From assembly GCF_030505615.1 (NCBI RefSeq), contig NZ_CP129992.1, positions 2,418,001 to 2,482,000 on the forward strand: a DNA stretch of 64,000 nt, read 5' to 3'. The stretch is from Salinibaculum rarum (lineage in GTDB: Archaea > Halobacteriota > Halobacteria > Halobacteriales > Haloarculaceae). The position numbers were made by a program, and so were the translations under genes. Of this stretch, positions 1 through 64,000 are shown piece after piece. The number at the start of each line of letters is the position of its first letter. Positions within the stretch are counted from its first letter, which is position 1. A model generated the notes under the pieces. It was not told the DNA's origin, did no database searches, and was given only the letters and a program-made list of their open reading frames with translations.

Positions 1-918
1 GGCTTTTCCGCTATCGTGCTTCGCTTTCTCACCGGCGTCACGCTCGCTGGCGTCTACCCCACAGGAATGAAGATGATGGCCGGCTGGTTCCGCGAGGGTC
101 GCGGCCTCGCTATCGGCGTTCTCGTAGGCGCGCTCACCGTCGGCTCCGCTGCCCCCCACCTGTTGCGCGCCGTCGGTGGCATCGGGCGACCGCGCGTCGT
201 CCTGTTTGGCGCGGCCGGTATCGCCGCTGTCGGCGGCGTCCTCGCTCTTGGCTACCGCGAAGGACCGTACCAGCCCGGCACGGCACCCTTCGACCCCGGT
301 GCGATTCGACGCATCGTCAGCGACCGCGGCGTGGTCCTCGCCAACACCGGTTACTTCGGCCACATGTGGGAGCTGTACGCCGTCTGGACGTGGATACCGG
401 TGTACCTGCTCGCGAGCCTCGAAGCCGGCGGCGTGGCGAATCCGGAAGTGACGGCCGCCCTGCTCGCCTTTGGCACCATCGCCATCGGCGGCGTCGGCGC
501 GTGGCTCGCCGGCTCCGCTGCCGACCGGTGGGGCCGGTCGCTGGTCACCAGCGTCTCGATGGTCGTCTCCGGGACTGCCTGTCTGCTCGCCGGTGTCGTG
601 TATGGCTCGTCGCTGCTGGTGCTCGTCCCGTTCGTTCTCGTCTGGGGCTTTTTCATCGTGGCCGACTCCGCGCAGTTCTCGGCGGCCGTCTCGGAACTGG
701 CTGAAGACAGTTACGTCGGGTCGGCGCTGACGCTGCAGACAGCAATCGGCTTTCTCATCACCATCGGCTCGATTCAGTTGATTCCGCTCGTCCAGAACGT
801 TGTCGGCTGGCAGTGGGCGTTTGCGCCCCTGGTCGTCGGGCCGCTCGTCGGGACGGCAGCGATGCTGGCGCTCAGACGACTCCCGGAATCTGCACAGTTG
901 GCCGGCGGTAAAGGATAG
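1..918 (+). CDS. MFS transporter, C-terminal part (5' end outside window)
   Basis: The reading frame is open from the first base, so the gene begins upstream of the window. The visible 305 residues contain about eight hydrophobic segments separated by short charged loops. An ADRWGR stretch (around 526-540) matches the motif A loop that opens the second half of major facilitator superfamily proteins. It should be a multi-pass cytoplasmic membrane transporter of a small molecule. The substrate cannot be read from this part. A GTG at 16 is an internal codon, not a likely start. It converges on purD with a gap of only 16 bases. Confidence 0.8.
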   Translation, partial: GFSAIVLRFLTGVTLAGVYPTGMKMMAGWFREGRGLAIGVLVGALTVGSAAPHLLRAVGGIGRPRVVLFGAAGIAAVGGVLALGYREGPYQPGTAPFDPGAIRRIVSDRGVVLANTGYFGHMWELYAVWTWIPVYLLASLEAGGVANPEVTAALLAFGTIAIGGVGAWLAGSAADRWGRSLVTSVSMVVSGTACLLAGVVYGSSLLVLVPFVLVWGFFIVADSAQFSAAVSELAEDSYVGSALTLQTAIGFLITIGSIQLIPLVQNVVGWQWAFAPLVVGPLVGTAAMLALRRLPESAQLAGGKG

Positions 919-934
919 AACTACGGACAGTCGA

Positions 935-2227
935 TTACTCGCCGCGAAGTTCCGCCATGTGGTCGATGCGCTGCTGGACGAGGTCGGGCTTGCCGATGTC
1001 GTGGCGGATGCGCAGTCCCTCCTCGCCGGCGACGGCCAGCGCGCCCTCGGCGATCTCTTCTGCGTCGGTGATGGTGTCTGCGACGCCGACGACGGCGAAC
1101 GACCGGGACGTGGTCGTGTAGATGCCGTCCTCGCGTTCGTCGACGCTGGCGTAGAACAGGATTGCCTCGCCTGCCGACTCCTCGTCAACTTTGACCAGGG
1201 CGCCGGATTCGGGGTCGGTCGGGTAGCCCTCCGGGACGGCGTACTTGCAGACGGTGGCCTGGCGCTGGAACTTCAGTTTCGGCAGGTCGTCGCCGTCACG
1301 GGCCGCGGTGAGTACGTCGAGGAAGTCAGTCTCCAGGACGGGCAGGGTGTTCATCGCTTCGGGGTCGCCAAACCGGGCGTTGAACTCGACGACTTTGATG
1401 CCCTCTGCGGTGAGCATAAACTGGCCGTAGAGAACGCCCTTGTAGCCGTCGAGCGCGTCGACGGTGGCCTGCATGACGTCGACGGCGTCCATGTACTCGG
1501 ATTCGCTCAGGAAGGGCAGTTCCAGCGAGGAGTCGCTGTACGAGCCCATGCCGCCGGTGTTGGGTCCTTCATCGCCCTCGTAGGCGCGCTTGTGGTCCTG
1601 CACGGCGGGAGTTACACGCAGGTCGCCGTTGGCGACGAAGCCCTGGATGGTGAACTCCTCGCCGACGAGGCGCTCTTCGAGGACGATGCGGTCGTAGTCA
1701 GAGGCGCGGATGTACTCCTTTGCACCCTCGGCGTCGACCTGGTCGCCCATGACGCGGACGCCCTTGCCACCGGTCAGGCCGGCGGGCTTGACGACGAGGT
1801 CACCGTCGTACTCGTCGATGTACTCGCAGGCGGCGTCCATGTCCTCGAACGTCTCGAAGTCCGGACAGCCCGGGATGTCCTCGTCTTCCATGAAGCGCCG
1901 CTGGAAGGCCTTGTCCGTCTCGATGCGGACCTCCTGCTCCTGTGGGCCGAAGGTGTAGATGTCCGCGTCGTCGAGTGCGTCAGCGACACCCGCCTCGAGT
2001 GCGGCCTCTGGGCCGATGACGGCGAGGGACGCGCCGGCCTCCCTGGCGAAGTCGACCACTGCGGGCGGGTTCGTCGTATCGAGCGTCTCGAACCCCTCGG
2101 CGAGTCGCGCGATGCCGGGATTTTTGTTGCCTGCACAGGCATAGAGGTCGACGTTCGAATCGGCAAGCGCGCGAGCAATCGCGTGCTCGCGGCCGCCACC
2201 GCCGACGAGCAGCACTGTCTCTGTCAT
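935..2227 (-). CDS. purD: Phosphoribosylamine-glycine ligase
   Basis: This enzyme makes glycinamide ribonucleotide from phosphoribosylamine, glycine and ATP, the second step of purine synthesis. The protein has 430 residues, the usual PurD length. It opens with the N-terminal nucleotide-binding motif VGGGGREHA, and the ATP-grasp core follows (KPAGLTGGKGV, then FNARFGDPE near the end of the catalytic domain). The start was set at ATG 2227 because this places the conserved motif five residues from the N-terminus; the frame runs open a little further upstream. It is divergent from the DUF255 gene, with 88 bp of shared promoter region between them. Confidence 0.95.
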   Translation of the reverse strand: MTETVLLVGGGGREHAIARALADSNVDLYACAGNKNPGIARLAEGFETLDTTNPPAVVDFAREAGASLAVIGPEAALEAGVADALDDADIYTFGPQEQEVRIETDKAFQRRFMEDEDIPGCPDFETFEDMDAACEYIDEYDGDLVVKPAGLTGGKGVRVMGDQVDAEGAKEYIRASDYDRIVLEERLVGEEFTIQGFVANGDLRVTPAVQDHKRAYEGDEGPNTGGMGSYSDSSLELPFLSESEYMDAVDVMQATVDALDGYKGVLYGQFMLTAEGIKVVEFNARFGDPEAMNTLPVLETDFLDVLTAARDGDDLPKLKFQRQATVCKYAVPEGYPTDPESGALVKVDEESAGEAILFYASVDEREDGIYTTTSRSFAVVGVADTITDAEEIAEGALAVAGEEGLRIRHDIGKPDLVQQRIDHMAELRGE

Positions 2228-2315
2228 ATCTCGAAGGGTGGTAGGCGGCGACGTAAGCGTTTCCACTCATTCCCGCGACCAATCGCTTTTGGGTCCCGCG
2301 CCCGGACTGGTGTGC

Positions 2316-4445
2316 ATGACAGACCCAACCCAGCGAAATCGTCTGGACGAGGAACAGTCCCCCTACCTCCAGGCACACGCCGACAATCCCGTCAACTGGC
2401 AACCGTGGGACGACCAGGCGATGGAGGCGGCCCGCGAGAGCGGGAAGCCAATCTTCCTCTCGATTGGCTACGCCGCCTGTCACTGGTGTCACGTCATGGC
2501 CGAGGAGAGTTTCGAGGATGAAGCCGTTGCGGAGGTGCTCAACGAACACTTCGTCCCGGTCAAAGTCGACCGGGAGGAACGACCAGACGTCGACAGCATC
2601 TACATGTCTATCTGCCAGCAGGTGACCGGTCGCGGCGGGTGGCCGCTGTCCGCGTGGCTCACGCCCGACGGACGCCCATTTTACGTCGGGACGTACTTCC
2701 CGAGAGAGCCAAAACGCGGCCAGCCAGGCTTTCGCCAGTTGCTCGAAGACATCGCGGCGTCGTGGAACGACCCCGAGGAACGCGAGGACATGGAGACGCG
2801 AGCCGACCAGTGGACCAGCGCCATCGAGGGCGAACTCGAAGAGGTCCCCGACCAACCCGGCGAAGCCCCCGACACCGTCGCCATCGAGAACGCCGCAGAG
2901 GCAGCAGTGCGGGGAGCAGACCGCGAGCACGGCGGGTGGGGAAGCGGCCAGAAATTCCCGCAAAACGGTCGATTGCACATTCTGATGCGAAACGCCGCCC
3001 GCGGCGGGCGCGAGGAGTACCAGCAGGTCGTCACCAAGACGCTCGACGCGATGGCGAGTGGCGGACTCTACGACCACGTCGGCGGCGGCTTTCACCGGTA
3101 CACGACCGACCGCGACTGGACAGTACCCCACTTCGAGAAGATGCTCTACGACAACGCCGAGATTCCCCGGGCGTTCCTGGCTGGCTACCAGTTGACCGGG
3201 AACGAGCGATACGCCGACGTCGTCACGGACACGTTTGCCTTCCTCCAGCGGGAACTCCAGCACCCAGAAGGTGGGTTCTACAGCACGTTAGATGCCAGGA
3301 GTGAGGGTGAAAGTGGCGAACAAGAGGAGGGCGCATTCTACGTCTGGACGCCCGAGGAAGTCCGCGATGCCGTCGACGACGAGACGGCCGCGGACCTGTT
3401 CTGTGACCGCTACGGGGTCGTCCCGGGCGGGAACTTCGAGAAGGGCCAGACCGTACTGACCGAGCGGACCAGCGTCGACGAACTGGCCGAGGAGTACGAC
3501 ATGGACGCGGCAAACGTCGAGGCTGCCATCGAGCGAGCGCGCACGCAGGTGTTCGACGCACGGAGCGAGCGCCCGCGGCCCGCCCGCGACGAGAAGGTTC
3601 TGGCTAGCTGGAACGGTCTCACCATCTCCGCGCTCGCCGAGGGCGCGCTCGTCATCGACGACTCCTATGCCGACGTTGCCGCCGACGCCCTCTCCTTTAT
3701 CCGCGAGCGACTTTGGGACGACGACGAGATGCGGCTTCAGCGGCGGTTCAAGGACGGCGAGACGAAAATCGACGGCTACCTCGAAGATTACGCCTTCCTC
3801 GGCCGTGGCGCGTTCGACCTCTACCAGGCGACCGGTGAAGTGGACCATCTGGCCTTCACGCTGGCGCTGGCCCGCGCCATCGAGGAGCGGTTCTGGGACG
3901 ACGAGGCCGGCACGCTGTATTTCACTCAGACCGGCGGGGAGTCACTGGTGGCCCGGCCACAGGAGGTGACCGACCAGTCGACCCCCTCCAGTGCGGGCGT
4001 CGCCGCCGAACTCCTCCTCTCGCTGTCGCATTTCACGCCAGACGACCGCTTCGAGGAGATAGCGACGCGAGTCATCGAGACACACGCGGCGAAGATAGAC
4101 GCGAACCCGCTCCAGCACGCGTCGCTGACGCTGGCTGCAGACCGGTTGGCGACGGGGTCACTGGAGTTGACCCTCGTCGCGGACGAGGAGCCTGCCGACT
4201 GGCGACAGGTGCTGGCCACCCGCTATCTGCCGACGAAGCTACTGGCGTGGCGTCCCGCTGATGATGCGACGTTCGAACAGTGGCTTGGGACCCTCGAATT
4301 GGACGAGACGCCGGCAATCTGGGCCGACCGAACGCCACAGGACGGCGAGCCGACGGTGTACGCCTGTCGGTCCTTCACCTGTTCACCGCCGCGTCACGAC
4401 CTGGGCGACGCGCTGGCGTGGGCCGACGAACAACTGCAAGAATAG
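2316..4445 (+). CDS. DUF255 / YyaL (SSP411-like) thioredoxin-domain protein
   Basis: This 709-residue protein has an N-terminal thioredoxin-like DUF255 domain with the sequence GYAACHWCHVM, whose CxxC-type pair (CHWC) is the family hallmark. A long alpha/alpha toroid-like C-terminal region follows, with GHGGW-like and QVFDARSERPRPARDEKVL segments. The family is widespread and related to mammalian spermatogenesis-associated protein 20, but its biochemical role is not settled; a redox or sugar-isomerase-like function has been proposed from folds. ATG 2316 was chosen over an upstream GTG because homologues begin close to the NRLDEEQSPYL motif. It converges on the thioredoxin-like gene, 7 bases away. 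Confidence 0.88.
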   Translation: MTDPTQRNRLDEEQSPYLQAHADNPVNWQPWDDQAMEAARESGKPIFLSIGYAACHWCHVMAEESFEDEAVAEVLNEHFVPVKVDREERPDVDSIYMSICQQVTGRGGWPLSAWLTPDGRPFYVGTYFPREPKRGQPGFRQLLEDIAASWNDPEEREDMETRADQWTSAIEGELEEVPDQPGEAPDTVAIENAAEAAVRGADREHGGWGSGQKFPQNGRLHILMRNAARGGREEYQQVVTKTLDAMASGGLYDHVGGGFHRYTTDRDWTVPHFEKMLYDNAEIPRAFLAGYQLTGNERYADVVTDTFAFLQRELQHPEGGFYSTLDARSEGESGEQEEGAFYVWTPEEVRDAVDDETAADLFCDRYGVVPGGNFEKGQTVLTERTSVDELAEEYDMDAANVEAAIERARTQVFDARSERPRPARDEKVLASWNGLTISALAEGALVIDDSYADVAADALSFIRERLWDDDEMRLQRRFKDGETKIDGYLEDYAFLGRGAFDLYQATGEVDHLAFTLALARAIEERFWDDEAGTLYFTQTGGESLVARPQEVTDQSTPSSAGVAAELLLSLSHFTPDDRFEEIATRVIETHAAKIDANPLQHASLTLAADRLATGSLELTLVADEEPADWRQVLATRYLPTKLLAWRPADDATFEQWLGTLELDETPAIWADRTPQDGEPTVYACRSFTCSPPRHDLGDALAWADEQLQE

Positions 4446-4452
4446 GCCGTCG

Positions 4453-4839
4453 TTACTGGGTGTCGACGTCGCCGAGCGCCTCTTCGATATGGTCGGCGAG
4501 ATAGACGGCAATCGGAACTGACTCTTCTTCGACGAAGCGCGCTATCTCTTCGCCGTCATATTCGACGACCACAGTCGGAATGAGTTCGATGTCGTACTCG
4601 TCGACGCCGGGCCCCTGTTTGTCCTCGTCGAGTTCGTAGTGGACGACGTTCTCGTCCGGTACATCTGCCGCATCGAGTGCGGCCCCGAAATCCGGGAGCT
4701 GTGACCGACAGTCTTTGCACCAGTCACCGCCCCAGACGCGGACGGTGATATCGTCCCCGTAGGCCTCGAACACGGCGACAGTTTCGGCGTAGGCATCCTG
4801 TACCCACACCGGGTTCGGTTCCATGGTTTCAAGTGGCAT
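4453..4839 (-). CDS. Thioredoxin-like protein with WCKDC active site
   Basis: This small cytoplasmic thioredoxin-fold protein has 128 residues. The sequence VWGGDWCKDCRSQLPDF contains a redox-active CxxC pair, and a cis-proline region is seen at ELIPTVVVEYDG. Family members reduce or isomerise protein disulfides; the in vivo partner is not evident. The start at ATG 4839 is the first in frame. It lies between a DUF255 protein (also thioredoxin-like) and cysteine synthase, which fits a local thiol theme, but it is transcribed towards the DUF255 gene and has its own promoter region shared with cysteine synthase. Confidence 0.82.
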   Translation of the reverse strand: MPLETMEPNPVWVQDAYAETVAVFEAYGDDITVRVWGGDWCKDCRSQLPDFGAALDAADVPDENVVHYELDEDKQGPGVDEYDIELIPTVVVEYDGEEIARFVEEESVPIAVYLADHIEEALGDVDTQ

Positions 4840-4981
4840 ATTACAACGTTGGGCGTGCCGTGGGTTAAGAGTATTCGTCAGACAGTTCCAGTGGGACAGA
4901 CGTGCACGGTCGAAACCGCGACGACGGCACGCCCTGCCGGTGGCAGGCAGAGTTTAAACGGGCGTGGCATACGCCTCGCCA

Positions 4982-5887
4982 ATGGACGAGAGTATCCTCG
5001 ACACTATCGGTTCTCCGCTGGTCGCCGTCGAGTCACCCGAGGGAACGACGATAGCCGCGAAAGTCGAGTCGTTCAATCCGGGCGGGTCAGCCAAGGACCG
5101 GCCAGCGATGGCGATGGTCGAAGCGGCCGAAGAGCGCGGCGAGCTATCGCCGGACGACACCATCGTCGAGCCGACGAGCGGGAACACCGGTATCGGACTC
5201 GCGATGGTCGGGGCGGCGAAAGGCTACGACGTAACCCTCGTCATGCCCGCCTCGAAATCGCCCGAGCGCAGACAGATAATGAAAGCCTACGGCGCCGACC
5301 TCGAACTCATCGAGGGGACGATAAGCGACTGTCGCGAGCGCGCCGACGAACTCGACGAACAGGACGGCTACGTCCAGATGCGGCAGTTCGAGAACGCCGC
5401 AAACCCCGATTCGCACTACGAGACGACCGGTCCCGAAATCGTCGAGCAAGTCGGCGACCGGACCGTCGACGCACTCGTCGCCGGCGTCGGCACTGGCGGC
5501 ACGATAACGGGCATCGGTCGCCGACTCCGCGAGGCGTTCCCCGAAATGGACATCGTCGCCGTCGAACCCGCTGACAACGCCGTCCTCTCGGGTGGAGAAC
5601 CGAGCGACGACGACTTCCAGGGCATGGGCCCGGGCTTCGTCAGCGAGAACCTCGACGTGGACCTGCTGGACAGCGTGGAGACGGTCACCATCGAGGAGGC
5701 CGAAGAGGAGTGTCGCCGCCTCGCTCACGAGGAAGGCATTCTCGTCGGCCAGTCCTCCGGTGGGTCGCTTGTCGCGGCAAAACGCGTCGCCGAGGACCTG
5801 CGCGGCGATATCGAGGACCCGCTGGTCGTGACAGTCTTCTGGGACTCGGGGGAGCGGTACATGTCCACCGGGATGTTCGAGGCGTAG
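4982..5887 (+). CDS. cysK: Cysteine synthase (PLP-dependent beta-replacing enzyme)
   Basis: This enzyme makes cysteine from an activated serine (O-acetyl- or O-phosphoserine) and sulfide. The 301-residue protein has the PLP lysine in FNPGGSAKDR (K38), the substrate-binding loop TSGNTG (65-70) and the phosphate-gripping glycine loop GVGTGGT. These mark it as a CysK/CysM-type member of fold-type II. A cystathionine beta-synthase-like role cannot be excluded by sequence alone. ATG 4982 is preferred over ATG 4964 because it begins right before the conserved ILDTIGSPL motif. Confidence 0.88.
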   Translation: MDESILDTIGSPLVAVESPEGTTIAAKVESFNPGGSAKDRPAMAMVEAAEERGELSPDDTIVEPTSGNTGIGLAMVGAAKGYDVTLVMPASKSPERRQIMKAYGADLELIEGTISDCRERADELDEQDGYVQMRQFENAANPDSHYETTGPEIVEQVGDRTVDALVAGVGTGGTITGIGRRLREAFPEMDIVAVEPADNAVLSGGEPSDDDFQGMGPGFVSENLDVDLLDSVETVTIEEAEEECRRLAHEEGILVGQSSGGSLVAAKRVAEDLRGDIEDPLVVTVFWDSGERYMSTGMFEA

Positions 5888-6445
5888 CTAGGCGTCGAAC
5901 TCGGATTCGGTGAGGCGGACGACGAGTGTTTCATCGACGTCCCGCAGGTCGTACTCGGGAATCATCTCGCCGGTCCGGGCGACCAGCATCGGTTCGACGA
6001 GCCGCGGCGGACGGTCCTGTGTTGGCTCGGCCGTCTCGTCTACAGCGTTCGACTCATCCTCTGTTCCGCCAGATTCAGTCGACTCTTCGGCGTCGGTCTC
6101 GTCCGCGCCGGGGTGGTCGATACCGTAGACTTTGAGATACCGGTCGATGGTTTCTTCGTCGGCTTCGTCCGCTCGGATTCTCGCCGCGAGGTCCCGTGAG
6201 AGCCACTCGTCGTCGCTAATCGACGGTTCGAGGACGAGCGCTTCCTCGACGAAGCGGACGAGATACCAGTCGAGGTCGTTGAGCAGGGCCACGGCAGCAC
6301 CGAGGCTGACCGTCTCGATGCCGATAGCGTTCTCGAAGGGTTCCCGGAGGTCGTAGGTGACGAGCGCGTTCCGGGACGTTTCACGCGAGAGTAACTCGTA
6401 CCGGAGATTGACGTCGTCGTCACCGACCAGACAGACCCGGGTCAT
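5888..6445 (-). CDS. Haloarchaeal DUF5804-type protein of unknown function
   Basis: The 185-residue acidic protein begins MTRVCLVGDDDVNLRYELL, a pattern I associate with a protein family restricted to haloarchaea (DUF5804). The N-terminal 120 residues look globular and alpha/beta. A low-complexity acidic linker (TDAEESTESGGTEDE) then leads to a C-terminal beta-rich tail with MIPEYDLRDVDETLVVRL. No catalytic motif is visible. ATG 6445 is chosen because the upstream in-frame extension is arginine-rich and non-haloarchaeal in composition. The stop is immediately next to the cysteine synthase stop, so the two genes converge. It follows the helix-turn-helix gene, separated by 32 bases. Confidence 0.68.
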   Translation of the reverse strand: MTRVCLVGDDDVNLRYELLSRETSRNALVTYDLREPFENAIGIETVSLGAAVALLNDLDWYLVRFVEEALVLEPSISDDEWLSRDLAARIRADEADEETIDRYLKVYGIDHPGADETDAEESTESGGTEDESNAVDETAEPTQDRPPRLVEPMLVARTGEMIPEYDLRDVDETLVVRLTESEFDA

Positions 6446-6477
6446 ACACGGACCGAGACGGGCGTGATAAAAGGCGG

Positions 6478-7260
6478 TTACGCTCGTCCCTCGAGTCGCT
6501 CTACTGGCGTCGCCTGTTCGAGATACGACTCGTATTGCTCGCTGGCCCACTGGCGTGCGTCGTCGTTATCGGTGACGATGAGTCCCTGGACACCCGTCGC
6601 GGCGTTTGGCATCAGTCCGGTGTACTTTTCGTCTGCCGTCTCCGCAATCCAGAGTGTGTACGGCGGCGCCGTTGGGAGTTCGTAGAGACTGTGCCCGGGC
6701 CCTTCGAGCGACGATAGTTCGTCCCGATAGCGGTCGGCCATCGTGTCCAGTACGTCTTCGGGAACGGCCAGCTCGACCGTCTTCCCGTCGTTTGCCCACT
6801 CTTTGATAGCCTCTACGCATCTCGGAAAAACCGCGGGACTGAGCGTCTTGACCTGCGCTGCCCTCGACATGGTCTCTGCTGCCAGTTCGAGTGGCTGGTG
6901 GGGGTCGTGTGACTCCGCTCGCCGGACCCGCGCGTCTTCGAGCAAATCGAAGGAAAACGGAACGTCCGGTGGCAACATCGCCAGAACCTCCAGTGCCTGC
7001 TGGATAGGCTGGAGGTCGTCGAGATACGACTGGTGTTGCTCGTGGACGGCTTTTCCGGCCATGGTTAGCTGGTATCGGTCGTCCGGGCGAGAAACGAAGT
7101 TGCACCGCTCCAGGTCGTCGATGGCGCGGTCGACTGTCGAACGCGACGTGTTCAGCCGGTCGACGAGTTCGGGCTTGGTTGCAGGACTGTCGTCGAGTGC
7201 GTCGAGAAAGTCATGCCGCTTGATTACTAGCTCTTCGATTTCCGAGACAGACGGCACCAT
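6478..7260 (-). CDS. Winged-helix transcriptional regulator (FilR1-domain type)
   Basis: The 260-residue protein has an N-terminal winged helix-turn-helix (about 15-65: SPATKPELVDRLNTSRSTVDRAIDDLE). A C-terminal ligand or oligomerisation domain resembles the methanogenesis-regulator FilR1 domain common in haloarchaeal regulators (pattern YRDELSSLEG...YTLWIAETADEKYTGLM). It probably binds DNA as a dimer; the target is unknown. A TATA-like run on the minus strand at about 7301-7310 lies upstream and could be its promoter. It reads towards the DUF5804 gene 32 bases downstream and may be cotranscribed with it. Confidence 0.8.
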   Translation of the reverse strand: MVPSVSEIEELVIKRHDFLDALDDSPATKPELVDRLNTSRSTVDRAIDDLERCNFVSRPDDRYQLTMAGKAVHEQHQSYLDDLQPIQQALEVLAMLPPDVPFSFDLLEDARVRRAESHDPHQPLELAAETMSRAAQVKTLSPAVFPRCVEAIKEWANDGKTVELAVPEDVLDTMADRYRDELSSLEGPGHSLYELPTAPPYTLWIAETADEKYTGLMPNAATGVQGLIVTDNDDARQWASEQYESYLEQATPVERLEGRA

Positions 7261-7436
7261 TGGTCGATTGTTCTGGCCGGCATCATTTACTTATTTTTGT
7301 TTAATATATACTTCTTACATTGACGTGCCGACCCCGACGTGTGACTATCATCAAAACGTAGAGCAGTAGAAAATAGATGTTGGACCACAATAGAGGGTAT
7401 CAAAGCTAGTTTGAGATAGATTTTATATGTATACCA
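7261..7436. other. A+T-rich intergenic region with TATA-like runs
   Basis: These 176 bases have no credible reading frame. There are two A+T runs: TTAATATATA at 7301-7310, suitable as a minus-strand promoter for the winged-helix gene, and TTTTATATGTATA at about 7419-7431, which could serve either strand. I see nothing else here. Confidence 0.4.
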
Positions 7437-7589
7437 TCACTTGAAAAAATTACCGCGTCCTGATTCCCCTCTGTCTGCGTATATTTCCTCGGAGATTGAA
7501 TCGCTCTCGGAGTCAGTCGATACAGAATCGTCACCGTCCGGGGATTCTCCCGGGCGGTTGGCATATATACCGATGCGGTAGAAGGCCAT
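7437..7589 (-). CDS. Possible 50-residue acidic small protein
   Basis: An open frame of 50 codons from ATG 7589 encodes MAFYRIGIYANRP followed by a Ser/Asp/Glu-rich stretch (DGDDSVSTDSESDS). The acidic composition is what a haloarchaeal protein would show, but G+C bias at third positions is only moderate. The frame overlaps the TATA-like and hairpin region described as a candidate RNA on the other strand. There is no recognisable domain. Treat it as a weak candidate. Confidence 0.2.
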   Translation of the reverse strand: MAFYRIGIYANRPGESPDGDDSVSTDSESDSISEEIYADRGESGRGNFFK

Positions 7590-7591
7590 CT

Positions 7592-7799
7592 TGGGCCCGG
7601 GGCACACTGGGCCTGGACTGGCGAGCATGCGAGGGTAGACAGCACCTGTGCCTCTGACACCACATGTGGTTCGGCGCTACCGTCGTGTGCTCGCCAGTGT
7701 CGGAGTGTTGAACGGCACTGCCTGGGGAGAGAGGCCCCCCGTTCGGACTTCGTGCGGTAACCCGAGCGCGACACGCTGTCTCGCTGGGGGTTATTTTTT
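7592..7799 (+). ncRNA. Candidate structured non-coding RNA
   Basis: A TATA-like run (GCATATATAC, 7561-7570) lies about 25 bases upstream. The segment has a long inverted repeat: ACTGGCGAGCA (7617-7627) pairs perfectly with TGCTCGCCAGT (7689-7699). Inside it, CGAGGGTAG pairs with CTACCGTCG with one mismatch. A smaller palindrome, ACCACATGTGGT, sits at the tip. The segment ends in a T-rich stretch (TTATTTTTT, 7791-7799), as at haloarchaeal termination sites, and overlaps the thiI stop. No tRNA, SRP RNA or RNase P signature was found. The orientation is inferred only from the TATA box and T run. Confidence 0.35.
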
Positions 7800-8969
7800 G
7801 ACGGCACTCGCCGCTTCGCGGACGAGCGAATCGATATCTGCTGGTTCGACCTCCCGGACTTCGGCAAGCGAAGCGGCTGTCTCCGGGTAGGAGGGTGCGA
7901 CCCGATTGCAGCCTGCGGGTATCGTCGCATCGTCGTAGGTCCCAATGTTCCGTGCACGTTCCGTAATCGTCGATTTGTCGAGTGTCAGTAGGGGGCGGTG
8001 GACTGGAAGGTCCGTCGCGGCGCTGGTCACCCGGAGATTCGCGCTCGTCTGACTCGATTTCTGGCCGATTGCCTCGCCAGTCACGATGCCGACGGCGCCC
8101 GCCCCGTCGGCCACGGCCGCCGCGACGCGAAGCATGAACCGCCGGAGAACGAGCATCCGATGTTTCTCCGTGGCATCGACGATTGCCTGGACTGCCTCTC
8201 CCCCCGGTGCGACTCGCAGCGACAGGTCCCCACTCGGCGCGTACCGTGCGAGTGCCTCGGCCGTCGATTCGGCGCGGGCACGGTGGTCGGGACCGCCGTA
8301 CTCGCCGAGGTCGACATACAGCGGGACGACTGGACAGCCCCGGCGCATCATCTCCCACGCTGCCACCGGCGAATCGATGCCGCCACTGACGAGTGCGACG
8401 ACTGGCCGCTGTGTCCCGTAGGGCAATCCGCCAGGCCCGTCGCGTTTCTCCAGAAAGACGTAGGCATCCTCGGCCCGGCATTCGACGAAAAACGTCACGT
8501 CCGGGTCGTCCAGGTCGACAACCGGATCGAGACCAGCAGCCTCAGCAGCCCGCCAGACTGCCGCGCCGCCCTCCTCTTCTAGTTCCTTGCTCGAAAAGGG
8601 ATGTGCGCCGGTCTGTCCGGCCCGCCGTGCCCGGACAGCGAAGGTGCCACCGGTGTACACTTCTCGTGCAGTCTCGGCGAGACACGACGAGATGGCATCG
8701 AGTGTCGGGTCCGTTCGAACGGCGGGACTCGCCGAGACGACACCGAACGTGTCGGTCACCGCGTCGGTCACCGCCTCGATGCGGTCGCTATCCGAGCGGA
8801 CGTACAGGCGCGTTCGCTCGCGCTCGACGCGGTCGTCGAACCCGCGGTCGAAAAGAATCGCCGCGACGTTGTCCCGGAGTTGCCCCTCCATCTTCCGGCC
8901 GACCTGTTCGCTTTTCGTGCCGATTTCACCGTGCCGAACGAGAACGGTGTCGGCACCCGGCGGATGCAT
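7791..8969 (-). CDS. thiI: tRNA 4-thiouridine sulfurtransferase
   Basis: This enzyme adenylates U8 of tRNA and delivers sulfur to form 4-thiouridine. The 392-residue protein has an N-terminal ferredoxin-like/THUMP region (about 1-170) followed by a PP-loop ATPase with the motif SGGIDS at 195-200. There is no C-terminal rhodanese domain, as in most archaea, so sulfur must come from another donor. A cysteine in IPAGCNRV (around residue 355) is a candidate catalytic residue. The start ATG 8969 precedes VLVRHGEIGTKS, the usual beginning of ThiI. It lies downstream of the methionine adenosyltransferase gene on the same strand, 51 bases away. Confidence 0.92.
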   Translation of the reverse strand: MHPPGADTVLVRHGEIGTKSEQVGRKMEGQLRDNVAAILFDRGFDDRVERERTRLYVRSDSDRIEAVTDAVTDTFGVVSASPAVRTDPTLDAISSCLAETAREVYTGGTFAVRARRAGQTGAHPFSSKELEEEGGAAVWRAAEAAGLDPVVDLDDPDVTFFVECRAEDAYVFLEKRDGPGGLPYGTQRPVVALVSGGIDSPVAAWEMMRRGCPVVPLYVDLGEYGGPDHRARAESTAEALARYAPSGDLSLRVAPGGEAVQAIVDATEKHRMLVLRRFMLRVAAAVADGAGAVGIVTGEAIGQKSSQTSANLRVTSAATDLPVHRPLLTLDKSTITERARNIGTYDDATIPAGCNRVAPSYPETAASLAEVREVEPADIDSLVREAASAVKK

Positions 8970-9020
8970 GCTCCGTCGTTGCGCAGGCGGAGATAAACAG
9001 GCTTCGTTCGCTTCGAGCCC

Positions 9021-10223
9021 TCAGAACGTCGAGAGTTCGCCTTCGATGACGCGCTTTGTCAGTTCGGTCACGTCGGCCAGTTCCTCGTCGATTGCCGCTT
9101 CGATGTCGGCCTCGATGTCCGCGACGGTGACACCGTCGACGGTGACGACCTCCGCGTCGGCGACGTGGGGCTTGTCGATCGGCTGGCCGATCTGGCTGAG
9201 CAGGCGAACCTGGAGCTGTCGGATGCCGTCGACCTCGTCGGCGACGGTCTGTGCGACCTCCGTCGAGAGGAGGTTGTAGATTTTCCCGATGTGGTTGACC
9301 GGATTCTTCCCGCTCGTCGCTTCCATACTCATCGGCCGGTTCGGCGTAATGAGGCCGTTGGCACGGTTGCCACGGCCGACCGAGCCGTCGTCGCCCTGTT
9401 CGGCGCTGGTCCCGGTCGTCGTCAGGTAGATAGAGCCCTCGTCGTAGTCGTCGGCCGTGTTGACGTGGACGGTCACGTCGCGGTCGGTGTACTCCTCGGC
9501 CAGCCCCGTCACGTACTCACGGACCCCTTCGACGGCTTCCTGGTATGCCTCCATCCCGTCGATGTATCGGTCTATCATCGCAACGGCGACGGTGACGTCG
9601 ATGTGGTCGCCCTCGCGCTTGCCCATGACCTTGATGTCCTGCCCGATTTCGGGATGGCTCTCGCCGTACTCGGTGTCGAGACGGCGCTCGGTGTTGTAGA
9701 CGATCTGTTCGGTCTCGGAGAGGGGTGCGTGGCCGACCCCGTAGCTGGTGTCGTTTGCCATCGGGACCGCGCCGTCCTCGCCGAACACTTCCTGGAGGTC
9801 GCCGCTGCCCTCGCCGAGTCGCACGTCGACGATGATGTCCGACCCGACGTCCAGTTCGGGGAACGTCTCGTCGAGGTACTCCCGGGCGGCGTTGAGTGCG
9901 ATGGTCTCCGCGGGGATACGCTCGCCCTCGTAGCGCTTGGTCGCGCGCCCGACGATAAGCAGGTAGATTGGTTCGAGCATCTCGCCGCCGCCGAAGGCCG
10001 GCGCGGCCGACCCGGCGACCAGTTGCGTCTCGTCGGTGTTGAAGTGCAACACTGTGCCGACCCGGTCGAGATACGCCTGCGCGAGCGCCTTCGAGACGGT
10101 CTCTGCGACGCCGTCACAGATAGAGTCCGGGTGTCCGACACCCTTCCGCTCGACGATTTCGACATTCTGGTCCTCTACCGCCCGCCCGGCGGCTTTCTGG
10201 ACGTGGATATTCCGCTCTGTCAT
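9021..10223 (-). CDS. mat: Archaeal S-adenosylmethionine synthetase
   Basis: This enzyme makes S-adenosylmethionine from methionine and ATP in the cytoplasm. The 400-residue protein belongs to the archaeal MAT family, which is distant from bacterial MetK. Visible family features are [17 protein letters not shown] near the N-terminus, [19 protein letters not shown], and the glycine/asparagine-rich [19 protein letters not shown]. The length fits the family. It may be cotranscribed with thiI downstream. Its start is 61 bases from the end of the CYTH gene upstream on the same strand. Confidence 0.95.
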
Positions 10224-10284
10224 TGTCAGTTCGCTTTGTAAGCACCGGGTCTATACCTTTCGGTAACCACAGCGTACAAAAGAA

Positions 10285-10830
10285 TTACTCAGAAGCATCT
10301 TCTTCGAGCAACAGGCCCAGATACGAGGTGCGAATCTGCTCGTCGGGGTCGAGGCCGAGCGTTTCCATCACGTCGCGTGCGCCGTCGCGAGCGGCGTCGA
10401 TGTCCGCTTCGACCTCCGTCTCGACTTCGACGAACTCGCCGAGTCCGTCCACGGAGTCGAGGGTCACGGTGTACTCCCGAATCCGGAATCGGGTTCGCTC
10501 CTTGTGAACCTCCGCAGCGGGTTCGTAGCCAAGGCCGGCCAAGATGGCTTCGAGTTCTTCGCTGTCCGCAACGGGTGTTTTCGCCTCCTCGCGGGTCTTC
10601 GAGGATTCGTCAACGAGTGGTCCCTTGTAGGTGAGTCTGGTTTCGGTGCCTTCATCGCTCCGTTCGGTCCGGACGCGCAGCGCCTCGTCCGTCTCGGCGA
10701 AGTTCCGGTCGGGCGCGTCGTAGTAGACGTCAGCCTGTTCGACGGTCCCGACGCGGGTCGCCCCCGCCTCTTCGAGTCGTTTTCGGACATCCTCGTGGTC
10801 GGCCCGAACTTTCAGTTCGACCTCGTACAT
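10285..10830 (-). CDS. CYTH-domain protein (CyaB / triphosphatase-like)
   Basis: The 181-residue protein starts MYEVELKV, which is the ExExK-type metal/phosphate-binding motif that opens CYTH domains. It continues with the tunnel-lining basic and acidic strands (ALRVRTE, TRLTYKGP, VTLDSVDGLGEFVEVETE). Archaeal members are usually annotated as class IV adenylate cyclase CyaB, but triphosphatase activity is equally possible from sequence. ATG 10830 was chosen because everything upstream in that frame is antisense to the FKBP gene. It is divergent from that gene with a 114-base intergenic region. Confidence 0.85.
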   Translation of the reverse strand: MYEVELKVRADHEDVRKRLEEAGATRVGTVEQADVYYDAPDRNFAETDEALRVRTERSDEGTETRLTYKGPLVDESSKTREEAKTPVADSEELEAILAGLGYEPAAEVHKERTRFRIREYTVTLDSVDGLGEFVEVETEVEADIDAARDGARDVMETLGLDPDEQIRTSYLGLLLEEDASE

Positions 10831-10944
10831 ACGGCCTGAGACGTGGGCATTCGACAAAAGCGGCCGGAAACGGTCCGCGCTGGGTGGGTCGTCTGACCGG
10901 GGCGAAACGTTGTGCTTAAGAGTGCAACGACAGAGAGAGACGGT

Positions 10945-11898
10945 ATGAGCAACGACTCCGAGGCCACGGCGGCCGACGACGAGACAGCGGACGAAGAGAC
11001 CGAGAACGAGCAGGTAGACGGGCTTCAGGAAGACGATTTCATCAAACTCGCCTACACTGCCCGCACCGTCGAGGACGGCGACCTCGTGGACACGACCGAC
11101 GAGGACGTCGCCGAAGCAGAAGACGTCGACACCGAGGACCAGGAGTTCGCTCCGCGGACCATCGTCCTCGGCCAGGGCCACATCTTCGAATCCGTCGAGG
11201 ACGACATCGTCGGCAAGGACGTCGGCGACTCCGGCAGTGTCGTCGTCCCGGCCGAGGAAGCCTTCGGCGAGTACGACGACGAGGAAGTCCGCACCGTCAG
11301 CAAGGACAAGATTCCCGAGGACGACCGCTACCCCGGTGCCCAGGTCCAGATTGACCAGCAGCAGGGCTTCATCGAGACCATCATCGGTGGCCGCGCGCGC
11401 GTCGACTTCAACCACCCGCTGGCCGGTGAGGACATCGAGTACGAGTACGAAGTCATCGAAGAAGTCGAGGACCGCGAGGAGAAGGCCCAGGGCATCATCT
11501 CGATGATGCTCGACATGGAACTCGACGTCTGGTTCGAGACCGACACCGTCGAAGAAGAGCAACTCGTCGAGGACGAAGACGACGAGGAGGAAGACGAGGA
11601 CGCAGAACCAGAGTTCGAGACCGTCGAAGTCGAGAAAGAGACCCTCTACATCGAGGCGACGCCGCAGCTCTCGATGAACCAGCAGTGGATGATGGGCAAA
11701 CAGCAGATCGCCCAGCAGCTCACCGACCTGCTCGACATCGACCGCATCATCGTCCAGGAAGAGCTCGGCGGCGGCATGGGCATGGGCGGTATGATGGGCG
11801 GTATGGGCGGCATGGGCGGTGGCGACGTCGACCTCGAAGAAGCGCTCGAGGACGCCGACATCGACGCCGACGAACTCGCCGAAGAGATCGACGAGTAA
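10945..11898 (+). CDS. FKBP-type peptidyl-prolyl cis-trans isomerase (SlyD-like)
   Basis: The 317-residue protein has an acidic N-terminal 30 residues, then an FKBP domain (about 32-190) of the SlyD type with inserted flap: IVLGQGHIFESVEDDIVGKDVGDSG and VPAEEAFGEYDDEEVRTV. A charged linker leads to a C-terminal domain ending in a Gly/Met-rich stretch (GGGMGMGGMMGGMGG) and an acidic helix. It should catalyse proline isomerisation and act as a folding chaperone in the cytoplasm. The Gly/Met-rich tail is reminiscent of chaperonin C-termini. ATG 10945 is preferred to the upstream in-frame TTG/CTG region because the acidic MSNDSEA start is typical. Confidence 0.9.
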   Translation: MSNDSEATAADDETADEETENEQVDGLQEDDFIKLAYTARTVEDGDLVDTTDEDVAEAEDVDTEDQEFAPRTIVLGQGHIFESVEDDIVGKDVGDSGSVVVPAEEAFGEYDDEEVRTVSKDKIPEDDRYPGAQVQIDQQQGFIETIIGGRARVDFNHPLAGEDIEYEYEVIEEVEDREEKAQGIISMMLDMELDVWFETDTVEEEQLVEDEDDEEEDEDAEPEFETVEVEKETLYIEATPQLSMNQQWMMGKQQIAQQLTDLLDIDRIIVQEELGGGMGMGGMMGGMGGMGGGDVDLEEALEDADIDADELAEEIDE

Positions 11899-11974
11899 CT
11901 CCCGAATCGCGGCAGTTTTCTTTCACAGAACGGTTCGTGAGCGAGGCGTCCGCGCGTGAGTGACGGAGGACCGG

Positions 11975-12436
11975 TCAGACCAGAATGTGTGCGGCGAGGT
12001 CCTCCCGGATGATGGTGTCACAGTACTCACAGCGGACACCGTCGTCGAGGACGTCAAACCGGGAGGCGACCGGTTCGTCCTCGGTCGTGATACAGTTGTG
12101 GTTGGGGCATTTCAGCACGCCGGTAACCTCGTCGGGCCGCTCGACGCGGTTCTTGTCGACCACGTCGTAGTCGCGGATGATATTGATGGTCGCCGCGGGC
12201 GCGACCAGCGAGAGGACGTCCAGTTCGCTCTGTGAGAGTTCCCGGCCCTCGATTTTGACGACGTCTTTGCGGCCCAGTCGGTCCGAGGGGACGTTCATCC
12301 CGATAGAGAGCACGTCGTCGCCCCGGCCGTCGATGCCGAGGATAGCAAGGACGTTCAGCGCCTGGCCGGCGGAGACGTGGTCGATGACGGTTCCGTTCTC
12401 GATTTTGCTGACCCGAAGGGCTTCTTTATCAGTCAT
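11975..12436 (-). CDS. pyrI: Aspartate carbamoyltransferase regulatory subunit
   Basis: The 153-residue protein has the nucleotide-binding N-terminal domain ([22 protein letters not shown]) and the C-terminal zinc domain with four cysteines in CPNHNC and CEYC. It binds the catalytic trimers and confers nucleotide feedback on pyrimidine synthesis. Its ATG overlaps the last bases of pyrB by 4 (ATGA), so translation is probably coupled. Confidence 0.95.
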
Positions 12437-13347
12437 TGGTCACCTCCAAGCAGCAGGTCGAGCAGCGCCATCCGCACGGGGACGCCGTTGTGTGCCTGCT
12501 GGAAGTACGTCGCGTGGTCTGTCTGGTCGACGTCGTGTTCGATTTCGTCGACGCGCGGCAGCGGGTGCATCACGGTCAGGTCGTCGCTTGCCGCCGCCAG
12601 TGTGTCGGTGTCGATCTGGTACTCGCCGGCGACCTCGCGGTACTCGTTCTCGTCGGGGAACCGCTCTTTCTGGATGCGCGTGACGTAGAGCACGTCGAGA
12701 CTCGGCAGAATCTCGTCGAGCTGTGTGTGCTCTTTGATAGACGACCCTGCCTTGTGGAGGTCGTACCGGACGTTCCGCGGGAGTTTGAGGCTCTCGGGGC
12801 TGATGAAGTGCTGGCTCGCATCGAAGTTCGTCAACGCGTAGGCCAGCGAGTGGACGGTTCGACCGTACTTCAAATCGCCCATGATGCCTATCGTCAGGTC
12901 GTCGAGGCCGGCGTTCTCGCGGATAGTATAGAGGTCGAGCAGCGTCTGGGTCGGGTGCTGTCCGGCCCCGTCGCCGGCGTTGATGAGCGGGACGTCGACG
13001 AATTCGGTGGCCATCTTCGCGGACCCCTCGCTGGGGTGACGGAGCACGAGCGCGTCGGCGTAGCCCTCGACGACGCGGACGGTGTCGGCGAGACTCTCAC
13101 CTTTCTGGACGCTCGAGTACTCGACCGGTCCCATGTCCACGATGTCGCCGCCGAGGCGTTTCATCGCGGCGCTGAAACTCATTTTCGTCCGCGTGCTGGG
13201 TTCGTAGAACATGAGCCCCAGCAGGGTGCCGGCGTGGCGCTCGCTGTACGCCGCGGGGTCGTCGGCGATGGCGCTCGCACGGTCGAGAACCGCCTCGATG
13301 TCCTCCCGTGCGAGGTGTTTCGCGCTGATGATGTGGTCCTGCCGCAT
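12433..13347 (-). CDS. pyrB: Aspartate carbamoyltransferase catalytic subunit
   Basis: This enzyme transfers the carbamoyl group from carbamoyl phosphate to aspartate, the committed step of pyrimidine synthesis. The 304-residue protein shows the carbamoyl-phosphate loop [12 protein letters not shown], the downstream [14 protein letters not shown] loop, and [10 protein letters not shown] near the C-terminus. All are diagnostic. ATG 13347 begins at [12 protein letters not shown], the standard archaeal start. It is the first gene of a pyrB-pyrI operon and is divergent from the MinD-like gene, with 81 bp between. Confidence 0.96.
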
Positions 13348-13428
13348 TGCCCGAAGGGGCGTCCCGGACGCTCTTGAATCTCCCGGACCGCCCCAGCATT
13401 TATCAACGAATTGCCGACCACTCCCCCT

Positions 13429-14130
13429 ATGTTCGCAATCGCAGGCGGGAAAGGTGGCTGTGGGAAGACGACAACGGCAGTCGGCGTCGCTCGCGCGCTC
13501 GCGTCGCGCGGCGCGGACCCACTCGTCGTCGATGCCGACGTGGGTATGCCGGACCTGCACATCCTGACCGACGTAAGGGCGGTGCCAAATGCGGACGACC
13601 TCGCGGCCGGGGCACACGTCGAGTGTGTCTGCCAGCAGCCACCGGATGCACCCGGTGTTGCCATCGTCCCGGCAGGAGAGGCCGCGGCGACTGCGACAGC
13701 ACTGGCCCGCCTCGCAGAGTGGCACGGCCCGGTCTTGGTCGACTGTCCCGCGGGCGCGAGCGAAGACGCGACTGTGCCGCTCCGGGCGAGTGACAGGACG
13801 GTGCTGGTGACGACCGATACGCCCCAGTCGCTATCGGACGCAGCGAAGACCGCACGCGTCGCTGCCCGACTGGACGCTTCGGTGTGTGCGACGCTGATTC
13901 GGGGGCCAGATGCAGACGCCGTCTCGTCGCCGACCGACTCGGCAGTGACCGAACGCGTCGCCGACAGCCCGGCCGGGGCCGTCCTGTCGGACCCGAACTT
14001 TCGGCTCGCCTGCCGTTCGATAGCAGAACTGATAGATTCTGCTGGCCGGCAAGAATCCCCCAATCTGCGCAATACTCGCCGCCAAACCCGCGTTTCGTCT
14101 GGAGGTTCCGTATTCGCTGACGATAATTAA
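13429..14130 (+). CDS. MinD/ParA-family P-loop ATPase
   Basis: The 233-residue protein starts [16 protein letters not shown], the deviant Walker A (KGGxGKT) of MinD/ParA/Mrp ATPases. [14 protein letters not shown] (switch I region) and [17 protein letters not shown] (Walker B/switch II) follow. It is shorter than true MinD, and its last 35 residues ([15 protein letters not shown]) are basic and low-complexity. Haloarchaea carry several such proteins; roles in positioning of motility, chemotaxis or division machinery are known for some. ATG 13429 is set by the P-loop position. The neighbouring RAD55-like gene suggests a functional pair. Confidence 0.85.
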
Positions 14131-14135
14131 GGCGG

Positions 14136-14151
14136 AATATTTAACGGGGGG
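14136..14151 (+). promoter_or_regulatory. TATA-like box and purine-rich element before the RAD55-like gene
   Basis: AATATTTAAC at 14136-14145 lies about 30 bases upstream of ATG 14173, the distance expected for a haloarchaeal TATA box driving a near-leaderless transcript. A G run (14146-14151) directly follows. This suggests the gene has its own promoter despite its closeness to the MinD-like gene. Confidence 0.4.
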
Positions 14152-14172
14152 TAGCCGATATTTCTTACTGGC

Positions 14173-14802
14173 ATGACAAACCGGTTGCGGACCGGGATAG
14201 ACGTGCTCGACCGCAAGCTCGACGGGGGGATACCAGCCGGCAGTATGGTCGCGCTGACGGCCCATCCCGCGAGCCAGGCCGAGCTATTTCTCTACGAACT
14301 CACCGCAACCAGAGGGACGCTGTGGCTCTCGCTCGACCGCACCGCCGAGGCCGTGACGATGAGCATGGAGAACACGCCCGCAGAGACGGGTGACCCGACG
14401 GTGCGACACATCTCGGGGGAGGCACCGCTCGACAACGCCGGGAAACTCATCAGCGCCCTCCCCGAGACGTCGAATCTCATCGTCGACCCGCTCGACGTCC
14501 TCGAATCCCAGGAGCCGCCATCGCGATTCCGGAGTTTCATGAACGACCTCCAGAATCACATTTTCAACACCGATAGTCTGGCTATCCTGCACTGTCTGGA
14601 CGGGCGGTCGGTGCCGCCACTCCGGGACACGACAGAGCACTTCGCCGACGTGGTCTTTGACTTGCAGACCGACGCGACCGGCGACGAGGTGAAAAACCAG
14701 CTTGCGATTCCGAAGTTCCGTGGCGGCCGCGCTCCCTCGGACATCATCAAACTCGACCTCGTCGAGGAAGTCTCGGTCGACACCAGCCGCGACATCGCCT
14801 GA
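14173..14802 (+). CDS. RAD55/KaiC-like ATPase-fold protein with degenerate P-loop
   Basis: The 209-residue protein has the RecA/KaiC fold layout: LRTGIDVLDRKLDGGIPAGS at the N-terminus, a hydrophobic strand where Walker A should be, then LIVDPLDVLES as a Walker B-like strand and a C-terminal VFDLQTDATGDEVKNQLAIPKFRGG segment typical of haloarchaeal RAD55-family proteins. The P-loop GxxGxGKS/T is absent: the corresponding stretch reads TAHPASQAELFL. It therefore probably does not hydrolyse ATP in the usual way and may be a regulatory partner. It lies 42 bases after the MinD-like gene on the same strand. Confidence 0.75.
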   Translation: MTNRLRTGIDVLDRKLDGGIPAGSMVALTAHPASQAELFLYELTATRGTLWLSLDRTAEAVTMSMENTPAETGDPTVRHISGEAPLDNAGKLISALPETSNLIVDPLDVLESQEPPSRFRSFMNDLQNHIFNTDSLAILHCLDGRSVPPLRDTTEHFADVVFDLQTDATGDEVKNQLAIPKFRGGRAPSDIIKLDLVEEVSVDTSRDIA

Positions 14803-14856
14803 GTGTCTGACCGTTCCCCGGAAAAACTATACGCCAGCGATTCGTTCTGTCAAGTG

Positions 14857-14931
14857 ATGTCGAAGAAGCTCAAACTGGTCGTCGCTCTGGTCGCAATCGT
14901 CCTCGCGTACAAGTTCACGCAAAGCGAATAG
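14857..14931 (+). CDS. 24-residue single-span membrane protein
   Basis: ATG 14857 to TAG 14931 encodes MSKKLKLVVALVAIVLAYKF followed by TQSE. It has a positively charged N-terminus, one hydrophobic helix of about 14 residues and a short polar tail. This is exactly what a tiny inner-membrane peptide would look like, and I recall similar short proteins in haloarchaeal annotations. A TATA-like AAACTATA lies at about 14823-14830. There is no known function. It is isolated between the RAD55-like gene and the gene at 15015. Confidence 0.5.
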   Translation: MSKKLKLVVALVAIVLAYKFTQSE

Positions 14932-15014
14932 ACGGTCCCGACCCGCCGGACGTATCGCACCTCAATCACCTTCTCTCGAACGCCTTACGTACCCGCCAGC
15001 CGTTAGTGGGTCGC

Positions 15015-15860
15015 ATGTACGGCGTCGTCACGCGAAACGAGCCAGAGCTCTCCTGGGACGGGTTCGACCGGGCGTTCTACGAGATGAAAGACGTGACCGG
15101 CCGCGCCACCGAACCGGTCACCAACGGTATCAACATGATTTCCTGTTTCGGCGACAACGCCGCTGTCGAGGGGAATCCCGACGTGGCGTCGGTCAGCGCC
15201 GAGGGTGACCTCGCGACCCGCGAGCGAACCTACTTCGACTGGGACTACGTCTGCCCGACCCACGAGGAGTACCGGCGCGGAATCCTCGAAATGGTCGAAA
15301 GCGCCGCCAGCGACTACCCGGACGTGCGCCTGGACGATGTCGGCTTTGCGCGCCCGGAGTACTGTCACTGTGACCGCTGTAACGAGCGGTTCGCCGACAG
15401 CGAGTACGAGGACAGACAGGAGTGGCGCGCCAGTGTCATCACCGAGTTCGTCGCCGAGGCCCGCGAACTGATTCCGGGGGACCTCTATCTCACGCTCTAT
15501 CCGGACCCCTACGAGGGGCACCTCTACGAGCGCAGTGGGCTCGACATCGACGCGCTCGCGGAGTACGTCGACGAGTTCGTCGTTCCGCTGTACGACATGG
15601 CGTACACGACGACCTACTGGGTCGAGGTCATCGCGAGTGGCTTCGTCGACCGCTTGCCGAAGCCAGTCAGTATCGAACTCTACGCAGTCGACGTAGACAT
15701 CGACAACCTGATTCACGCCGTCGAGGTGGCCGACGAGTACGCCGAGTCGGTCCTGTTTGGTTACGACGCCTCGCAGGCACGCGCCACGCTCCGCCGGATG
15801 CAGGCCGACCAGCAAGACGGCGTGAGCCACGGCGTCGACGTCGTCGACGAAGACTCGTAA
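15015..15860 (+). CDS. Hypothetical protein with possible glycosidase-like TIM-barrel features
   Basis: The 281-residue protein is not one I can name. It has a cysteine-rich signature, ARPEYCHCDRCNERFADS (around residues 114-131), preceded by DVRLDDVGFA. It later has LYLTLYPDPYEG and YVDEFVVPLYDMAY. The alternation of hydrophobic strands ending in acidic residues, and a Cys-x-Cys-x-x-Cys after a barrel-like strand, recall uncharacterised glycoside-hydrolase-like barrel proteins. This is inference only. ATG 15015 is chosen over the in-frame GTG 15006. Its own promoter region is the 83 bases after the small membrane protein. Confidence 0.55.
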   Translation: MYGVVTRNEPELSWDGFDRAFYEMKDVTGRATEPVTNGINMISCFGDNAAVEGNPDVASVSAEGDLATRERTYFDWDYVCPTHEEYRRGILEMVESAASDYPDVRLDDVGFARPEYCHCDRCNERFADSEYEDRQEWRASVITEFVAEARELIPGDLYLTLYPDPYEGHLYERSGLDIDALAEYVDEFVVPLYDMAYTTTYWVEVIASGFVDRLPKPVSIELYAVDVDIDNLIHAVEVADEYAESVLFGYDASQARATLRRMQADQQDGVSHGVDVVDEDS

Positions 15861-15953
15861 TCTGATTTCCGGCCGCGAACTCACGGAAGTGTTCGGAGAC
15901 GAGTGGCGGGTGGATACTCAACCCTTAGGTGCCCGCCCCGTCATGATGGGTGT

Positions 15954-17375
15954 ATGTCCGACCCCTTCGTCGTCGTCGGCGGTGACGCGGCCGGTTTGAG
16001 CGCCGCAAGCAAGTGCAAACGCGAGGACCCCGACCGAGAGGTCATCGTCTTCGAGAAAGACAAGTGGGTGTCCTTTGCGCACTGCGGGATGCCCTACTAC
16101 ATCAAAGGCGAGGTCGACTCCCAGACCGACATGCTGTCGCTCTCGCCGGAGGAGATCGAGGAGCGGGGCATCGACCTGCGCCGACAGTACGAGGTGACCG
16201 GCGTCAACACCGACGAGCAGTACGTCACGTACAACACACGCGTCGGGAAGACAGTCAGGCAGGCCTACGGTGACCTCCTCGTGGCGACCGGGGCACGCGC
16301 CGTCACCGGTCCCTTCGACGGCATGGACTTAGACGGTGCGTTCACGCTCCATCACATGGACTCGGCGGCCGCAATCCGGGCGTACCTCACCGACCCGGAT
16401 GAGGACCACGGCATCGACAACGAGTTCGTGGATACGTCGCTCGTCGAGAAATACGCAGATATGGTCCCGCCGGAGACCGTCGCCATCGTCGGCGGCGGCT
16501 ACGTCGGTGTCGAGATGGCAGAGGCGTTCCACGCCCACGACCTCGATATTCACCTCTTTCAGCGCTCGGAGCAGGTGTTGCCGCCCTTCGGCGAACCCGT
16601 TGGTGAGGCCGTCGCCGAACGACTCGAAGCGAAGGGAATCACACTGCATCTCGGGACGGAAGTCGAGCACCTGTCCGGCACCGACCACGTCGAGGAAGTC
16701 GTCGCCGAAGACGGGTCCACGGCGGTCGACTGTGCCCTGGTCGGCATCGGCATCAAACCGAACACGGGTATCGTCGACGGGACGGACGTCATGGTCGGGG
16801 AGTCGGGCGCCATCTCCGTCGATGACTTCGGGCAGACCACCGCGGACCGAATCTTTGCCGCCGGCGACTGCGCGGAGATGCGACACGCGGTCACCGGCGA
16901 CTACGACTGGGTGCCACTCGGACTGACTGCCAACCGGGCCGGCCGAGCCATCGGACAGACCATCGCCGGCGACCCCGAGCCAATCGGCGATATCGCCGGG
17001 ACAGCCGTCGTGAAGGCGTTCGAACTGGAGTGTGGCCGAGCCGGAATCATCGACCACGACCGGGCGCGGGAGGCCGGATTCGACCCGGTCTCGGAAACGG
17101 TCACGACCGGGTCCCGGTCGGGCTACTATCCGGGCAACGAGGAGACTGTTGTCCACCTGACCGCCGACCGCGAGACGGGACAGGTGCTCGGTGGCAGCAT
17201 CGTCGGCGAAGACCGCGCCGCCATCCGCATCGACACGCTCTCGACGGCACTGGAGGCGAACATGACCGTCGCGGAACTCGAACGGCTCGATTTGGCCTAC
17301 GCGCCGCCCTTTAGCCCCGTGTGGGACCCGATTCTCGTCGCCGCGAAGGTTCTCCGAGGGACCGTAGAAGAGTAG
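15954..17375 (+). CDS. FAD-dependent disulfide reductase (CoA-disulfide reductase / NADH oxidase family)
   Basis: The 473-residue flavoprotein has the N-terminal FAD motif VVGGDAAGLSAASK. A single redox cysteine lies in SFAHCGMPYYIKG (about residue 44), as in CoA-disulfide reductases and NADH oxidases. An NAD(P)H-binding motif, VAIVGGGYVGVEMAE, follows (about 178-192), then the second FAD motif IFAAGDCAEM, and a C-terminal dimerisation domain. It uses NAD(P)H to reduce a low-molecular-weight disulfide or oxygen; the substrate is uncertain. The start ATG 15954 places the FAD motif at residue 7. It converges on the NUDIX gene with no gap. Confidence 0.87.
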   Translation: MSDPFVVVGGDAAGLSAASKCKREDPDREVIVFEKDKWVSFAHCGMPYYIKGEVDSQTDMLSLSPEEIEERGIDLRRQYEVTGVNTDEQYVTYNTRVGKTVRQAYGDLLVATGARAVTGPFDGMDLDGAFTLHHMDSAAAIRAYLTDPDEDHGIDNEFVDTSLVEKYADMVPPETVAIVGGGYVGVEMAEAFHAHDLDIHLFQRSEQVLPPFGEPVGEAVAERLEAKGITLHLGTEVEHLSGTDHVEEVVAEDGSTAVDCALVGIGIKPNTGIVDGTDVMVGESGAISVDDFGQTTADRIFAAGDCAEMRHAVTGDYDWVPLGLTANRAGRAIGQTIAGDPEPIGDIAGTAVVKAFELECGRAGIIDHDRAREAGFDPVSETVTTGSRSGYYPGNEETVVHLTADRETGQVLGGSIVGEDRAAIRIDTLSTALEANMTVAELERLDLAYAPPFSPVWDPILVAAKVLRGTVEE

Positions 17376-17942
17376 TCAGTCGCTGCGTCGGTCGCGCCAC
17401 CGCCTGAGTTGTTCCCGGTCACGCGTATCTTCAGGCAGGTCGCTGAACCACTGAGCGGCCGTGATTTCGTCGTCCGGGTCGGCGACCGTCGGGTCGTCGC
17501 TCTCGCGGTGGACCGTCGCCTCGAAAACGGGGAGGACACCCCACGTCGAGTGGTCGCCGCTGACAAACTGGACAGAACCGAGCAATCCCATCCCATCGTA
17601 GGCGGCAGTGACTCCCGCTTCCTCTTCGAGTTCGCGTTCTGCACCCTCCCGGAACGTCTCGCTCGCTTCTGTCTCCCCGCCGGGCAGGACCCACATCCCG
17701 ACGCCGGCGTGACGGACGAGGAGGAGTTGGTCGGACGGGCGAGTGACCAGCGTATGTGCGCCGTACGGCGCGCCGTTTTCCTGGATTCGGCTGGCGACGG
17801 TTCGGAACCGAGGACGGGAGACGTATTTCGTCGTCTCGAAGGTCAGCGTCTCCTCGTATCGGTCCTGCAGGTCGTGGTAGGTCTGCTCGGCCTGCTGGGC
17901 GGCCTCGTCGGCCAGATACCAGAGGTCGTCGAGGGACGTCAT
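17376..17942 (-). CDS. NUDIX hydrolase
   Basis: The 188-residue protein has a helical N-terminal 60 residues (MTSLDDLWYLADEAAQQAEQ) then a NUDIX domain with a complete box, GGETEASETFREGAERELEEEAGV (first residues GGE, then REL-EE-G), at about 104-127. It hydrolyses a nucleoside diphosphate linked to another group; the N-terminal extension is shared by several haloarchaeal NUDIX proteins. ATG 17942 was chosen because the upstream extension is basic and unlike haloarchaeal coding sequence. Confidence 0.88.
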   Translation of the reverse strand: MTSLDDLWYLADEAAQQAEQTYHDLQDRYEETLTFETTKYVSRPRFRTVASRIQENGAPYGAHTLVTRPSDQLLLVRHAGVGMWVLPGGETEASETFREGAERELEEEAGVTAAYDGMGLLGSVQFVSGDHSTWGVLPVFEATVHRESDDPTVADPDDEITAAQWFSDLPEDTRDREQLRRWRDRRSD

Positions 17943-18116
17943 CGTCGCGGCTGAATCCGAGACTGCGCCTGCGAGGCCGACCCGGACGTAAAGCGAACGC
18001 GCTGCATCATGTCGCGAGATTCGAGCGTCGGCGATAAAAGCCTTCGACCTGGACCGGGCGATTCGCCCACGTACCGAATCAGTCCCTTTTTGTCGAATCA
18101 TCGATTACCGCGGTGT

Positions 18117-18299
18117 ATGACATTCGAAGAAGACGACGAGGTAATCCTCAACGACGAACACAGCGAGTACGACGGCGAAACGGGGACCGTCACGCAGGTG
18201 ATGGAGACGATGTTCGGGGACGCGACCTACACCGTCGATTTCGAGGACGGCAACGAGCAGGGCGTGCCCGAGGACAACCTCGAAGCGGCCGAGGAGTAG
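18117..18299 (+). CDS. DUF1918-type small acidic protein
   Basis: The 60-residue protein MTFEEDDEVILNDEHSEYDG... is a small SH3-like beta-barrel candidate. The pattern GETGTVTQVMETMFGDATYTVDFEDG resembles KOW/DUF1918-type barrels seen as stand-alone small proteins in haloarchaea. The function is unknown, perhaps nucleic-acid or protein binding. The ATG is at 18117. The next gene starts 6 bases after its stop, so the two are probably cotranscribed with the RNase P gene downstream. Confidence 0.75.
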   Translation: MTFEEDDEVILNDEHSEYDGETGTVTQVMETMFGDATYTVDFEDGNEQGVPEDNLEAAEE

Positions 18300-18305
18300 G
18301 TGACG

Positions 18306-18737
18306 ATGTCCTCGATTCCGTTTCACTACTTCGACCTCCGCGCGTTCTGCTATGTCACCGAGGACGACAAACGGGTCGAGGACGCTCTCCGGACGTTTCT
18401 CCCCGAAGAGTTCGAGATTCAGCGCGCCGAGTCGGCGGGCCACTACGGCGACAGAATCCTCGTCCTCTCGGCACGCGTCGAGCGAAGCCGGGAGATGCAG
18501 ACGGTCCTCGACAGTCTCGGCGACCTCGGTGCCGACGAACTCGACAGAGTACAGGCGGAACTCGACGAGCGCGTCAACGAGAACTGTGCCTTCTTCCTGA
18601 CGCTGGACAAGCAAGCCGCGTACAACGGTGAGGTGGCACTCGGCGACGGCATCACGCTTCGCGGGAAAGTCGAAGCGTACCCGGCGAAACGCGAGTCAGC
18701 CATCGAGAACGCCCAGGAAGCCATCGAGGAACTGTGA
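18306..18737 (+). CDS. COG1325-type RNA-binding protein (predicted exosome-associated)
   Basis: The 143-residue protein MSSIPFHYFDLRAFCYVTED... matches the archaeal family often annotated as predicted exosome subunit or RNA-binding protein (COG1325). It ends in KVEAYPAKRESAIENAQEAI. It sits directly before the RNase P subunit gene rnp3, a conserved archaeal linkage supporting an RNA-processing role. ATG 18306 is preferred over GTG 18300 because a GGTG-type ribosome site sits just upstream. The stop overlaps the next ATG (TGATG), suggesting coupled translation. Confidence 0.82.
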   Translation: MSSIPFHYFDLRAFCYVTEDDKRVEDALRTFLPEEFEIQRAESAGHYGDRILVLSARVERSREMQTVLDSLGDLGADELDRVQAELDERVNENCAFFLTLDKQAAYNGEVALGDGITLRGKVEAYPAKRESAIENAQEAIEEL

Positions 18738-19456
18738 TGTACGAGGCGGTCCACGCCCTCCCCGACGGCGACAGCACCGTCGCCCGGATGGCACTGACCG
18801 CCAGCGACTACGGCTACGACGGCATCGTCGTTGCCAACCACGGCGACAGCCCCGCATCCTACGACCCCGAGGCCATCAGCGACGAGTACGGCATCGACCT
18901 CGTCACCGGCGTCGAAGTCCGGGCCGACGACCCCTCGCGGGCGAGCGGGTTCGTCGGGAACCACCGCGAGAACCAGACCATCGTCGCCATCCACGGCGGC
19001 GACCCGAAGATGAACCGCTTTGCCGTCGAACAAGCGGCCGTCGACGTACTCGCACACCCGATGGTCGGCGACGGGGATTTCAACCACGTGCTCGCCCGAG
19101 AGGCCGCCGCGAACGGCGTCCGGGTGGAACTTTCCTTTGCTCGGGTTCTCCGCCGTGATGGCGGACAGCGCGTCCAGGCGATTCGCAGCCTGCGGAAACT
19201 GCACGAACTAGTAACACACTACGACACCCCCTACGTCGTCAGTGCCGGGGCAACGAATCACCTGCAACTGCGTGCCCCGCGTGAACTGGTCGCACTCGGT
19301 GAACAGATAGGGATTCCCGGCGAGGACGTCGAGACGGGACTCCGGGAGTGGCAACGCCTGGCCGAGCGCAACCGGGGGCGCCACTCCGATGCGTTCGTCG
19401 AACCGGGCGTGTGGCGCGGGTCGTGCCAGGACGCGGACGAAACGGACAGCAGTTGA
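18737..19456 (+). CDS. rnp3: Ribonuclease P protein component 3
   Basis: This is the archaeal homologue of human Rpp30, a protein subunit of the RNase P holoenzyme that trims the 5' leader of pre-tRNA. The 239-residue protein has the PHP-like TIM-barrel pattern: GYDGIVVANHGD, LVTGVEVRAD, FAVEQAAVDVLAHP, GVRVELSFARVL and TPYVVSAGATNHLQLRAPREL. ATG 18737 overlaps the upstream stop by one base. A second RNase P subunit (rnp2) is encoded at 38785-39261. Confidence 0.92.
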   Translation: MYEAVHALPDGDSTVARMALTASDYGYDGIVVANHGDSPASYDPEAISDEYGIDLVTGVEVRADDPSRASGFVGNHRENQTIVAIHGGDPKMNRFAVEQAAVDVLAHPMVGDGDFNHVLAREAAANGVRVELSFARVLRRDGGQRVQAIRSLRKLHELVTHYDTPYVVSAGATNHLQLRAPRELVALGEQIGIPGEDVETGLREWQRLAERNRGRHSDAFVEPGVWRGSCQDADETDSS

Positions 19457-19507
19457 CAGGTGCGTATCCAGAATACTTTAGCCGCGGGACAAACAAGCAG
19501 AAGCGAG

Positions 19508-20590
19508 ATGGAAGGCGGCGCTGCCGAGAACTTCACCCGGATGGGGACGCTTGGTATCGAGGAGGAGTTTTACGTCGTCGACGAGCGTGCCAGACCGACG
19601 GCTGGCACCGACGAACTCGTCTACGAGTCAGAGCCGCCCGAGATTCTGGAAGACAGGCTCGACCACGAACTGTTTAAGTGTGTCATCGAGACACAGACGC
19701 CGCTCATCGAATCGCTCTCGGACGCACGGGAGAAACTACTCGCCGTCAGAAACGCCCTGATAGACCACGCTCGCGAACACGGCTTCGACATCGCCGCCGC
19801 CGGACTTCACCCCGAGGCGGACTGGCGCGAACTCGCCCACGCGACCAAACCCCGGTATCAGGCCCAGCTCGACCGCATCCAGTACCCCCAGCACCGCAAC
19901 ACGACGGCGGGTCTGCACGTCCACGTCGGTGTCGACGACGCCGATAAGGCCGTCTGGATTGCCAACGAACTGCGGTGGTATCTCCCGCTCATGCTCGCGC
20001 TCTCGGCGAACTCGCCGTACTGGTGTGGCTTCGATACCGGCCTCCAGTCGGCACGCGCAAAGATTTTCGAGGCACTCCCCAACACCGGCGTCCCGACGGC
20101 CTTCGACTCCTACGAGGACTTCGCCCGCTTCGAGGAGACGATGCTCGAGACGGACTCGATTCGCGACCGGGGCGAACTCTGGTACGACGTCCGCCCCCAC
20201 ACTGGCCACGGGACCGTCGAAGTGCGAGCCCCAGACGGCCAGAAAGACCCCGACCGCGTCCTCGCGTTCGTCGAGTACGTCCACGCGCTCGTCGAAGACC
20301 TGAGCGCACGCTACGACGACGGCGAGAGTGGCACAGACCATCGGCGGGAACTGCTCGACGAGAACAAGTGGCGGGCGATTCGCCACGGTCAGGACGCGCG
20401 ACTGCTCGGGTCGGACTTCGAGACGACGCTCGGCCTGGGAGAGCTAGTCAACCGGGAGACGTCCCGACTTGGCGTGTCCGGCCTCCGTGACCTCTACGAC
20501 CGGGAAAGCGGGGCGACACGGCAGCGGCGGCTGCGAGACGAGGAGGGCGTCGACGAGCTCTGTCAGTCGCTGGTCCTCGAAAAGCGATAG
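19508..20590 (+). CDS. gshA: Glutamate-cysteine ligase (GCS2 type)
   Basis: This enzyme joins glutamate and cysteine to gamma-glutamylcysteine, the major low-molecular-weight thiol of haloarchaea. The 360-residue protein carries [14 protein letters not shown] near the N-terminus, [15 protein letters not shown] and the [10 protein letters not shown] segment; these match the GCS2/YbdK-like carboxylate-amine ligase family that includes haloarchaeal GshA. ATG 19508 was chosen because the upstream in-frame region is not conserved-looking. There is no glutathione synthetase nearby, consistent with gamma-glutamylcysteine as the end product. Confidence 0.88.
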
Positions 20591-20659
20591 GAACGCCCAC
20601 AGTCTGTTCTAACGGTCAATCTGAGTCGAGTATACGCCCAGAGAGACGGGGAGCCAAGG

Positions 20660-20668
20660 GTTTTTATC
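20660..20668 (+). promoter_or_regulatory. TATA-like box of the winged-helix gene at 20702
   Basis: GTTTTTATC lies 34-42 bases upstream of ATG 20702 in an otherwise G+C-rich stretch, at the distance expected for a TATA box with a leader of a few bases. It is the only A+T run in the 111-base gap. Confidence 0.35.
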
Positions 20669-20701
20669 GGGGTGTCGCTTTCGACCTTACAGAAGCAACG
20701 T

Positions 20702-21226
20702 ATGTCTGCGGATGATACGTCAGAATCTGACGAGACGGAGGGGAGTGTCGACGCCGCCGGAGACGGGTCGACGGGAGACGTTCGCCAGCGCATCGAACGC
20801 GAGGCCGACAGGGCGATCGAGCAGTTCGACGACGGGGTCGTAGACGTTCTCGGCTGGCTCCTCGATACGGAGACGCGGGCCCGTATCTACGTGTATCTCA
20901 GACAGCATCCACAGAGTACGAGCGACGAGGTCGCCGATGGGACGGGACTCTACCCGAGCACCGTCAGAGAAGCACTCGCGGAACTTCACGAGGAAGAGAC
21001 CGTCGAGCGACAGAAACGCGAGAGCGACGGCGCGGGGAACAACCCCTACGAGTACAGCGCCATCGCGCCGAGCGACCTGGTCGGGGCCGTCGTCAGTGAC
21101 GTACAGGCCCAGCTCAACGCCGTCTGCAAGCTCGACAGTCAGTTCGACGACGAGGCGACGCCCGCCGACGCAGAGTCCGACGAGGGACCAGTGACGATCA
21201 CGGTCGAAGACGAACGAGCGGAGTGA
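20702..21226 (+). CDS. Winged-helix DNA-binding protein
   Basis: The 174-residue protein has an acidic disordered N-terminus (about 1-45), a winged helix-turn-helix (about 50-130: LDTETRARIYVYLRQHPQSTSDEVADGTGLYPSTVREALAELHEE, then ERQKRESDG as wing) and an acidic tail. It resembles ArsR/TrmB-like regulators common in haloarchaea. No ligand domain is visible. It has its own TATA-like box at 20660. The neighbours (GshA and CoaD) give no direct clue to its target. Confidence 0.8.
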   Translation: MSADDTSESDETEGSVDAAGDGSTGDVRQRIEREADRAIEQFDDGVVDVLGWLLDTETRARIYVYLRQHPQSTSDEVADGTGLYPSTVREALAELHEEETVERQKRESDGAGNNPYEYSAIAPSDLVGAVVSDVQAQLNAVCKLDSQFDDEATPADAESDEGPVTITVEDERAE

Positions 21227-21297
21227 GTCTGTCGCGTGATTGAGACCCGACGGGGAGAGTCGAAGATTCTAAACGTTAACGCACCGTGGCGGCTGGT

Positions 21298-21795
21298 ATG
21301 AAGGTCGCGCTGGGAGGGACGTTCGACCCGCTACATGACGGTCACCGAGCATTGTTCGAGCGGGCATTCGAACTTGGTGATGTTACGGTTGGGTTGACGA
21401 GTGACAGGCTCGCTCCCAGAACCCGCCACGAAGACAGGAAAGTTCGGTCCTTCGAGGAACGAAAGCGTGACCTCGAGGCCGAACTCAGCGAGTATGCAGC
21501 GGAACACGACCGCTCGTTCGATATTCGGGAGCTGTCAGAGCCGACCGGCATCGCGAGCGAAGAGCAGTTCGACGTGCTTGTCGTCTCCCCGGAAACCGAG
21601 ACCGGCGGCAAGCGCATCAACGAGATTCGCCGCGAACGCGGGCACGACGAACTCGACATCGAAGTCGTCGACCACGTCTATGCCGAGGACGGCGACGTCA
21701 TCTCCTCGACGCGTATCGTCCGCGGAGAAATCGACGAACACGGGAATCTGACCCCCGACAGCGACGGTCGTCCAGTGACGACCGAAGAACAGTAG
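21298..21795 (+). CDS. coaD: Phosphopantetheine adenylyltransferase (archaeal type)
   Basis: This enzyme converts 4'-phosphopantetheine and ATP to dephospho-CoA. The 165-residue protein has the nucleotidyltransferase motif GGTFDPLHDGHRALF, where HDGH replaces the usual HxGH, and the C-terminal ISSTRIVRGEI motif. ATG 21298 puts the first strand MKVALGG at the N-terminus. It converges directly on the TFB-like gene (adjacent stops). Confidence 0.92.
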   Translation: MKVALGGTFDPLHDGHRALFERAFELGDVTVGLTSDRLAPRTRHEDRKVRSFEERKRDLEAELSEYAAEHDRSFDIRELSEPTGIASEEQFDVLVVSPETETGGKRINEIRRERGHDELDIEVVDHVYAEDGDVISSTRIVRGEIDEHGNLTPDSDGRPVTTEEQ

Positions 21796-22104
21796 TTACC
21801 AGTCCGGCGCGTCGAAGCCGACGGTTTCGAGCAGTTCCTTCCAGCGTTGCTGTACGGACAGTCGAGAGACACCGACAGCGTCGGCGACAGCCCGTTGTGA
21901 CCGCTGGTCGCCGGCCACCAGCGCACCGACGTACAGCGACGAGGCGACGGTCGCTCGCTTCGAGCGCGAGGACTCCGGGAGATTCGAAAGAAACACGTCC
22001 TCCGCCCGCGAACGCGCCTCCGTCCCGAGGTCCAGTCGGTCGGCTGCCTCCTGTAACTCCTCGATGTACTCTTCGTTGTCCACATGGTCGCTCGCCCGAT
22101 ACAC
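21796..22104 (-). CDS. Small TFIIB cyclin-fold protein
   Basis: The 102-residue protein matches a single cyclin-like repeat of transcription factor B: YIEELQEAADRLDL, ATVASSLYVGALVAGDQRSQRAVADAVGVSRLSVQQRWKELLE, where the last part is the DNA-contacting helix-turn-helix. It lacks the zinc ribbon and the first cyclin fold, so it is not a full TFB. It may modulate transcription by competing with or assisting TFB. The GTG start at 22104 is supported by a minus-strand TATA-like run (CTTTATTTC, about 22127-22135) about 25 bases upstream, which would give a leaderless mRNA. Confidence 0.72.
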   Translation of the reverse strand: MYRASDHVDNEEYIEELQEAADRLDLGTEARSRAEDVFLSNLPESSRSKRATVASSLYVGALVAGDQRSQRAVADAVGVSRLSVQQRWKELLETVGFDAPDW

Positions 22105-22173
22105 GGGCGGCGATACGCCGGCCTGAAATAAAGAGTTTTGCCGCGCGCAGTTCCGACTCGGACAGCGAGGACG

Positions 22174-22183
22174 AAATTATTTA
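22174..22183 (+). promoter_or_regulatory. TATA-like box of the PKD-domain gene
   Basis: AAATTATTTA lies 34-43 bases upstream of the preferred start ATG 22217. It is A+T-rich in a G+C-rich surrounding. The predicted transcript would start at about 22205, after the alternative GTG at 22193, which supports the downstream ATG. Confidence 0.4.
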
Positions 22184-22216
22184 GGCAAGGACGTGACCAT
22201 CCCCCACGCAGAACGC

Positions 22217-23887
22217 ATGCTTCGTGGGGTTTTGGTGGCGGTACTGCTTGTTGTGGCATCGGTTACGGGTGTTGGAATCGTCAGCGCGAACGAGTCTCCG
22301 CTGGCCGCGGCAGGACTCGACCAAGAGGTTGTCGAGGGGTCGACGGTGTATCTCGACGGCGGCGGGTCACTCGACCCAGATGGGCGTATCGAGGAGTACC
22401 GATGGACGATTACGACACCGAACGGGACCACGATTCGCCCGGACTGTCCGACCTGTGCCCGGACGCAGTTTCAGACCAAGCAAAACGGGACGTACAACGC
22501 CACGTTGACTGTCGTCGACGACGACGGCGCGACAGCATCGGACACACTCTACGTTACAGCGAACTCAGCAGAACCACCGACAGTAAGGATTTCCGGACCG
22601 TCGGCTGTCGAAGATGGAACGAGTGCCACCTTCGAGGCAGACGTCAGTGCTGGGACCAACGAGCTGGCAACGCTGGTCTGGATGGTAAATGGGACAGAAC
22701 GAACTCGCGAGGATGTCGATGGCTACGACGCAAAGAGTACGCTATCACTCGATTTCGAGACTCAGGGCCAGAGGGAGCTTCAGGTTCGTGCCATAGACAC
22801 CACTGGAACCAGCGAAACAGCGACCCATGGCGTCGAAGTAACCCAGTCCAGCGACGGCACATCGAGTAACGGAGACATGGACGCATACGCCTCCATGCTA
22901 CGTCGGACTGACGAGTCCTACGAGATACTCATGCCACGCGGTGTCGTTGACGGGCGTGGTCCTGGCACGATGTTGGACGAGAACGAGGTTAGGGATTTAC
23001 AAAGAGTATCTGGAGTAACACGCACCTCAGTCTATACAAACACGGGCCCTGTTGACGCACTCTCGATTACGAACCCCAATTTGAAAGAAGACATCGACAA
23101 GGAAGCCGGTAAGCGAGGTGCCGGATTTCTCGATTCGTCGAACGAGTATATCAATCCACGTAGTGCAAGTTACGAGGTGAATACGAAGCGACAGTTCGAA
23201 AGCCCGGGAGTAAACTGGGAGCGAACAGACCGGGTAGTTACAGGAACAACAACGACAGAAAATAGAGTCAACAAAGAGAATTACGAACTTATCGAAGTAA
23301 TAGAGAAGTCCGACCCTCAGACGTACAAATCTCCACTGCCACACAGTCCGCTTGACCAACAGGTAGGAACAGGCAAAAAGTACACTACAAGCTGGCAGGA
23401 CACCCCTCCGGCGGACGGTGATTACGTGGCAACGAGAAAGGTGCTAACCCACTATACGTGGACAGAAACACGGACGAAAACAAAACGTGTCAAAGTTGGA
23501 ACTGAGGTTGTCAGGCGCTCTCCGGCGTATGGCTGGAAAACAGTGCGGCGAGTTGGGACAGAGCAAGTCTGTGTCGAGTACATGTCTATTTTTGGACCGA
23601 GAACGTGTGTCAAAACAGAGTTGCGACAAACTCGGACGATGGAGCGAGTGTGGGGGGTAATCGGGACGGAGAAGATCACTCGGCCGGTTTACGAAACCAG
23701 AACCTACACTGAAACTGTGACCGAATCTGGGAAGAATCCTCCTAGAACCGCTACCGACGTAACTCCTCACTACAACACACAATACAAAGTTAGGGAGTTT
23801 ACAGGTTCGGTACCACTTTGGCAGTCCGCTTCGAAGAAGTATCGGTACGAGATATTCACCTACGAGTGGGAGCGGAGCGATATTTAA
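22217..23887 (+). CDS. Secreted PKD-domain surface protein
   Basis: The 556-residue protein has a signal peptide (about 1-25, MLRGVLVAVLLVVASVTGVG). A PKD-like domain (about 26-115) follows, with the Asp-rich ending NATLTVVDDDGATASDTLYV, and then a second Ig/PKD-like domain (about 118-215). The remaining 340 residues are unfamiliar: they are Thr/Tyr/Arg-rich, with repeated VGTE segments (VKVGTEVVRR, VRRVGTEQVCVEY, VIGTEKITRPVYETRTYTE) and a cysteine pair around SIFGPRTC. This half is less G+C-rich and less acidic than its neighbours. It converges with the lipoprotein gene, overlapping by 4 bases. Confidence 0.7.
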   Translation: MLRGVLVAVLLVVASVTGVGIVSANESPLAAAGLDQEVVEGSTVYLDGGGSLDPDGRIEEYRWTITTPNGTTIRPDCPTCARTQFQTKQNGTYNATLTVVDDDGATASDTLYVTANSAEPPTVRISGPSAVEDGTSATFEADVSAGTNELATLVWMVNGTERTREDVDGYDAKSTLSLDFETQGQRELQVRAIDTTGTSETATHGVEVTQSSDGTSSNGDMDAYASMLRRTDESYEILMPRGVVDGRGPGTMLDENEVRDLQRVSGVTRTSVYTNTGPVDALSITNPNLKEDIDKEAGKRGAGFLDSSNEYINPRSASYEVNTKRQFESPGVNWERTDRVVTGTTTTENRVNKENYELIEVIEKSDPQTYKSPLPHSPLDQQVGTGKKYTTSWQDTPPADGDYVATRKVLTHYTWTETRTKTKRVKVGTEVVRRSPAYGWKTVRRVGTEQVCVEYMSIFGPRTCVKTELRQTRTMERVWGVIGTEKITRPVYETRTYTETVTESGKNPPRTATDVTPHYNTQYKVREFTGSVPLWQSASKKYRYEIFTYEWERSDI

Positions 23888-25155
23888 GGAGTATTGTAGT
23901 GTTTTCCAAGAGACGAGAACGTGACCTGCTTATACACTTCGACTACTCCATCCACACCGCCACCAGCACCTTTCTGTGCCCAGCCGGTAGGGATGTCCCA
24001 GGTCTGGTGGACTTGTCCATCGGAATTTCGAAACTGGAGTCGGACACTCTCAGGAACTTCCCCGTGCTTCCCTGAATGTGAGAGATTCCCCCATTTGAAA
24101 ATAGTCTCGAACACTCTCACTCCGCCGTCGGTCGAACTGAAGCCACGGTAATCCATTTGTTCCTCTTCTCGTGGGATTTCAAACTCGACATAGATAGACG
24201 CGTTCGGCCCGAGCGTTTCTGTGGATTCGGGGATACTGATACTCTCGTTGAACAGTCCGTAATCGGCGACAGTCAGATTGCCGTGTTTGGAGTCGTTTAG
24301 TCGCCGTGCCAACTCCTCGACGTACGCCTTTCGAGCGCGGTCTCCGGTTGCGTAGGTGAACTCTTCAGGATAGAATCGTGGGTCGAACTGCGATTCGTAC
24401 CCTATGGAGTTCTCGTCTAACTCAGTCCGAAACTCGGCAGGAGAAAGCGTCTGGTTGGCATAGCGTTCAGCGAGTGACTTCGAAAGTGTCGACTGCCATC
24501 GCGGTTCCTCGATCTGCCCTGCGAGCGTCAGCGTCACCCACTCCGGAGCCTGCGAATTATTTGCCATCTCGAAGGCGGCAGCCTGCGGGACCGGCATTGC
24601 TGAGCCAGCACGGTACTCGTCGATGTGATTCTCGTCGCTAGCGAAGGTCAATTGGACGTAATCCGGCCCGACGAGACGTGAGTTTTGTACGACCAGCGTT
24701 CGATTCCGCACCGCATCGACGTACTGTTCGAGCGGGTCACGCGACTTCACAGCGAGACTGTGCTCTATCGAGTCAGTGGCTGTCGAGATGACAAGCGTCT
24801 GCGTTCCCGAATCCAACGCTGACGTGTTCGGGTTCGACAGCGAGAACTGCCGAGTCTCGCCCGGCTCGACTTCCACGCGCCGGTCCGCGAGTGTGGTATC
24901 TCCCGCCGTAACCGCTAGTTTCTGGGTTGTCGGTTGGTCCCCGATGTTTTCGACAGTCACGTTCAGCGTAACTGAGTTCCCTTCGAGGACCGTCGGCGGG
25001 GTTCCTGCGCCGGTAATCATGAGCGTCGAGTTGGCTCCTGTGCCGTTGGCTGGCGATGCCGCTGTCAACGTCGCGTCGCTACCCCCACCCATTCCCCCGG
25101 AACAACCCGCCAGGAGGACGAGGACAGCAACGAGACAGAGCGCTGCCCGCTGCAT
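23884..25155 (-). CDS. Secreted lipoprotein with CARDB-like domain
   Basis: The 423-residue protein starts with a lipoprotein signal: hydrophobic MQRAALCLVAVLVLL then the lipobox LAGC, with cysteine 18 as the lipid-anchored residue, followed by a Gly/Ser spacer. Residues about 45-135 look like a CARDB/Ig-type beta domain (VTLNVTVENIGDQPTTQKLAVTAGD, RQFSLSNPNTSALDSG). The rest is unfamiliar, with several N-x-S/T sequons that could be N-glycosylated by AglB. It lies tail to tail with the PKD protein, and both are probably on the cell surface; a shared role is inference only. Confidence 0.65.
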   Translation of the reverse strand: MQRAALCLVAVLVLLAGCSGGMGGGSDATLTAASPANGTGANSTLMITGAGTPPTVLEGNSVTLNVTVENIGDQPTTQKLAVTAGDTTLADRRVEVEPGETRQFSLSNPNTSALDSGTQTLVISTATDSIEHSLAVKSRDPLEQYVDAVRNRTLVVQNSRLVGPDYVQLTFASDENHIDEYRAGSAMPVPQAAAFEMANNSQAPEWVTLTLAGQIEEPRWQSTLSKSLAERYANQTLSPAEFRTELDENSIGYESQFDPRFYPEEFTYATGDRARKAYVEELARRLNDSKHGNLTVADYGLFNESISIPESTETLGPNASIYVEFEIPREEEQMDYRGFSSTDGGVRVFETIFKWGNLSHSGKHGEVPESVRLQFRNSDGQVHQTWDIPTGWAQKGAGGGVDGVVEVYKQVTFSSLGKHYNTP

Positions 25156-25335
25156 GCGTTCTGAGCGGGTGTTGTCCCGGTTAGTTACTTAAAGTAAATC
25201 ATTTCGTCGAGTATTCTGCGCGAAGTGTCTGCAGCGCAGAAGTCGGCAAGGTATGAGGCCCGTATATTAATTTTTGCCACCGAGTGAAAGTGCAAGCGGC
25301 AGATTCATGGGCGGGTCGGCGGAACAGTAGAGTGC

Positions 25336-25420
25336 GCGCGGGTAGCCGAGCCAGGCCAAAGGTGCAGCGCTTAGGACGCTGTCCCGTAGGGGTCCGCCGG
25401 TTCAAATCCGGTCCCGCGCA
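25336..25420 (+). tRNA. tRNA-Leu (anticodon UAG)
   Basis: The 85-base sequence has an acceptor stem GCGCGGG / CCCGCGC with discriminator A. Other features are a D-arm with TAGCCGAG, an anticodon stem CAGCG / CGCTG around the loop CTTAGGA (anticodon TAG), a type II variable arm and a T-arm with GGTTCAAATCC. The long variable arm and anticodon give leucine. A 3' CCA is not encoded. A TATA-like GTATATTAATTTTT at 25262-25275 lies upstream and may be its promoter. Confidence 0.95.
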
Positions 25421-25498
25421 TATTCTGTCCGAACGACAACGAGCGCGTTACTGGCGACGGTACGCTTATTATCGAGACGCCACTTCTGGGAGTAGACT

Positions 25499-26605
25499 AT
25501 GACCGACGACGAGCGCGCTGTGCTCGGCCGTGACGGCCGACATGCTCAGACAGTCGTCGTTGGTGTTGGCGTGGCCGCCGTCGTAATAATTCTCGGCGTC
25601 GCCCTCGTCGGCGGCCTCAATACGAGCGTCTTGGGCCTTGGAGCCGAAGAGACACAGACCACCGTCGTCGATGTCTGGGGTGACACGACTGTCACAGTCA
25701 CGTATACCACCGAGACGGGCGAGACCAGGGGGTTCGTCGTCGACGGCGTCTCGTCTGAGTTGAGCGACTCGGACAATGGCTGGGCGTTCATCGACCGGTC
25801 GGCGTTACCGCCGGCACTCGAGGAAGGCGAAAACGTCGACTCTGACAGTGTCGTCCCAGTCGGCGACCGAGTACTCGTCGGCAACACGACCAGTTCAACC
25901 AGGCAGGTCGGTGAAGCCACAGTGAGAGTCGTCGTCCCGGCCAGTCGGGATGTCGACCCTGTACGAAAAGCGCATTTCATCTCGGAATTTCTGTCGCCAT
26001 ACGCCCTCAATTCGGACCAGCGAGCGGTCACGCTGGTCGCGGCGCCAGACGCGTTGCCCTACAGCGGCCTGTCGTACGCTGATGGGACCGGCTACGTGAC
26101 CATCGAGGCGTTCTGGGACGGCAACGTTGGCAGCGTCTGGCTGCACGAATTCTTCCACGCCCGGCAGACGTTCACGCTCGAGTCAGAGATGACGTGGTTT
26201 CGAGAGGCCAGTGCGGAATATCTCACGTATCGTGCGATGCAAGAACAGTACGGACCGGTCACTGACCGCGACATCAGAGCGCGCCTCGATGGCGTTCCGG
26301 ACTACCACGATGTGGCACTGGCGTCACCGTCGACGTGGGACAATGAATCCGTCGACTACACGAAAGGCGCCCGCCTCCTCTATGCCATCGACGCAAGCGT
26401 CCGGACCGGAAGCAACGGAGAGCACACGCTGTTCGATGTCTTTCGGGCGATAAACGAGCGCGAAGGTCCCGTGTCGGTCTCGGAGTTTACCGCCGTTGTC
26501 GAAGCCCACTCCGGAACCAACGAGAGTTGGATACGGGACGCCATCGAAACGACCGGGCCGATAGACCGGTATCGCGAGTCGCAGGGGATTTTCCGGAACG
26601 GCTGA
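25499..26605 (+). CDS. Membrane-anchored gluzincin-type metalloprotease-like protein
   Basis: The 368-residue protein has a short cytoplasmic N-terminus, one transmembrane helix (about 19-40) and an extracytoplasmic domain. This contains HEFFH at 216-220 followed by WFREASAEY, in which Glu236 is placed as the third zinc ligand of a gluzincin (HExxH...E). That matches peptidase MA-like domains, and the fold is also seen in non-peptidase relatives. The extracytoplasmic beta-rich part before the motif (about 50-150) may regulate or bind substrate. The start ATG 25499 follows tRNA-Leu by 78 bases. Confidence 0.68.
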   Translation: MTDDERAVLGRDGRHAQTVVVGVGVAAVVIILGVALVGGLNTSVLGLGAEETQTTVVDVWGDTTVTVTYTTETGETRGFVVDGVSSELSDSDNGWAFIDRSALPPALEEGENVDSDSVVPVGDRVLVGNTTSSTRQVGEATVRVVVPASRDVDPVRKAHFISEFLSPYALNSDQRAVTLVAAPDALPYSGLSYADGTGYVTIEAFWDGNVGSVWLHEFFHARQTFTLESEMTWFREASAEYLTYRAMQEQYGPVTDRDIRARLDGVPDYHDVALASPSTWDNESVDYTKGARLLYAIDASVRTGSNGEHTLFDVFRAINEREGPVSVSEFTAVVEAHSGTNESWIRDAIETTGPIDRYRESQGIFRNG

Positions 26606-26637
26606 CGTTGCGGGTGGGCAGCGGCCAGCAGACGAGC

Positions 26638-26646
26638 GACTTTTTA
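26638..26646 (+). promoter_or_regulatory. TATA-like/T-rich element upstream of cobT leader
   Basis: ACTTTTTAC lies 29-37 bases upstream of ATG 26675, the start of a 15-codon leader frame, and at larger distance from cobT itself. It could be the cobT promoter or the T-rich terminator of the preceding gene; the sequence does not decide. Confidence 0.3.
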
Positions 26647-26674
26647 CGCGACAGCGACGGTAGTCACAGACGCA

Positions 26675-26722
26675 CATGAGTGTACGCACAGTCAGTTGTC
26701 GGAGTCTGGAGGAAGGGGCGTG
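26675..26722 (+). CDS. Possible 15-codon leader peptide before cobT
   Basis: ATG 26675 to TGA 26722 encodes [15 protein letters not shown]. The TGA overlaps the GTG start of the downstream gene (GTGA), and the ribosome-binding sequence of that gene lies inside this frame. A TATA-like element sits about 33 bases upstream, so the ATG would be almost leaderless. The arrangement would permit translational coupling. Chance cannot be excluded for so short a frame. Confidence 0.25.
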
Positions 26723-27730
26723 ACACGAGTCGTACTCGTCGCGGGGACGACGGAGACGGCGACAATCGAGGGAATCAGTGCAGCGGGAGCAAACCCGGAC
26801 GCGATGGTGCACACGCCGAGTGCGGACGCGGAAATCGTCGAGTACGGCACGCCCGTCCGGTCCCCGGTGGTGCCAGTGAGCCCGTCGGGGTGTCCGACGC
26901 CGGCCGTGATGACCCGCGCCGTCCGCGAAGAACTGGGCTTCGACCTGACCGTGGTCGACGGAGGATTGGCAGAGCCAAGCGGAGCGCCGACAGTGACCGT
27001 CGGAGCGAGGCCGGGCGGGGACATTCGCGACGAAGACCCTGTGCCGACGGCACCGGGTGCATACGAGGCCGCCCGGCAGTTCGGCCGAGCGATTCCTGAC
27101 GACGAACTGTTTCTCGCCGAGACGGTCCCCGGCGGAACGACGACGGCACTGGGCGTGTTGCGAGCGCTCGGCGAGCGGGCGTCTGTCTCCTCGTCGTTAC
27201 CGGAGAACCCACTCGAGCAAAAGGAAGCGGTCGTCTCCGAGGGGCTGGCGGCCAGTTCACTCGACGACGGCGGAGCGGCCGGCGAGCCAAAGCGGGCTGT
27301 TCGTCGGATGGGCGACCCGGTGCTGGCAGTCGCCGCTGGGCTCGCACGCGGGGCGACCGAGACGGACACTGCAGTGACCTTCGCGGGCGGGACACAGATG
27401 CTCGCCGTGATTGCCCTGGTTCGGCACGCTGGCCTCGAACGGGAACTCTCACTTGCCACGACTTCGTTTGTCGCAGACGACGCGAGCGCTGGGGTCGACG
27501 AGTTGGCGGCGGACCTGAACGTCGATGTGACGGCCACGGACCCGGGATTCGATGGCACCGATCATCCGGCGATGGCCGCCTACGAAGCAGGTGAAGCAAA
27601 GGAAGGCGTCGGAATGGGTGGAGCGCTGGCGATGGCAAGTCGGGCTGGCGTCCCGATGGACAGGATACGGGAGCGCATCGTGGACGTCTACGACCGGGTG
27701 ACAGAATCCGACGAAAAGCCAGAACGGTAA
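26720..27730 (+). CDS. cobT: Archaeal CobT-type phosphoribosyltransferase (UPF0284 family)
   Basis: The archaeal family related to nicotinate-nucleotide-dimethylbenzimidazole phosphoribosyltransferase makes the lower-ligand nucleoside phosphate for cobamide assembly. The 336-residue protein shows [11 protein letters not shown] at the N-terminus, [28 protein letters not shown] and [16 protein letters not shown] set the start at GTG 26720 because a strong GGAGG (26708-26712) lies 7 bases upstream and this yields the normal N-terminus; a TTG at 26696 is possible but has weaker support. No other cobalamin genes are in the window. Confidence 0.85.
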
Positions 27731-27879
27731 CATCTGTTCGAGTTGTGACCGGTGGCGTTGGAGATTCCGCTAATCCTTAGAGAGGAGCGCCAGGCGACAG
27801 GATTGAAGCGTGTGACGTGTGTGAGACGGGAGTCAGACAGGCCGCAAGGCTTTTTCCTGTCGGATGAGTTGATACGACA

Positions 27880-28689
27880 ATGACCGCGCTGGACGAGCTG
27901 TTAGACGATGTTGTCGCCGATGCAGACGAGGTGTTGCTGTTTTCTCCGAGCGCGGCGACGTACGAACCGTTCGAGGAGACAGATGTCTCGCCGGTAGTCG
28001 TCGCGCCGGAGAACACGGTCGATGCGGAGAATTACGTCGAGTTGCCCCTGGAGTTCGACGACGTGACCGGTCGTATCAGATTCGGACTCGAGGGCGCAGT
28101 CGACCAGGGGCTGGTCGACGAGGAGAGTTCGGTCGTCTGTATCACGAATCTGTTCAGTGACGGCGTCGATACCGTCGTCAGAGTCAACGCAGGGGAGTTC
28201 AGCCGAGCGGGCGTGTACGACCTGTTCGTAAACTCCCGCGCGGACTCTGATGTCATCCGTGACGTGTTCGAGGTGGCTATCGAACTCGGAAAGAAAGGGC
28301 AGAAGGGCAAACCGGTGGGCGCGCTCTTTGTCGTCGGCGACGCCGGGAAGGTGATGAACAAATCCCGGCCGCTGAGCTACAACCCATTCGAGAAGTCCCA
28401 CGTCCACGTCGGCGACCCAATCGTGAACGTGATGCTCAAGGAGTTCTCGCGGCTCGACGGGGCATTCGTCATTTCGGACTCGGGCAAAATCGTCTCTGCG
28501 TATCGCTATCTCGAACCGTCCGCAGAGGGCGTCGACATCCCGAAGGGCCTCGGCGCGCGTCACATGGCTGCCGGCGCAGTGACGCGGGATACGAACGCCA
28601 CGGCCATCGTCCTCTCGGAGAGTGACGGGATGGTTCGAGCATTCAAGGCAGGTGAACTCGTTCTCGAACTCGACCCGGAGGAGTATTAG
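27880..28689 (+). CDS. dacZ: Diadenylate cyclase (c-di-AMP synthase)
   Basis: This enzyme condenses two ATP into cyclic di-AMP, the second messenger tied to osmotic and potassium balance. The 269-residue protein has an archaea-type N-terminal domain (about 1-140) with acidic and hydrophobic segments, then a DisA-N (DAC) domain with the catalytic DGA motif at 203-205 (RLDGAFVISDSGKI) and the ATP-binding RHxxA-type motif in GARHMAAGAVT (237-243). It is cytoplasmic. The gene abuts the MscS-like gene with zero spacing (TAG then ATG), so the two are surely cotranscribed. Confidence 0.9.
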   Translation: MTALDELLDDVVADADEVLLFSPSAATYEPFEETDVSPVVVAPENTVDAENYVELPLEFDDVTGRIRFGLEGAVDQGLVDEESSVVCITNLFSDGVDTVVRVNAGEFSRAGVYDLFVNSRADSDVIRDVFEVAIELGKKGQKGKPVGALFVVGDAGKVMNKSRPLSYNPFEKSHVHVGDPIVNVMLKEFSRLDGAFVISDSGKIVSAYRYLEPSAEGVDIPKGLGARHMAAGAVTRDTNATAIVLSESDGMVRAFKAGELVLELDPEEY

Positions 28690-29478
28690 ATGCAATTCGA
28701 GTGGGCGCCGTACGTCCGGGAGATTTTCTCGGCGGAGACGGCCTTTATTCTCTCCATCGCAGTCCTGGTCCTCGGAGTCCTGGTCGCGTACTGGGTCTGG
28801 AAGCGGACCTACAGCACGTTGCACTCGATGGGCGTCGAGGAACTGGTCGAGGGGACACCGTTCGAACGCAGCGCACAGAACTTCGGAACCTCGACCATCA
28901 GCATTCTCGCGCAACTGGCAGCGCTGTTCGTCTACATCGTCGCTATCATCGTTGCGCTGAACATCGCGCAGTTGACCAGCGTCCAGTTGTTCTGGGCGCA
29001 GATTACAGGGTATCTTCCTCGTATCTTCATCGCCATTCTGGCGCTAATCGTGGGACTGGTCGCCGGTGACAAGGCAAAGCTCGTCGTCAGCGACCGCCTT
29101 CGGAGCATCAAACTCCCTGAGGCAGAGATTATTCCCGAGATTGTCAAGTACAGCATCTTCTACATCGCAATCTTGCTCGCACTCTCGCAGATTGGCGTCG
29201 CGACGCAGGCGTTGCTCGTGCTCCTTGCGGCGTACTCCTTTGGCCTGGTCTTCCTGTCGGGACTGGCGTTCAAAGACTTGCTCGCAGCGAGTGCAGCCGG
29301 TGTCTACCTCCTGCTGGTCGAACCCTACGCCATCGGCGATAAGGTCGAAATCGACGACAAGCGAGGTATCGTCCAGGAGGTGGATATGTTCGTCACACAC
29401 ATCGAGACCAACGGCGAGGAGTACATCATCCCGAATCAGCGCGTCATCCGGTCGGGAATCATCCGGATTCGAGAGTAG
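28690..29478 (+). CDS. MscS-type mechanosensitive channel
   Basis: The 262-residue membrane protein has hydrophobic segments at about 17-37, 75-95, 103-125, 155-175 and 180-205, followed by the MscS beta domain (about 213-262: AIGDKVEIDDKRGIVQEVDMFVTHIETNGEEYIIPNQRV). The pore-lining helix matches LLVLLAAYSFGLVFLSGLAFKDLLAASAAGV, Gly/Ala-rich as in MscS TM3. The large cytoplasmic vestibule of MscS is largely missing, so it is a short form. It begins immediately after the dacZ stop, implying that osmotic signalling and osmolyte release are coordinately made. Confidence 0.88.
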   Translation: MQFEWAPYVREIFSAETAFILSIAVLVLGVLVAYWVWKRTYSTLHSMGVEELVEGTPFERSAQNFGTSTISILAQLAALFVYIVAIIVALNIAQLTSVQLFWAQITGYLPRIFIAILALIVGLVAGDKAKLVVSDRLRSIKLPEAEIIPEIVKYSIFYIAILLALSQIGVATQALLVLLAAYSFGLVFLSGLAFKDLLAASAAGVYLLLVEPYAIGDKVEIDDKRGIVQEVDMFVTHIETNGEEYIIPNQRVIRSGIIRIRE

Positions 29479-29853
29479 CGACTCAGGTCGGGAACTGCGA
29501 CTAGTCTACGGCCAGTTTTTCCGCGATCATGACTGTGATTTTCCGAGTGAAGAGGACTACCGGTACGATCGAGTCGTGCCACCGGCAGGAGACGAGCAAC
29601 CGCGCCCGAGAGACTCTCGCAAAATAAAGCCTTTACATTTGGAAAGTTAACTTTTCTTTTGACGGCAATTTGTTAGCCAGCGGTGCGACAGATGCCCATA
29701 TTAAACCGAGGGTTTACGAAACGGACTTTCGGTCTCCGTCTGCCCATCTCAGCGCATCGGTAGTACAGCGCCTCAGGACGCAATTCAGAAGGAAGTATGT
29801 TAACGAGGCTCAGAGTACTACTATAACCCTCCAGTTGTTAGGTAAGGTTGACT
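29479..29853 (+). other. Intergenic region, 375 bases, no gene recognised
   Basis: The frames in this stretch are short and have the composition of non-coding DNA. There are A+T patches around 29621-29660 and 29692-29715. I found no tRNA-like fold. The last part carries the likely TATA box of the UPF0058 gene at 29814-29826. Confidence 0.4.
29814..29826 (+). promoter_or_regulatory. TATA-like box of the UPF0058 gene
   Basis: GTACTACTATAAC lies 28-40 bases upstream of ATG 29854, which fits a TATA box for a near-leaderless transcript. Confidence 0.35.
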
Positions 29854-30090
29854 ATGAAAAAGCAGGAGCTCATTCATCTCCACGGGCTACTTGCGCAGGT
29901 ACAGAACCACTACGAAGAACAGACAGGCGATACTGTCGAGCACGACGAGTACGCCGAACTGGGCGTCCAGCCGACATCCATCCACAAATCGAAGACGGAC
30001 CACAAGGCCGCTGTCTTCGCTATTGCGGACGGTATTACATCTGAGATGACCAGCGAAGAGACCGAACGCGTCTCCGCGACTGCCGACTGA
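29854..30090 (+). CDS. UPF0058 family small protein
   Basis: The 78-residue protein MKKQELIHLHGLLAQVQNHYEE is a small helical protein of the UPF0058 family, found in haloarchaea. It has several histidines near the N-terminus (HLH) and another in VQPTSIHKSKTDHKAAVFA. The function is unknown. The start ATG 29854 is the second of two close ATGs (29848 being an ACT ATG alternative) and gives the family-typical N-terminus. There is a likely promoter at 29814. Confidence 0.8.
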   Translation: MKKQELIHLHGLLAQVQNHYEEQTGDTVEHDEYAELGVQPTSIHKSKTDHKAAVFAIADGITSEMTSEETERVSATAD

Positions 30091-30184
30091 ACGCGCTGTT
30101 TCTCGGGCTCCACCCGGAGCCACACACGCTACGTTTCACGCAGAGCCATCGCTGTCGAGTGGCAGTAGTCAAAACAGAATCCGC

Positions 30185-30658
30185 TTACTCGTCGATGAGT
30201 TCTTCGAACTCCGGGAGAACGTCCTCGTCGTCGCTGTCAGGTGACGGGGCCGAGTCCTCGTCCTCGGCTGGCGTCTCAGCCTCGGACTCCGCCGTCGTGT
30301 CACTTTCCTCGTCGTCTTCCTCTTCGAGTTCCTCGATTTCGAGGACTTCGAGCGGGATGTTCTCGAGTCGCTGCCCGATTTCTTTCCGGGCGATTCGGGC
30401 AGCGTGCTCGTCGCGTTCGACGTTGAACACCGTCATCTCTAACTCCAGCGCGACGAGACTCTCGTCGGCAGCGATGAAGGCTGGCTCCAGCTCCTCGTCA
30501 CAGTGGGGACAGGACCGCTCGCCCATGTTGATCTCGACGTAGTTCAAGTCGGGGTTCAGCATCTCTCCTGTCTTCGAGATGGCGATGCGAACCGCTTCGT
30601 CGGGAGACCCTACGTCGTACACTGGGACTGCTGCCTCGACGACAACTCTGCAGTTCAT
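30185..30658 (-). CDS. UPF0212 (DUF555) family protein
   Basis: The 157-residue protein begins MNCRVVVEAAVPVYDV and has a central CxxC (GERSCPHCDEELEPAF), likely a half zinc site. A helix LEVLEIEELEEEDDE follows, then a long acidic tail (about 110-157) rich in Glu/Asp/Ser that looks disordered. The DUF555 family is archaeal and uncharacterised. ATG 30658 matches the family start. Confidence 0.83.
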   Translation of the reverse strand: MNCRVVVEAAVPVYDVGSPDEAVRIAISKTGEMLNPDLNYVEINMGERSCPHCDEELEPAFIAADESLVALELEMTVFNVERDEHAARIARKEIGQRLENIPLEVLEIEELEEEDDEESDTTAESEAETPAEDEDSAPSPDSDDEDVLPEFEELIDE

Positions 30659-30744
30659 ATACGTTGTTTGACTGGCAACCAATATGAAGGTTAGCCCGGG
30701 GGATTGAGAAGCCCTGAAGGTCGTTGGGCACCTCTCTCGGGCTG

Positions 30745-31656
30745 ATGGAGTCAGGCGTCATCGACGTCGACAGTCTCGCCGGCGGGTTCGACCTCCAGTC
30801 GACCCTGGAGAGTGGGCAGTCCTACCTCTGGTGGCGCGAGGACGGCCGCGACTACGAGGACGACAGCCAGTACGGCGGCGACGCCAGCTATCTGACCACG
30901 ACACGCGAAGACGGAACCCCCGCGGTCGTCCGTGTCCGGCAGACAGACGGGCAGGTCCGCTGGGAGTCGGCAGTCGACGCCGAGTCGGCGGTCCGGCGGC
31001 GGCTCCGACTCGACGACGACCTCGTCGAGATTCGCGACGCGACCCCTGCCGACGAACTGCTCGAAACCGCGTTCGACACCTACCGAGGAATGCGGTTGGT
31101 CCGCGACCCTCCCTTCGGAGCGCTCGTCTCGTTTATCTGCTCGGCACAGATGCACGTCACCCGAATCCACGGCATGCAACAGTCACTCCGGGCGGCGTTC
31201 GGAACACCAGTCGAGTTCGATGGGGAGACCTACCATGCCTATCCGACACCAGCGCAGTTGGCGGATGCGACAGAGGAGCAACTCCGGGACCTGAGTCTCG
31301 GCTACAGGGCACCCTACGTCAAGCGGACCGCAAAGATGGTCGCCGACGGTGAGGCCGACCCCGCCGATGCCCGGGAACTCCCGTACGAGGAGGCCCGCGA
31401 CGCGCTGACCGAGTTCGTCGGCGTCGGCGACAAGGTCGCAGACTGTGTCCTGCTGTTCTCCCTTGACTATCTCGAAGCGGTCCCGCTCGACACCTGGATT
31501 CGCAAGACCATCACCGAGTACTACCCCGACTGTGACCGTGGCAATTACACCGACACCTCCCGGGCGATTCGGGAGCGCCTGGGTGGCAAGTACGCCGGCT
31601 ACGCACAGACGTACGTGTTCCAGTTTATCAGGAATCACAGGAGTACCGACGTTTAG
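30745..31656 (+). CDS. ogg: 8-oxoguanine DNA glycosylase (OGG1 type)
   Basis: The 303-residue protein has an N-terminal OGG1-like domain (about 1-110: LESGQSYLWWRE) and a helix-hairpin-helix-GPD domain. The catalytic Lys230 lies in FVGVGDKVADC and the Asp249 in AVPLDTW, exactly as in eukaryotic OGG1. It excises 8-oxoguanine from DNA and has lyase activity. ATG 30745 was chosen because the motif distances then match OGG1. The gene stands alone. Confidence 0.9.
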   Translation: MESGVIDVDSLAGGFDLQSTLESGQSYLWWREDGRDYEDDSQYGGDASYLTTTREDGTPAVVRVRQTDGQVRWESAVDAESAVRRRLRLDDDLVEIRDATPADELLETAFDTYRGMRLVRDPPFGALVSFICSAQMHVTRIHGMQQSLRAAFGTPVEFDGETYHAYPTPAQLADATEEQLRDLSLGYRAPYVKRTAKMVADGEADPADARELPYEEARDALTEFVGVGDKVADCVLLFSLDYLEAVPLDTWIRKTITEYYPDCDRGNYTDTSRAIRERLGGKYAGYAQTYVFQFIRNHRSTDV

Positions 31657-31776
31657 CCACCACCCACTGTCCCGACAAAGAGTGTGCCGCCACGAGCGCG
31701 GGCTTCGAAATTCTCCAGCCCACAATCGGGGAGAAAGATTGGTTTTAGCTGCAGGGAATTGGTAGAGGGACGAACA

Positions 31777-31784
31777 TTTTTATG
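31777..31784 (+). promoter_or_regulatory. TATA-like box before the 31810 gene
   Basis: TTTTTATG at 31777-31784 lies 26-33 bases upstream of ATG 31810, the distance expected for a leaderless transcript. Confidence 0.45.
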
Positions 31785-31809
31785 GCTACACCCCAACCAA
31801 TAGTTGACT

Positions 31810-32019
31810 ATGTCAGAAACCACCACAGAAGACGAGACCATGACATGGCCGGACCTGGCAATCGGCCTCTACGACCGACTGACCGGGCGCGGCGCGGAGA
31901 TTGTCTACGAGTTCGACGACATGGAAGTCGAAGTGCCGAGTGGAACCGGCGACGACGTCGAACACGCCCCCTGGCGACTCGACGGGACGGTCACCATCAC
32001 GACCCGCGAGCGTGACTGA
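31810..32019 (+). CDS. Small hypothetical acidic protein, 69 residues
   Basis: The sequence reads MSETTTEDETMTWPDLAIGL followed by YDRLTGRGAEIVYEFDDMEV and ends DGTVTITTRERD. It is acidic, with one predicted helix and several strands. I recognise no family. The stop overlaps the next start by 8 bases, so this and the gene at 32012 form a transcription unit. A TATA-like box lies at 31777-31784. Confidence 0.55.
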   Translation: MSETTTEDETMTWPDLAIGLYDRLTGRGAEIVYEFDDMEVEVPSGTGDDVEHAPWRLDGTVTITTRERD

Positions 32020-32398
32020 ACCACCGGCACCCAAGGCGCCGCTGTCTGTCGAGACAGACCTCGAACTCACAATCGACGGAACCGACGTTGACGTCCAGTC
32101 GACCGGCGACCGACTGTTCGTCGAGTTTCCGTCTCTCAGCGGCGTTGTCCATGCTGCGCGTACCGTTCCTCGGTCGAGAACGGAAGAAGTCACTGCGACG
32201 CTGACAGCGACAGCACTCACCGTCGAGGTTCGCTCGCGCGGGCGAACTATCGCTGCGCTCGGCGCAGATGCTCCCGCTGGCCCGGTCTCTCGATGGCTGG
32301 GGATCGCCCCGGCCCAGATACGCGTCGGTGGCCTCGCTGGTGCGGTCAGTGAGGAACTCAGCGCCGGGGCTCGGGCGCTCCGTGAGTTGCTCGGCTAG
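32012..32398 (+). CDS. Hypothetical protein, 128 residues
   Basis: The GTG start at 32012 gives MTEPPAPKAPLSVETDLELT, and the overlap with the upstream gene suggests coupling. The first 90 residues look like a beta sandwich (DLELTIDGTDVDVQSTGDRLFVEFPSLSG), followed by RSRGRTIAALGADAPAGPVSRWLG and a C-terminal amphipathic helix (LSAGARALRELLG). There are no catalytic motifs. The function is unknown; it is probably a partner of the 69-residue protein. Confidence 0.5.
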   Translation: MTEPPAPKAPLSVETDLELTIDGTDVDVQSTGDRLFVEFPSLSGVVHAARTVPRSRTEEVTATLTATALTVEVRSRGRTIAALGADAPAGPVSRWLGIAPAQIRVGGLAGAVSEELSAGARALRELLG

Positions 32399-32446
32399 CG
32401 GGGCGCTGACCGTACCATTTTGTAACACCGCGTCGAAGAGTAGCGT

Positions 32447-32725
32447 ATGTCCGACCGCACTCGTGCACACGTGTTCGTCACCGGCAACGTACAGGGTGTG
32501 TACTTTCGCGCGACGACCCGCGACGAGGCACAGGAGCGCGACGTCGACGGCTGGGTCCGGAATCTGGACGACGGGCGCGTCGAGGCCGTCTTCGAGGGGC
32601 CAGCGGAGACCGTCGAAGAGATGGTCGAGTTCTGTCACCGCGGGAGTTCCGCTGCCACCGTCGAAGATGTCGACGTGACCTACGAGGCGCCACAGGACGA
32701 AGGCGAGTTCCGGGTCCGGTGGTGA
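32447..32725 (+). CDS. acyP: Acylphosphatase
   Basis: The 92-residue protein has the acylphosphatase signature: VQGVYFR with Arg21 for phosphate binding and GWVRNLDDG with Asn39 for catalysis. It hydrolyses acyl phosphates in the cytoplasm. It has the usual size. Its stop is 96 bases before the solitary nuoH start. Confidence 0.93.
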   Translation: MSDRTRAHVFVTGNVQGVYFRATTRDEAQERDVDGWVRNLDDGRVEAVFEGPAETVEEMVEFCHRGSSAATVEDVDVTYEAPQDEGEFRVRW

Positions 32726-32821
32726 GCAAAGCGGGTCGCTGGTTTTGCCATCACAGCCCAATATAAATGTCCGCGGAAACGGGGCAGCAGGGCTACGCCA
32801 CCCCCAGTCGAAGTGTTGCAC

Positions 32822-33901
32822 ATGACTGTAGGAGTGGTTCCGCTGTCGACCGCCCTCCCTGACGCACTCGCTGACGCTGTCGGACTGGTCCCAGATACGA
32901 CACTGGGAAGCGTCGTCGGTGGACTCCTCGGTGCAACACTGGTCGCAACGGTCATCCTCATCAATGCAGCTATCGCCGGTCCGTGGGCGAAGCGGCGGGT
33001 CTACTCCTCGTTTATCGACAAGATCGGGCCGAACAGGCACGGCCCAGCGGGACTGCTCATCATCGTCGCCGACTCGGTCCGCATGCTTTCGAAAGAACTC
33101 ACCGTCCCCGAGGGTGTTGACCGACCGGCCTTCGACCTGGCTCCACTGGTGATGGCCGCCTCGGCGCTGCTCGGATTTGCTGTTATCCCCTTTGGAACTC
33201 TCGGCAGCATCTCTCTCCAGCTCGCCGACCCAGAGAGCGGACTGGTATTCGTCTTTGCCGTTGCCTCGCTGGCCTCACTGGGGCTCGTGATGGCCGGGTA
33301 CGCCTCGAACAACAAGTTCTCGTTTCTCGGCGGGATGCGCGCTGTCGCGCAAAACATCGCGTACGAGATTCCGCTCGTTCTCGTCGGGGCGTCAGTCGCG
33401 CTGTTTTTCGGCACTCTCCGGTTGAGTGAAATCGTCGCCGCACAGCAAGACACGCTCGTCGCGCTTGGCCCACTCGGGATTCCGGACTGGTACGCGTTCG
33501 TCAACCCCTTCGCGTTCGTCCTGTTCATGGCCGCGAATCTCGCGGAGATCGGTCGGAACCCGTTCGATATCCCCGAAGCGCCGACCGAAATCGTCGCTGG
33601 CCACATGACTGAGTACTCCTCGGTGTACTTCGTGCTATTGTACCTCAGCGAATTTCTCCACATCTTCCTCGGCGGCGCGCTCGTCGCCGTCCTCTTTCTC
33701 GGCGGCCCGGCCGGCCCAGTCTTGCCTGGGCCAATCTGGATGTTCGCGAAAATCTGGGCAATCTTCCTGTTCACGCAGTGGGCGCGGACCACGTTCCCCC
33801 GCGTACGTATCGACCAGCTCATCCAGATTGGCTGGAAGTTCCTGCTCGTCGCTGCGCTTGGCAATCTCCTCCTGACTGCTGGCCTCGTCGCTCTCGTCTG
33901 A
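32822..33901 (+). CDS. nuoH: NADH-quinone oxidoreductase subunit H-like protein
   Basis: The 359-residue integral membrane protein belongs to complex I subunit H (NuoH/ND1) and has about eight transmembrane helices. Family motifs include IGPNRHGPAGLLIIVADSVRML, FAVIPFG, NNKFSFLGGMRAVAQNIAYEIP, and NPFDIPEAPTEIVAGHMTEYS. In haloarchaea the nuo genes usually form one cluster; here the neighbours are acylphosphatase and NAD(P)HX repair. ATG 32822 follows a region with no other nuo gene. Confidence 0.92.
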   Translation: MTVGVVPLSTALPDALADAVGLVPDTTLGSVVGGLLGATLVATVILINAAIAGPWAKRRVYSSFIDKIGPNRHGPAGLLIIVADSVRMLSKELTVPEGVDRPAFDLAPLVMAASALLGFAVIPFGTLGSISLQLADPESGLVFVFAVASLASLGLVMAGYASNNKFSFLGGMRAVAQNIAYEIPLVLVGASVALFFGTLRLSEIVAAQQDTLVALGPLGIPDWYAFVNPFAFVLFMAANLAEIGRNPFDIPEAPTEIVAGHMTEYSSVYFVLLYLSEFLHIFLGGALVAVLFLGGPAGPVLPGPIWMFAKIWAIFLFTQWARTTFPRVRIDQLIQIGWKFLLVAALGNLLLTAGLVALV

Positions 33902-33940
33902 GGCCCCACAGTTATTCCCCCGCCGGTCGTACGCCCGACC

Positions 33941-35374
33941 ATGATTACCGGTTCGGAGATGGCCGTCGTCGACGAGAACGCGGCCGCACTCGGTGTGCCA
34001 CGCAAGCAGTTGATGGAGTCGAGCGGCAACGCGATTGCCCGCGTCGTTCGCGACCTCGCTGCCCCCGGTGACAAGATTACCATCGTCTGTGGCCGAGGGA
34101 ACAACGGCGGCGACGCCGCAGTCGCTGCCCGCTTTCTCGACGAGTTCGACCTCAGTATCTGCCTGCTCGGCCGCGCAGAGACCATCACCACCGACATCGC
34201 TCGGGAGAACTGGGCTGCGCTCCAGGAAGCCGACTACGACACAAGGGAGGTCCGGGACTCGACGGCCGTCGACCTCGCGGACCCGGACCTAATCGTCGAC
34301 GCGATGCTCGGAACCGGCATCGCCGGAGAGCTTCGAGAGCCAGCAGCCACCGCGGCCGCTGCGATGAACGGCGCCGACGCGACGGTCCTCTCTGTCGACG
34401 TTCCCTCCGGCTTGGACGCCGACGCCGCGACGCTCACGGACAACGCCGTCTCGCCGGACCACGTCGTCACGTTCCACGACACCAAACCCGGCCTGGCCGA
34501 CCTCGCGGCGGACGTGACAGTCGCCGAAATCGGCATCCCGGCCGCCGCCGAGACGTTCGTCGAGCGGGGAGACCTACAGCGGCTCTCCCGGGACCCGACC
34601 AGTCACAAGGGCGACCACGGCGAAGTACTGGTCGTCGGTGGCGGCCCCTACACCGGTGCGCCCGCACTCGCCGGGCAGGCGGCGCTCCGTGCCGGTGCCG
34701 ACCTGGTTCGGGTGAGCAGTCCGACGGCCGTCGCCCACGAGATACAGGGCTACTGCGAGGACCTCATCGTCCGCCCGATGGAAGGGCGAACCCTCGAGAC
34801 GAGCCACGTCAGCCCCATAACGGAACTCGCCAACGAACAGGACGCGCTCGTCTTCGGTCCGGGCCTGGGTGACGACCCCGAGACGCTCAAGGCGGCCAGA
34901 GCAATCCTCGAAAGATACGATGGCACTGCTGTCGTCGACGCCGACGCCCTCGCTGTCGTCCCGGACGTCGAGACCGACGCAGACCTCATCTGTACCCCCC
35001 ACCAGGGCGAACTGGAAAAGATGGGCGGAGAGACCGCCGCCGACTGGCGCGAACGCTCCGAACTAGTCGAGGACTTTGCCGCTGAAGTGGGCCACACGCT
35101 GCTCGTGAAAGGGCACTACGACATCGTCTCCGATGGGGACCGAACCCGCGTCAGTCGCACCGGCAACCCGGGCATGACGGTGGGCGGAACCGGCGACGTG
35201 CTCGCTGGCGTCACCGGGGCGCTCGCTGCGACACAGGACCCACTGGACGCGGCTGCGCTCGCGGCCTTCGTCAACGGGCGTGCAGGCGATATCGTCTACG
35301 AACAGTCCGGGAACGGACTCGTCGCGAGTGACCTCCTCGATGCGATTCCAGCGGCGATGCAAAACGACCGGTAG
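33941..35374 (+). CDS. nnr: Bifunctional NAD(P)H-hydrate epimerase / dehydratase
   Basis: The 477-residue fusion repairs hydrated NAD(P)H. The N-terminal epimerase (about 1-215) shows MEVAVVDENAAALG-type start and IVCGRGNNGGDAAVAAR. The C-terminal dehydratase (about 220-477) shows GGGPYTGAPALAG, FGPGLG, DADAL and NPGMTVGGTGDVLAG, the ribokinase-like ATP/ADP site. It is a standard archaeal/bacterial bifunctional enzyme. It lies 39 bases downstream of nuoH; a link to NAD(H) turnover is attractive but circumstantial. Confidence 0.92.
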   Translation: MITGSEMAVVDENAAALGVPRKQLMESSGNAIARVVRDLAAPGDKITIVCGRGNNGGDAAVAARFLDEFDLSICLLGRAETITTDIARENWAALQEADYDTREVRDSTAVDLADPDLIVDAMLGTGIAGELREPAATAAAAMNGADATVLSVDVPSGLDADAATLTDNAVSPDHVVTFHDTKPGLADLAADVTVAEIGIPAAAETFVERGDLQRLSRDPTSHKGDHGEVLVVGGGPYTGAPALAGQAALRAGADLVRVSSPTAVAHEIQGYCEDLIVRPMEGRTLETSHVSPITELANEQDALVFGPGLGDDPETLKAARAILERYDGTAVVDADALAVVPDVETDADLICTPHQGELEKMGGETAADWRERSELVEDFAAEVGHTLLVKGHYDIVSDGDRTRVSRTGNPGMTVGGTGDVLAGVTGALAATQDPLDAAALAAFVNGRAGDIVYEQSGNGLVASDLLDAIPAAMQNDR

Positions 35375-36697
35375 TCAGGCAGAGGCTTCGGTTTCGACCA
35401 GGTCGCTCGCTTTGGCCCGTGACTGCTCGACGATGGCGGGGCGGGCCTCGAACTCGATGACGACCTGGTCGCCGTAGTCGACGGAGTCGACGTTCGCGTT
35501 GTCGTGAATCCAGGAGACGACGCTCATCGTCTCGTCGTTCATCGGCAGGACGAGTCGCTCCTGGACGAAATCTGGCAGTTCGGCGTGGACCCGCTCGCGG
35601 AGGTGGTCGAGATTTTCGCCGGTCCGTGCGCTGACCGCGACCGGGTCCGGCGCGAGCGCAGAGAGTGCCTCCCGTTTGCGCGCCAGTTCGTCTTCGTCGA
35701 CGCTGTCTATCTTGTTGAGGACGGTGACGATTGGCGCCTCGTTGCGCTCGTAGAGCGTGTCGTGAGAGGTGACCAGTTTCTCGCGTATCTCCTCGACGGG
35801 TTCGCTGACGTCGACGACGAGCAAGACCAGGTCGGCCCGATAGACGGCATCAAGCGTGGACTTGAACGACTCGACCAGCCAGTGTGGGAGGTCGGAAATG
35901 AACCCGACAGTGTCGGTCAGGAGGACGTCTCGGGCATCGATGTCTGCCCGACGGGTCGTCGTTCCCAGCGTCGTGAACAGTCGGTCCTCGGATTCGGCGG
36001 TCGAGTCGAGGTCCGGATGGAGGTCGTCGTTCTCGTCGACGTCAAGGTCGGCGGCGAGTTGCCGCAACAGCGTCGACTTGCCGGCGTTCGTGTAGCCAGC
36101 CATCGCCACGAGGTCGAAGCCGGATTCGCGGCGCTGCTCGCGGCGGTGCTGTTCTGTCTGCTCGATTGTCTCCAGTTCGTCCCGGATGCGAGCGATGCGT
36201 GCCTTGATGTCCCACTCGCGGCTCTCGTCGTACTCGCCAAGCCCCATGAAGCCGGGACGTTCGTCGCGTTTGGCGAGGCTCGCTTTCGCCTCGGCACGCG
36301 GCAGTTCGTAGCGCAGTTCCGCAAGTTCGACCTGGAGCTGTGCCTTCTTGGTCTGGGCACGCTGGCCGAAAATCTCCAAAATTAGCCGGAACCGGTCCAG
36401 AATGCGCACGTCCTCGGGGAGCTTGTTCCCCACGTTGAACGTCTGGTAGGGGCCAAGTTGATTGTCGAAGACAACGACCTTCGCGTCGGTCTGTCGCACG
36501 AGCGTCGCCAGCGTCTCGACTTTTCCCTCCCCCATGTGGAAGGCGGGGTCCTCGGTCCGGGTCTGGGTCACCGTCTCGACGGGGCTGTACCCGGCAGCAT
36601 GTGCGAGGTCGACGATTTCGGTCGTGTCCGCCTCGCCACTGTCGACGCGCTTGGCGATGACCGCCCGCTCGGTGGTAGTGGTGTCTCGCTCCGTCAC
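35375..36697 (-). CDS. hflX: GTPase HflX
   Basis: The 440-residue protein has an N-terminal HflX domain (about 1-180, FDNQLGPYQTFNV, then DERPGFMGLGEYDESREWDI), a coiled coil around 150-195, and a GTPase domain with GYTNAGKSTLL (G1), DTVGFISDLPHWLVESF (G3) and LNKIDS (G4). HflX binds the large ribosomal subunit and helps to split stalled ribosomes. Its start at 36697 has a short upstream region containing A+T runs (36718-36730). It converges on nnr with no gap. Confidence 0.93.
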   Translation of the reverse strand: MTERDTTTTERAVIAKRVDSGEADTTEIVDLAHAAGYSPVETVTQTRTEDPAFHMGEGKVETLATLVRQTDAKVVVFDNQLGPYQTFNVGNKLPEDVRILDRFRLILEIFGQRAQTKKAQLQVELAELRYELPRAEAKASLAKRDERPGFMGLGEYDESREWDIKARIARIRDELETIEQTEQHRREQRRESGFDLVAMAGYTNAGKSTLLRQLAADLDVDENDDLHPDLDSTAESEDRLFTTLGTTTRRADIDARDVLLTDTVGFISDLPHWLVESFKSTLDAVYRADLVLLVVDVSEPVEEIREKLVTSHDTLYERNEAPIVTVLNKIDSVDEDELARKREALSALAPDPVAVSARTGENLDHLRERVHAELPDFVQERLVLPMNDETMSVVSWIHDNANVDSVDYGDQVVIEFEARPAIVEQSRAKASDLVETEASA

Positions 36698-36799
36698 TTA
36701 CACCGTTGTACGTCGCCCCGATATTTAAATCCGGGCTCGAAGGTATCCCCGACCACCGCGGGCACAAAGCTCTTACCCCCGCGCAGTCAGGTGGTACAC

Positions 36800-37111
36800 A
36801 TGGCAATAGACATTCCGGGGCTAGGGTTGCAGATGGGCGGGAGCGCACTCATCGGCGCCATCATCGGCTTCACCGCGAAGAAAGTGGCAAAGATAATCGC
36901 TATCATCGTCGGTCTCGAGCTCGTGCTGTTCAAGTTCCTCGAATCGCGCGGCATCCTCCAGGTCAACTGGGAGGAACTCGGCGGGGTCTTCGAGGGACTT
37001 GCCACCGACGCAAGCGCACAGACACAGACACTCGTCGAGACATTCATCTCGACGGCGGGTATCGGCGCCGGCTTTGCCGGCGGTTTTGCCATCGGCTTCA
37101 AGCGAGCCTAA
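36800..37111 (+). CDS. FUN14 family membrane protein
   Basis: The 103-residue protein has three hydrophobic segments (about 8-25, 28-46, 81-100) with small residues, matching the archaeal FUN14 family, which is related to mitochondrial FUNDC1. The N-terminal GGSALIGAIIGFTAKKVAKII is typical. Location: cytoplasmic membrane. The function in archaea is unknown. It ends 12 bases before the sbds stop (convergent). Confidence 0.85.
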   Translation: MAIDIPGLGLQMGGSALIGAIIGFTAKKVAKIIAIIVGLELVLFKFLESRGILQVNWEELGGVFEGLATDASAQTQTLVETFISTAGIGAGFAGGFAIGFKRA

Positions 37112-37123
37112 GTCACTTTTTCC

Positions 37124-37849
37124 CTATCGGGTGTCGAGGTCGTCTTCGTCTTTGACCATCTGTGTCTCTGCTTCCCCATTGGATAGTTCGTTGACGAGGT
37201 CGTAGAAGTCGTTTTGCAGGCCGGCCGGGAACTCGACGACGCCAATCCAGGAGCCGTCGGGTTGCCACTCCTCGCGTTCTAAGTCGCCGAACTGCCGAAT
37301 CTGGGCCTGCGCGCTGCCGGCGTGGTCGGCGGGGACGTGTGCAGCGACGGTGACCGTATCGAAGCGAATCGGGATGACCGGTCGGAGTTTGTCGAGCGCC
37401 TCGTCGACCTGGTTTTCGACTGGCTCCATCGGGTCGATACGAAAGTCAGTCTCCTCGAGTGCGCTCTCGATGCGCTCGGGTGGATGGGGCGCATCGTCCA
37501 TCTGCGGGTTGACCGCGTTGCGCGTGATGCGGTTGATGAGTTGTTTGCGCTTCTGTTCTTGCATCTCGCGGCGCTGCTCTGCGGTAATCTGAATCTCGCC
37601 CCGTTTGATTACCTCCGGGATGATTTCCATCGGGTCTGTCGTCTCGAAGACCTCTTCGAGCGCGCTCTCGGCAGGGCGGTCCCCGCGCGCAGCGTCCTCG
37701 AAGACGTCCTCTGCAGCGATGACCTCTTCGAGGTCACCGTCGAACTCGTCGCGTTTGATTTCCAGCGCAGCATCCGGGTCGACCAGTACCTCGAACCGTT
37801 CCCCGTGTGATTCGAGGCGCGCCGTCACCGCCTCGTCAAGCGATATCAT
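37124..37849 (-). CDS. sdo1: Ribosome maturation protein SBDS
   Basis: The 241-residue protein has three domains: an N-terminal FYSH domain (about 1-90, MISLDEAVTARLESHGERFEVLVDPD), a helical middle domain (about 95-160) with RREMQEQKRKQLINRITRNAVNPQ, and a C-terminal ferredoxin-like domain (about 165-240). It matches archaeal SBDS/Sdo1, which helps release the anti-association factor aIF6 from the 50S subunit. The gene is followed by a 156-base gap before psmA. Confidence 0.94.
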   Translation of the reverse strand: MISLDEAVTARLESHGERFEVLVDPDAALEIKRDEFDGDLEEVIAAEDVFEDAARGDRPAESALEEVFETTDPMEIIPEVIKRGEIQITAEQRREMQEQKRKQLINRITRNAVNPQMDDAPHPPERIESALEETDFRIDPMEPVENQVDEALDKLRPVIPIRFDTVTVAAHVPADHAGSAQAQIRQFGDLEREEWQPDGSWIGVVEFPAGLQNDFYDLVNELSNGEAETQMVKDEDDLDTR

Positions 37850-38005
37850 ACATCGACCTTATCTGGCCCGATTTAAAGGTGTTTCCGAATCGTAGACCAC
37901 CGCGCTGTGCCAGACTGTCGTACCTCACACGGTGTTGTAAATGGCTGTCACTGCCCGGCGGACGCACTACAGCGTCAGAACCTGCAAAACGAGTGACGGC
38001 GCTGG

Positions 38006-38782
38006 TTATTCTTCGTCAGCGTCGTCGGCGTCAGCGTCCTCTTCTTCTTCCGGCGCCAGCAGTTCGAACTCTTCGAGGTAGTCCTCGCGTTCGTCCTCGC
38101 TCAGTTCGTGGAACGTCTCGGTTTCTTTATCGATTGTCGCGACGCCGATACCTTCCGGATGGAGTTCGTCGTCGTTGACGGAGGCCAGCGATTCGAGCGC
38201 CAGACGGATGCCGTCGTCGAGACTCAGGTCCTCGGCGTAGTTCTCTTCTAAGTACTCCCGGATGTCCCCGCGGTCGGCGCCGACGGCGAGTGCCTTCCAC
38301 TCGTAGGGCGTTCCCGACGGGTCTGTCTCGTAGAGTTTGGGTTCGCCGTCAGCGATGCCGGCGATGATGAGCGCGACACCGAAGGGACGTGCGCCACCGA
38401 CCTGCGTGTACTGCTGGATGTAGTCGGTGACTTCCTTGGTCAGCGTCTCGACGCCGATGGGTTCGCCGTAGCGGAGTTCGTTGACCTGCGCCTGGCGGCG
38501 AGCAAAGTCGATGAGCTGGCGAGCGTCGGCGACGTGGCCGGCACTGGCGATGCCGATGTGGTCGTCGGCTTTGTGAATCTTCTCGACGCTGTCCCGTTCC
38601 ATCAGCGGCGAACGGATGCGCTTGTCGACGACGAGAACGACGCCCTCGGGTGTTCGAACGCCGATACTCGCGGTCCCGCGCTTGACGGCCTCGCGGGCGT
38701 ACTCGACCTGATAGAGGCGTCCGTCCGGGGAGAAGATGGTAATCCCGCGGTCGTAGGCCTGCTGTTGGTTTTGTCCCTGCAT
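38006..38782 (-). CDS. psmA: 20S proteasome subunit alpha
   Basis: The 258-residue protein shows the alpha-subunit N-terminal signature YDRGITIFSPDGRLYQVEYAREAVKRG that gates the pore, and the DHIGIASAGHVADARQLIDFAR and YTQVGGARPFGVALIIAGI segments. The C-terminus is acidic and low-complexity. It forms the outer ring of the 20S particle. The gene follows rnp2 by 2 bases and is surely cotranscribed with it. Confidence 0.96.
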   Translation of the reverse strand: MQGQNQQQAYDRGITIFSPDGRLYQVEYAREAVKRGTASIGVRTPEGVVLVVDKRIRSPLMERDSVEKIHKADDHIGIASAGHVADARQLIDFARRQAQVNELRYGEPIGVETLTKEVTDYIQQYTQVGGARPFGVALIIAGIADGEPKLYETDPSGTPYEWKALAVGADRGDIREYLEENYAEDLSLDDGIRLALESLASVNDDELHPEGIGVATIDKETETFHELSEDEREDYLEEFELLAPEEEEDADADDADEE

Positions 38783-38784
38783 AG

Positions 38785-39261
38785 TTAGATATCGAGCGTC
38801 GTCGCGCCCGCGAACGCCTCGTCGGTCGCCACGTCGACGCGCGAGTGCCCGACGTGAGCAGTCCGCTCGGCGTTACGAAACACGACGTCTCTCTTCTCTG
38901 GGCCTTCCGGTCGGCGCCCCATATACTTTTCTTCACAGGCCCGCACCGTCCCGCTGACGCCGCGGACACGAACCCCGACCTCGGCCCCATCGACTCGGTT
39001 CAGACTCGCCAGGACGGCCCGAGCCCTGTCGACCTCACCGCGGCGCGCCCTGAGGATGGCGCTCCCCCACCCATCCGCAAACGAGTAGGAGAGCAGCGTC
39101 AGGTCGATGGCTGCGCTCCCGACGTCACCGACCAGATTCTGTGCAGCGTACCAGAGCTGTCGCTGGAAGGTTCCACGGTCGATGTCGGCGTCCGGCCAGG
39201 ATTCGATGCCGACGGCGAGATACCGCCATCGCGGCCGGAGATGCTTCGGGAGGTGTTTCAC
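38785..39261 (-). CDS. rnp2: Ribonuclease P protein component 2 (Pop5)
   Basis: The 158-residue archaeal Pop5 homologue is the catalytic-domain RNase P protein. It begins VKHLPKHLRPRWRYLAVGIE. Family features are FQRQLWYAAQNLVGDVGSAA, SFADGWGSAILRARRGEVDRARAVLASL and VSGTVRACEEKYMG. The GTG start at 39261 is preferred because it matches the usual archaeal beginning; upstream residues in frame (MWLILAASQHGS) are not typical. rnp2-psmA is a common archaeal linkage. Confidence 0.9.
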   Translation of the reverse strand: MKHLPKHLRPRWRYLAVGIESWPDADIDRGTFQRQLWYAAQNLVGDVGSAAIDLTLLSYSFADGWGSAILRARRGEVDRARAVLASLNRVDGAEVGVRVRGVSGTVRACEEKYMGRRPEGPEKRDVVFRNAERTAHVGHSRVDVATDEAFAGATTLDI

Positions 39262-39371
39262 ACTGCCGTGTTGGCTCGCCGCCAGTATCAACCACACGCT
39301 CTGGACAGAGCGAGTGACTCATCGCCGGGCGTGCCGAGAATTTCAAGTCCCCGGGTAGCCAACAGTCCCCT

Positions 39372-39551
39372 ATGTCAGAAGTCGTCCCACCGGAGGAACG
39401 CGTCTGCGAGCGATGCGGTCGGATGGACGTCTGGAGTGAGCGCGAACAGAAGTGGGTCGTCGCCGAGTCCGACGGCGAACCACAGCACGGACAGCCACAC
39501 TGTCTCCACGAGTGGGACATCAACGGCGCGTACAACCCCTTCTCGAAGTAA
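39372..39551 (+). CDS. HEWD family small zinc-ribbon protein
   Basis: The 59-residue protein from ATG 39372 has CERCGRMDVW, a CxxC, and HCLHEWDINGAYNP, containing the HEWD motif for which this haloarchaeal family is named. A further His and Cys provide likely zinc ligands. The function is unknown. It lies between rnp2 (divergent) and cutA1 (55 bases further), on the same strand as the latter. Confidence 0.75.
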   Translation: MSEVVPPEERVCERCGRMDVWSEREQKWVVAESDGEPQHGQPHCLHEWDINGAYNPFSK

Positions 39552-39606
39552 GCCAGCTCCCGGCCGCCGACAGAACGCTGATACACTCATAAAACGACGC
39601 TCACGC

Positions 39607-39909
39607 ATGGTCACTCTTTACGTCACGGCCCCGGAATCAGCCGCCGACGACATCGCCCGAACCATCGTCGACGAGCGATTGGCCGCCTGTGTCAACGCAG
39701 TCCCGTGTGAGTCGACGTATCGCTGGGACGGCGCCGTCCACGAAGACAGCGAAGTCATCCTTCTGGTGAAAACGACCAGCGACGCTGTCGACCGCCTCAC
39801 CGACCGTCTCGAAAGCCTCCATCCCTACGACGTGCCCTGCATCGAGCGCTTCGATGAAGACGATGTCCTCCCAGCGTTTGCCGACTGGCGTGCAAAAAGC
39901 GTCGAGTAA
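39607..39909 (+). CDS. cutA1: Divalent-cation tolerance protein CutA1
   Basis: The 100-residue protein has the CutA1 trimer signature: TLYVTAPESAADDIARTIV, AACVNAVPCESTYRWDG, EVILLVKTTSDAVDRLTDRL and HPYDVPCIERF. It is implicated in copper or divalent-cation tolerance. ATG 39607 is the natural start. It converges on the DUF368 gene with 5 bases between. Confidence 0.93.
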   Translation: MVTLYVTAPESAADDIARTIVDERLAACVNAVPCESTYRWDGAVHEDSEVILLVKTTSDAVDRLTDRLESLHPYDVPCIERFDEDDVLPAFADWRAKSVE

Positions 39910-39914
39910 GAGCC

Positions 39915-40898
39915 TCAGGCGGCGACAGTCGAGAGGTCCTCGGTGTAGTAATCCAACAGGAGGACAGCGATAGCACCGACCAGCGCAGTCCCGAGTACTG
40001 TCGTCACGTCTGCGACCGCCGTGACCTCGACCCCGCCGAGAACTTCGGCGGCCGGGAGTCGGAGTGAGCCGACCATCAGGCTGACCAGGAACGCGATGGT
40101 CGCTTCACGGTATTCTTCGAGCGCGCGATTGACCGCGTGAGCGACGGTGAACAGGCCGATTACAGCACCACTGCCGAAGGTGACAACGACACCGACGTTC
40201 GCGAGGAGGTCATCGGCACCGAACGCCAGCAAGCCGTCGACCAGGTCGGTCAACACCCCCGTCAGGTACTCGTACTGTCCGAGAAGGATGAGCAAAAAGG
40301 CACCCGAGATACCAGGTAAAACCATCGCGGAGATTGCGACCGCACCAGCGACGAAGATGAGTGGGAGTGCGTGCCCGAGGCCGGCCCCGTTCGAGATTCC
40401 ACTCACCAGAAAGGCAAAGACGAATCCCACGATGGCCGCGCCGATCTGCAGTGGCGTCTCCAGAGAGAGCTGGTCGTAGAGCACGACCGCAGAGGCCGCA
40501 ATCAATCCGAAAAAGAAGGCGAACGTCTGCGGGCGCGCCATCGTCAACGCACCGTGAACGATTCGTGAGACGGTCACGATAGACGTTGCCACGCCAAGTC
40601 CCAGTACGACCAGAAAGTACGCGTCCATCCGGCGAAGGTCGGAAAGGACCTCTTGTCGCCCGTCGGCGCTGTCGAGTTCGGGCACCTTTCTGAGCAACCG
40701 GGGGTCGAGCGCGGTCAGCGCGTCGATGAGTCGCTCGTAGATACCCGCAATCAGCGCAATCGTGCCGCCGGAGACACCCGGAACGGAGTCTGCAGCACCC
40801 ATCGCGAGCCCTTTGAGATAGACTGTGAGCCACGCGCGCACGCCGGTCGTCGCGTGCATCGCCGGCGTCTCCTCGTCGGCTGTCGTATCAGTCGGCAC
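39915..40898 (-). CDS. DUF368 membrane protein (polyprenyl-phosphate transporter family)
   Basis: The 327-residue integral membrane protein has about eight or nine hydrophobic segments and the two internally repeated DUF368 signatures: AADSVPGVSGGTIALIAG (about 36-53) and AMVLPGISGAFLLILLGQ (about 192-209). Bacterial DUF368 proteins (PopT) return undecaprenyl phosphate to the cytoplasmic face. In a haloarchaeon the cognate lipid would be dolichyl phosphate. The first 10 or so bases of the gene overlap the end of aglB by 11, so the two are translationally coupled. This context strongly suggests recycling of the lipid carrier that AglB releases. Confidence 0.85.
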   Translation of the reverse strand: MPTDTTADEETPAMHATTGVRAWLTVYLKGLAMGAADSVPGVSGGTIALIAGIYERLIDALTALDPRLLRKVPELDSADGRQEVLSDLRRMDAYFLVVLGLGVATSIVTVSRIVHGALTMARPQTFAFFFGLIAASAVVLYDQLSLETPLQIGAAIVGFVFAFLVSGISNGAGLGHALPLIFVAGAVAISAMVLPGISGAFLLILLGQYEYLTGVLTDLVDGLLAFGADDLLANVGVVVTFGSGAVIGLFTVAHAVNRALEEYREATIAFLVSLMVGSLRLPAAEVLGGVEVTAVADVTTVLGTALVGAIAVLLLDYYTEDLSTVAA

Positions 40899-43800
40899 GG
40901 ATTGTGGTGGGTGCGGTGTCGGTAGTCAGTGATTGCTGTGCGCTCCCACCGGACGTGGTATTCGTGTCGTCGGTCGTCTCACCGTCGTCAGTCGACCCGT
41001 CAGTCGACCCGTCGGTCGTGTCGCCGTCAGTCCCGTCTGAACCGTCATCGCCACCGAAGTCGATTTCCTGGGACTGTTCTTCCAGCGTCACCTCGACTGG
41101 CGACCCGTCTTCGCTCACGACTGCCGACTCGGAGACGTTGACAGTGCCGGTGTACTGGGTGACGGTCCCGTTTTCGAAGGTCGGTGACGACGCAATCTGG
41201 TAGGGCCCCGTCGCACGGACGCTCGTGTTCGTGTGCCCGTCCTCGAGTCCAACATCATCGTAGCCCGTGCTCGCGTACGGCACCGTCGCAGTGAAGCTTC
41301 CGTCCTCGTCGGTAGTCACCTGCTGACTGTAGTCGAACGTCTCACCGTTGGCGGGGTCGAGTTCGACCTGCAGGCGGATGGTGCTGTTCGGTGCTGCACC
41401 GTCCCCTTCGATGGTCGCCCCTGGCACGCGTTCGAACGTCTTGACCCACGACGGCGTGTTCGGGTACAGCCCGTCGATTGCGGCGTTCCGGACGTCTTGC
41501 TGTGTCGCGTTCGGCGAGATACCCAGCGAGCCGAGGAAGCCAGGCGTGTTCGCATCACGGGTGAATACCTGCGAGAGGCCGCCCTGGAGCCCACTGAACT
41601 CGCTCATGTGGACGAGTCGGTAGTGTTCCAGAGCCGGGACGCGCTCCTGTGGATACGGCCCGAAGCCGCCGATCTGTGCGTCCGTATCGTTCTCGACGAA
41701 CGCCTTCGCCTCCTGCATGCTCTGGAAGCGCTTTATCGGTTGTCCGTCAGATGGCGGACTCACGACTGTATCGCCGTTGCGGAGTCGCTGTTCCCCGCCC
41801 TGCCAGTCGAGCACCCACGGCTGAGGCTCCATGGAACTGCCGTGGTAGCGGTACAGCCGAACTGCCATCGAATCGTAGTACGCCTGCTTTTGGCGGATGA
41901 CGTCTGTCCCTTGAAGGAGTCCATTCTGCTGGAGACTCTCTAGCGACGCGACACGGGTGTAGAAGTCCGACCGTGTCGTGTTGGGGTTGAACCGAATCGG
42001 CGCGAAGTACTTCCCACCAACCTGTGTCTCCGTCTCGACCATCTTCCAGTCGACCATGACATAACGCGTCTGGGCGTCGTCCTCGTCGATGTCCTCAAGC
42101 ACCTGCTCGCTCCGGCTTTCGTTCTGTGCCGTCAGGAAATTAGCGGCTTTTGTGGCCTGTTGCTGGAACGGGTTGGCGACAGGTATGTTCTCACCTTCGA
42201 CTGTAATCCAGTGGCCGTAGTCCCACCACGACATCACGCCGTAGGACCCCTCCGGATAGTCGTAGTCGTCGGTGCGAGCGTTCGTCCCGTAGTACTCCAT
42301 GACCTCACCGTCGGGGTTTGCGTACTGTCCCTGCGCTGGCGTGTTCTCTGCCATCCAGTCGAGTCCGTCCGACCAGCCGACGATACCGGCACCGGGATTT
42401 TGCGCGCGGTCGGAGCTCTCCATCGCCTGTACGCTCACGCTCGCACCAGCACCGAAGAACATCGGCGCGAGCACGATGAGAATGACCGAGACGACGGCCA
42501 TCACCTGATACGGCTCGACCTTCGAGATATCCTCGACACGAGGGATAAATCGCATCACTTCACCGACCGCGACTGCAGTCAGTGCCGCGACGGGCACGGC
42601 AAGGTAGTATCCGAAACGCGCCTGCGTGAACGTCGCAGCAATTATGAAGACGAACCAGATGGCGACGAGCAAGCGCTCACCGGACGGGTCTGTGGCCGTG
42701 AACTGTCTTGCGAGCACGAGGCCGACGCCACCGATAGCAGCGAACAGAGCCAGCCTGTAGTACGAATACAGCGTGTAGGGGTCGGAAAGGGGCTGGGCTT
42801 CACCGACCGTCTGGGCCGTCGGCGACGTCTGGAAGCCAATGACTCGCAGAACTTGGTCAACGAAATATCCAAAGAGGTCAGGCAAGACGACTGCCATGAA
42901 GCCGGCTCCAACCAGGAGGATACCGGCGACAGCTCCGGGATAACCGATCTTCGACAGCTCTCGGGCCTCCCACTGTCGGAACAGCCAGGACATGAACACA
43001 CAGCCAAAGGCGACAGCAAAGGCCAGTCCAGGCTGGAGAGCGGAGCGTGCTGTTGCGCTTATCTCAAGTGTTGCAATGGAGGGAAGTTGTAACAATCCAG
43101 CCACGACCATCGAGATGACACCCGCGAACGCCGTGTGTTCTGGACTCTGGCCGCGGACCACCTGTGCAGAGAGGTGGATAAGGAAGAACACTCCAAGAAT
43201 ACCCAGCAGCAGGACACCCGGTGGCCACGTCCAAAGATACATCGCGACAGCCACACCGGCGAGTACCGAGTAGCCAAGCGGCCGGCGGAGCGCGTCAAAG
43301 TCTCGTTCAAGTAGGAGTTCGTAAACTGGTTTCTCCTTTTGTGTAACCGAGAGGGCGACCATCACCGCGAGCACCGCCAGAGCCATAAACAGTGCTTCGG
43401 CAACTTGGTGGTCCGAGAAGCCCGCGACAGATAGCGAAAGTAGCCTGTCAGGCGCAAAGGCGATAATTGAGGCAGCCAGAACGCCAGCGAAGCGGCCACC
43501 AAGCCGGCGGCCGACGAAATACGCCGGGATGAGAACGAGTGTCCCGAACAGAGCTGGCGAGATGAGGACGACTCGACGGACCAGTTCTTCACTCGGACTC
43601 CCGAGACCGATGACCAACGCCATCGCCGCCATCAGCTGGTCGAAGAACGTGCCAAACTGAGACGGCGCAGTCCCGATGGGGAACTGTGTCCACACTTCGA
43701 ACGGCATCGTCTCCGGGAAGTTGTTGACCGTGTACTGCGTCGACCGGTAGTGATACCAGGCGTCGTTTCCACGAAAGAGAATCGTTCCATCGACGAGGTA

Positions 43801-43941
43801 TCTTCCCCAGTTTCGCGCGCGATTCCAAAACGCGAAGACGAGCAGAAAGGCGACTACGACGTAGTGGTAGTACTGGCCGAGCAACGCCGTGAAAGCGCCG
43901 GTGCCAGATTCGCCTTTGACCTGTTCGCGCCAGTTACTCAT
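40888..43941 (-). CDS. aglB: Dolichyl-phosphooligosaccharide-protein glycosyltransferase
   Basis: This is the oligosaccharyltransferase of archaeal N-glycosylation. It moves the lipid-linked glycan to Asn in N-x-S/T sequons on the outer face. The 1017-residue protein has an N-terminal membrane domain of about 13 helices (to about residue 480), the catalytic WWDYGH motif at about 571-576 (GVMSWWDYGHWITVEG), and an extracellular domain ending in a Thr/Asp-rich tail (DGSDGTDGDTTDGSTDGSTD). This tail is probably disordered and itself glycosylatable. Start ATG 43941. It is the first gene of the aglB-DUF368 unit, divergent from the GT2 gene. Confidence 0.95.
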   Translation of the reverse strand: MSNWREQVKGESGTGAFTALLGQYYHYVVVAFLLVFAFWNRARNWGRYLVDGTILFRGNDAWYHYRSTQYTVNNFPETMPFEVWTQFPIGTAPSQFGTFFDQLMAAMALVIGLGSPSEELVRRVVLISPALFGTLVLIPAYFVGRRLGGRFAGVLAASIIAFAPDRLLSLSVAGFSDHQVAEALFMALAVLAVMVALSVTQKEKPVYELLLERDFDALRRPLGYSVLAGVAVAMYLWTWPPGVLLLGILGVFFLIHLSAQVVRGQSPEHTAFAGVISMVVAGLLQLPSIATLEISATARSALQPGLAFAVAFGCVFMSWLFRQWEARELSKIGYPGAVAGILLVGAGFMAVVLPDLFGYFVDQVLRVIGFQTSPTAQTVGEAQPLSDPYTLYSYYRLALFAAIGGVGLVLARQFTATDPSGERLLVAIWFVFIIAATFTQARFGYYLAVPVAALTAVAVGEVMRFIPRVEDISKVEPYQVMAVVSVILIVLAPMFFGAGASVSVQAMESSDRAQNPGAGIVGWSDGLDWMAENTPAQGQYANPDGEVMEYYGTNARTDDYDYPEGSYGVMSWWDYGHWITVEGENIPVANPFQQQATKAANFLTAQNESRSEQVLEDIDEDDAQTRYVMVDWKMVETETQVGGKYFAPIRFNPNTTRSDFYTRVASLESLQQNGLLQGTDVIRQKQAYYDSMAVRLYRYHGSSMEPQPWVLDWQGGEQRLRNGDTVVSPPSDGQPIKRFQSMQEAKAFVENDTDAQIGGFGPYPQERVPALEHYRLVHMSEFSGLQGGLSQVFTRDANTPGFLGSLGISPNATQQDVRNAAIDGLYPNTPSWVKTFERVPGATIEGDGAAPNSTIRLQVELDPANGETFDYSQQVTTDEDGSFTATVPYASTGYDDVGLEDGHTNTSVRATGPYQIASSPTFENGTVTQYTGTVNVSESAVVSEDGSPVEVTLEEQSQEIDFGGDDGSDGTDGDTTDGSTDGSTDDGETTDDTNTTSGGSAQQSLTTDTAPTTIRAD

Positions 43942-44084
43942 TACGCGTGCAGAATCCCAGTGCGCGCATAAGCCTTATGTATTCAGTTGAAATAGACTCT
44001 ACTCGACCACCGCCCAGCGGTACGATTTTCTCGGTTTGACAGACAACAGTAACGCCTATTGGCCGGGGTCATCCATCACACAAT

Positions 44085-45020
44085 GTGCGCGTTTCAGTCG
44101 TCGTCTGCGAACACTCGATGGACCGATACGAAGACTTTCGAGAGGCAGTCGAGAGTTTGCTCGGACAGACCTACGACGACACCGAAATCGTTCTCGTCAG
44201 CGACGGCAACGAGACCGTTTGTGAGCATATACGCGACGACTATGGTGGCGTTGAGAGTATTATTGTTCACTGCCTCGACGAAAACGTCGGATTGCTCGCT
44301 GCTCGCAACGCTGGCGCAGAGGCTGCAAGCGGTGATGTAGTAGCTTTCATGGACGACGACGCTATTGCCGACGAAGAGTGGGTCGCCCAACTAGTGGAGG
44401 TCTACGAAACCAAGGACGTGCCTGCGGCCGGCGGAAAAATGACGCCAGCGTGGGTGGCTGGAAAGCCCGATTTCCTCCCGGAAGAGTTCTACTGGCTCGT
44501 CGGTGTCACGCACCGCGGATTCGGTCCTGACGGTGACCCGGAACTGCCTGGTGAGGTTCGCAATACGTTCGGGTCGAACATCTCCTTTCGACGGGAGGTG
44601 TTTCTTGACCTCGATGGGTTTGACGCCGATATTGGGGGCCGGCAGGGTGATGCCAATTTACAGGGGGGAGAGACAGAGTTATGTGCGCGGCTTCGAGAAA
44701 CGTACGATCAAGGAGTCTACTACAATCCCCAAGCAGAAGTCGCACACAAGGTGTTCGACTATCGCACGTCACCACGATGGCTAATTGACCGCGCGTTCTG
44801 GCAGGGATACTCGAAACGAGGAATGGAGGAGTTTGTTCCCCAGTCGAGCGCCGAGGAATCCGATTTTCTCAGTGCTCTCCTGTTCTCTTTCGTCCCTGCC
44901 CGGATCAGTCGTTTGGGCAGTTCACCATCACGGACTGGTTTCCTCCAGATCCTCTTTCTATCCGTTCTGACCGGTTGTGTCGGACTTGGGTATCTGTATG
45001 GCGTCTATGTCTGGAGGTAG
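44085..45020 (+). CDS. GT2 family glycosyltransferase (Agl type)
   Basis: The 311-residue protein has the GT-A signature: VSVVVCEHSMDRYEDFREAV, DENVGLLAARNAGAEAASGD, then FMDDDA (DxD motif, about 88-93). The N-terminal domain is followed by a C-terminal transmembrane segment (about 285-305). It resembles haloarchaeal AglG/AglI/AglE-type enzymes that extend the dolichyl-linked glycan, some adding hexuronic acid. The exact sugar cannot be read. GTG 44085 is the start in frame with the conserved VSVVV; the ATG at 44083 is in another frame. Confidence 0.82.
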   Translation: MRVSVVVCEHSMDRYEDFREAVESLLGQTYDDTEIVLVSDGNETVCEHIRDDYGGVESIIVHCLDENVGLLAARNAGAEAASGDVVAFMDDDAIADEEWVAQLVEVYETKDVPAAGGKMTPAWVAGKPDFLPEEFYWLVGVTHRGFGPDGDPELPGEVRNTFGSNISFRREVFLDLDGFDADIGGRQGDANLQGGETELCARLRETYDQGVYYNPQAEVAHKVFDYRTSPRWLIDRAFWQGYSKRGMEEFVPQSSAEESDFLSALLFSFVPARISRLGSSPSRTGFLQILFLSVLTGCVGLGYLYGVYVWR

Positions 45021-45024
45021 CTGG

Positions 45025-46173
45025 ATGACAGAAACTGAACTTCCCAACGTCTGCGTTGTTACGCATCCACTTGCTGCCGCTGGGGAGAACGCAACTCGAA
45101 GTCTGCTCGATATCCTCGCAGCGATTACAAGCGTGTCGCTGGTAACGGCAAATCTGCCAGCAGATTCTGAGATACGGGACCGTCATGAATTCATCGAACT
45201 AACAAAAAAAGGAGCTGGTGATTCAGTCGTTGTTGCCGCTGGACGGTTCCTCCTGAACCAACTACGGATGTGTCGGGTGCTGGCAACACGCGACGAAGAA
45301 GTTGTGATATTCTACGGTGCGACATCGTATCTGCTCCCGATTCTCGCTGCTCGGTTGCTTGGGAAGACCGTTCTGGTCGAACCACGTGGTGATGTCCCGC
45401 TCACGCTCCAACTCAATTGGGAACAACAAATGCCGTCATTGATCGCACGTGGGCTCGCCTCCGCAGTACGCCTACTCGAACGAGCTGGCTTCGCCGCTGC
45501 CAGTGGTGTTATTACCTATACACCAGAGATGGCGCGGGAACTCGGGATAGACCCAACAGAAACAGATGTCTATCCTTCCGGCGCTCGCTACGTCCGCACG
45601 GAGCAGTTTGCTGTCGAGAAACCCTACGAAGAGCGCGACCGCGCCGTCGGCTTCCTCGGTCGGCTTGACGAAGAAAAAGGGATCAGAGAGTTGGCGGCAG
45701 TGGCGAAGCGATTGCCAGAAAACGTGACGTTCCGGTTTATCGGGGACGGTGATTTGCGGGCGTGGCTAGAATCAGAACTAAACTCCGAACTTGACGCAGG
45801 CCGTGTTGAACTCACGGGCTGGGTTACCCATGACGAAGTACCTGCTCAACTGAACAACCTCGCACTGTTAGTATTACCCTCCCAACCGACAGAGGGACTG
45901 CCGACAACGATTCTTGAGGCACTAGCCTGCGGAACACCAGTCTGTGCCTCCCCCGTCTCAGGCGTTCCAGATGTCGTTCGAGACGGTGAAACTGGCTTTC
46001 TTGTCGAATCACGTGATCCAGCGGCACTGAGTCGCCAGATTACAGCTATTTTATCTCGAGATGACCTTGCAGAGATTAGTTCAGCTGGACGCGAATTGGT
46101 TGAACAAGAGTATAGTTTTGATTCCGCATGTGGGCGGTATCGACGAATTTTATCCGCATTTCCAAGAAGTTAA
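45025..46173 (+). CDS. GT4 family glycosyltransferase
   Basis: The 382-residue protein has the GT-B fold: an N-terminal Rossmann-like half (to about 170) and a C-terminal half with VGFLGRLDEEKGIREL, VTFRFIGDG and the EALACGTPVCASPVSGVPDVV (GT4 E-x7-E region). It uses a nucleotide sugar to extend the surface glycan. ATG 45025 was chosen because GGAGGT (45013-45018) lies 6 bases upstream and inside the previous gene, giving close coupling with the GT2 gene (stop 45020). Confidence 0.85.
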   Translation: MTETELPNVCVVTHPLAAAGENATRSLLDILAAITSVSLVTANLPADSEIRDRHEFIELTKKGAGDSVVVAAGRFLLNQLRMCRVLATRDEEVVIFYGATSYLLPILAARLLGKTVLVEPRGDVPLTLQLNWEQQMPSLIARGLASAVRLLERAGFAAASGVITYTPEMARELGIDPTETDVYPSGARYVRTEQFAVEKPYEERDRAVGFLGRLDEEKGIRELAAVAKRLPENVTFRFIGDGDLRAWLESELNSELDAGRVELTGWVTHDEVPAQLNNLALLVLPSQPTEGLPTTILEALACGTPVCASPVSGVPDVVRDGETGFLVESRDPAALSRQITAILSRDDLAEISSAGRELVEQEYSFDSACGRYRRILSAFPRS

Positions 46174-46211
46174 CTCAAGTCCAGTTGGCAGATGAAAATA
46201 TATTACTCATA

Positions 46212-46219
46212 GATTCAAT
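46212..46219. repeat. Left copy of 8-bp target-site duplication
   Basis: GATTCAAT directly precedes the left terminal repeat of the IS66-type element. It is identical to 47823-47830, which directly follows the right repeat. Confidence 0.8.
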
Positions 46220-46295
46220 GTACGTGTTTAGCCCCGATGAATTTCGCCACTATCTCGTAACAGGCGACCAATCGGGGCGATATGTACCCTCAACA

Positions 46296-46353
46296 AGGGC
46301 TAATTGAATTTCTCCAGGGATGGTCTCCGCTCGGAGACCATCCCGGTAGCCCT
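46296..46353. repeat. Strong nested hairpin in the IS66 leader
   Basis: GGGATGGTCTCCG (46317-46329) and CGGAGACCATCCC (46332-46344) form a perfect 13-bp stem with a 2-base loop. It is enclosed by AGGGCTA (46296-46302) and TAGCCCT (46347-46353). It lies between the left inverted repeat and the transposase start. It could be a barrier to transcription running in from outside. Confidence 0.6.
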
Positions 46354-46370
46354 GCTGAGGTAACGCTGAG

Positions 46371-47814
46371 GTGGTCATAGTGGATTGGGATGACCTCAGC
46401 AAAGACGAACTTCTCTCACGGTTTCTCCAGATGGAAGAGCGAATTGACGAGCTGGAGGAGAAACTTGAGCAAAAGGACGAACGAATCGAAGAGCAGCAAG
46501 AGCGAATCGAAGAACTCGAAACACGCCTTCGCAAATACGAGAATCCACATACACCACCGAGTAAGCGACGGTCGGGGACTGACGAGTCCCCGACCTCGCA
46601 AGACGACGAAGACGACGATGTCAGAACTGATGGCGGCACTCCCGGACGAAAGGACGGTCACGACCCGGAGTGGCGCTCTACAGCTGATCCAGACGAAGAA
46701 GTTGAGGTCACCTGTGACTGTTGTCCAGAGTGTGGCCAACACTTCGACGAGTCGGTGGGCGTCAGCCCCCGACTCGTCGAGGAGATTCCGGACCCACAGC
46801 CACCAGAAGTCACGCAATACAACCGCCACTGCTACCAGTGCGACTCCTGTGGGACTGAGACAGTCGCTACACACCCCGACTGCCCCGATGAGGGGCAGTT
46901 CGGGGTGAACGTTATCGCCCAATCAGCACTGTCGAGGTATGATTATCGCTTCCCCTATCGGAAGATTGCAGACCGTTTCGACCAGTTGCATGGACTGGAG
47001 TTGTCGGGCGCGTCCGCATGGCACGCGACCGAGCGCGCTGCGCGCGCCGGTCGCTGTGAATACAACCAGATTCGCCGTCAGATCCAGCAGGCTGACGTTG
47101 TTCATGTCGATGAGACAGGAATCAAGCGTGACGGCGAGCAGGCCTGGATCTGGACGTTCACCACCGAGAGCCACACGCTGTACGCAGTTAGAGAGTCGTG
47201 GGAGCGATGTTCCCGCGGAAGTCCTCGGCGAGGACTTCGCGGGAACGGTCATCTGTGATGGATGGACGGCCTATCCAGCCTTCAGCGACAACTTACAGCG
47301 GTGTTGGGCACATATTCTGCGAGAGGCTGAAGATGTCGCTGAGAAGCAGCCAGAAGGCAAACCGATCTACGACTCTCTCAAGCAGTTGTACGTCGCTCTC
47401 CAGACTCGGCTGGAGAGCGACTTGACCATTCGTGAGCGAGCTGAACTACAGCGCGTAGCACGTAGAGAGGTTGAGTCGTTGATTGAGCGGTCAGTTCCCG
47501 ACGGACCAGTGGCAACACTGCTCGGAAAGATAGAAGGTGGCCTCGACCACTGGCTCACCTTCGTCGGTGAGCCAGCGGTCTCTCCGACAAACAACGCCGC
47601 CGAAAACGCGCTCCGTGAACCGGTGGTCCTACGGAAACTTATCGGAACGCTCCGGAACGATCGCGGAATGTTCGTTCATGAGACGCTGCTGTCCCTGCTG
47701 GCGACGTGGCGCCAGCAGGGACGCAATCCCTACGACGAACTCAAGCGAGTTTCCCGAGACAACGAGATGATTTCACGGACTCAGGCTGTGCCGGCCGTTG
47801 AATCCTCGGGGTAA
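46371..47814 (+). pseudogene. IS66-family transposase, frameshifted
   Basis: The reading is split into two overlapping frames, 46371-47258 and 46939-47814. The first contains a coiled coil (about 15-60), a zinc-like region with CDCCPECG and CYQCDSCG, and the first catalytic part (VVHVDETGIKRDG). The second supplies WTAYPAFSDNLQRCWAHILREAED and SPTNNAAENALREPVVLRKLIGT, the IS66 C-terminal part. The two join with a one-base shift near 47195-47200 (a VRESRGSDV sequence would be restored), so the gene is most likely dead. A programmed frameshift is less likely. Confidence 0.8.
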
Positions 47815-47822
47815 ACACGTAC

Positions 47823-47830
47823 GATTCAAT
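47823..47830. repeat. Right copy of 8-bp target-site duplication
   Basis: GATTCAAT directly follows the right terminal repeat of the IS66-type element. Identical flanks show that the insertion is structurally intact. Confidence 0.8.
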
Positions 47831-48092
47831 AAAATCTGAATGATCTGCTAAATCCTATCAGCGCTATCCAAATGAGGTGTGATTGCGGAAATGACGCGAA
47901 GACTTCTCTCAGAGTCGGTACTTCCCAACCAGCGTAATCAGCTGAATTGAATCGCCGAATTAACCACGGGAAAGTGTCTGGATCTGGATGTGTTTACCAT
48001 ACCCGATCCAGACGGGTTCCTTTCGGCGTCGGATGTCAAAGACGTAGCGGAAGAGGTCATTACCGCCCTGCCCTTGCCGGGTGTCGAGGGGA
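47831..48092. other. Short spacer between insertion sequences with possible coding remnant
   Basis: About 260 bases lie between the IS66 element and the truncated IS630. From 47994, the + frame reads FTIPDPDGFLSASDVKDVAE then EVITALPLPGVEG. The start looks truncated, and the frame then runs into the IS630 left end. This may be a remnant of a host gene destroyed by the insertions. I cannot identify it. Confidence 0.3.
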
Positions 48093-48757
48093 TAATGAGT
48101 GACCGAAGTTATGGGCATAGCATGAGATTGGAAGGTTATGGGTGGAGATCGCCGGATAGAGATTGTTCGGCATTTGGATGAAGAGGAATTGGATCGTCTG
48201 CTGGACGAAGCAGACGATCCAAAGGTTACGAAGCGGCTCACATTTGTCAAGCGTCTCTACAAGGGAGCAAATTTGGAAGACGCAGCTGACGATGTTGGCA
48301 AGTCCGCTTCGACAGGAAGTCGCTGGGCGCGCCGCTGGAATGAAGGCGGACTTGGACTACTCACGCCGAACTTCGGGGCCGGTAGGCCCCCGAAGCTCGG
48401 CGAAGAGCAACAAGAGCAGTTGCTTGAGATGCTTCGCGAGGATCAACCGTGGAAAGCACAGGAAATACACCACCTCATTGACGAAGAGTTCGGCGTTCAG
48501 TACCACCCTGATTATCTCCATCGCTTCCTCCGTGATCTTGGCTTATCGTACGCAAAACCACGTCCACAGCGCCCTTCTCAGCCGGAGAACTCCGAGGAAA
48601 TCCTCGAAGAACGCGTCGGAGACGCGTTCGACGAGGATGATCAGACACCACACAACAAGCACCCGGATGACGATGACGAAGGCTGGGTCCTCGACGACGA
48701 TGTTTGTACAGATGGTGGCACAGTTGTCGGTTTTTGTGATGCGTCGCATCCACAACC
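48093..48757 (+). pseudogene. Truncated IS630-family transposase and left end
   Basis: The start ATG 48138 encodes 207 residues, aligning with the N-terminal part of the complete IS630 transposase at 55409-56515: a helix-turn-helix (NLEDAADDVGKSASTGSRWARRWNEGG), FGAGRPPKLGEEQQEQL and VVGFCDASHPQP. After HPQP the similarity ends exactly where another element's end begins (48758). The DDE core's last part is missing. The left end TAATGAGTGACCGAAG at 48093 resembles the IS630 end TAGTACCTCAGGGAAG at 56563, reading leftwards. This is a dead copy cut by the element to its right. Confidence 0.72.
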
Positions 48758-49880
48758 CTACGGCGGGCGTGCAGAAGAGTTCTCATAGCTCAACGATCGG
48801 ACTTGCGATGTCACCTCCTCGTTCATGGTTAGCGATGACGACAGCCAAACGAAGACAGAGAGCGACGAAGACGTGAGTTTTTGCCCGTTCTCGGCCTCGG
48901 ACTTGCGGAGTCCCGAGGCCGAGATCCTTGCACACGCCGATTGCTGTTTCGACCTGTGACCGGTTATCGTAGGTGTCGTCAAGCTGCTTTTCCCAGACGC
49001 GGACAGTGTCGCTATGTTCCTTGATTCGTTTCTGGATGCGGTACTCGATATCTGGTGGATCATTTGTGTTCCGTGGATTGTACGGAACCACTGGCACGAC
49101 GCCTGCTTCAATCAGGTCGTCGTGCCAGTCCAACATGTCGAACTCTGCGTCACCAACGAACGTGACTGGCTTTTTGACGGCGAGCGCATCCTGTGTGATG
49201 CGCCTCGCCGTCGCCTTGTCCACAGATTTCTCATCTGTGAACTCTGCGGCAATCGGGATGTTGTTGTCGGTCGTCACCAGACAGCAACCGTAGCCGTAGT
49301 AAGTCTCCTCAGCTGTACTGTCGTAGTTCCACGAGGCATCCTCGTCCGGGCGAGGCGCCCGGACATCGGTGCCGTCAATCCGAAAGCAAGAACCCAGTTC
49401 AACTCGGACGAGCACTTGCTGGAGAATTCGTGAGAAGACTTCCTCAACGACACCAGAGAGCTCGTCGATAAACCGGCCAATCGTCCGCCGTGACGGCGGT
49501 CGCTCGAACTCGCAGACACGCCAGACATCATCGTTGGCGAGTTCTTGAGCCATCGCTTCTGGTTCGTAGATTCTGTTGTAGAAGCAGTGAAGCAATCCTC
49601 GGAACAGTTCAGGTGGATGGAACTCCCGCGTTCGCCCCCGCGGATCGGGGGCGAACACGGGGAATTCATAGAGAAACTGGAGATCAAGATGTTCGAATAG
49701 TACTGTTGTCTCGGTTTCCAGTGATTTCAAGACCTCTGTGATCGTATCTTGGTGTGGCAGGGTAGTGGTTGACACATCTCACTGTCCCTGCCTCATCTCC
49801 GAGAGAGTTCCTATCGATCCTCCAGAATCGCTGATCAGCCAGCAGAGCCGTGCTAACTATTCTGCACGCCCGCCCCGTAG
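48758..49880 (-). mobile_element. IS5/IS4-superfamily insertion sequence
   Basis: About 1123 bp with near-identical inverted repeats. The left end is CTACGGCGGGCGTGCAGAA (48758-48776). On the right, TTCTGCACGCCCGCCCCGTAG (49860-49880) is its reverse complement with two extra Gs. It contains one intact transposase gene on the minus strand. It truncates the IS630 copy to its left. I see no clear target duplication, suggesting a rearrangement on the right side. Confidence 0.7.
48783..49775 (-). CDS. Transposase, IS5/IS4-type DDE enzyme
   Basis: The 330-residue protein has an N-terminal DNA-binding region (FHPPELFRGLLHCFYNR, then SRRTIGRFIDELSG) and a DDE domain with FRIDGTDVRAPRPDEDASW and VTFVGDAEFDMLDWHDDL. 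The C-terminal YDNRSQVETAIGVCKDLGLG may contain the catalytic Glu. It appears intact. It catalyses cut-and-paste movement of the element. Confidence 0.78.
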   Translation of the reverse strand: MSTTTLPHQDTITEVLKSLETETTVLFEHLDLQFLYEFPVFAPDPRGRTREFHPPELFRGLLHCFYNRIYEPEAMAQELANDDVWRVCEFERPPSRRTIGRFIDELSGVVEEVFSRILQQVLVRVELGSCFRIDGTDVRAPRPDEDASWNYDSTAEETYYGYGCCLVTTDNNIPIAAEFTDEKSVDKATARRITQDALAVKKPVTFVGDAEFDMLDWHDDLIEAGVVPVVPYNPRNTNDPPDIEYRIQKRIKEHSDTVRVWEKQLDDTYDNRSQVETAIGVCKDLGLGTPQVRGRERAKTHVFVALCLRLAVVIANHERGGDIASPIVEL

Positions 49881-49933
49881 TAGCAGCTGAGACTGGCCGT
49901 CTAATCATACAGAAAGTGACTGTTTTGTGGCGT

Positions 49934-50770
49934 TCAGGCAGCACTCTCTCGACTCATTTGGGAAGTAACGATGTTGGTAATGGCGAACATCAGAACGATT
50001 TCACGGAACTGCCGATACCACTTCAGCGCTCGCACGGCTCGCCGAGCGAGCGCTTTGTTGTCGAGTAGGATGTTTCCGCCATCCAGCGCTGAGTGTATCC
50101 TTTTGCCCGGATGAGTGCGTTGTTCGCGGTTGCATTCAGTGATGAACCGCGGTAGTGAACGAGGTAGTCGAGATTTAGCGCAGCAATCTCGTATTCGGTG
50201 TGCCAGTCTTGGAACCCGTTATCGGCGGCGACAGTGTGCAGATCGTCCGCGTTCCGGCGGACGATCTGCGGACCAGTCTTCGTATCATGCCTCCATTGGG
50301 CGTGACACTGCACATCGAGAACAGCAAGTGACTCTGTATCAGTCAGTGTCGTCACTTTGAGCGTTTCTACCGACCGATCAGACCGGGTACGGTAGTACGC
50401 TGAGGCGTGGCCTCGGTCGAAGAACGTGCTGTCGAGGGCGACGTGACCGGACAGCGTGTGTTGCTGCGCTGAAACGCGCAGTAACGCCCGCCAGACCCAC
50501 ATTTTGAACCGATCGAACGACTTGTTGAGTGTGGTGAAGTCAGGTATGTCTCCTTCCTCCAGATCGAGTACCTCCAGTAGTGCGGTCATGTAACTCCAGC
50601 CGGTTTTCCGTTTCACGGAAGCTATGCCCCTCCTCACGGCGGAAACAGTGAATGACGACGTGCTTCCAGCGGGCGAACCCGCCGCTGGCGGGCTCGCCCG
50701 CGTGCCTCCCTAAAGCTTGTTTAGCCAGGTGCCGACACTCTTCCACGAAGTCGAGGATATCGACTTCCAT
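49934..50770 (-). pseudogene. Decayed IS5-family transposase with two frameshifts
   Basis: The N-terminal part (MEVDILDFVEECRHLAKQAL, RWKHVVIHCFRREEGHSFRE) is in one frame. The middle (YMTALLEVLDLEEGDIPDF, HVALDSTFFDRGHASAYY, VAADNGFQDWHTE, QRWMAETSYSTTKRSLG) is in a second frame, 50023-50637. The C-terminus (WYRQFREIVLMFAITNIVT, ending near 49934) is in a third. The breaks are near 50590 and 50040. It resembles haloarchaeal ISH-type IS5 enzymes. It is clearly dead. Confidence 0.68.
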
Positions 50771-50995
50771 AAGTAAGAATCGATTTCCTCGGCTTCACCC
50801 TTCTAACCCGTGATATCGGCCGATAAAATCGCTATTCAACAGAGCAGGTTCTAAAGGATTCGGAGTCTCGACCAGTAAATGAAAAGTCGATGGAAAAACC
50901 ACGGGTCGAATTGGAGTATTTCTAGATAGTAGTCAGACAATACAGAAAAGCCCTACACTCACTTGGTGAAGTTAGCAGCTGAATACAGTCCTGAG

Positions 50996-52060
50996 CTACT
51001 CTCTTCTTATCCCTCGATATACCGCATCGAGATCGGAAATTATCGTATTCCAGCTGTGATTCTCGACCACCCATTTGCGAGCCGACACTCCCATCCTTTC
51101 TCGACGGGTATCAGCCTCACATAACAACTCAAGCCGATCACGTAGTCCTTCCTCGTTGCCAGGTTCAACAATAAACCCAGTTTCGCCGTCAACGACAGCG
51201 TCTGCAACGCCACCAGTACCGGTGACGACCACAGGCAATCCAATAGCCATCGCTTCGAGCACGGCGTTCGGTAGCCCCTCTCCGCGAACGGACGGAAGAA
51301 CGAACGCCTTTCCTCGATGGAGGTACTCCTCGACGGCCTCGGGATTGACTTCTCCCACAAACTCTATCTCGACGTCTAGTCGAGATGCTAGCCTCTCCAA
51401 CCGCTCGCGTTCTGGACCGTCTCCCACGATTAGCAGTTTCTCATCAAGGTCTTCGAGGGCTTGGATGAGTACGTGAACTCCTTTTTGATCCTTGAGGCGA
51501 CCTACAAACACGATTTCGTCGCCATCGGCCGTTTGTTCCGGAATATCGACGCCGTTTCCGAGCACGTCCAGATTAGAATCGGAGAATTCGTCACGGACAT
51601 CGCTGGCGACGCGTTCTGTCTGAACAAGCACCAGCGTATCTGCGAGTACCTTTGAGATCGCCCAGCGTTTACCGGGTGTATCCTTCATGAAATAATAATC
51701 TCCACCACGAATCCAGGCGAAATATGGGAGGCCCTGAAAGCGATTGACTAACCACCCGACGAACCCGTTTGGATAGACCATCATGCACTGGAGCACATCA
51801 AACTCATCGGCGTCGCGCACTAACATGAACGTCGCCGCGAGAACGAACGTGAACGTGCTGAGGAAAGGTGACCGCCGCCAGTTAGGAACCCCAACGAGGT
51901 CGAACGGCACGTCCGGGGGATCGCTCGGATAACGCTTGGTATAGACTGTCACTTCGTGGGCAGTCTGCTCTTGCAGTTCACGCGCCATTCGGAGCGTCTG
52001 GGTTTCCGTACCACCGATTACATCCGGCGGGAATTCTTTGACAAGGATTGCAACATTCAT
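50996..52060 (-). CDS. GT4 family glycosyltransferase
   Basis: The 354-residue GT-B protein opens with MNVAILVKEFPPDVIGGTET, the N-terminal G-loop and VIGGTET pocket typical of GT4. It has IVFVGRLKDQKGVHVLI, LLIVGDGPERERLERLA and LPSVRGEGLPNAVLEAMAIGLPVVVTGTGG. It is cytoplasmic or membrane-associated. ATG 52060 was chosen because the upstream extension (MFVARSGTHN...) is not family-like. It is divergent from the sulfatase-like gene. Confidence 0.86.
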   Translation of the reverse strand: MNVAILVKEFPPDVIGGTETQTLRMARELQEQTAHEVTVYTKRYPSDPPDVPFDLVGVPNWRRSPFLSTFTFVLAATFMLVRDADEFDVLQCMMVYPNGFVGWLVNRFQGLPYFAWIRGGDYYFMKDTPGKRWAISKVLADTLVLVQTERVASDVRDEFSDSNLDVLGNGVDIPEQTADGDEIVFVGRLKDQKGVHVLIQALEDLDEKLLIVGDGPERERLERLASRLDVEIEFVGEVNPEAVEEYLHRGKAFVLPSVRGEGLPNAVLEAMAIGLPVVVTGTGGVADAVVDGETGFIVEPGNEEGLRDRLELLCEADTRRERMGVSARKWVVENHSWNTIISDLDAVYRGIRRE

Positions 52061-52258
52061 ACGACTAGTTCGTACTACTAGAGCAGAATCAGTTCTCAGG
52101 TAAGCGTTGTGGGTTCCGGAGCGAGCGACAAACAAGTAGGACGCATCGGTTTTGGGCCGAATTGAGGTAAACTCGTTCTCGCAAAAGTTCGCGTTTCATG
52201 GCCGCGGCAGTGTCATGAGACGGGCCTTTTAAGACTCGTGGTCGTTGAGGTTCTAGTA

Positions 52259-53701
52259 ATGAGTCGGCCGAACATCGTCCTACTCGTGTTGGATGCAGTC
52301 CGCTCGGATCACGTCTCTGCCTACGGACACGATCGACCGACCACACCAAACATCGATAAGCTCGCCGAGGAAGGGACGCGTTACCGAAACGCCTTCGCGA
52401 ACTCCAACTGGACAGGGACATCTCACGGAACGATCTTCACCGGCCGACTACCCTCCAACTCAGGCATCCACGGCGATCACCAAGAGTTGCCAGACGGGGA
52501 GAAGACACTTCCTGAAGCAGTAAAAGAGGAAGGTTACCGTACATTTGCGATGAGTGCAGGTGCGCACATACGGAAGGAGCGCGGCTACGATCGTGGTGTG
52601 GACGCGTTCAAGGAAACCTACCGAATAGACCCGAGCCGCAAATTCGCCGCACGGCTATTCACCGATCCACCACTACGTCGCCAGACTGCGTTCACGGCGA
52701 CACGAGGGCCGGACGACAAAACACTCTACAAATTCGAGACTTTGAAGCGGTGGATAGCGGCGAACGAGGAACCATTCTTCGCGTTCATCAACGCTAAGAC
52801 GGCCCATCATCCGTACAATCCGCCGCGTCCCAGCAAATCACGATTCTGCCCAGACCTCGAAAGACCAAGGTTCCAACTGACCGAGGAACTGTTCGGCGAC
52901 GAATTCGGCGAGCGCCAGACCTTGCCGGGCACAGACTTTGAGCGCCTGCAGCGCCTTTCGTATCAATACCCTATTATTTCTGACGAGCTCAATCCAACCG
53001 ACGAGGAGTGGGAGATTATCCAATCTTGGTATGACGGTGCGATCCATTACCTCGACCGTCGAGTCGGCGAGTTCGTCGACTGGCTGCGGAACCGAGGCCA
53101 GCTTGAGGAGACGTACGTGATCGTTACTGCGGATCATGGAGAGTACTTCGGTGAACACGGGCTTGAAAAGCACTACTACGGGCTATACGAACCGGTATTG
53201 CGTGTCCCACTTATTGTTAGGGGGCCAGAAAGTGACGACGGACAGGATATCCGATCGATGGTCTCGTTGGCCGACCTCTATCCGACAATCGTAGAGCTTG
53301 CGAGCGGCGAAGCTCCGAAGCCCCCCCACTCCCGGTCGCTCGCACCGTTCGAGGACGCTCCCGACCACGACCACGTATTCGCGGAACTCGGCGCAGTCAA
53401 CCCCTCTGGAATCCTGCGACACCACCCCGAGTTTGACGACAGCGGATACGGGATTCCGACTCAAGTTGTCCGTGATGATCGGTACAAACTCCACGCACGT
53501 ACCGACGACAGTATCGAACTATACGACTGGAAATCCGACCCGGACGAAACGAAAGACCTCTCAGAAACCTATCCTAATGTCGTAGAGCGGCTTCGAAGTG
53601 CCATTAATGAAGAGCTAGGGACGCTCTCCGAAGCGGCACTCTCGGAAGATATCAAGGATGATCGGCTCCGCGAACACCTTCAGGATCTCGGGTACATATG
53701 A
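52259..53701 (+). CDS. Sulfatase-like alkaline-phosphatase-superfamily enzyme
   Basis: The 480-residue protein has an N-terminal metal/nucleophile region: SRPNIVLLVLDAVRSDHVSAYG (Asp12) and NSNWTGTSHGTIFTGRLPSN (about 48-67). The C/S-x-P-x-R sequence that true sulfatases modify to formylglycine is missing; Thr54/Ser55 occupies that position. The TADHGEYFGEHGLEKHYYGLYE (about 285-306) supplies the metal-binding DHG. The C-terminal LYDWKSDPDETKDLSE is typical of sulfatase-like proteins. It may act on sulfate or phosphate esters of the glycan, or be a transferase; the exact reaction is unknown. Confidence 0.8.
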   Translation: MSRPNIVLLVLDAVRSDHVSAYGHDRPTTPNIDKLAEEGTRYRNAFANSNWTGTSHGTIFTGRLPSNSGIHGDHQELPDGEKTLPEAVKEEGYRTFAMSAGAHIRKERGYDRGVDAFKETYRIDPSRKFAARLFTDPPLRRQTAFTATRGPDDKTLYKFETLKRWIAANEEPFFAFINAKTAHHPYNPPRPSKSRFCPDLERPRFQLTEELFGDEFGERQTLPGTDFERLQRLSYQYPIISDELNPTDEEWEIIQSWYDGAIHYLDRRVGEFVDWLRNRGQLEETYVIVTADHGEYFGEHGLEKHYYGLYEPVLRVPLIVRGPESDDGQDIRSMVSLADLYPTIVELASGEAPKPPHSRSLAPFEDAPDHDHVFAELGAVNPSGILRHHPEFDDSGYGIPTQVVRDDRYKLHARTDDSIELYDWKSDPDETKDLSETYPNVVERLRSAINEELGTLSEAALSEDIKDDRLREHLQDLGYI

Positions 53702-53803
53702 ATCGAGCAGGATAGAACGTTCATCGGGGAGAAACCACCCATTATGTGGTGATTCGGTTTTAGAGATAGTTATACGACTACTGACCGAGGTGCGATACAG
53801 AGC

Positions 53804-54913
53804 TTACTCAATAACACGATGTAGAACGCGTTCGAACTCTTCTACGCGGTCCCTCGCATCGTATTGCCGGGCAGCATTATATGCTTGCTGACTCAACTCG
53901 TCACGATGTTCCAGCGCCTGTTCAATAGCGGTTCTCCACTCCTCCATGTCCATCGGGTTCGAGACTACGCGTCCAGCATCGTTTATGTGCTCAGGGATGG
54001 CACCGCGGTCACTCCCGACAGCGGGGATTCCATTCGCGAACCCCTCAATAACCACACGAGGTCCGCCGCCCTCTTCAACCAGGGATGGAACGAGTATAAG
54101 GCTCGCGTTCTCGTACACTCTTTGCATGTTATCCACCCAGCCAAGGTGGTCCACATGGTTGAGGCCCGCTATTCGCTGTTGGTCCTCCTTGCTCGCAAAC
54201 TCGCCTGCAATCTGGAACTCGTAATTTGGGAAGTGCTCGGCGATACGGGCAGTCAAACGAGACCCTTTTAGCGTTGTTCGAGGATTTACGACCGTGAGGT
54301 ACTTTGGATCGACCGATGAGGCCCGAACGTCGTCGAGCGGAACGGGCGTTCTCACAATTGTCGAGTCACAGTCGAAGGTGTTGTGGAGAACGTCTTGGAG
54401 GAACTCACTGATAACGACGGTCTCCGACGCCGCGGCTAGGGCTTGACGATGCCACTGGAACAAGCGCTGGACGAACGGGTACTGGATCTTAACCGAGAAC
54501 GGTGCTCCCAGAAACGATGGTGTCTTTCGCTCGTCGAGATTCCATGGGTCGAACCGCGTGAATCCAAGTCCGGGAACGACGCCTACGGCAGGGACTCCGA
54601 GGTCATCTGCGGCAAGAAGCGTTGGAGCCATACATCGCCTGTCAGTCACTATAATGTCGGGGTCCACATCCGAGATATACGACCGGACCTTCGGTACCCA
54701 ATCCCGGTAGAACAGCCACTGGCCAAACCAGTACGGCGTGTACAATTCACGAGTCGAGACACGGTCTATCGGAAACGCATCAATAACTTCGCCCTCCTCG
54801 TACTGGAGTCCACGGACGTCGTGTCCGCGGCGAGCGAGTTCTGCACCCACCAGCGGCATGAATCCCACGTTCTCGTGTGCCCCAAAGTGAGAAGTGACCA
54901 GTAGAATCTGCAT
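53804..54913 (-). CDS. Glycosyltransferase, GT4/GT-B type
   Basis: The 369-residue protein starts MQILLVTSHFGAHENVGFMP. The C-terminal half shows YLTVVNPRTTLKGSRLTARIAE, FQIAGEF, and LVPSLVEEGGGPRVVIEGFANGIPAVGSDRGAIPE, a GT4 EGG/E-x7-E region. It is likely another glycan-chain extending enzyme. It converges on the sulfatase-like gene with 102 bases between, and its upstream region (54914-55166) is A+T-rich. Confidence 0.82.
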   Translation of the reverse strand: MQILLVTSHFGAHENVGFMPLVGAELARRGHDVRGLQYEEGEVIDAFPIDRVSTRELYTPYWFGQWLFYRDWVPKVRSYISDVDPDIIVTDRRCMAPTLLAADDLGVPAVGVVPGLGFTRFDPWNLDERKTPSFLGAPFSVKIQYPFVQRLFQWHRQALAAASETVVISEFLQDVLHNTFDCDSTIVRTPVPLDDVRASSVDPKYLTVVNPRTTLKGSRLTARIAEHFPNYEFQIAGEFASKEDQQRIAGLNHVDHLGWVDNMQRVYENASLILVPSLVEEGGGPRVVIEGFANGIPAVGSDRGAIPEHINDAGRVVSNPMDMEEWRTAIEQALEHRDELSQQAYNAARQYDARDRVEEFERVLHRVIE

Positions 54914-55166
54914 ATTTAAACGCGGTTGTGGTCCCTGTTAATCCTTTCTGAATGGGTAATCGAAAGGAGAGTTTCAGACGGGACATTAACGAGACATAGA
55001 AAATGAAAGCGAGAAATAGAGATTACAGCGTTGCTTAGCACAAATTGTTCAACGATATCCGATTAACTGCTTTCTAACAAGATGGACTACCTAGCGCAAT
55101 ATTGTAGGGTGGGGGATTTCATTATCGCTCTACATCCCGAACGAGCGTCTGGAGACACACCACTCA
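54914..55166. other. A+T-rich intergenic region, no gene recognised
   Basis: About 250 bases lie between the glycosyltransferase and the outer IS630 end. The frames are short. The sequence holds a likely minus-strand promoter for the 53804-54913 gene, and nothing else I can name. Confidence 0.4.
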
Positions 55167-55172
55167 TAGTGT

Positions 55173-55382
55173 TTAGGTCGAATCCTTACCGGTAAGATAT
55201 GGCCAAACGCTGGGTTCGCTGATTGCGTTCACACCTCGGGAGATGTAGTCCTTCAGCGATGAGATATCAGGGACAAGTCGATACTTGAACCACTCTTGCA
55301 GCTGGTCCCAACATCCTTCGACGGCGTTCAGTTCGGGAAGTTTCGACGGGAAGTACCACACTTCGAGATCATCCCCTCGCAC
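55173..55382 (-). pseudogene. C-terminal remnant of outer IS630 transposase
   Basis: The frame encodes RGDDLEVWYFPSKLPELNAV followed by EGCWDQLQEWFKYRLVPDIS, the final part of an IS630 DDE domain with the terminal glutamate (LNAVEGCWDQ). The start is missing, and its stop overlaps the left terminal repeat. The other half lies at 56539-56985. Confidence 0.65.
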
Positions 55383-55400
55383 GCACGAGACCGAACTGTC

Positions 55401-56565
55401 TATAGTGACTAGACTAACTTATTGAGATAGTTGTCAAGATGATTCTCGATCCACGAGGAGGCGAAGCTAAGTTGGTTGGTCAAATTTCCGAACAGTTCTG
55501 TGATTCGTCTTCGATACTCATCTCCACCTTCGACAATGAATGGCGAAGATTCCCACTTGAGACTCTTCCAAACTGGCTCGATCGGATTGAGATCGGGCGA
55601 TCCCACTGGAAGAAATATCAAATCTATCCCGAGTTCGTGTGCTCGCTTGCGCGTGTACTTACACACGTGTGACGAGAAATTATCCAACACGAGCAGAATC
55701 CGCTTGCCAGGATTCTGCTCGCGGACCTTCTCGAAACACCCGCAAATCTTCTCTTTCTCCTGATTCGGTGGAAACGACAGGACACTCTCACCGTTGAGGG
55801 CGTAGAATCCAGCTGCTGGTGTGTCGATCTTCACCAACTTCCGCTCAATGTGTGGCTCATCAACCGTATACATCCGCTGAGAATTGTCCCACGGTTGTGG
55901 GTGAGAGATATCGAAGAATCCGACAACAGCGCCTCCGTCTGTTCGGATATCCTCGTCGCGGTCCCAGTCTTCGTCGTCAGTATCATCTTCGCGTTTGTTG
56001 TGAGGTTGCTCAAGAGCCTCCTCGTCGAACGCGTACCTGACGCGTTCGTCGAGGATTTCTTCGGCGTTCTCTGGTCGCTCAGGGCGTTTTGTTCGAGGAA
56101 TGGCGTAGTGGAGGCCGAGTTTATCCAGAAACGTTGGGAGGTAATGTGGGTGATATTCGACATCGAACTCCTCGTTGAGAAGATGCTGAATCTCTTGTTT
56201 CTTCCAGGGCTGTCCCTCACGGAGGCGTGCAATGAGTTGTTCTTGTTCTGCTTCGTCGAGCTTCGGGGGCCTGCCGCCCCCGAAGTTCGGCGTCAGTTTT
56301 CCGAGTCCACCTTCGTTCCACCGTGTCACCCAGTTACTTGCCGTTCCTTGTGAGATCCCTATATCTTCGGCAGCAGTTGCCAGCGTTGCACCATTGTAGA
56401 GCCGTTTGAGAAAGGTGAGGCGTTTGTATTCCTTTATGTCGTCTGCCTCAGCCTGTAATCGGTCAAGTTCTCCCTCACTCAGATGTTTGACGACATTTCT
56501 CTCACGGCCAACCATACACCGTCCAACTCACGCCAGCTTCACAAAAGCTTCCCTGAGGTACTAAA
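55401..56565 (-). mobile_element. Inner IS630-family element with intact transposase
   Basis: This element sits inside the transposase gene of the outer element. Its ends are imperfect and start with TA: about 55403 (TAGTGACTAG...) and, on the other strand, about 56563 (TAGTACCTCAGGGAAG). Its ends also resemble the left end of the truncated copy at 48093. The exact bounds are uncertain by a few bases. Confidence 0.6.
55409..56515 (-). CDS. IS630-family transposase
   Basis: The 368-residue protein has an N-terminal helix-turn-helix (TLATAAEDIGISQGTASNWVTRWNEGG), FGGGRPPKLDEAEQEQL, a charged linker (DDTDDEDWDRDEDIRTDGGAVVGFFDISHPQP, holding the first catalytic Asp region), ILLVLDNFSSHVCK (second Asp) and LIFLPVGSPDLNPIEPVWKSLKW (the third acidic residue, Glu). 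All are IS630 hallmarks. It appears intact. Its N-terminal half is similar to the truncated copy at 48138. Confidence 0.85.
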   Translation of the reverse strand: MVGRERNVVKHLSEGELDRLQAEADDIKEYKRLTFLKRLYNGATLATAAEDIGISQGTASNWVTRWNEGGLGKLTPNFGGGRPPKLDEAEQEQLIARLREGQPWKKQEIQHLLNEEFDVEYHPHYLPTFLDKLGLHYAIPRTKRPERPENAEEILDERVRYAFDEEALEQPHNKREDDTDDEDWDRDEDIRTDGGAVVGFFDISHPQPWDNSQRMYTVDEPHIERKLVKIDTPAAGFYALNGESVLSFPPNQEKEKICGCFEKVREQNPGKRILLVLDNFSSHVCKYTRKRAHELGIDLIFLPVGSPDLNPIEPVWKSLKWESSPFIVEGGDEYRRRITELFGNLTNQLSFASSWIENHLDNYLNKLV

Positions 56566-56985
56566 GGACAGCCCGGCCTCTTTCAACAAGTCATACGTGT
56601 AGGTTTCGTGGTATTCGACGCCGTATTCCTCTTTGGCGTGATGAAGCAACAGTTTCGCTGACCAAGCTTGTTGGTCGTATCCGAGTTCGGTCGGTGGCTG
56701 TTGCAACTGCCCGAACAATCGCTCACGATCTTCGCCCTCGATTTTTGCTGGACCTCCTGGTCGAGGAGCGTCGTAAGGTGCCTGCTCGATCGGTTCTTTC
56801 TCGAACCGATCGAGCCAGTTGCGAATCGTTTTTTCGACAACACCGTGGCGGTCAGCCAGTGTATCCAGTTGATCGCCCTTCTTGCGCCCGATCGCCGCGA
56901 GAACACGTTCTCGCGGCTTTCCTTCGTCGATCTGGTCCTTGAAATCGTAGAGTTCTTCGAGCGTGATATCGTCAAGCCGACCCAT
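56539..56985 (-). pseudogene. N-terminal remnant of outer IS630 transposase
   Basis: ATG 56985 gives MGRLDDITLEELYDFKDQID, a helix-turn-helix around 35-60 (LDTLADRHGVVEKTIRNWLDRFE) and a region up to KEAGLSF, where the inner element begins. The final eight codons (STSGKLL and stop) belong to the inner element's end. The catalytic region is absent. Confidence 0.68.
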
Positions 56986-57131
56986 TACCAACACCAGCGT
57001 CTCTATCGGTAAAACAGTTCCCTAGACACTATCAAGCAATTTTATACGGAGGATGACGGAAAATCTAAAGGTCGCACGTTCCGTTCATTGCTCCGATGGC
57101 TTCAAATGCGCACGAGAATACACGTTGAATA

Positions 57132-58031
57132 ATGAGAGTCAATCGACTATTCGTGATTGGGATTGACGGGGTTGACGTGTCTATCGCAGAAGATCAGGAC
57201 ATGTTGCTCTCAGATCACGTTCGGTGGGACCTTAATGATTACCCGAAAAACCATACTTACCGTATCTGGCCGAGTATGTATACGGGCGCGCTCCCACACC
57301 GCAATCCAGATCTCCCGGATCCGCTAGCGACAAAATCTAACGATGCAGCGGCAAATTGGCGGTCTGGGCCGCTAAGAGCGGTAAGTCGAGCGGCGAACTC
57401 GGTTGTTCCTCAGGCCCTTCGATCATGGGTGGGGAATCTCTTGTTAGAACGTGGTCTAGCGAAGGTTAACCCTGAGGCCGATGACTGGCCCGACACAGTC
57501 TTCGACGATCACTTGAGTCAAGCGATCAACATTCCTGTCTATAATCCACTCCCAGTTCAGGAGGACCTCAAGAGCGGTTGGATTGACCGTGTACGTTCGG
57601 GTAATGCCGGGCTAGATGCACTTGCAGAACTCGCTGATGAGGAAATGAAAGTCGTGAACAATACCTTGAATGAGGCGCTCAGCCGTGGCTACGATCTTAC
57701 ATGGGGATATATTTACTCACCCGACATCTTCGGCCATCTTGATTACGACCATAGCTACCCCCGGCGAGCGAAGCTGGTCTGGGACGAGGTCGTCGAGCCA
57801 CTACGCGCTAAGTTGGGAGAAGACGACGAACTTGTGGTCATCTCTGATCATGGTATGAGAGATGTTGACGGCGTGGGTGAGCATCGGCCGCCAGGTTGGT
57901 TCGCTACTACGGTTGATGATGGTAATTTGCCGCAAAAGCCCGTTGCGGTCCGTGACTGGATTGACAATCTACTTGGCGACCGTACCCAGCGCCGGGAGGA
58001 GACGCTACGCAATCTTGGATACATCGAGTAG
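57132..58031 (+). CDS. Alkaline-phosphatase-superfamily phosphodiesterase-like protein
   Basis: The 299-residue protein shows LFVIGIDGVDVS (metal-binding Asp12), RIWPSMYTGALPHRN (candidate nucleophile Ser48), and YSPDIFGHLDYDHS with VVISDHGMRDVDGVGEH (metal ligands), the pattern of type I phosphodiesterase/nucleotide pyrophosphatases. It is shorter than classical family members. No signal peptide is seen. It could remove or transfer a phospho-group during glycan assembly. It has its own promoter region just after the IS630 patch. Confidence 0.72.
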   Translation: MRVNRLFVIGIDGVDVSIAEDQDMLLSDHVRWDLNDYPKNHTYRIWPSMYTGALPHRNPDLPDPLATKSNDAAANWRSGPLRAVSRAANSVVPQALRSWVGNLLLERGLAKVNPEADDWPDTVFDDHLSQAINIPVYNPLPVQEDLKSGWIDRVRSGNAGLDALAELADEEMKVVNNTLNEALSRGYDLTWGYIYSPDIFGHLDYDHSYPRRAKLVWDEVVEPLRAKLGEDDELVVISDHGMRDVDGVGEHRPPGWFATTVDDGNLPQKPVAVRDWIDNLLGDRTQRREETLRNLGYIE

Positions 58032-58055
58032 CAGTCCAGAAGCACTGGCCGTCGT

Positions 58056-59483
58056 TCAAGCGAGTGCTGCTGTGAGGAGAGCATAAACTTTCCTCCGGAT
58101 TCTTCCAGAGAGCGCGAACAGCACCGTGAAGTAAGTCGCCGCCCCAAGTCCGACAACGGGAAGCAACAGCAACACGGAACGGATATCAACGAACTGCCTC
58201 GTCCCAAGAACCACCAACGACATAACCGTCGCTGCGAGCGCTTGCTCCCCGAGCTCATCAATCGGTACGGCTATGTCTACCTCAGAAGTGACAGCCCTCC
58301 ACGAAAGCCCGAGCGTAATTCCAACCGATATCACAGTAGCTATAACTGCACCGACAACGCCAAACATGGGGATAAGTGCCACGTTAAGGAGTACATTCAG
58401 AATTATGAATATAAGGTTAATCCGGAACGTAACATCCGGTAAATCGAGTCCATTAAGTGCGGCAAGTAGCTGTTCCTGATAACCCCGTAGTACCACGGCC
58501 GAAGCAAGGCCGACGAGAATCCACTTTCCAGTCGTAAACTCTGGACCGTAGATGCTGAGTACGGGGCGACCAATAACGAGTGCCCCTATCAAGCCGCCGA
58601 TCGGGATGATGCTGGTATAGATTAGTGACTCATAGACGATCTGTTCAACACGTGCACGGTTCTCCGCGGCGTTCACGTTCGAAACTTCAGGAAAGAGGTT
58701 GTTCTGGAGTGCACGGCCGACGATACCGAAGAACATCGCGAGCGTCCAGGCCACCCGATAGACTCCAACTTGGGACTGTACGACGAAGAAACCTAACACA
58801 GTTATATCAACCCAAGAATATGCATGGCTCCGTATTGAGGAGAGTACAGAGTATTTTGCATAATCATAGAGACTAACTATGTGGTCAAGACCGGGACGAG
58901 CGAGGCCTGCATCAAGAAAACGAAAGAGGTAACAAATACCAATAATGGCCGCAAACGCGTAGCTGGCCACGACACCGGCAAACATACCGAATATTTCAGC
59001 CCCGAAAGCTACAAGGGTAACCTGGACCACAACCCGGACCAATCGCTCCAGAGCGTCAAGAATATCAGCAACATCTGCACGCTGGTACCCACGGATTGAC
59101 TGCTGTAAAGCGCCGTTGATGGCATAGCTGACGAAGAAAATCGCAGCGATAAGGAATGCATACTCGCCGCCCACGTATGAGTTTATTGAGTTACGAAACG
59201 TCACCACAAGCAGAACCACAACCAGTCCAATCACCCACTGTATCGCCATCGCGGCCGTGAGATACTGTGTGCTGTCCTGCCCCTCACTAATCCGCTTAAC
59301 TGCAGATGGAGTGAGACCTAGGTCCGCTAATTGTAGCCATTTAACGACGCTCATACCCAGCGCGAAAACTCCTAATGCAGCAGCACCGAGCGTACGTGCA
59401 AAGTAGAGTGTTCCGAGAAAGCCAACGACTGATATGACGACGTAGGAGAATGTCGAAGTGAGGATTTTATGAGTGAGTTTCAT
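58056..59483 (-). CDS. Polysaccharide flippase (Wzx/AglR-like)
   Basis: The 475-residue integral membrane protein has about 14 hydrophobic segments and belongs to the MATE-like polysaccharide biosynthesis transporters. The N-terminal FARTLGAAALGVFALG and LADLGLTPSAVKRISEG match Wzx/RfbX. In haloarchaea this class includes AglR, which affects delivery of lipid-linked glycan to the outer face. It lies in the glycan island in the expected role of flipping the charged lipid for AglB. It converges on the phosphodiesterase-like gene, 24 bases apart. A TATA-like AATATTAA lies at about 59495-59503. Confidence 0.85.
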   Translation of the reverse strand: MKLTHKILTSTFSYVVISVVGFLGTLYFARTLGAAALGVFALGMSVVKWLQLADLGLTPSAVKRISEGQDSTQYLTAAMAIQWVIGLVVVLLVVTFRNSINSYVGGEYAFLIAAIFFVSYAINGALQQSIRGYQRADVADILDALERLVRVVVQVTLVAFGAEIFGMFAGVVASYAFAAIIGICYLFRFLDAGLARPGLDHIVSLYDYAKYSVLSSIRSHAYSWVDITVLGFFVVQSQVGVYRVAWTLAMFFGIVGRALQNNLFPEVSNVNAAENRARVEQIVYESLIYTSIIPIGGLIGALVIGRPVLSIYGPEFTTGKWILVGLASAVVLRGYQEQLLAALNGLDLPDVTFRINLIFIILNVLLNVALIPMFGVVGAVIATVISVGITLGLSWRAVTSEVDIAVPIDELGEQALAATVMSLVVLGTRQFVDIRSVLLLLPVVGLGAATYFTVLFALSGRIRRKVYALLTAALA

Positions 59484-59730
59484 ATAATCCGAAACTTAAT
59501 ATTAAAGTTCCCCGGAAAGAATGCATAGCCGTTCCCAGTCGAAGCGTCCCTTTCGCCTTCGAGTACCGACCGTATTTTTCCGACGTACCATGTTTGACTT
59601 AGAGAGTATCCGCGCCTCTCACAGAGGTTGAGACGGAGAATAATAGTCGGATCGTTTCTACGTCAGCTGCCCAGCGCGTGACTTGTCCCGACCCTATGAG
59701 TCCTTTAATTCTGAGCAACTCTGGTATATG
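59484..59730. other. Intergenic region before the IS4-type element
   Basis: There is no convincing gene in these 247 bases. A+T runs at 59493-59506 could be the promoter of the flippase gene. The segment ends at GGTATATG (59723-59730), which is nearly repeated after the right end of the IS4-type element (GGTATGTG, 61341-61348). Confidence 0.4.
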
Positions 59731-59835
59731 CTGTCGCGTTTCCAGTATTTAAAACCGGCGTGAAGCTGTCGCGTTTCCAGTATTTAAAACCGGCGTGAAG
59801 CTGTCGCGTTTCCAGTATTTAAAACCGGCGCGAAG
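59731..59835 (+). repeat. Three tandem 35-bp repeats containing TATTTAAAA
   Basis: The copies are 59731-59765, 59766-59800 and 59801-59835. The first two are identical; the third has one T to C change near its end (CGGCGC). Each unit carries TATTTAAAA at unit positions 16-24, a good haloarchaeal TATA box. Each also has the IS terminal CTGTCGCG. There are no spacers, so it is not a CRISPR array. Confidence 0.85.
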
Positions 59836-59852
59836 CCGGTAGTGACGACCTG

Positions 59853-60821
59853 ATGACTCGGTGTTCAGGCAAATCAGTCAGGTCGTCATTGGGTGAAACG
59901 CACGCTGAAAACTTCAATCTTGACCAGTCCACAGCCAGCGCAGTGTACTCGCTGCTCGACGAAGTCGACAGCGAGTCCATCGCCGACGAGTTCGACATCG
60001 GCAAGCACAGCAAGAAACACGACTTCGACAACCACCTCAAAGTCGCCGTGCGTGAAGGGATCGATCCCTCAGACTCGCTTGCCACACTCGAAGAAACCTC
60101 CTATACAGCCGCTGAAATGGAGAAGATGGCTGCCTCTACGTTCTCACGGTACACGAACGACCGCGACTACCGCGCGGTCGTTCGTACCATGTTCGAGCTA
60201 CTCCATACCCCACAGTTGGCCCATCAACGAGCCGTCGAACGAAAACGACTCCAGCGACTCACGCGAGGCGTTGTTGCGACCGATGCGACAAATCTCGAAC
60301 TCACACGGTCGGTCGTCGTCTCGGACGACTTCGTCGGAGACGACGAGCAGTCCTACGAGATCGACACTGGCGACGGTGGCATCAAACTCCATCTTGCCGC
60401 GCGTGTCGACGGAGAACACAAGCATCCGCTCGGTGCGACCGTGACAGAAGGTGAGACCCACGAAAACCCGCAGTTTGAGCATCTCTACGGCGATGTCGAG
60501 GTCTTTCCAGACCTCGACTCGCCGATCTGGGTCTTTGACCGTGGCTACACACGCTACGAGCGCTTTTGCGGCTTCACAGCCATCAACGATGACTTCATCA
60601 CACTGCTAGAATCGGACGCTCGGTACGATGTCTGTGAACAGATCCAGACCGCTGAGGTAACCGACGGTGATGAAACACGGCAGGTACGGGACGACCGTAT
60701 CGAACTCGCCGACACAGGAGAACAGTTCCGGCGAGTAGTGCTTGAAACGCCGGACGGAGAGCAACTCGAGTACCTGACGACGCTCGCTCTCAGGCGGCTC
60801 GCATTCGTGACTGGATTCTGA
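59853..60821 (+). pseudogene. IS4-type (ISH3-like) transposase, C-terminus lost
   Basis: The 322-codon frame holds SESIADEFDIGKHSKKHDFD, the first catalytic part RGVVATDATNLELTRSVVV, VTEGETHENPQFEHLYGD and PIWVFDRGYTRYERFCGF (second catalytic Asp region). It is normal until QLEYLTTL. The last residues (ALRRLAFVTGF) are read from the right arm of a downstream hairpin, so a deletion has fused the coding region to the 3' end. The catalytic Glu region and the C-terminal domain are missing. Confidence 0.75.
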
Positions 60822-60962
60822 TTAATCAAGGGAGATTACCGCCCTATCCAGCAGCATATATCAGATTAAGAGTAACATCTGAGTCCGACTCATCACTGCT
60901 GGGTCAAATTCAGGTCCAACTGCGTCGTCCAGTGAATTAATTTTGAACGTGCAACAGGGTAT
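60786..60962 (+). repeat. Right-end segment, copy A
   Basis: This is 177 bases and similar in order to 61170-61345. Both begin with CTCTCAGGCGGC, share CATATATCAGATT in the middle, and end with GAATTAATTTTGAACGTGCA then ACAGGGTAT. Single-base differences are spread along it, so the copies are not recent. Confidence 0.75.
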
Positions 60963-61126
60963 CCCGGCTAAAGTCGTTCACTGGACTTGATCGCGTCCGC
61001 GCACGCAAGGAGAACAACGTTGAAACTCACGTTGTTCTCTCAGCGGTCGCACTGGTTGCAGCGTCACTGACCGCAAAACGCCACGGCAAGCCAGGACTGA
61101 TACGATCGCCAAGTCGACTCATCTGA
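60962..61126 (+). pseudogene. C-terminal remnant of an IS4-type transposase
   Basis: The frame reads SRLKSFTGLDRVRARKENNV then ETHVVLSAVALVAASLTAKR and HGKPGLIRSPSRLI, followed by TGA at 61124-61126. This is the conserved C-terminus of haloarchaeal IS4-type (ISH3-like) transposases. It lies after the first right end and so belongs to a second, partly deleted copy of the same element. Confidence 0.6.
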
Positions 61127-61152
61127 GCGACACTGATATCTGCGCAGATGTC

Positions 61153-61182
61153 GCCGCCTGAGAGGCATCGCTCTCAGGCGGC
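61153..61182. terminator. Perfect 12-bp hairpin after the transposase end
   Basis: GCCGCCTGAGAG (61153-61164) and CTCTCAGGCGGC (61171-61182) pair fully around the loop GCATCG, 26 bases after the stop codon. It may end or stabilise the transposase mRNA. Only its right arm is present in the other copy (60787-60798). Confidence 0.5.
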
Positions 61183-61345
61183 TCGCGTTTGTGATTGAAT
61201 CCTGACTAATCGGGGCAGATTACCAGTTGATTAAGCTGCATATATCAGATTGGAGTGGTATCTCGGTCCGGTTCATCACTACCGAGCCAGATTCAGGCTT
61301 GACTGTGCCGTCCGGCGAATTAATTTTGAACGTGCAACAGGGTAT
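61170..61345 (+). repeat. Right-end segment, copy B
   Basis: The second copy of the segment at 60786-60962. It begins in the right arm of the hairpin and ends in the IS end GTGCAACAG followed by GGTAT. Confidence 0.75.
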
Positions 61346-61489
61346 GTGAGTAAATAATGAGCTTCGTCAGAATTTCGAAGTCGCTTCTTTAATTACTACT
61401 CAGGCGAATATATAGCACATGTATCGAATGCGAGCGGTGACTAAGAATGCAAATCATTCAGACCTTCGGAGGGCCAATTCACTCTGATA

Positions 61490-62593
61490 ATGCGCGTCCT
61501 CTACGTGTACTGGAGTGAGTTTCGCGAAGACCAAGCCCACGCAAATCAGATTGTTCATACATGTAACGCCCTTAATGATCGGGGACATGGGGTAACAGTA
61601 ATAGCTGCGGGCGACATCAAATCGTATGCCGAGATTCACGATCTCCCGCTTAGGTTCAAGCACTATCGTGTTCCACAACTTCAAGTCGCCGGGAAAACGG
61701 GACGGGCATTTTACTATCTCGTTAACCTTCTCTCCGCTCAATTATTTGATGTTATATTCACGAGAGACATTTCCTTTCTCAGAGTGATTCGAGCTTTCCC
61801 CTTCCCTCTCTCTACTCCTGTAGTCTACGAGGCTCACAAGGTGTACAGCTATATCGACCAGGTTTCGGAGGGAGACGAATTGAGCCGATGCCAAGTGGCA
61901 GATAAGATCGTTACTATCTCTCAAGGTATTGCTGATGACCTCTCGGAATTAGGGGTTGAGGTGGCGGGAATCGTTCCTGATGCTGCCGACGTGAGCCAGT
62001 TGCCGACCGCCTCGGAGACGGAGATTCGTACTTCGCTTGGCATTCCCTCGGATGAAAAGCTGGTGGTCTATACAGGGAGTTTGTCGACATGGAAAAATGA
62101 TCTTGGACTCACAATTGATGCATTCGCGTCAGTCGTAGCTGAACGGCCAGAGGTCCGTCTCTCAATTGTTGGAGGAGGAAGCGAACTTGAAGAGCTCCGG
62201 AAGCGAGCACGCGAGACAGCCCCAAGTGAAGCGATTAAGTTTCCCGGCCACGTCTCGCAGTCGACAGTTTTCGATTATCTCGCCGTTGCGGATGTCGGGG
62301 TCGTTCCCCTACGACCCGTCGATAGAATCGCAACACGCTACACCTCGCCACTAAAGCTGTACGAGTATCTTGTGTCCGACATCAACGTTGTCGCTGCGGA
62401 AGTACCGTCGATTACATCTGCCACAGCTGATATTGACGGCGTCTTCACCTACGAACCTGGCAACCTAAACGAGTTCGTCCGTGCCCTGCAACGAGCACTC
62501 GATGCCCCTCGTCCGAAGCGCAGTCCGGACGACTTTTCCTATGCGCGGCGGGCTAAACAGTTAGAATCAATCTTCTCTACGGCATTATCGTAG
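61490..62593 (+). CDS. GT4 family glycosyltransferase
   Basis: The 367-residue GT-B protein starts MRVLYVYWSEFREDQAHANQ and has VVYTGSLSTWKNDLGLTIDA, LSIVGGGSELEELRK and the SPLKLYEYLVSDINVVAAEVPS region used for nucleotide-sugar binding. The start follows an A+T-rich stretch after the IS4-type element. It is followed 36 bases later by asnB on the same strand. Confidence 0.84.
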   Translation: MRVLYVYWSEFREDQAHANQIVHTCNALNDRGHGVTVIAAGDIKSYAEIHDLPLRFKHYRVPQLQVAGKTGRAFYYLVNLLSAQLFDVIFTRDISFLRVIRAFPFPLSTPVVYEAHKVYSYIDQVSEGDELSRCQVADKIVTISQGIADDLSELGVEVAGIVPDAADVSQLPTASETEIRTSLGIPSDEKLVVYTGSLSTWKNDLGLTIDAFASVVAERPEVRLSIVGGGSELEELRKRARETAPSEAIKFPGHVSQSTVFDYLAVADVGVVPLRPVDRIATRYTSPLKLYEYLVSDINVVAAEVPSITSATADIDGVFTYEPGNLNEFVRALQRALDAPRPKRSPDDFSYARRAKQLESIFSTALS

Positions 62594-62629
62594 TCTTGAT
62601 ACGGACACGGATGTCACAATACTACAACG

Positions 62630-64000
62630 ATGTGTGGAATCGCGGGGGCGTTCGGGTTCGGCGATCACGAGGTTGGTGACGACGATCAACTGGGCGCAAT
62701 GTTAGATTGCATTACGCATCGTGGCCCGGACAGCGAAGGCCGATTTGTCCCTACTAACGATCCGGTGATAATGGGCGCACGCCGCCTTTCTATCATGGAT
62801 GTCGAGGGTGGTGACCAACCGATCACAAACGAGGATGGCTCTGTAACAGTCGTCTATAATGGTGAGATATACAATCATGCCGAACTAAGAGAGGAACTCA
62901 CTAACCAAGGACACGAGTTTCGGACCGAAGCTGATACCGAAGTCTTGGTACACCTCTGGGAAGAGCACGGGCACTCGATGCCCGAATACCTCGATGGGAT
63001 GTTTGCGTTTTCCATTTGGGACAGCGATCAGGAGGCGCTGTTCCTCGCGAGGGACCGACTCGGAATCAAGCCGTTGTACGTCACTGAGACTGATGGACCG
63101 TTCTTTTGGGCGAGTGAGGTGAAGTCACTGTTGGAGGCAGGTATCGACCCCGTCCTCGATGACAGCGCGGTCCGCAACTATTTCACCCTTCGATACTGGC
63201 CATGGCCCCAGTCACCCTTCGATGGGGTGCGAAAAGTACCGCCAGGAACCAGCTTACTCATCACCGAAAACGAGACAGAAGAGCACCGATATTGGGATCT
63301 ATCGTCGAACCCACGGACGGGATCCATCAATCGCCATGCGACTGACTTGCGAGAGATGTTGAGCGCATCCGTTGAGCGTAGGCTTATGTCAGATGTCCCG
63401 CTCGGTGCCTTCCTTTCTGGAGGTCTAGATTCCTCCTCCATCGTAGCCCTGATCTCAGAGATGCGCGACGAGCCACTAGATACGTTCTCTATTGGGTTTG
63501 AGGATGATGCGTTCGATGAGAGTGACCACGCTCGACATGTGGCTGAATACTTCGGCACTAATCATCATGAGATTACGGTTGATCTTGACTCAATGGATCT
63601 CTTCGGCGAAGTTGTTGAGCGTTTCGGCGAGCCACTCGCGGATCCAGCAGCCCTGCCGACTCTGGCACTCTCCAAATATGCTAGCGAAGATGTCAAAGTA
63701 GTATTAAGTGGAGAAGGCGCGGACGAACTACTCGGTGGATACTGGTACTTCGACCAAATCCCAAAACACCAGCAGATGTTTGACCGCGTACCCGATGCTG
63801 CATTTAAGCTCGCCGGACAAATCGAACCGTACGCACCAGTTAGAAATCAGACCCTTCGGTACATTTCGGCACTCAGGAACACGGAAACGGCCATCGAGGG
63901 CGTCGCACAGCGGTTTCAGATTCCATCCGACAGGTATCTTAAGTCGTCAAAGATTAGTGAGGAGGGTGGAATCGAAACTCTTGTACGCTCTACAGAGTCG
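62630..64000 (+). CDS. asnB: Asparagine synthase (glutamine-hydrolysing), 3' end outside window
   Basis: The frame is open to the window edge, giving 457 residues. The N-terminal Cys2 after the initiator Met (MCGIAGAFGF) is the catalytic cysteine of the class II glutaminase domain, with HRGPDSEG and YNGEIYNH. The synthetase domain follows with the PP-loop LSGGLDSSSIVAL. It converts aspartate to asparagine or, in glycan clusters, amidates a sugar acid. Such genes are frequent in archaeal surface-glycan loci. ATG 62630 is set by the requirement that Cys is residue 2. Confidence 0.92.
   Translation, partial: MCGIAGAFGFGDHEVGDDDQLGAMLDCITHRGPDSEGRFVPTNDPVIMGARRLSIMDVEGGDQPITNEDGSVTVVYNGEIYNHAELREELTNQGHEFRTEADTEVLVHLWEEHGHSMPEYLDGMFAFSIWDSDQEALFLARDRLGIKPLYVTETDGPFFWASEVKSLLEAGIDPVLDDSAVRNYFTLRYWPWPQSPFDGVRKVPPGTSLLITENETEEHRYWDLSSNPRTGSINRHATDLREMLSASVERRLMSDVPLGAFLSGGLDSSSIVALISEMRDEPLDTFSIGFEDDAFDESDHARHVAEYFGTNHHEITVDLDSMDLFGEVVERFGEPLADPAALPTLALSKYASEDVKVVLSGEGADELLGGYWYFDQIPKHQQMFDRVPDAAFKLAGQIEPYAPVRNQTLRYISALRNTETAIEGVAQRFQIPSDRYLKSSKISEEGGIETLVRSTES

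Follow-up and report, generated by a model that had tools for sequence, protein, structure and literature searches.

How dolichyl phosphate (DolP) gets back to the cytoplasmic face of the membrane once N-glycosylation has taken place is not well defined in archaea, and is debated in eukaryotes. In the stretch of 64,000 nucleotides of the Salinibaculum rarum genome analyzed here (the window), the gene of the oligosaccharyltransferase AglB is directly followed by that of a DUF368 membrane protein, which raises the question of whether the second protein serves the enzyme encoded before it, and in which step. Haloarchaeal glycans are assembled on dolichol phosphate and are transferred by AglB after outward flipping, the flippases of the loaded carrier being only partly defined (PMC3871713). 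DUF368 and DedA proteins, in turn, have been identified as bacterial undecaprenyl-phosphate translocases (PMC9876793; PMC12826051); when they are lost, undecaprenyl phosphate stays behind in the outer leaflet (PMC12826051). Knowledge of the family and of its general activity already includes an archaeal member, since the DUF368 protein of Haloferax volcanii at least partly complements deletion of the DUF368 gene VCA0040 in Vibrio cholerae (PMC9876793). The authors of these works cautioned that the transport has yet to be proven biochemically, and raised dolichol phosphate in general terms only (PMC9876793; PMC12826051); the literature searched contained no assay that directly tested an archaeal DUF368 protein on DolP, or the direction of its transport.

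The aglB-DUF368 locus

The aglB gene is located on the minus strand (43941..40888, with an ATG start at 43941) and encodes a protein of 1017 amino acids with the STT3 (PF02516), AglB core (PF22627) and AglB_L1 (PF18079) domains in Pfam, which identify it as AglB. The DUF368 gene lies on the same strand (40898..39915, with a GTG start at 40898), encodes a membrane protein of 327 amino acids that is a candidate DolP translocase, and is the sole DUF368 copy in the genome. Open reading frame coordinates and Pfam agree with the earlier note that the DUF368 gene directly follows aglB with an overlap of 11 bases, which extends from the DUF368 start to the aglB stop (40888..40898, minus strand). An alternative in-frame ATG at 40859, 39 bases further in, would replace the overlap with a gap of 28 bases. 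Both the GTG start and the overlap are likely to be genuine, because they are also present, in identical form, in the sister species, which provides the one further genome of the genus and in which the DUF368 protein is 72% identical to that of the window, the N-terminus matches ('MP[TS]DT'), and the next ATG falls within the first membrane helix, leaving no usable ATG.

On one side, the pair is flanked by a divergent family-2 glycosyltransferase gene (PF00535; 44085..45020, plus strand) and, on the other, by a convergent CutA1-like gene (39607..39909, plus strand), which ends 5 bases short of the DUF368 stop and is the downstream boundary of the unit, lying outside the unit itself. With a divergent gene at one end and a convergent one at the other, aglB and DUF368 form a two-gene unit. 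Similar aglB-centred neighbourhoods, with glycosyltransferases and Wzx-like flippases, are found in other haloarchaeal agl clusters (HVO_1517-1531 and others), whose descriptions make no mention of DUF368 (PMC3871713; PMC4335974). In the open-access papers searched, we found no description of a conserved aglB-DUF368 pair.

Beyond these genes, transposase remnants were observed beside the glycosylation genes (46371..50637), including a fragment of an HTH transposase, DDE transposases, and an IS66-type transposase split across two frames (46371..47258 and 46939..47814). Further surface-glycan genes are scattered among transposases between 50996 and 62593, namely three family-4 glycosyltransferases, a sulfatase-like gene and a Wzx/MurJ-like flippase (58056..59483).

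Kinship and predicted fold of the DUF368 protein

The protein from the window matches PF04018 (COG2035), presently labelled 'undecaprenyl phosphate translocase-like' in Pfam, over residues 33-280 with an E-value of 9.9e-62 and 209 bits, far over the cut-off of 26, and it groups with other archaeal DUF368 members in the tree. It shares roughly 31-37% identity with bacterial members, including that of Vibrio, and has the PG[VI]SGGT and LPGISG motifs in common with them, Vibrio and Photobacterium included; these motif columns are invariant or nearly so in both alignments (A1 and A2), and the longer invariant forms, GxxMGxxDxxPGVSGGT and AM-LPGISG, are those of the PopT/DUF368 proteins such as VCA0040. 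The earlier proposal of an archaeal analogue of PopT fits the complementation by the H. volcanii protein as far as activity is concerned, but understates the relationship, as the window protein is a true member of the family. It differs from bacterial PopT in being encoded with an archaeal oligosaccharyltransferase, in its expected substrate, which is dolichyl rather than undecaprenyl phosphate, and in its sequence, at about 35% identity to the bacterial members.

An AlphaFold2 model (pLDDT 90.4) predicts an all-helical, polytopic protein of 14 helices with an internal repeat, and its N-terminal half is homologous to the C-terminal one (HHalign probability 98.2%, E 3e-14), each carrying one PG[VI]SG hairpin. 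Two homologous halves are a common arrangement in membrane transporters. No relative with a solved structure was returned by searches with the sequence, nor by fold comparison at E <= 0.001.

Two other families have been linked to carrier recycling. The DedA/VTT domain proteins (PF09335, UptA) have been proposed to carry out the same step, but belong to an unrelated Pfam family and are encoded outside the aglB pair. UppP/BacA (PF02673) is present in the same genome, also acts in polyprenyl carrier recycling and also has a PG-S motif, but is a phosphatase. Because of this motif and a weak structure match (E 0.44), kinship between DUF368 and UppP/BacA was considered, and none could be shown: the profile comparison gave a probability of 1.6%, and PF02673 was not among the Pfam matches of the window protein.

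Conservation and history of the pair in Halobacteria

The neighbourhood survey that the earlier note had proposed clearly supports the linkage; it was carried out by searching 146 Halobacteria genomes for DUF368 and the AglB core, each of which was detected in 145, and by comparing positions in the 140 genomes in which both could be placed. DUF368 is the next gene downstream of aglB, in the same orientation, in 95 of these 140 genomes, representing 40 of 59 genera and nine of ten families, the tenth family being a single genome without DUF368. A further five genomes have both genes within about 3.4 kb, which brings the linked total to 100/140, mostly with overlapping or abutting frames, while the genes are apart in the remaining 40. 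Four of those five carry between the two genes an insert that was assigned from its sequence, and not by profile search, to the AglM-type UDP-sugar dehydrogenases, and the fifth (G043) carries an insert to which this assignment does not extend. AglM is a UDP-sugar dehydrogenase that functions in N-glycosylation. The order aglB-aglM-DUF368 seen in such genomes is what we would expect in H. volcanii as well. Moreover, among 15 haloarchaeal loci that were retrieved from named or MAG records purely by sequence, 10 have aglB directly upstream of DUF368, and the same order occurs in independently fetched named genomes of Halorhabdus, Halorubrum, Halolamina, Natrinema and Halostagnicola. Judging solely from open-frame lengths in the survey, no fusion of AglB with DUF368 was evident.

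Such an arrangement is far beyond the chance expectation of about 0.0004 per genome, a figure that assumes random placement and ignores shared descent. Other neighbours in the same loci have, however, turned over. Across 41 linked loci, for the most part a single one from each genus and all having AglB beside DUF368 by sampling, no other neighbour family reaches half of the loci, the most frequent being a family-2 glycosyltransferase in 17/41, on the far side of aglB; the same glycosyltransferase family is found in 18 of 20 aglB loci without DUF368. That the surroundings were replaced while the pair stayed suggests selection for joint expression. In 26 of 40 sampled linked loci, the first possible DUF368 start falls between positions -4 and +6 relative to the aglB stop, frequently in a junction of the ATGA or TAATG type, which leaves no space for a promoter; these abutting or overlapping junctions favour translational coupling of the two genes. 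The earlier note took the overlap to show that both proteins are made from one mRNA, which is more than an overlap can show; it does make co-transcription likely, and a single shared transcript is what we infer from it.

Linked and functionally unrelated genes could also persist side by side, as neutral neighbours can do in related genomes, and the distance matrices of AglB and DUF368, compared in a mirror-tree style, are no better correlated in linked loci (0.38) than in unlinked ones (0.79), so that no sign of special co-evolution between the proteins was obtained. Nevertheless, with the pair maintained across 40 genera and nine families, its frames abutting or overlapping and the other flanking genes replaced, we regard a neutral adjacency as extremely improbable.

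In the tree, the DUF368 sequences of haloarchaea fall on a single branch (support 100), which lies beside the methanogen rows but is distinct from them and from the bacterial ones. As linked copies are spread over deep haloarchaeal branches, the pair was probably ancestral in haloarchaea. Most unlinked copies belong to a single clade, lineage B, with 18 rows (L072-L082, L088-L091, L147, L153, L197; SH-aLRT 96) from part of the Haloarculaceae and from Natrialbaceae, family names having been given to group codes after the named rows in the tree. In our sample, lineage B is never found beside aglB, and it is the only DUF368 copy in many genomes. Constraining the window's own family to a single clade was rejected (p 1e-53), which indicates that a distinct copy replaced, or was added to, the linked one in these lineages; in some genera it seems to have replaced it, with AglB retained. 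Five Natrialbaceae genomes have two DUF368 copies, one of them beside aglB. Evidently, a DUF368 gene at another site in the genome can provide the function.

A strict dedication of DUF368 to AglB is not supported, given the 40 genomes in which the genes are apart, one haloarchaeal genome rated 100% complete (G119) that has DUF368 and in which STT3/AglB was undetected, and another (G021) with AglB and no DUF368. DUF368 could instead be a general polyprenyl-phosphate translocase for all DolP users, its position beside aglB being inherited or a matter of matching expression, with no special partnership. The replacement by lineage B, the retention of DUF368 in G119, and the neighbours in the Pfam-scanned unlinked loci, which are not glycosylation genes, are all consistent with such a role. 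The pair outlived rearrangement in 40 genera as all other neighbours changed, though, which again suggests selection for joint expression, and we consider this reading unlikely.

Return of the lipid carrier as the proposed function

When a glycan is transferred off a carrier with a single phosphate, DolP itself is what remains. The only step missing is then its return across the membrane, and the best reading of the pair is that a PopT-type protein recycles the DolP released by AglB. We thus consider it probable that aglB and DUF368 constitute an N-glycosylation unit that is bicistronic and probably translationally coupled. On the outer face, AglB would transfer the glycan from its DolP carrier to asparagine, and bare DolP would remain there; DUF368, as an archaeal PopT, would carry it back to the cytoplasmic face, and glycan assembly on the carrier could begin anew. 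The PG[VI]SG hairpins of both halves are suggested to form the lining of the route that the phosphate head group takes. Like the single mRNA, the role of these hairpins, DolP as the substrate and the inward direction are inferred.

DUF368 might also move another lipid or act in the opposite direction, for instance flipping glycan-loaded DolP outwards to AglB, as its gene adjoins that of the enzyme that uses the loaded carrier, for which haloarchaeal flippases are only partly defined. The usual candidate for this task is, however, a Wzx/MurJ-like protein, such as those encoded in the window and beside aglB in other loci. Moreover, loss of bacterial DUF368 leaves the bare carrier phosphate outside, and the H. 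volcanii protein is functional in just this setting, which makes an outward or unrelated transport very unlikely when compared to the return of DolP.

A stronger form of the recycling reading, in which AglB and PopT make up a dedicated, physically coupled machine and released DolP is handed straight to the translocase, is one that we find rather doubtful; if true, the carrier-return step would be built into haloarchaeal N-glycosylation. All of the 43 haloarchaea that were checked have VTT/DedA proteins, the genome of the window giving four matches, and the return step may be redundant, since these proteins could do the same job. Overall, the conserved pair provides a named candidate for DolP return in genetically tractable haloarchaea, and would carry the concept of carrier recycling, known from bacteria, over to protein glycosylation.

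Outside Halobacteria, DUF368 is uncommon, being present in 34 of 204 genomes of the phylum, so that other archaea must return the carrier by other means. A complementary distribution of DUF368 and VTT/DedA in these genomes was considered and found to be weak (9/34 versus 79/170, Fisher p 0.037), and it is confounded by descent. In one methanogen family (f29), aglB and DUF368 lie on the same strand 13-15 kb apart in four of five genomes, with unrelated genes such as a chaperonin between them, and these loci were not counted in support of linkage. In a Thermoplasmata MAG (L146:1515-8172), aglB, AMMECR1, dihydroorotase and DUF368 genes follow one another on the same strand, with two genes inside the pair; this is possibly an independent or older linkage.
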